Shown one piece after another: positions 1 through 5,992 of a stretch of DNA of 5,992 bases. The position numbers were made by a program, and so were the translations under genes. Within the stretch, counting starts at the first letter, position 1. Each line of letters opens with the position of its first letter. This DNA is from JAWOFN01 sp046497505 [NCBI: bacterium] (GTDB taxonomy: Bacteria > Blakebacterota > Blakebacteria > Blakebacterales). Below the pieces are notes generated by a model. That model saw only the letters and a program-made list of their open reading frames with translations, made no database searches and was not told the origin of the DNA. The stretch spans positions 1 through 5,992 of the forward strand of contig JAWOFN010000036.1 of assembly GCA_046497505.1 (NCBI GenBank). The letters run 5' to 3'.

Positions 1-418
1 AGAGGATGAAGGTGATGATGTTGGCGGCGAAGGCCACACCGATCGTCGCCGACAGGCAGACCGCGAAGGACGCGAAATAGCGGGTCTGCTTCTTCTCGTG
101 GGCCCCCTTCACGTACCCGATGGAGTAGAAGGAGGTCAGGATCCAGAGGCTGGAGGCCACCAGGGCGAAGAGCATGCCCAGGGGGTCCACCTTCAGAGCC
201 AGCTCGGCGCCGGGTACGATCTCCCCCAGACTGACCACCGCGATGCGTCCCGCCAGCACCCCGGGCAGCAGGATCAGCACCAGGCCGAACTTGACCAGCG
301 AGGCCCCGATGGTCCACGTCTCCCGGATCCTCGGACGATCGGAGAAGAGGAGGATCAGGGGGACCGCGGCCAGGGAGACCAGCACGGCGTAGAGCGGTAT
401 GAAGGTCTCGTACGTCAC
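1..418 (-). CDS. Partial NuoL/M/N-family antiporter subunit (second large Mnh/Mrp subunit), N-terminal 139 codons
   Basis: This is the amino-terminal part of a polytopic proton-translocating subunit related to MnhA/MnhD, NuoL and NuoM; the remainder lies beyond the left edge. I chose the GTG at 418, four bases after the mnhD stop, because the preceding in-frame codons give no start and the reading is open to the edge. No strong ribosome binding site precedes it, so coupling to mnhD is likely. Hydrophobic segments lie near residues 6-25, 38-57, 80-98 and 115-139. The stretch DPLGMLFALVASSLWILTSF (residues 79-98) followed by YSIGY is characteristic of antiporter subunits: in this family DPL precedes the third helix and the SFYSIGY-type end follows it. 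The lysine and glutamate residues of the proton channel would lie downstream and cannot be checked. It could be a second MnhD paralogue or the separated N-terminal module of MrpA; the fragment does not decide this. Family assignment is firm, subunit letter is not. Confidence 0.88.
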   Translation of the reverse strand, partial: MTYETFIPLYAVLVSLAAVPLILLFSDRPRIRETWTIGASLVKFGLVLILLPGVLAGRIAVVSLGEIVPGAELALKVDPLGMLFALVASSLWILTSFYSIGYVKGAHEKKQTRYFASFAVCLSATIGVAFAANIITFIL

Positions 419-422
419 ACCG

Positions 423-1940
423 CTACAGTCCCGCCGGCCGCATGAGCATGATGATGCCGCCCACGATGGCCGCGTTGAAGATCCCCAGGAGAACGATCCC
501 CGCCGCCAGGACCAGCGTGGGCGAGAGCATCGACGGCCTGGCCTCCTCCCTGGGCACCGGTGCCGGCTCGGCATCCGCGCGGCCGGTCGTACCCGTCGCC
601 TCCGAGGGGCTGAAGGCCGGGCGCAGGTAGGCGTTCTCCAGCACCCGGAAGAAGTAGACCGCGTTCAACAGGCTGGAGACCATGATGACCGCCACCATGA
701 TCCAGAGCCCCTCGTCGATGGCGCCCAGGGCCAGGTACCACTTGCTGAAGAAGCCCGCGGTGGGAGGGATCCCGATCATGGAGAGGGCCCCCACCGTGAA
801 AGCCGTCATGGTCCACGGCATCTTCTTCCGGACCATCGCGTCCATGCGGCTGATGTCGGAGTGCCCCAGCTTCGCCCGCATGCTGCCCGCCACCATGAAG
901 AGGGTCGCCTTCATGAAGGCGTGGTTGAGCACGTGCAGCACCGCCCCGATCAGCCCCAGGGGGTTGGCCAGGCCCACTCCCAGCCCGATGTAGCCCACCT
1001 GCGCCACGCTGGAGTAGGCCAGCATCCGCTTCAGCTCCCTCTGGGCGATGGCCAGGATCGATCCGTAGATGATCCCGATGGCCGAGAGCCAGAGGACGAT
1101 GTCGGTGACCGGCAGCCGATCCCGGACCAGGGCGGGGGTGAAGACGAAGAAGAGGATCCGGATCAGGACGTACGCCCCCACCTTGGTCCCTATGGGAGCG
1201 ATGAGGGCGCTGGAGGCCGACGGGGCCTGCGTGTAGGCGTCGGGGAGCCAGCCGTGGAGGGGCCAGAGGGCCATCTTGACCCCCACCCCCACCACCATCA
1301 GGCTCAGGCCGACGACCAGGGCCGGGCTGCCCCAGACGGTGGGCAGGATGACGGCCACGTCCTGCATGTTCAGGGAACCGGTGATGTTGTAGACGAACCA
1401 GAGGCCCAGCAGGTAGAAGGAGGCCCCGGTCGCCCCCAGGATCAGGTAGCGGTAGGCCGCCACCGGCGAGGACTTCTCCCCCACCCCGACCAGGGCGTAT
1501 CCGGCCAGGGCCCCGATCTCCAGGAAGACATAGAGGTTGAAGAGGTCACCGGTGATGACGATGCCCTGGAAGCCCGCCAGCATGAGCAGGGCGGTGGTGA
1601 AGTAGGGCACCGCCTTGTCGGGGATCTCCTCCTCGACCATCCCGCGGGCCCCCACCATCACGATGAGCGCCACCACCGCGATCACCGAGCAGAAGAAGGC
1701 GCTGAGCGGGTCCATCACGTACTCGATGCCGATGGGGGCCATCCATCCCCCCATCCGGTACTCCACCGCGCCCGAGGTGAGCACCCGGGCCAGCCCCCAG
1801 AGGGAGAGGAAGGCGTCGAATGCCACCGCCAGCAGGGCGAACCAGTAGGTGAGTCCCTTCCGGACCAGGCCCGCCAGGGGGGCCAGCAGGGCGGCGGCCA
1901 GCAGGGTGATGGGGATGAGCACCGGTATGTGCTGGCTCAT
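423..1940 (-). CDS. mnhD: Na+/H+ antiporter subunit D (MnhD/MrpD), NuoM/NuoN-like
   Basis: This 505-residue, 14-helix-type membrane protein is a main ion-conducting subunit of the Mrp antiporter and a homologue of complex I NuoM/NuoN. Its length is normal for the family. The conserved channel residues are visible: a glutamate in VFLEIGALAGYAL (Glu141, helix 5), Lys222 in KMALWPLHGWLPDAY (helix 7), Lys253 in APIGTKVGAY, His340 and Lys344 in LNHAFMKATLF, and Lys400 in GIPPTAGFFSKWYLALGA (helix 12). In this family these residues form the central charged relay for proton transfer, so the protein looks functional. A hydrophilic linker at residues 440-470, rich in Ala, Pro, Glu and Arg, separates the last helix pair (about 471-500). 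The ATG overlaps the mnhC stop as ATGA, with a G-rich Shine-Dalgarno-like run (GGGGGGTGAGG) just upstream. I prefer MnhD to NuoM because of the flanking mnhE-F-G-B-C genes. Confidence 0.95.
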   Translation of the reverse strand: MSQHIPVLIPITLLAAALLAPLAGLVRKGLTYWFALLAVAFDAFLSLWGLARVLTSGAVEYRMGGWMAPIGIEYVMDPLSAFFCSVIAVVALIVMVGARGMVEEEIPDKAVPYFTTALLMLAGFQGIVITGDLFNLYVFLEIGALAGYALVGVGEKSSPVAAYRYLILGATGASFYLLGLWFVYNITGSLNMQDVAVILPTVWGSPALVVGLSLMVVGVGVKMALWPLHGWLPDAYTQAPSASSALIAPIGTKVGAYVLIRILFFVFTPALVRDRLPVTDIVLWLSAIGIIYGSILAIAQRELKRMLAYSSVAQVGYIGLGVGLANPLGLIGAVLHVLNHAFMKATLFMVAGSMRAKLGHSDISRMDAMVRKKMPWTMTAFTVGALSMIGIPPTAGFFSKWYLALGAIDEGLWIMVAVIMVSSLLNAVYFFRVLENAYLRPAFSPSEATGTTGRADAEPAPVPREEARPSMLSPTLVLAAGIVLLGIFNAAIVGGIIMLMRPAGL

Positions 1941-2326
1941 GCCTCACCCCCCCTCATCCTCCGCAGCAGTTCCTCCTCGTCGAGGGTACCGTAGCGTCGG
2001 AAGATGGAGATGAGCAGGGCGAAGGCCACGCCGGTGGTGGCCACACCGACCACGATGGCCGTCAGCATCAGGGTGTGGGGGAGGGGGTTGATGTAGTGGG
2101 CCGCCTCGATGGCGTGCTCGGCCCCGTGGGCACCCTCCAGCACCGGGACCGTGGCCCCCTCCTTGGTGGCGGCGGCCACCCAGATCAGGATGATGGCCGC
2201 CTGCACGATGTTCAGCCCGATGAGCTTCTTCACCAGGTTCCGCTTGGTCAGGATGGCGTAGAGCCCGATGACCAGGAGCAGGGCGATGGCGATGTAGGCG
2301 TAGTGCCCCAGGAAGAACTCACGCAT
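1937..2326 (-). CDS. mnhC: Na+/H+ antiporter subunit C (MnhC/MrpC), NuoK-like
   Basis: This small three-helix membrane protein is homologous to complex I subunit NuoK and packs between the large antiporter subunits. I start it at the ATG at 2326 (MREFFLGHY, 129 residues) rather than at the upstream ATG at 2344, because GGGGGAG lies five bases before the 2326 codon and this leaves a short 8-base overlap with mnhB. Helices lie near residues 8-27, 33-52 and 85-108. NuoK/MnhC signatures are GLNIVQAAIILIWVA (37-51) and NPLPHTLMLTAIVVGVATT (80-98). A roughly 25-residue loop between helices 2 and 3 (about 54-79) carries several Glu and His residues and is longer than in NuoK, but loops of this kind are common in MnhC. 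The C-terminal tail is charged (LDEEELLRRMRGGEA). The stop overlaps the mnhD start by four bases. Confidence 0.93.
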   Translation of the reverse strand: MREFFLGHYAYIAIALLLVIGLYAILTKRNLVKKLIGLNIVQAAIILIWVAAATKEGATVPVLEGAHGAEHAIEAAHYINPLPHTLMLTAIVVGVATTGVAFALLISIFRRYGTLDEEELLRRMRGGEA

Positions 2327-2876
2327 GGCCGCTCCCCCTCTCACCCCCGCCCGCCGAGGGCTCCCCTCCCGGAGACCTCCGGGGCCCCGCCTGGTCCGAT
2401 TCCTCGGTGCCGGCCGCCTCCTCCTCCAGCCCCTCGTGATGTCGCTCCGGTTCCTCTCCCACCAGGTCGTCGTAGATGGCGGTGAGGGTGGCCGCCACCG
2501 CGACGGCCACGCCGATCTCCACGATCAGGATCCCCATGCTCCGGACCCCGGAGGGATCCAGCCCCAGGGGGAGACCGGCATAGTCCAGGAAGTTCACCCC
2601 GAGGATCAGGGCGGCCAGGCCGGTGCCCAGGAAGATGAACGTGCCGATGGAGCTCCCGGGCGTGCCCCATCCCCTCCGGAACTGGACCTGGGCCGCGTCG
2701 GTACCGATGCTCAGGCGGATCAGCAGGAAGCTGGCCGCGAGCATGGCCCCCCCCTGGAAGCCCCCTCCGGGGCTGTAGTGACCGTGGAAGATCACATAGA
2801 GGGCGAAGAGCTGGATGAAGGGGGTCACCAGCCGGGCCGAGATGGCGACGATGCGGTCGTCGTAGTGCTCCCTCAC
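2319..2876 (-). CDS. mnhB: Na+/H+ antiporter subunit B (MnhB/MrpB)
   Basis: This is the MnhB-family membrane subunit (185 residues), with four predicted helices at about 12-30, 43-57, 77-97 and 113-135. The family hallmark HGHYSPGGGFQGG is at residues 31-43, directly followed by a helix beginning AMLAASF; GVRSMGILIVEIGV (110-123) is also typical. The start is a GTG that overlaps the preceding stop as GTGA, with AGGAGG about eight bases upstream. The core ends near residue 139. The last 46 residues form a hydrophilic, low-complexity tail rich in Glu, Gly, Pro and Ser that most MnhB proteins of about 140 residues lack. The tail's final codons overlap the mnhC start. In the Mrp complex this subunit packs beside MnhC and the C-terminal part of MrpA, which here is encoded by the two genes just upstream. 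Confidence 0.95.
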   Translation of the reverse strand: MREHYDDRIVAISARLVTPFIQLFALYVIFHGHYSPGGGFQGGAMLAASFLLIRLSIGTDAAQVQFRRGWGTPGSSIGTFIFLGTGLAALILGVNFLDYAGLPLGLDPSGVRSMGILIVEIGVAVAVAATLTAIYDDLVGEEPERHHEGLEEEAAGTEESDQAGPRRSPGGEPSAGGGERGSGHA

Positions 2877-3172
2877 GCCTGCTTCCTCCTGCGCAGGATG
2901 AGGAAACAGGCCATGCCGGCAGCGAACACCACGCTGGTCTCGCCCAGGGTGTCGTAGCTCCGGTAGTCCGCCAGGGTGACGGTCACCATGTTCGGGGTGT
3001 GCGCGTCCTCATAGGCGTGCTCGATGTAGTAGGACGCCGCGTTGGGGGAGCCCGCGGCGCTCACGACGGTGTTCGGCGGCGCCGTGGGTGAGGCCCGGTC
3101 GGGAAGATGCGCCACCCCGTAGAGGAGCAGCCCGGCGAAGGCCAGCAGGACCGGGAGCGTGATCCTCTTCAT
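2873..3172 (-). CDS. mbhE: MbhE-like subunit (stand-alone equivalent of the MrpA C-terminal end)
   Basis: This small membrane protein of 99 residues has one helix near the N-terminus (about 6-20) and one near the C-terminus (about 79-93), with a polar segment between them that is probably extracytoplasmic. The sequence NMVTVTLADYRSYDTLGETS (61-80) is the recognisable signature. A D(F/Y)R-x-(F/Y)DTLGE motif occurs in MbhE of membrane-bound hydrogenases and at the C-terminal end of MrpA, where it precedes the last helix. The protein ends in a positively charged tail (RRRKQA), as expected for a cytoplasmic end. Its ATG shares one base with the stop of the DUF4040 gene (TGATG), and its own stop overlaps the mnhB start by four bases. 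It probably helps build the ion path between the DUF4040 subunit and MnhB. The name follows Thermococcales usage; in other genomes it is annotated as an MnhB-related N-terminal protein. Confidence 0.85.
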   Translation of the reverse strand: MKRITLPVLLAFAGLLLYGVAHLPDRASPTAPPNTVVSAAGSPNAASYYIEHAYEDAHTPNMVTVTLADYRSYDTLGETSVVFAAGMACFLILRRRKQA

Positions 3173-3417
3173 CAGTCCACGCTCCCCCGGCGGGTGTGGT
3201 AGACGGCCACGATATACAGCACCCCGGTCACACCGGCACCCACCACCGCCTCGGTGAAGCCCACGTCCACCGCTCCCATGACCGCCTCCAGAAGGGCGGT
3301 GAGGAACGAGAACACGGTCAGGGTCACCACCGCGGTCAGCAGGTCCCTGGCCTCGATGGCCACCACGGCGGTGACGAGCAGGAAGAGGAAGAGGACGATC
3401 TCGAACTCGATGTGCAT
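3172..3417 (-). CDS. mbhD: DUF4040 / MbhD-like antiporter subunit
   Basis: This 81-residue, almost entirely hydrophobic protein has three short helices (about 5-22, 27-47 and 55-73). The stretch AVDVGFTEAVVGAGVTGVLY (49-68) is the diagnostic DUF4040 motif found in MbhD and within the C-terminal part of MrpA; it resembles the NuoJ-like helix bundle of complex I. The acidic residues in DVGFTEA are the conserved charged positions of this family, which are proposed to take part in ion transfer. The ATG follows the mnhG stop directly with no spacer, so translation is probably coupled. The length matches stand-alone MbhD proteins. Together with the next gene it supplies what a long MrpA would carry at its C-terminus. 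Confidence 0.9.
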   Translation of the reverse strand: MHIEFEIVLFLFLLVTAVVAIEARDLLTAVVTLTVFSFLTALLEAVMGAVDVGFTEAVVGAGVTGVLYIVAVYHTRRGSVD

Positions 3418-3804
3418 CTACTCCTCCTCCCCTTCCGATCCCTCCGCCAGGGGCAGGACCTCGTCCGGCCCGGCCTCGGTCACGGGATCCTCCGGCTGGG
3501 GCCCTCCCCGGAACCAGGGCTTCAGCCCCGACTGGTAGGCGGCCCGTGCCAGGGCGTGGGCCCCCACCGGGTTGGTGAGCGCCACGAAGAGGATGGCGGT
3601 GAGGAGCTTGGCACTGTTGATCGTGAAGCCCTCGTGCACCGCCAGTCCCGAGAGGGCCAGCATGAGGCCCAGGGTGTCGCTCTTCGCCGTGGCGTGGGTC
3701 CGGGAGAAGAAATCGGGGAGCCGGATGATCCCGATGCTCCCGATGAGGAGGAAGAAGGCACCGGCCGCCACCAGCAGGAGGGAGAGGACCTGGAAGAAGA
3801 TCAT
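3418..3804 (-). CDS. mnhG: Na+/H+ antiporter subunit G (MnhG/MrpG)
   Basis: This small membrane subunit of 128 residues has three helices (about 5-27, 43-58 and 63-80). The MnhG signature SIGIIRLPDFFSRTHATAKS (23-42) is followed by DTLG, and LTNPVGAHALARAAY (76-90) is the usual end of the conserved core. The remaining roughly 38 residues form a Pro/Glu-rich hydrophilic tail ending in EGSEGEEE, likely cytoplasmic and poorly conserved. The ATG overlaps the mnhF stop as ATGA. MnhG is essential for assembly or activity of Mrp in the organisms where it has been tested, although its exact role in ion transfer is unsettled. Confidence 0.94.
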   Translation of the reverse strand: MIFFQVLSLLLVAAGAFFLLIGSIGIIRLPDFFSRTHATAKSDTLGLMLALSGLAVHEGFTINSAKLLTAILFVALTNPVGAHALARAAYQSGLKPWFRGGPQPEDPVTEAGPDEVLPLAEGSEGEEE

Positions 3805-4091
3805 GATACGACCTCCTCCGCCTCTCCGGTCTCCTTCGGATGCACGAAGTACTTCGCGATGGCCAGGTTCCCGATGAAGTTCAGGATCGCGTAGGCCACG
3901 GTGATGTCGATGAACATGTCGAGCCGGCCGAACATGAGTCCGACCAGGCAGATCAGGACCAGCGTCTTGGTCCCGATGGCGCCCACTCCCAGGAGCCTGT
4001 CGAAGATCGTGGGCCCCGCCACCACCCGGTAGAAGGGGATGGCGATGATGACGGTGAGGAGTACCGCAATATAGACGTAGACCTGTTCCAT
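3801..4091 (-). CDS. mnhF: Na+/H+ antiporter subunit F (MnhF/MrpF)
   Basis: This is a 96-residue, three-helix membrane protein of the MnhF family, with helices at about 4-22, 41-56 and 60-80. Signature segments are YRVVAGPTIFDRLLGVGAIG (21-40), followed by TKTLVLI, and FIDITVAYAILNFIGNLAIAK (60-80), which contains Asp62, the conserved membrane-embedded acidic residue of the family. The length is normal. The gene begins two bases after the mnhE stop and overlaps mnhG by four bases. It is a structural subunit of the E-F-G group, which sits at one end of the Mrp complex. Confidence 0.94.
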   Translation of the reverse strand: MEQVYVYIAVLLTVIIAIPFYRVVAGPTIFDRLLGVGAIGTKTLVLICLVGLMFGRLDMFIDITVAYAILNFIGNLAIAKYFVHPKETGEAEEVVS

Positions 4092-4093
4092 AC

Positions 4094-4687
4094 CTACGCC
4101 TCGCCCGACTTCCTGATGCTCACGTGGCTGACCCTGCCGGTCTCGTCCCCCCCGTAGAGAGCGGCCACCCGGGCGGGCATGACCCCTTCCACCAGGCCCG
4201 TGCTGGAGAGGTCGGTGAAGGCGTGGACCAGGAAGGCCCCCTCACTGATGTCCACGGTGAGCGTGCCGGGCGTGAGCGTGATCGAGTTGGCCAGGATGGT
4301 CTGCGAACCCGCATTGGGGAGTTCGGCGTGGAACTCCAGCAGCGAGGGGTCCACGGGGAGCTTCGGGTCGAGCACGATGCGGGCCACCTGGAGGGCGGCC
4401 AGCACGATCTCCTTCAGGAGCCAGAAAGCGTAGAGGAAGACCCGGAAGGGCCGGAGGTCCCGGTGCACATCACCGGGGTAGAGGCGCACCCGGTTGAGGT
4501 TCCGGTTCAGAGCCAGGATCAGCAGAACGCTGACGATGCCCAGGGAGATGTGGAAGAGATCGTAGTGCCCGCTGAAGAGGAGCCAGAGCCCCATGAGGGC
4601 CGCCGTCTGGAAGAGCACCGAGCGCAGGCTCCGCACACGTTCGGGCAGCCGCACACCGGTCTCTCGTGTGTTCCAGGACTCGGGCAT
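4094..4687 (-). CDS. mnhE: Na+/H+ antiporter subunit E (MnhE/MrpE), first gene of the operon
   Basis: This is an MnhE-family protein of about 197 residues. It has two or three N-terminal helices (about 27-40, 45-60 and 82-102) and a soluble C-terminal domain. The family motif QTILANSITLTPGTLTVDI (129-147) is clear, followed by FLVHAFTD in the small alpha/beta domain. The start is uncertain. The ATG at 4687 has GGGAG only three bases upstream; a TTG directly precedes it at 4690, and GTG codons about 11-17 residues further in are alternatives that would remove the unusual hydrophilic leader (PESWNTRETGVRLPERVRS). A promoter at 4759-4787 would give a leader of roughly 65 bases. As first gene of the run it likely sets expression of the whole antiporter operon. 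Confidence 0.93.
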   Translation of the reverse strand: MPESWNTRETGVRLPERVRSLRSVLFQTAALMGLWLLFSGHYDLFHISLGIVSVLLILALNRNLNRVRLYPGDVHRDLRPFRVFLYAFWLLKEIVLAALQVARIVLDPKLPVDPSLLEFHAELPNAGSQTILANSITLTPGTLTVDISEGAFLVHAFTDLSSTGLVEGVMPARVAALYGGDETGRVSHVSIRKSGEA

Positions 4688-4758
4688 CAACTCCCTGCCG
4701 TTCCCTGATGGGGCACTGCCCGGGCGGATGCCGGGCCGGGGGCTCTTTCGGATGCCGC

Positions 4759-4787
4759 ACTATCTGAATTCGGGACCGGCGTGTCAA
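4759..4787 (-). promoter_or_regulatory. Sigma70-type promoter for the antiporter operon
   Basis: Reading on the minus strand, a perfect -35 box TTGACA (4787-4782) is followed by a 17-base spacer and GATAGT (4764-4759), which matches the TATAAT consensus at four of six positions. Transcription would start near 4752 and enter mnhE after a leader of about 65 bases. The site lies in the only sizeable gap upstream of mnhE and in locally AT-richer sequence (GAATTCAGATAGT), which supports it. The leader also holds a weak 6-bp hairpin (4718-4723 with 4731-4736) that could limit access to the ribosome binding site. There is no experimental support. Confidence 0.6.
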
Positions 4788-4824
4788 GCCACACCGGGGC
4801 TGGTTTCGGAGCATACCGTCCGGG

Positions 4825-4852
4825 CGGGAGGAGCCTTCACCGGCTCCTCCCG
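4825..4852 (-). terminator. 11-bp perfect hairpin between the winged-helix gene and mnhE
   Basis: Positions 4825-4835 and 4842-4852 are perfectly complementary (CGGGAGGAGCC and GGCTCCTCCCG read on the minus strand) with a 6-base loop. The hairpin lies 37 bases after the stop of the winged-helix gene and about 40 bases before the -35 box of the mnhE promoter, where a terminator is expected. On neither strand is it followed by a run of T, so it is not a standard intrinsic terminator. It may be a U-poor terminator, an mRNA 3'-end stabiliser, or a protein-binding palindrome. Confidence 0.4.
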
Positions 4853-4888
4853 ACAGACTCCCTCGTGCCCCCTCCTGCTGCCCCCGGA

Positions 4889-5380
4889 CTATCCTCTCCG
4901 GTCCTCCTCTTCCTCCCCTTCCCCCCCTGTCTCCTCCTCCCCTGGAGGGCGGGCGAAGGGGTCCTTCGCCTTCTTCTTCTGGAAGTCCTTGAGCTGCGAT
5001 TCCAGGTCGGCGAACTTCTTCTTCTGCTTCTCCTGGAAGTCCCCGCTCGCCAGTTCCGACTCCAGGGCCTCCTGTTTCCCCCGGGCCTTCTTGAGGAACG
5101 CCTCCACCTCCCCCTTCATCGCGGCTCCCTTCTCCTCCCGCGGCAGCTCCTCCAGGGCCAGGTGGTCCTTGACCTCCACCCGGGTGTCGAAGGGGGTCTT
5201 CAAGATCTTCACGATCCCGGCGCTCTCCAGGGAGCGTGCCATGGCCCCCACCACCTCGTGGCTGATACCCAGCAGCTCACCGATCTCCTCGTAGGTGGGG
5301 GGCTTGGCCAGCCGGTGCTCCAGCACGCGGACCGCGGCCACCATCAGATGTCCCTGACTGTAGGAGGGTGTGTGTTCCAT
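4889..5380 (-). CDS. Winged-helix DNA-binding protein with coiled coil and acidic tail, family not recognised
   Basis: I do not recognise this 163-residue protein as a named family. Residues 8-75 read as a winged helix-turn-helix: an N-terminal helix (GHLMVAAVRVLEHRL), a helix-turn-helix pair with PPTYEEIGELLGIS (27-40) and HEVVGAMARSLESAGI (41-56), then a wing-like segment (VKILKTPFDTRVEVKDHLAL), as in MarR-like regulators. Residues about 80-138 are strongly charged and helical (EVEAFLKKARGKQEALESEL, then FADLESQLKDFQKKK) and probably form a coiled coil. The end is acidic and disordered (EEETGGEGEEEED). The ATG at 5380 is supported by GTGAGG about five bases upstream. No transmembrane segment or ligand site is visible. 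It lies upstream of the antiporter operon in the same direction but is separated from it by a hairpin and a promoter, so it is probably its own unit. A regulatory role is inferred from the domain only. Confidence 0.85.
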   Translation of the reverse strand: MEHTPSYSQGHLMVAAVRVLEHRLAKPPTYEEIGELLGISHEVVGAMARSLESAGIVKILKTPFDTRVEVKDHLALEELPREEKGAAMKGEVEAFLKKARGKQEALESELASGDFQEKQKKKFADLESQLKDFQKKKAKDPFARPPGEEETGGEGEEEEDRRG

Positions 5381-5481
5381 GGTTCCTCACCCGGAGGCTT
5401 GGGATCTCGGATACGGGCGACCCGGCGGCGGGTCATGCCCCGCACGCTGCATGGATACTACGTGAGACGGGGCGCCCGAAA
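5381..5481 (-). other. Leader region between the intron 3' end and the winged-helix gene
   Basis: These roughly 100 bases carry no gene. On the minus strand they begin with the presumed 3' exon (TTTCGGGCGCCCCG) and contain a 6-bp inverted repeat GACCCG/CGGGTC around a 4-base loop (5419-5434) and a small palindrome GGGCGCCC (5470-5477). The inverted repeat could be an operator for the adjacent winged-helix protein or simply a leader hairpin. A TAGTAT hexamer at 5460-5455 resembles a -10 box, but I see no convincing -35 box, so the promoter of the downstream gene is not identified. The Shine-Dalgarno-like GTGAGG lies at the end of the region. Confidence 0.35.
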
Positions 5482-5484
5482 ATT

Positions 5485-5517
5485 GACATAGGCAGGCCCT
5501 CGCGGGCTGTCCCTGTC
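5485..5517 (-). ncRNA. Group II intron domain VI with candidate branch-point adenosine
   Basis: After domain V the minus strand forms a second hairpin: GACA (5517-5514) pairs with TGTC (5488-5485), GG pairs with CC, CAG (5509-5507) with CTG (5495-5493), and CCC with GGG around a GCGA tetraloop (5503-5500). A single A at 5489 is left unpaired on the 3' side, seven bases from the proposed intron end at 5482, which is the spacing expected for a branch point. Many IIC introns lack a good branch-point A and splice by hydrolysis, so the presence of this one is suggestive only. Confidence 0.7.
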
Positions 5518-5519
5518 AC

Positions 5520-5551
5520 ACCACCGTGCGTACGGGTCCGTACACGGCGGT
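5520..5551 (-). ncRNA. Group II intron domain V (catalytic hairpin)
   Basis: This hairpin is the catalytic core of the ribozyme. The lower stem pairs ACCGCCGTG (5551-5543) with CACGGTGGT (5528-5520), with a single G-U wobble at the middle base of the CGC catalytic triad (5549-5547). A two-base bulge (CG, 5530-5529) lies on the 3' side, then a 4-bp upper stem TACG/CGTA (5542-5539 with 5534-5531) closed by a GACC loop. The wobble and the two-base bulge are the defining features of domain V, and the CGC triad (AGC in IIA and IIB introns) points to class IIC. The loop is not a GNRA tetraloop, which may weaken docking to domain I. The flanking GAACCGCC...GGTGGTGTGA form is common in IIC introns. 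Confidence 0.88.
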
Positions 5552-5772
5552 TCAGCCGGTTGAGCGGGCAGTATACAAGCTATACAGCCCGAGCGTAGCG
5601 AAGAAGGCGTTGGGCAAGGCGAAGCTGAGGGCCGGGCTGCGGCTGAGGTGCCAGTAGACTTTGGGCGAACCGGCGTCTGCGCCGCCAGGTCGGTCCCTCC
5701 AGACGGGGCCCTCGGGGCTTCACCCCTACCCTCCCCGTCGAAGGCCAGTTCCAACTGGCTTTTCTGCCGCAC
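5552..5772 (-). pseudogene. Remnant of group II intron reverse transcriptase/maturase (large internal deletion and frameshift)
   Basis: Two scraps of an intron-encoded protein remain. The first begins at a GTG at 5772 and reads VRQKSQLELAFDGEGRGEAP followed by RAPSGGTD, which is typical of the N-terminal leader of IIC intron proteins. The second, in another frame from about 5670, reads VYWHLSRSPALSFALPNAFF then ATLGLYSLYTARSTG and a TGA at 5554-5552, which is the typical C-terminal end (G-x-W-x-L-S-R-S/T-P-x-L...ALPNA). The TGA overlaps the start of domain V, as is normal. Everything between is missing: the RT palm with YADD, the thumb and most of domain X, about 1.1 kb judged from usual full-length proteins of about 400-450 residues. 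The junction lies roughly at 5660-5710. No functional protein is possible. Confidence 0.82.
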
Positions 5773-5992
5773 TCCGTCGTCGAGTCGCACGTCCTCGTTC
5801 CCTCCAACCGTTCGGGCCTTCGTCCGGCCGCTTAGGTCGTGTGAGCCCCGGCCGTTTCTCCCCTCTCGGGCGAGTGTCCCGCTCAAGCGGACCGGCTGCA
5901 TCCGGACTACTATGCCCTCTGCTGACTCCTGCCGTGCGGTCAGGGTACCTCCCGGTACCCTCAGTCCCACCGGGGACACACAGCAGGCCTCC

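Follow-up and report, generated by a model that had tools for sequence, protein, structure and literature searches.

A group IIC-type intron with its maturase gene apparently deleted down to its two ends, and gene-less relatives in other genomes

Genes of the window and visible part of the intron

The stretch of DNA under study (the window, 5,992 nucleotides) carries between positions 2 and 4690, on the minus strand, a multi-subunit Na+/H+ antiporter-type operon, two genes of which are matched by the Pfam models MnhE and MbhE. Its best named relative is a contig titled Ilumatobacter, with 61-84% identity over pieces of the operon; a contig titled Aminicenantes reaches 42-69%. The MnhD-like gene shares 72% identity with the Ilumatobacter-titled contig, whereas no other genome of that phylum exceeded 50% when 119 genomes were searched; thus, the Ilumatobacter-titled contig may be transferred or misbinned. 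Between the operon and the intron lies a 163-codon gene with a helix-turn-helix match (Pfam HTH_Crp_2, E 4e-5, 23.9 bits, under the cut-off of 27), which found no counterpart in eight genomes or among the loci L001-L020. The end of the window harbors the 3' part of a gene-less intron. The features are the following:

5482..5992, minus strand: 3' portion of the gene-less group IIC-type intron (Rfam, alignment to complete introns, 5' ends of the relatives)
5815..5963, minus strand: last part of domain I through the first part of domain IV (RF01998, 46.8 bits)
5907-5927, minus strand: core motif AGTCAGCAGAGGGCATAGTAG (motif position)
5692..5772, minus strand: maturase leader remnant VRQKSQLELAFDGEGRGEAPRAPSGGT, 27 codons from GTG (translation, alignment to complete relatives)
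5688..5697, minus strand: deletion junction GGGACCGACC (comparison with G433, the nearest complete relative)
5552..5691, minus strand: maturase C-terminal remnant of about 46 codons, i.e., DLAAQT, a 1-base loss, AGSPKVYWHLSRS...TARSTG and a stop (alignment)
5517..5553, minus strand: domain V (Rfam; sequence identity to complete introns)
5482..5516, minus strand: domain VI and 3' end ..CCTATGTCAAT (RF00029 alignment)
4889..5380, minus strand: gene of 163 codons, located past the 3' end of the intron (weak similarity to a Crp-like helix-turn-helix)

Read along the minus strand, the visible intron runs from the end of domain I through domain III into a shrunken domain IV and then into intact domains V and VI. 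The 3' end of the intron corresponds to position 5482 and its 5' end falls past the window edge; since in the relatives the 5' end lies about 327-330 bases ahead of the core motif, about 262 bases of domain I should be located outside the edge. In the Rfam scan, group-II-D1D4-1 was found at 5963-5815 (46.8 bits, gathering threshold 35) and Intron_gpII, covering domains V and VI, at 5552-5482 (38.4 bits, E 5e-5), i.e., 1.6 bits below its gathering threshold of 40; complete relatives scanned with the same model (RF00029) score 39.5-41.2 bits. The 37 bases of domain V are identical in the complete introns of G266, G373, G433 and L038. The branch A is presumably at 5489, as judged by position only. 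The nearest relatives end in ..CCTATGTCGAT and the window intron in ..CCTATGTCAAT, the quoted class C boundary being CCUACYCGAU.

The core motif and domain V are separated by 353 bases with no reverse transcriptase (RT), compared with 1306-1517 bases in complete relatives. An RT gene inside this same copy, which would speak against the original prediction, does not occur in the visible part: the list of open reading frames contains none of RT size between 5482 and 5992.

As for the state of the visible ribozyme, 8 of the 27 pairs compared with G433 between the end of domain I and domain III differ in both partners, and no pair is broken; in domains V and VI, 2 of 19 pairs differ in this way, again with none broken. 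Compared with G373, 1 of 31 pairs is broken. Because the fold underlying these counts was itself derived from the sequences compared, and many of the differences may be older than the deletion, the counts speak for an intact visible part and not for later selection.

Remnants of the maturase gene and the deletion junction

Both the leader and the C-terminal remnant align with the maturases of complete relatives, and about 1.1-1.2 kb of the maturase gene is absent between them. At the start of the leader, the window has GAC in place of the ATG of the nearest complete relative, with an in-frame GTG downstream. The motif DLAAQT (5691-5674) is in the same frame as the leader; past it, a separate loss of one base shifts the frame to AGSPKVYWHLSRSPALSFALPNAFFATLGLYSLYTARSTG, whose stop is at 5554-5552. 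The two ends had been described as lying in different frames, which is correct for the portion beyond DLAAQT but not for DLAAQT itself.

A blastn search against the complete intron of the Burkholderia vietnamiensis plasmid pBVIE01 (L038) yielded two pieces, i.e., query positions 1-86 (E 2e-7) and 303-502 (E 5e-20), which are 1303 bases apart in the plasmid intron and 217 in the window. A chance resemblance to group II introns was considered as well and is ruled out by the E-values of both Rfam and blastn.

In G433, 1159 bases separate GGGACCGAAC, close to the N-terminus, from GGGACGAAC, close to the C-terminus, and the short repeat GGGAC(C)GAAC sits at both breakpoints. This repeat, together with the junction GGGACCGACC, suggests that the deletion is likely to have arisen between short direct repeats, G433 being the nearest relative rather than a known parent.

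Thus, the Rfam domain matches and the two-piece match to complete introns indicate that the original observation was real, and the alignment of the remnants with complete maturases supports the view that a group IIC-type intron lost its maturase gene except for the two ends. That the RNA domains on both sides were preserved likewise agrees, as far as they are visible, with the RF01998 and RF00029 matches.

Gene-less relatives, their origins and the supply of maturase

Relatives were sought mainly in the phylum of G002 (whose locus L002 is titled Candidatus Aminicenantes). The window intron matched 24 of 199 genomes of this phylum and a gene-less intron of G266, used as the query, 41 of 396, the two draws overlapping. 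Seven gene-less introns were recovered from six genomes (G266 C2, G266 C70, G296, G359, G392, G416 C58 and G610), in which the core motif lies 220-285 bases from domain V with no intervening RT. Fourteen introns with an RT from the same phylum have 1306-1517 bases in this interval (G433, G266, G282, G373, G377, G416 C29, G410, G339, G475, G538, G449, G440, G273 and G467); the maturases of G282 and G373 are identical, and those of G475 and G339, matched by the maturase query in two pieces, may be interrupted. The ratio of gene-less to complete introns is biased and gives no estimate of frequency, because the queries were gene-less and the wide searches scored two to three candidates per genome; loci showing one intron end only were counted in neither class. 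Many contigs start a few tens of bases ahead of domain V (e.g., G282 C170/C222, G837 C6/C8 and G952 C59/C72), suggesting that assemblies break in multicopy introns, thus hiding copies from the counts. Since seven such relatives turned up in 6 of the 396 genomes sampled from a single phylum, the earlier statement that ORF-less derivatives are uncommon for IIC is true only in a loose sense.

A 5' end of GTGTGCC or GTGCGCC is seen in six of these seven introns, the one of G359 being cut by a contig end; the assignment of the relatives to class C is based on this 5' consensus and on the hairpin sites rather than on a tree of intron-encoded proteins (IEPs). The 45-mers upstream of those six introns all fold as a hairpin, which clearly exceeds the shuffled sequences in G266 C2 (z -3.6), G392 (z -5.0) and G416 (z -4.7) and does not in G610 (z -1.7), G296 (z -1.5) and G266 C70 (z 0.3). 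Among the seven sites of relatives that were folded in total, 3 of 7 hairpins clearly exceed shuffles (z -3.6 to -5.0), the rest ranging from -1.7 to 0.3. RF02001, which models domain I, gave a match in every one of the seven gene-less relatives but G296, which has lost part of domain I.

Elsewhere, 45 of 297 genomes of the G003 phylum were matched, and none of the 25 loci kept had a core motif near domain V without an RT. In the order of G001, 3 of 148 genomes gave matches of 22-31 bases only. Phages gave one short match, and 161 plasmid records were matched, none spanning 80% of the query; the spaced patterns for short introns in viral contigs, the leader pattern and the junction pattern returned nothing. 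Two further loci can be mentioned: L134 (G708 C258, another phylum) retains maturase residues 37-83 with domain V 88 bases on, a different partial ORF deletion, and L039 (Cupriavidus sp. P-10 plasmid pMTS2) is a IIC-type intron, apparently 5'-truncated, with RT sequence and no annotated RT gene over the match.

A phylogenetic tree was constructed on 26 introns, eight of them gene-less, leaving out the gene region. A single origin of all gene-less copies is rejected (p-AU 0.00036). Seven changes are needed, at least six of them forced by starred branches, on a tree in which the window row fills 44% of the kept columns and the base make-up of G610 is odd. Three pairs are supported, i.e., the window with G433 (95/93), G359 with G475 (100/100) and G392 with G440 (96/91); by simple identity over short regions, G266 and G373 are as close to the window as G433 or closer. 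The gene-less introns of G266 and G296 share one deletion, with no gaps across 220 bases, the same junction and the same in-frame TGA, and a 40-base piece of a palindromic-looking domain I insert occurs in G266 C70 and G296 and not in G266 C2 (L080, L081). This suggests that a gene-less lineage predates the split of these copies; the loss in domain I of G296 came later than the shared gene-less ancestor.

Concerning selection on gene-less RNA, the G266/G296 pair is 86% identical in the core, 86% in the ORF remnant and 94% in domains V and VI. Over a wider region compared with G373, the gene-less G610 has 24 of 111 pairs changed on both sides and 5 broken, and the complete G377 has 23 of 110 changed and 2 broken; over a narrower 3' region in another alignment, 7 of 30 pairs of G610 are broken. 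Given the equal 86% in core and ORF remnant and the broken pairs of G610, such selection is not demonstrated.

In G266, the gene-less form has multiplied. One copy of 642 bases is located at C2:146052-146693 and another on C70, their last 486 bases being 100% identical and C70 carrying extra domain I pieces. Contigs C64 and C76 start at the same base of the gene-less intron, are 99% identical and then run into different flanks, and C41 closes with a 5' part that matches the gene-less form at 99%, perhaps half of the C64 or C76 copy. Hence, this genome has no fewer than four gene-less 3' ends, each with its own flank (C2, C70, C64 and C76). At L079 (G266 C2:146052-148558), the gene-less intron is directly followed by a full-length sibling, whose maturase is open across 457 codons. 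At the tandem joint, the initial GTG of this sibling is missing, which casts doubt on whether this copy can splice. We infer that the full-length copy is the driver of the gene-less ones; mobilisation in trans is likely in G266 and no more than plausible for the window intron.

When the G266 maturase was used as the query, G416 yielded an open relative (53%). In G359 the query matched two fragments, one of 46% where a contig ends and a short one of 70%; G610 gave RTs of 28-34% only, G296 a 29% match besides its own remnant, and the G392 assembly no match. A close open maturase is therefore absent from the assemblies of G296, G392 and G610 and only partial in G359, i.e., in four of the six genomes with gene-less introns. 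G416 has one gene-less copy and a 100-base piece, and G392 a single gene-less copy. Proliferation is seen in one of six genomes, its absence from the others being limited by incomplete assemblies.

Origin of the window intron and comparison with known systems

The explanation that we regard as probable is that a single internal deletion took out the maturase/RT gene, with short direct repeats as its probable endpoints, and that small changes followed, i.e., the 1-base frameshift and the loss of the ATG. If domain I is complete, the intron would splice and move only with a maturase provided in trans by a full-length relative. In favor of this explanation are the Rfam domains, the two-piece match, the grouping with the complete intron G433 in the tree, the base pairs kept relative to G433, the repeat at the breakpoints, the seven gene-less relatives, the copies of G266 and the precedent of Thermosynechococcus elongatus. 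Against it stand the broken pair relative to G373, the four genomes in which a close open maturase is absent or partial, and the equal 86% identity of core and ORF remnant in the G266/G296 pair.

The loss of the start codon and the shifted frame might also be expected of a dead fossil, in which the deletion was fatal, domain I is maybe damaged and the remaining sequence is eroding between genes, ahead of the 163-codon gene. This is a sizeable possibility that falls somewhat short of probable: the gene-less relative G296 is clearly short of part of domain I, and truncated copies represent the majority of bacterial group II introns according to the accessible part of PMC4028801; however, domain V is exact, no pair of the visible core is broken relative to G433, and the loss of the ORF is harmless to a ribozyme aided in trans. 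The position of the junction inside a short repeat could, moreover, reflect two parts of a full-length intron fused across that repeat during assembly, and assemblies do break in multicopy introns, as in the G266 contigs C64 and C76 starting at the same intron base. Such an artefact appears quite improbable, since the additional frameshift and the lost ATG suit an old, real deletion and the independent gene-less intron G392 likewise keeps both ORF ends. As to a new role of the domain IV remnant, e.g., as a short peptide or a regulatory RNA, a 173-codon frame is open from a GTG at 5979 to 5458, across the leader and the junction; yet Pfam gives nothing for this frame up to E 1, and the frame crosses domains V and VI and differs from that of the maturase in its second half, which makes the idea very hard to credit.

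The window intron might, moreover, be one of a set of miniature IIC introns made recurrently by short-repeat deletions and spreading behind hairpins on the maturase of a full-length sibling, a bacterial counterpart of non-autonomous retroelements; as a whole, this can be offered only as a tentative and rather doubtful proposal.

Class C (IIC) introns lie after terminators, according to the accessible parts of PMC4028801 and PMC4424553, and the window's relatives, which follow hairpins, begin with GTGTGCC/GTGCGCC, the class C 5' consensus being GUNYGCCNRGCAUGG (PMC4028801). The domain V type and the maturase remnants of the window also agree with these sources; the differences are that the maturase gene is gone and that the 3' end is ..CCTATGTCAAT instead of the CCUACYCGAU quoted. 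In the part available of a bacterial survey, 888 of 13,041 introns are without an IEP, and its criterion (domains I-IV at most 1,300 bases from domain V, without an RT) also describes the visible part of the window intron (PMC8919778). Gene-less group II introns are portrayed as rare in bacteria and nearly always near related introns that could help them, in the accessible text of PMC4424553, and six phage introns are reported as ORF-less in that of PMC12350094. The titles and abstract openings returned by a literature search describe no multi-copy gene-less IIC intron, which is no proof of absence. ORF-less group II introns are already known from Thermosynechococcus; that introns of the IIC type lost the maturase several times over, in separate events, is modestly surprising. 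Gene-less IIC-type introns that arose repeatedly and independently, and in one case multiplied beside a full-length copy, offer a natural setting in which to study the way a ribozyme becomes dependent on a protein encoded elsewhere, a proposed step toward spliceosomal introns.

The ORF-less TeI3 introns of Thermosynechococcus elongatus belong to structural class IIB, unlike the IIC type of the window. According to the accessible part of PMC2882425, they number 17 copies derived from one deletion and their mobility was tested. Like the window intron, they have a deletion in domain IV (about 1.5 kb in TeI3) leaving N- and C-terminal ORF remnants, and a 1-base change breaks the frame of the remnant; related full-length introns provide the protein in trans (same source). 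Thus, the two systems resemble each other in the way in which the ORF was lost, and differ in that the mobility of TeI3 was tested, whereas the window intron is known from its sequence, with one truncated copy visible.
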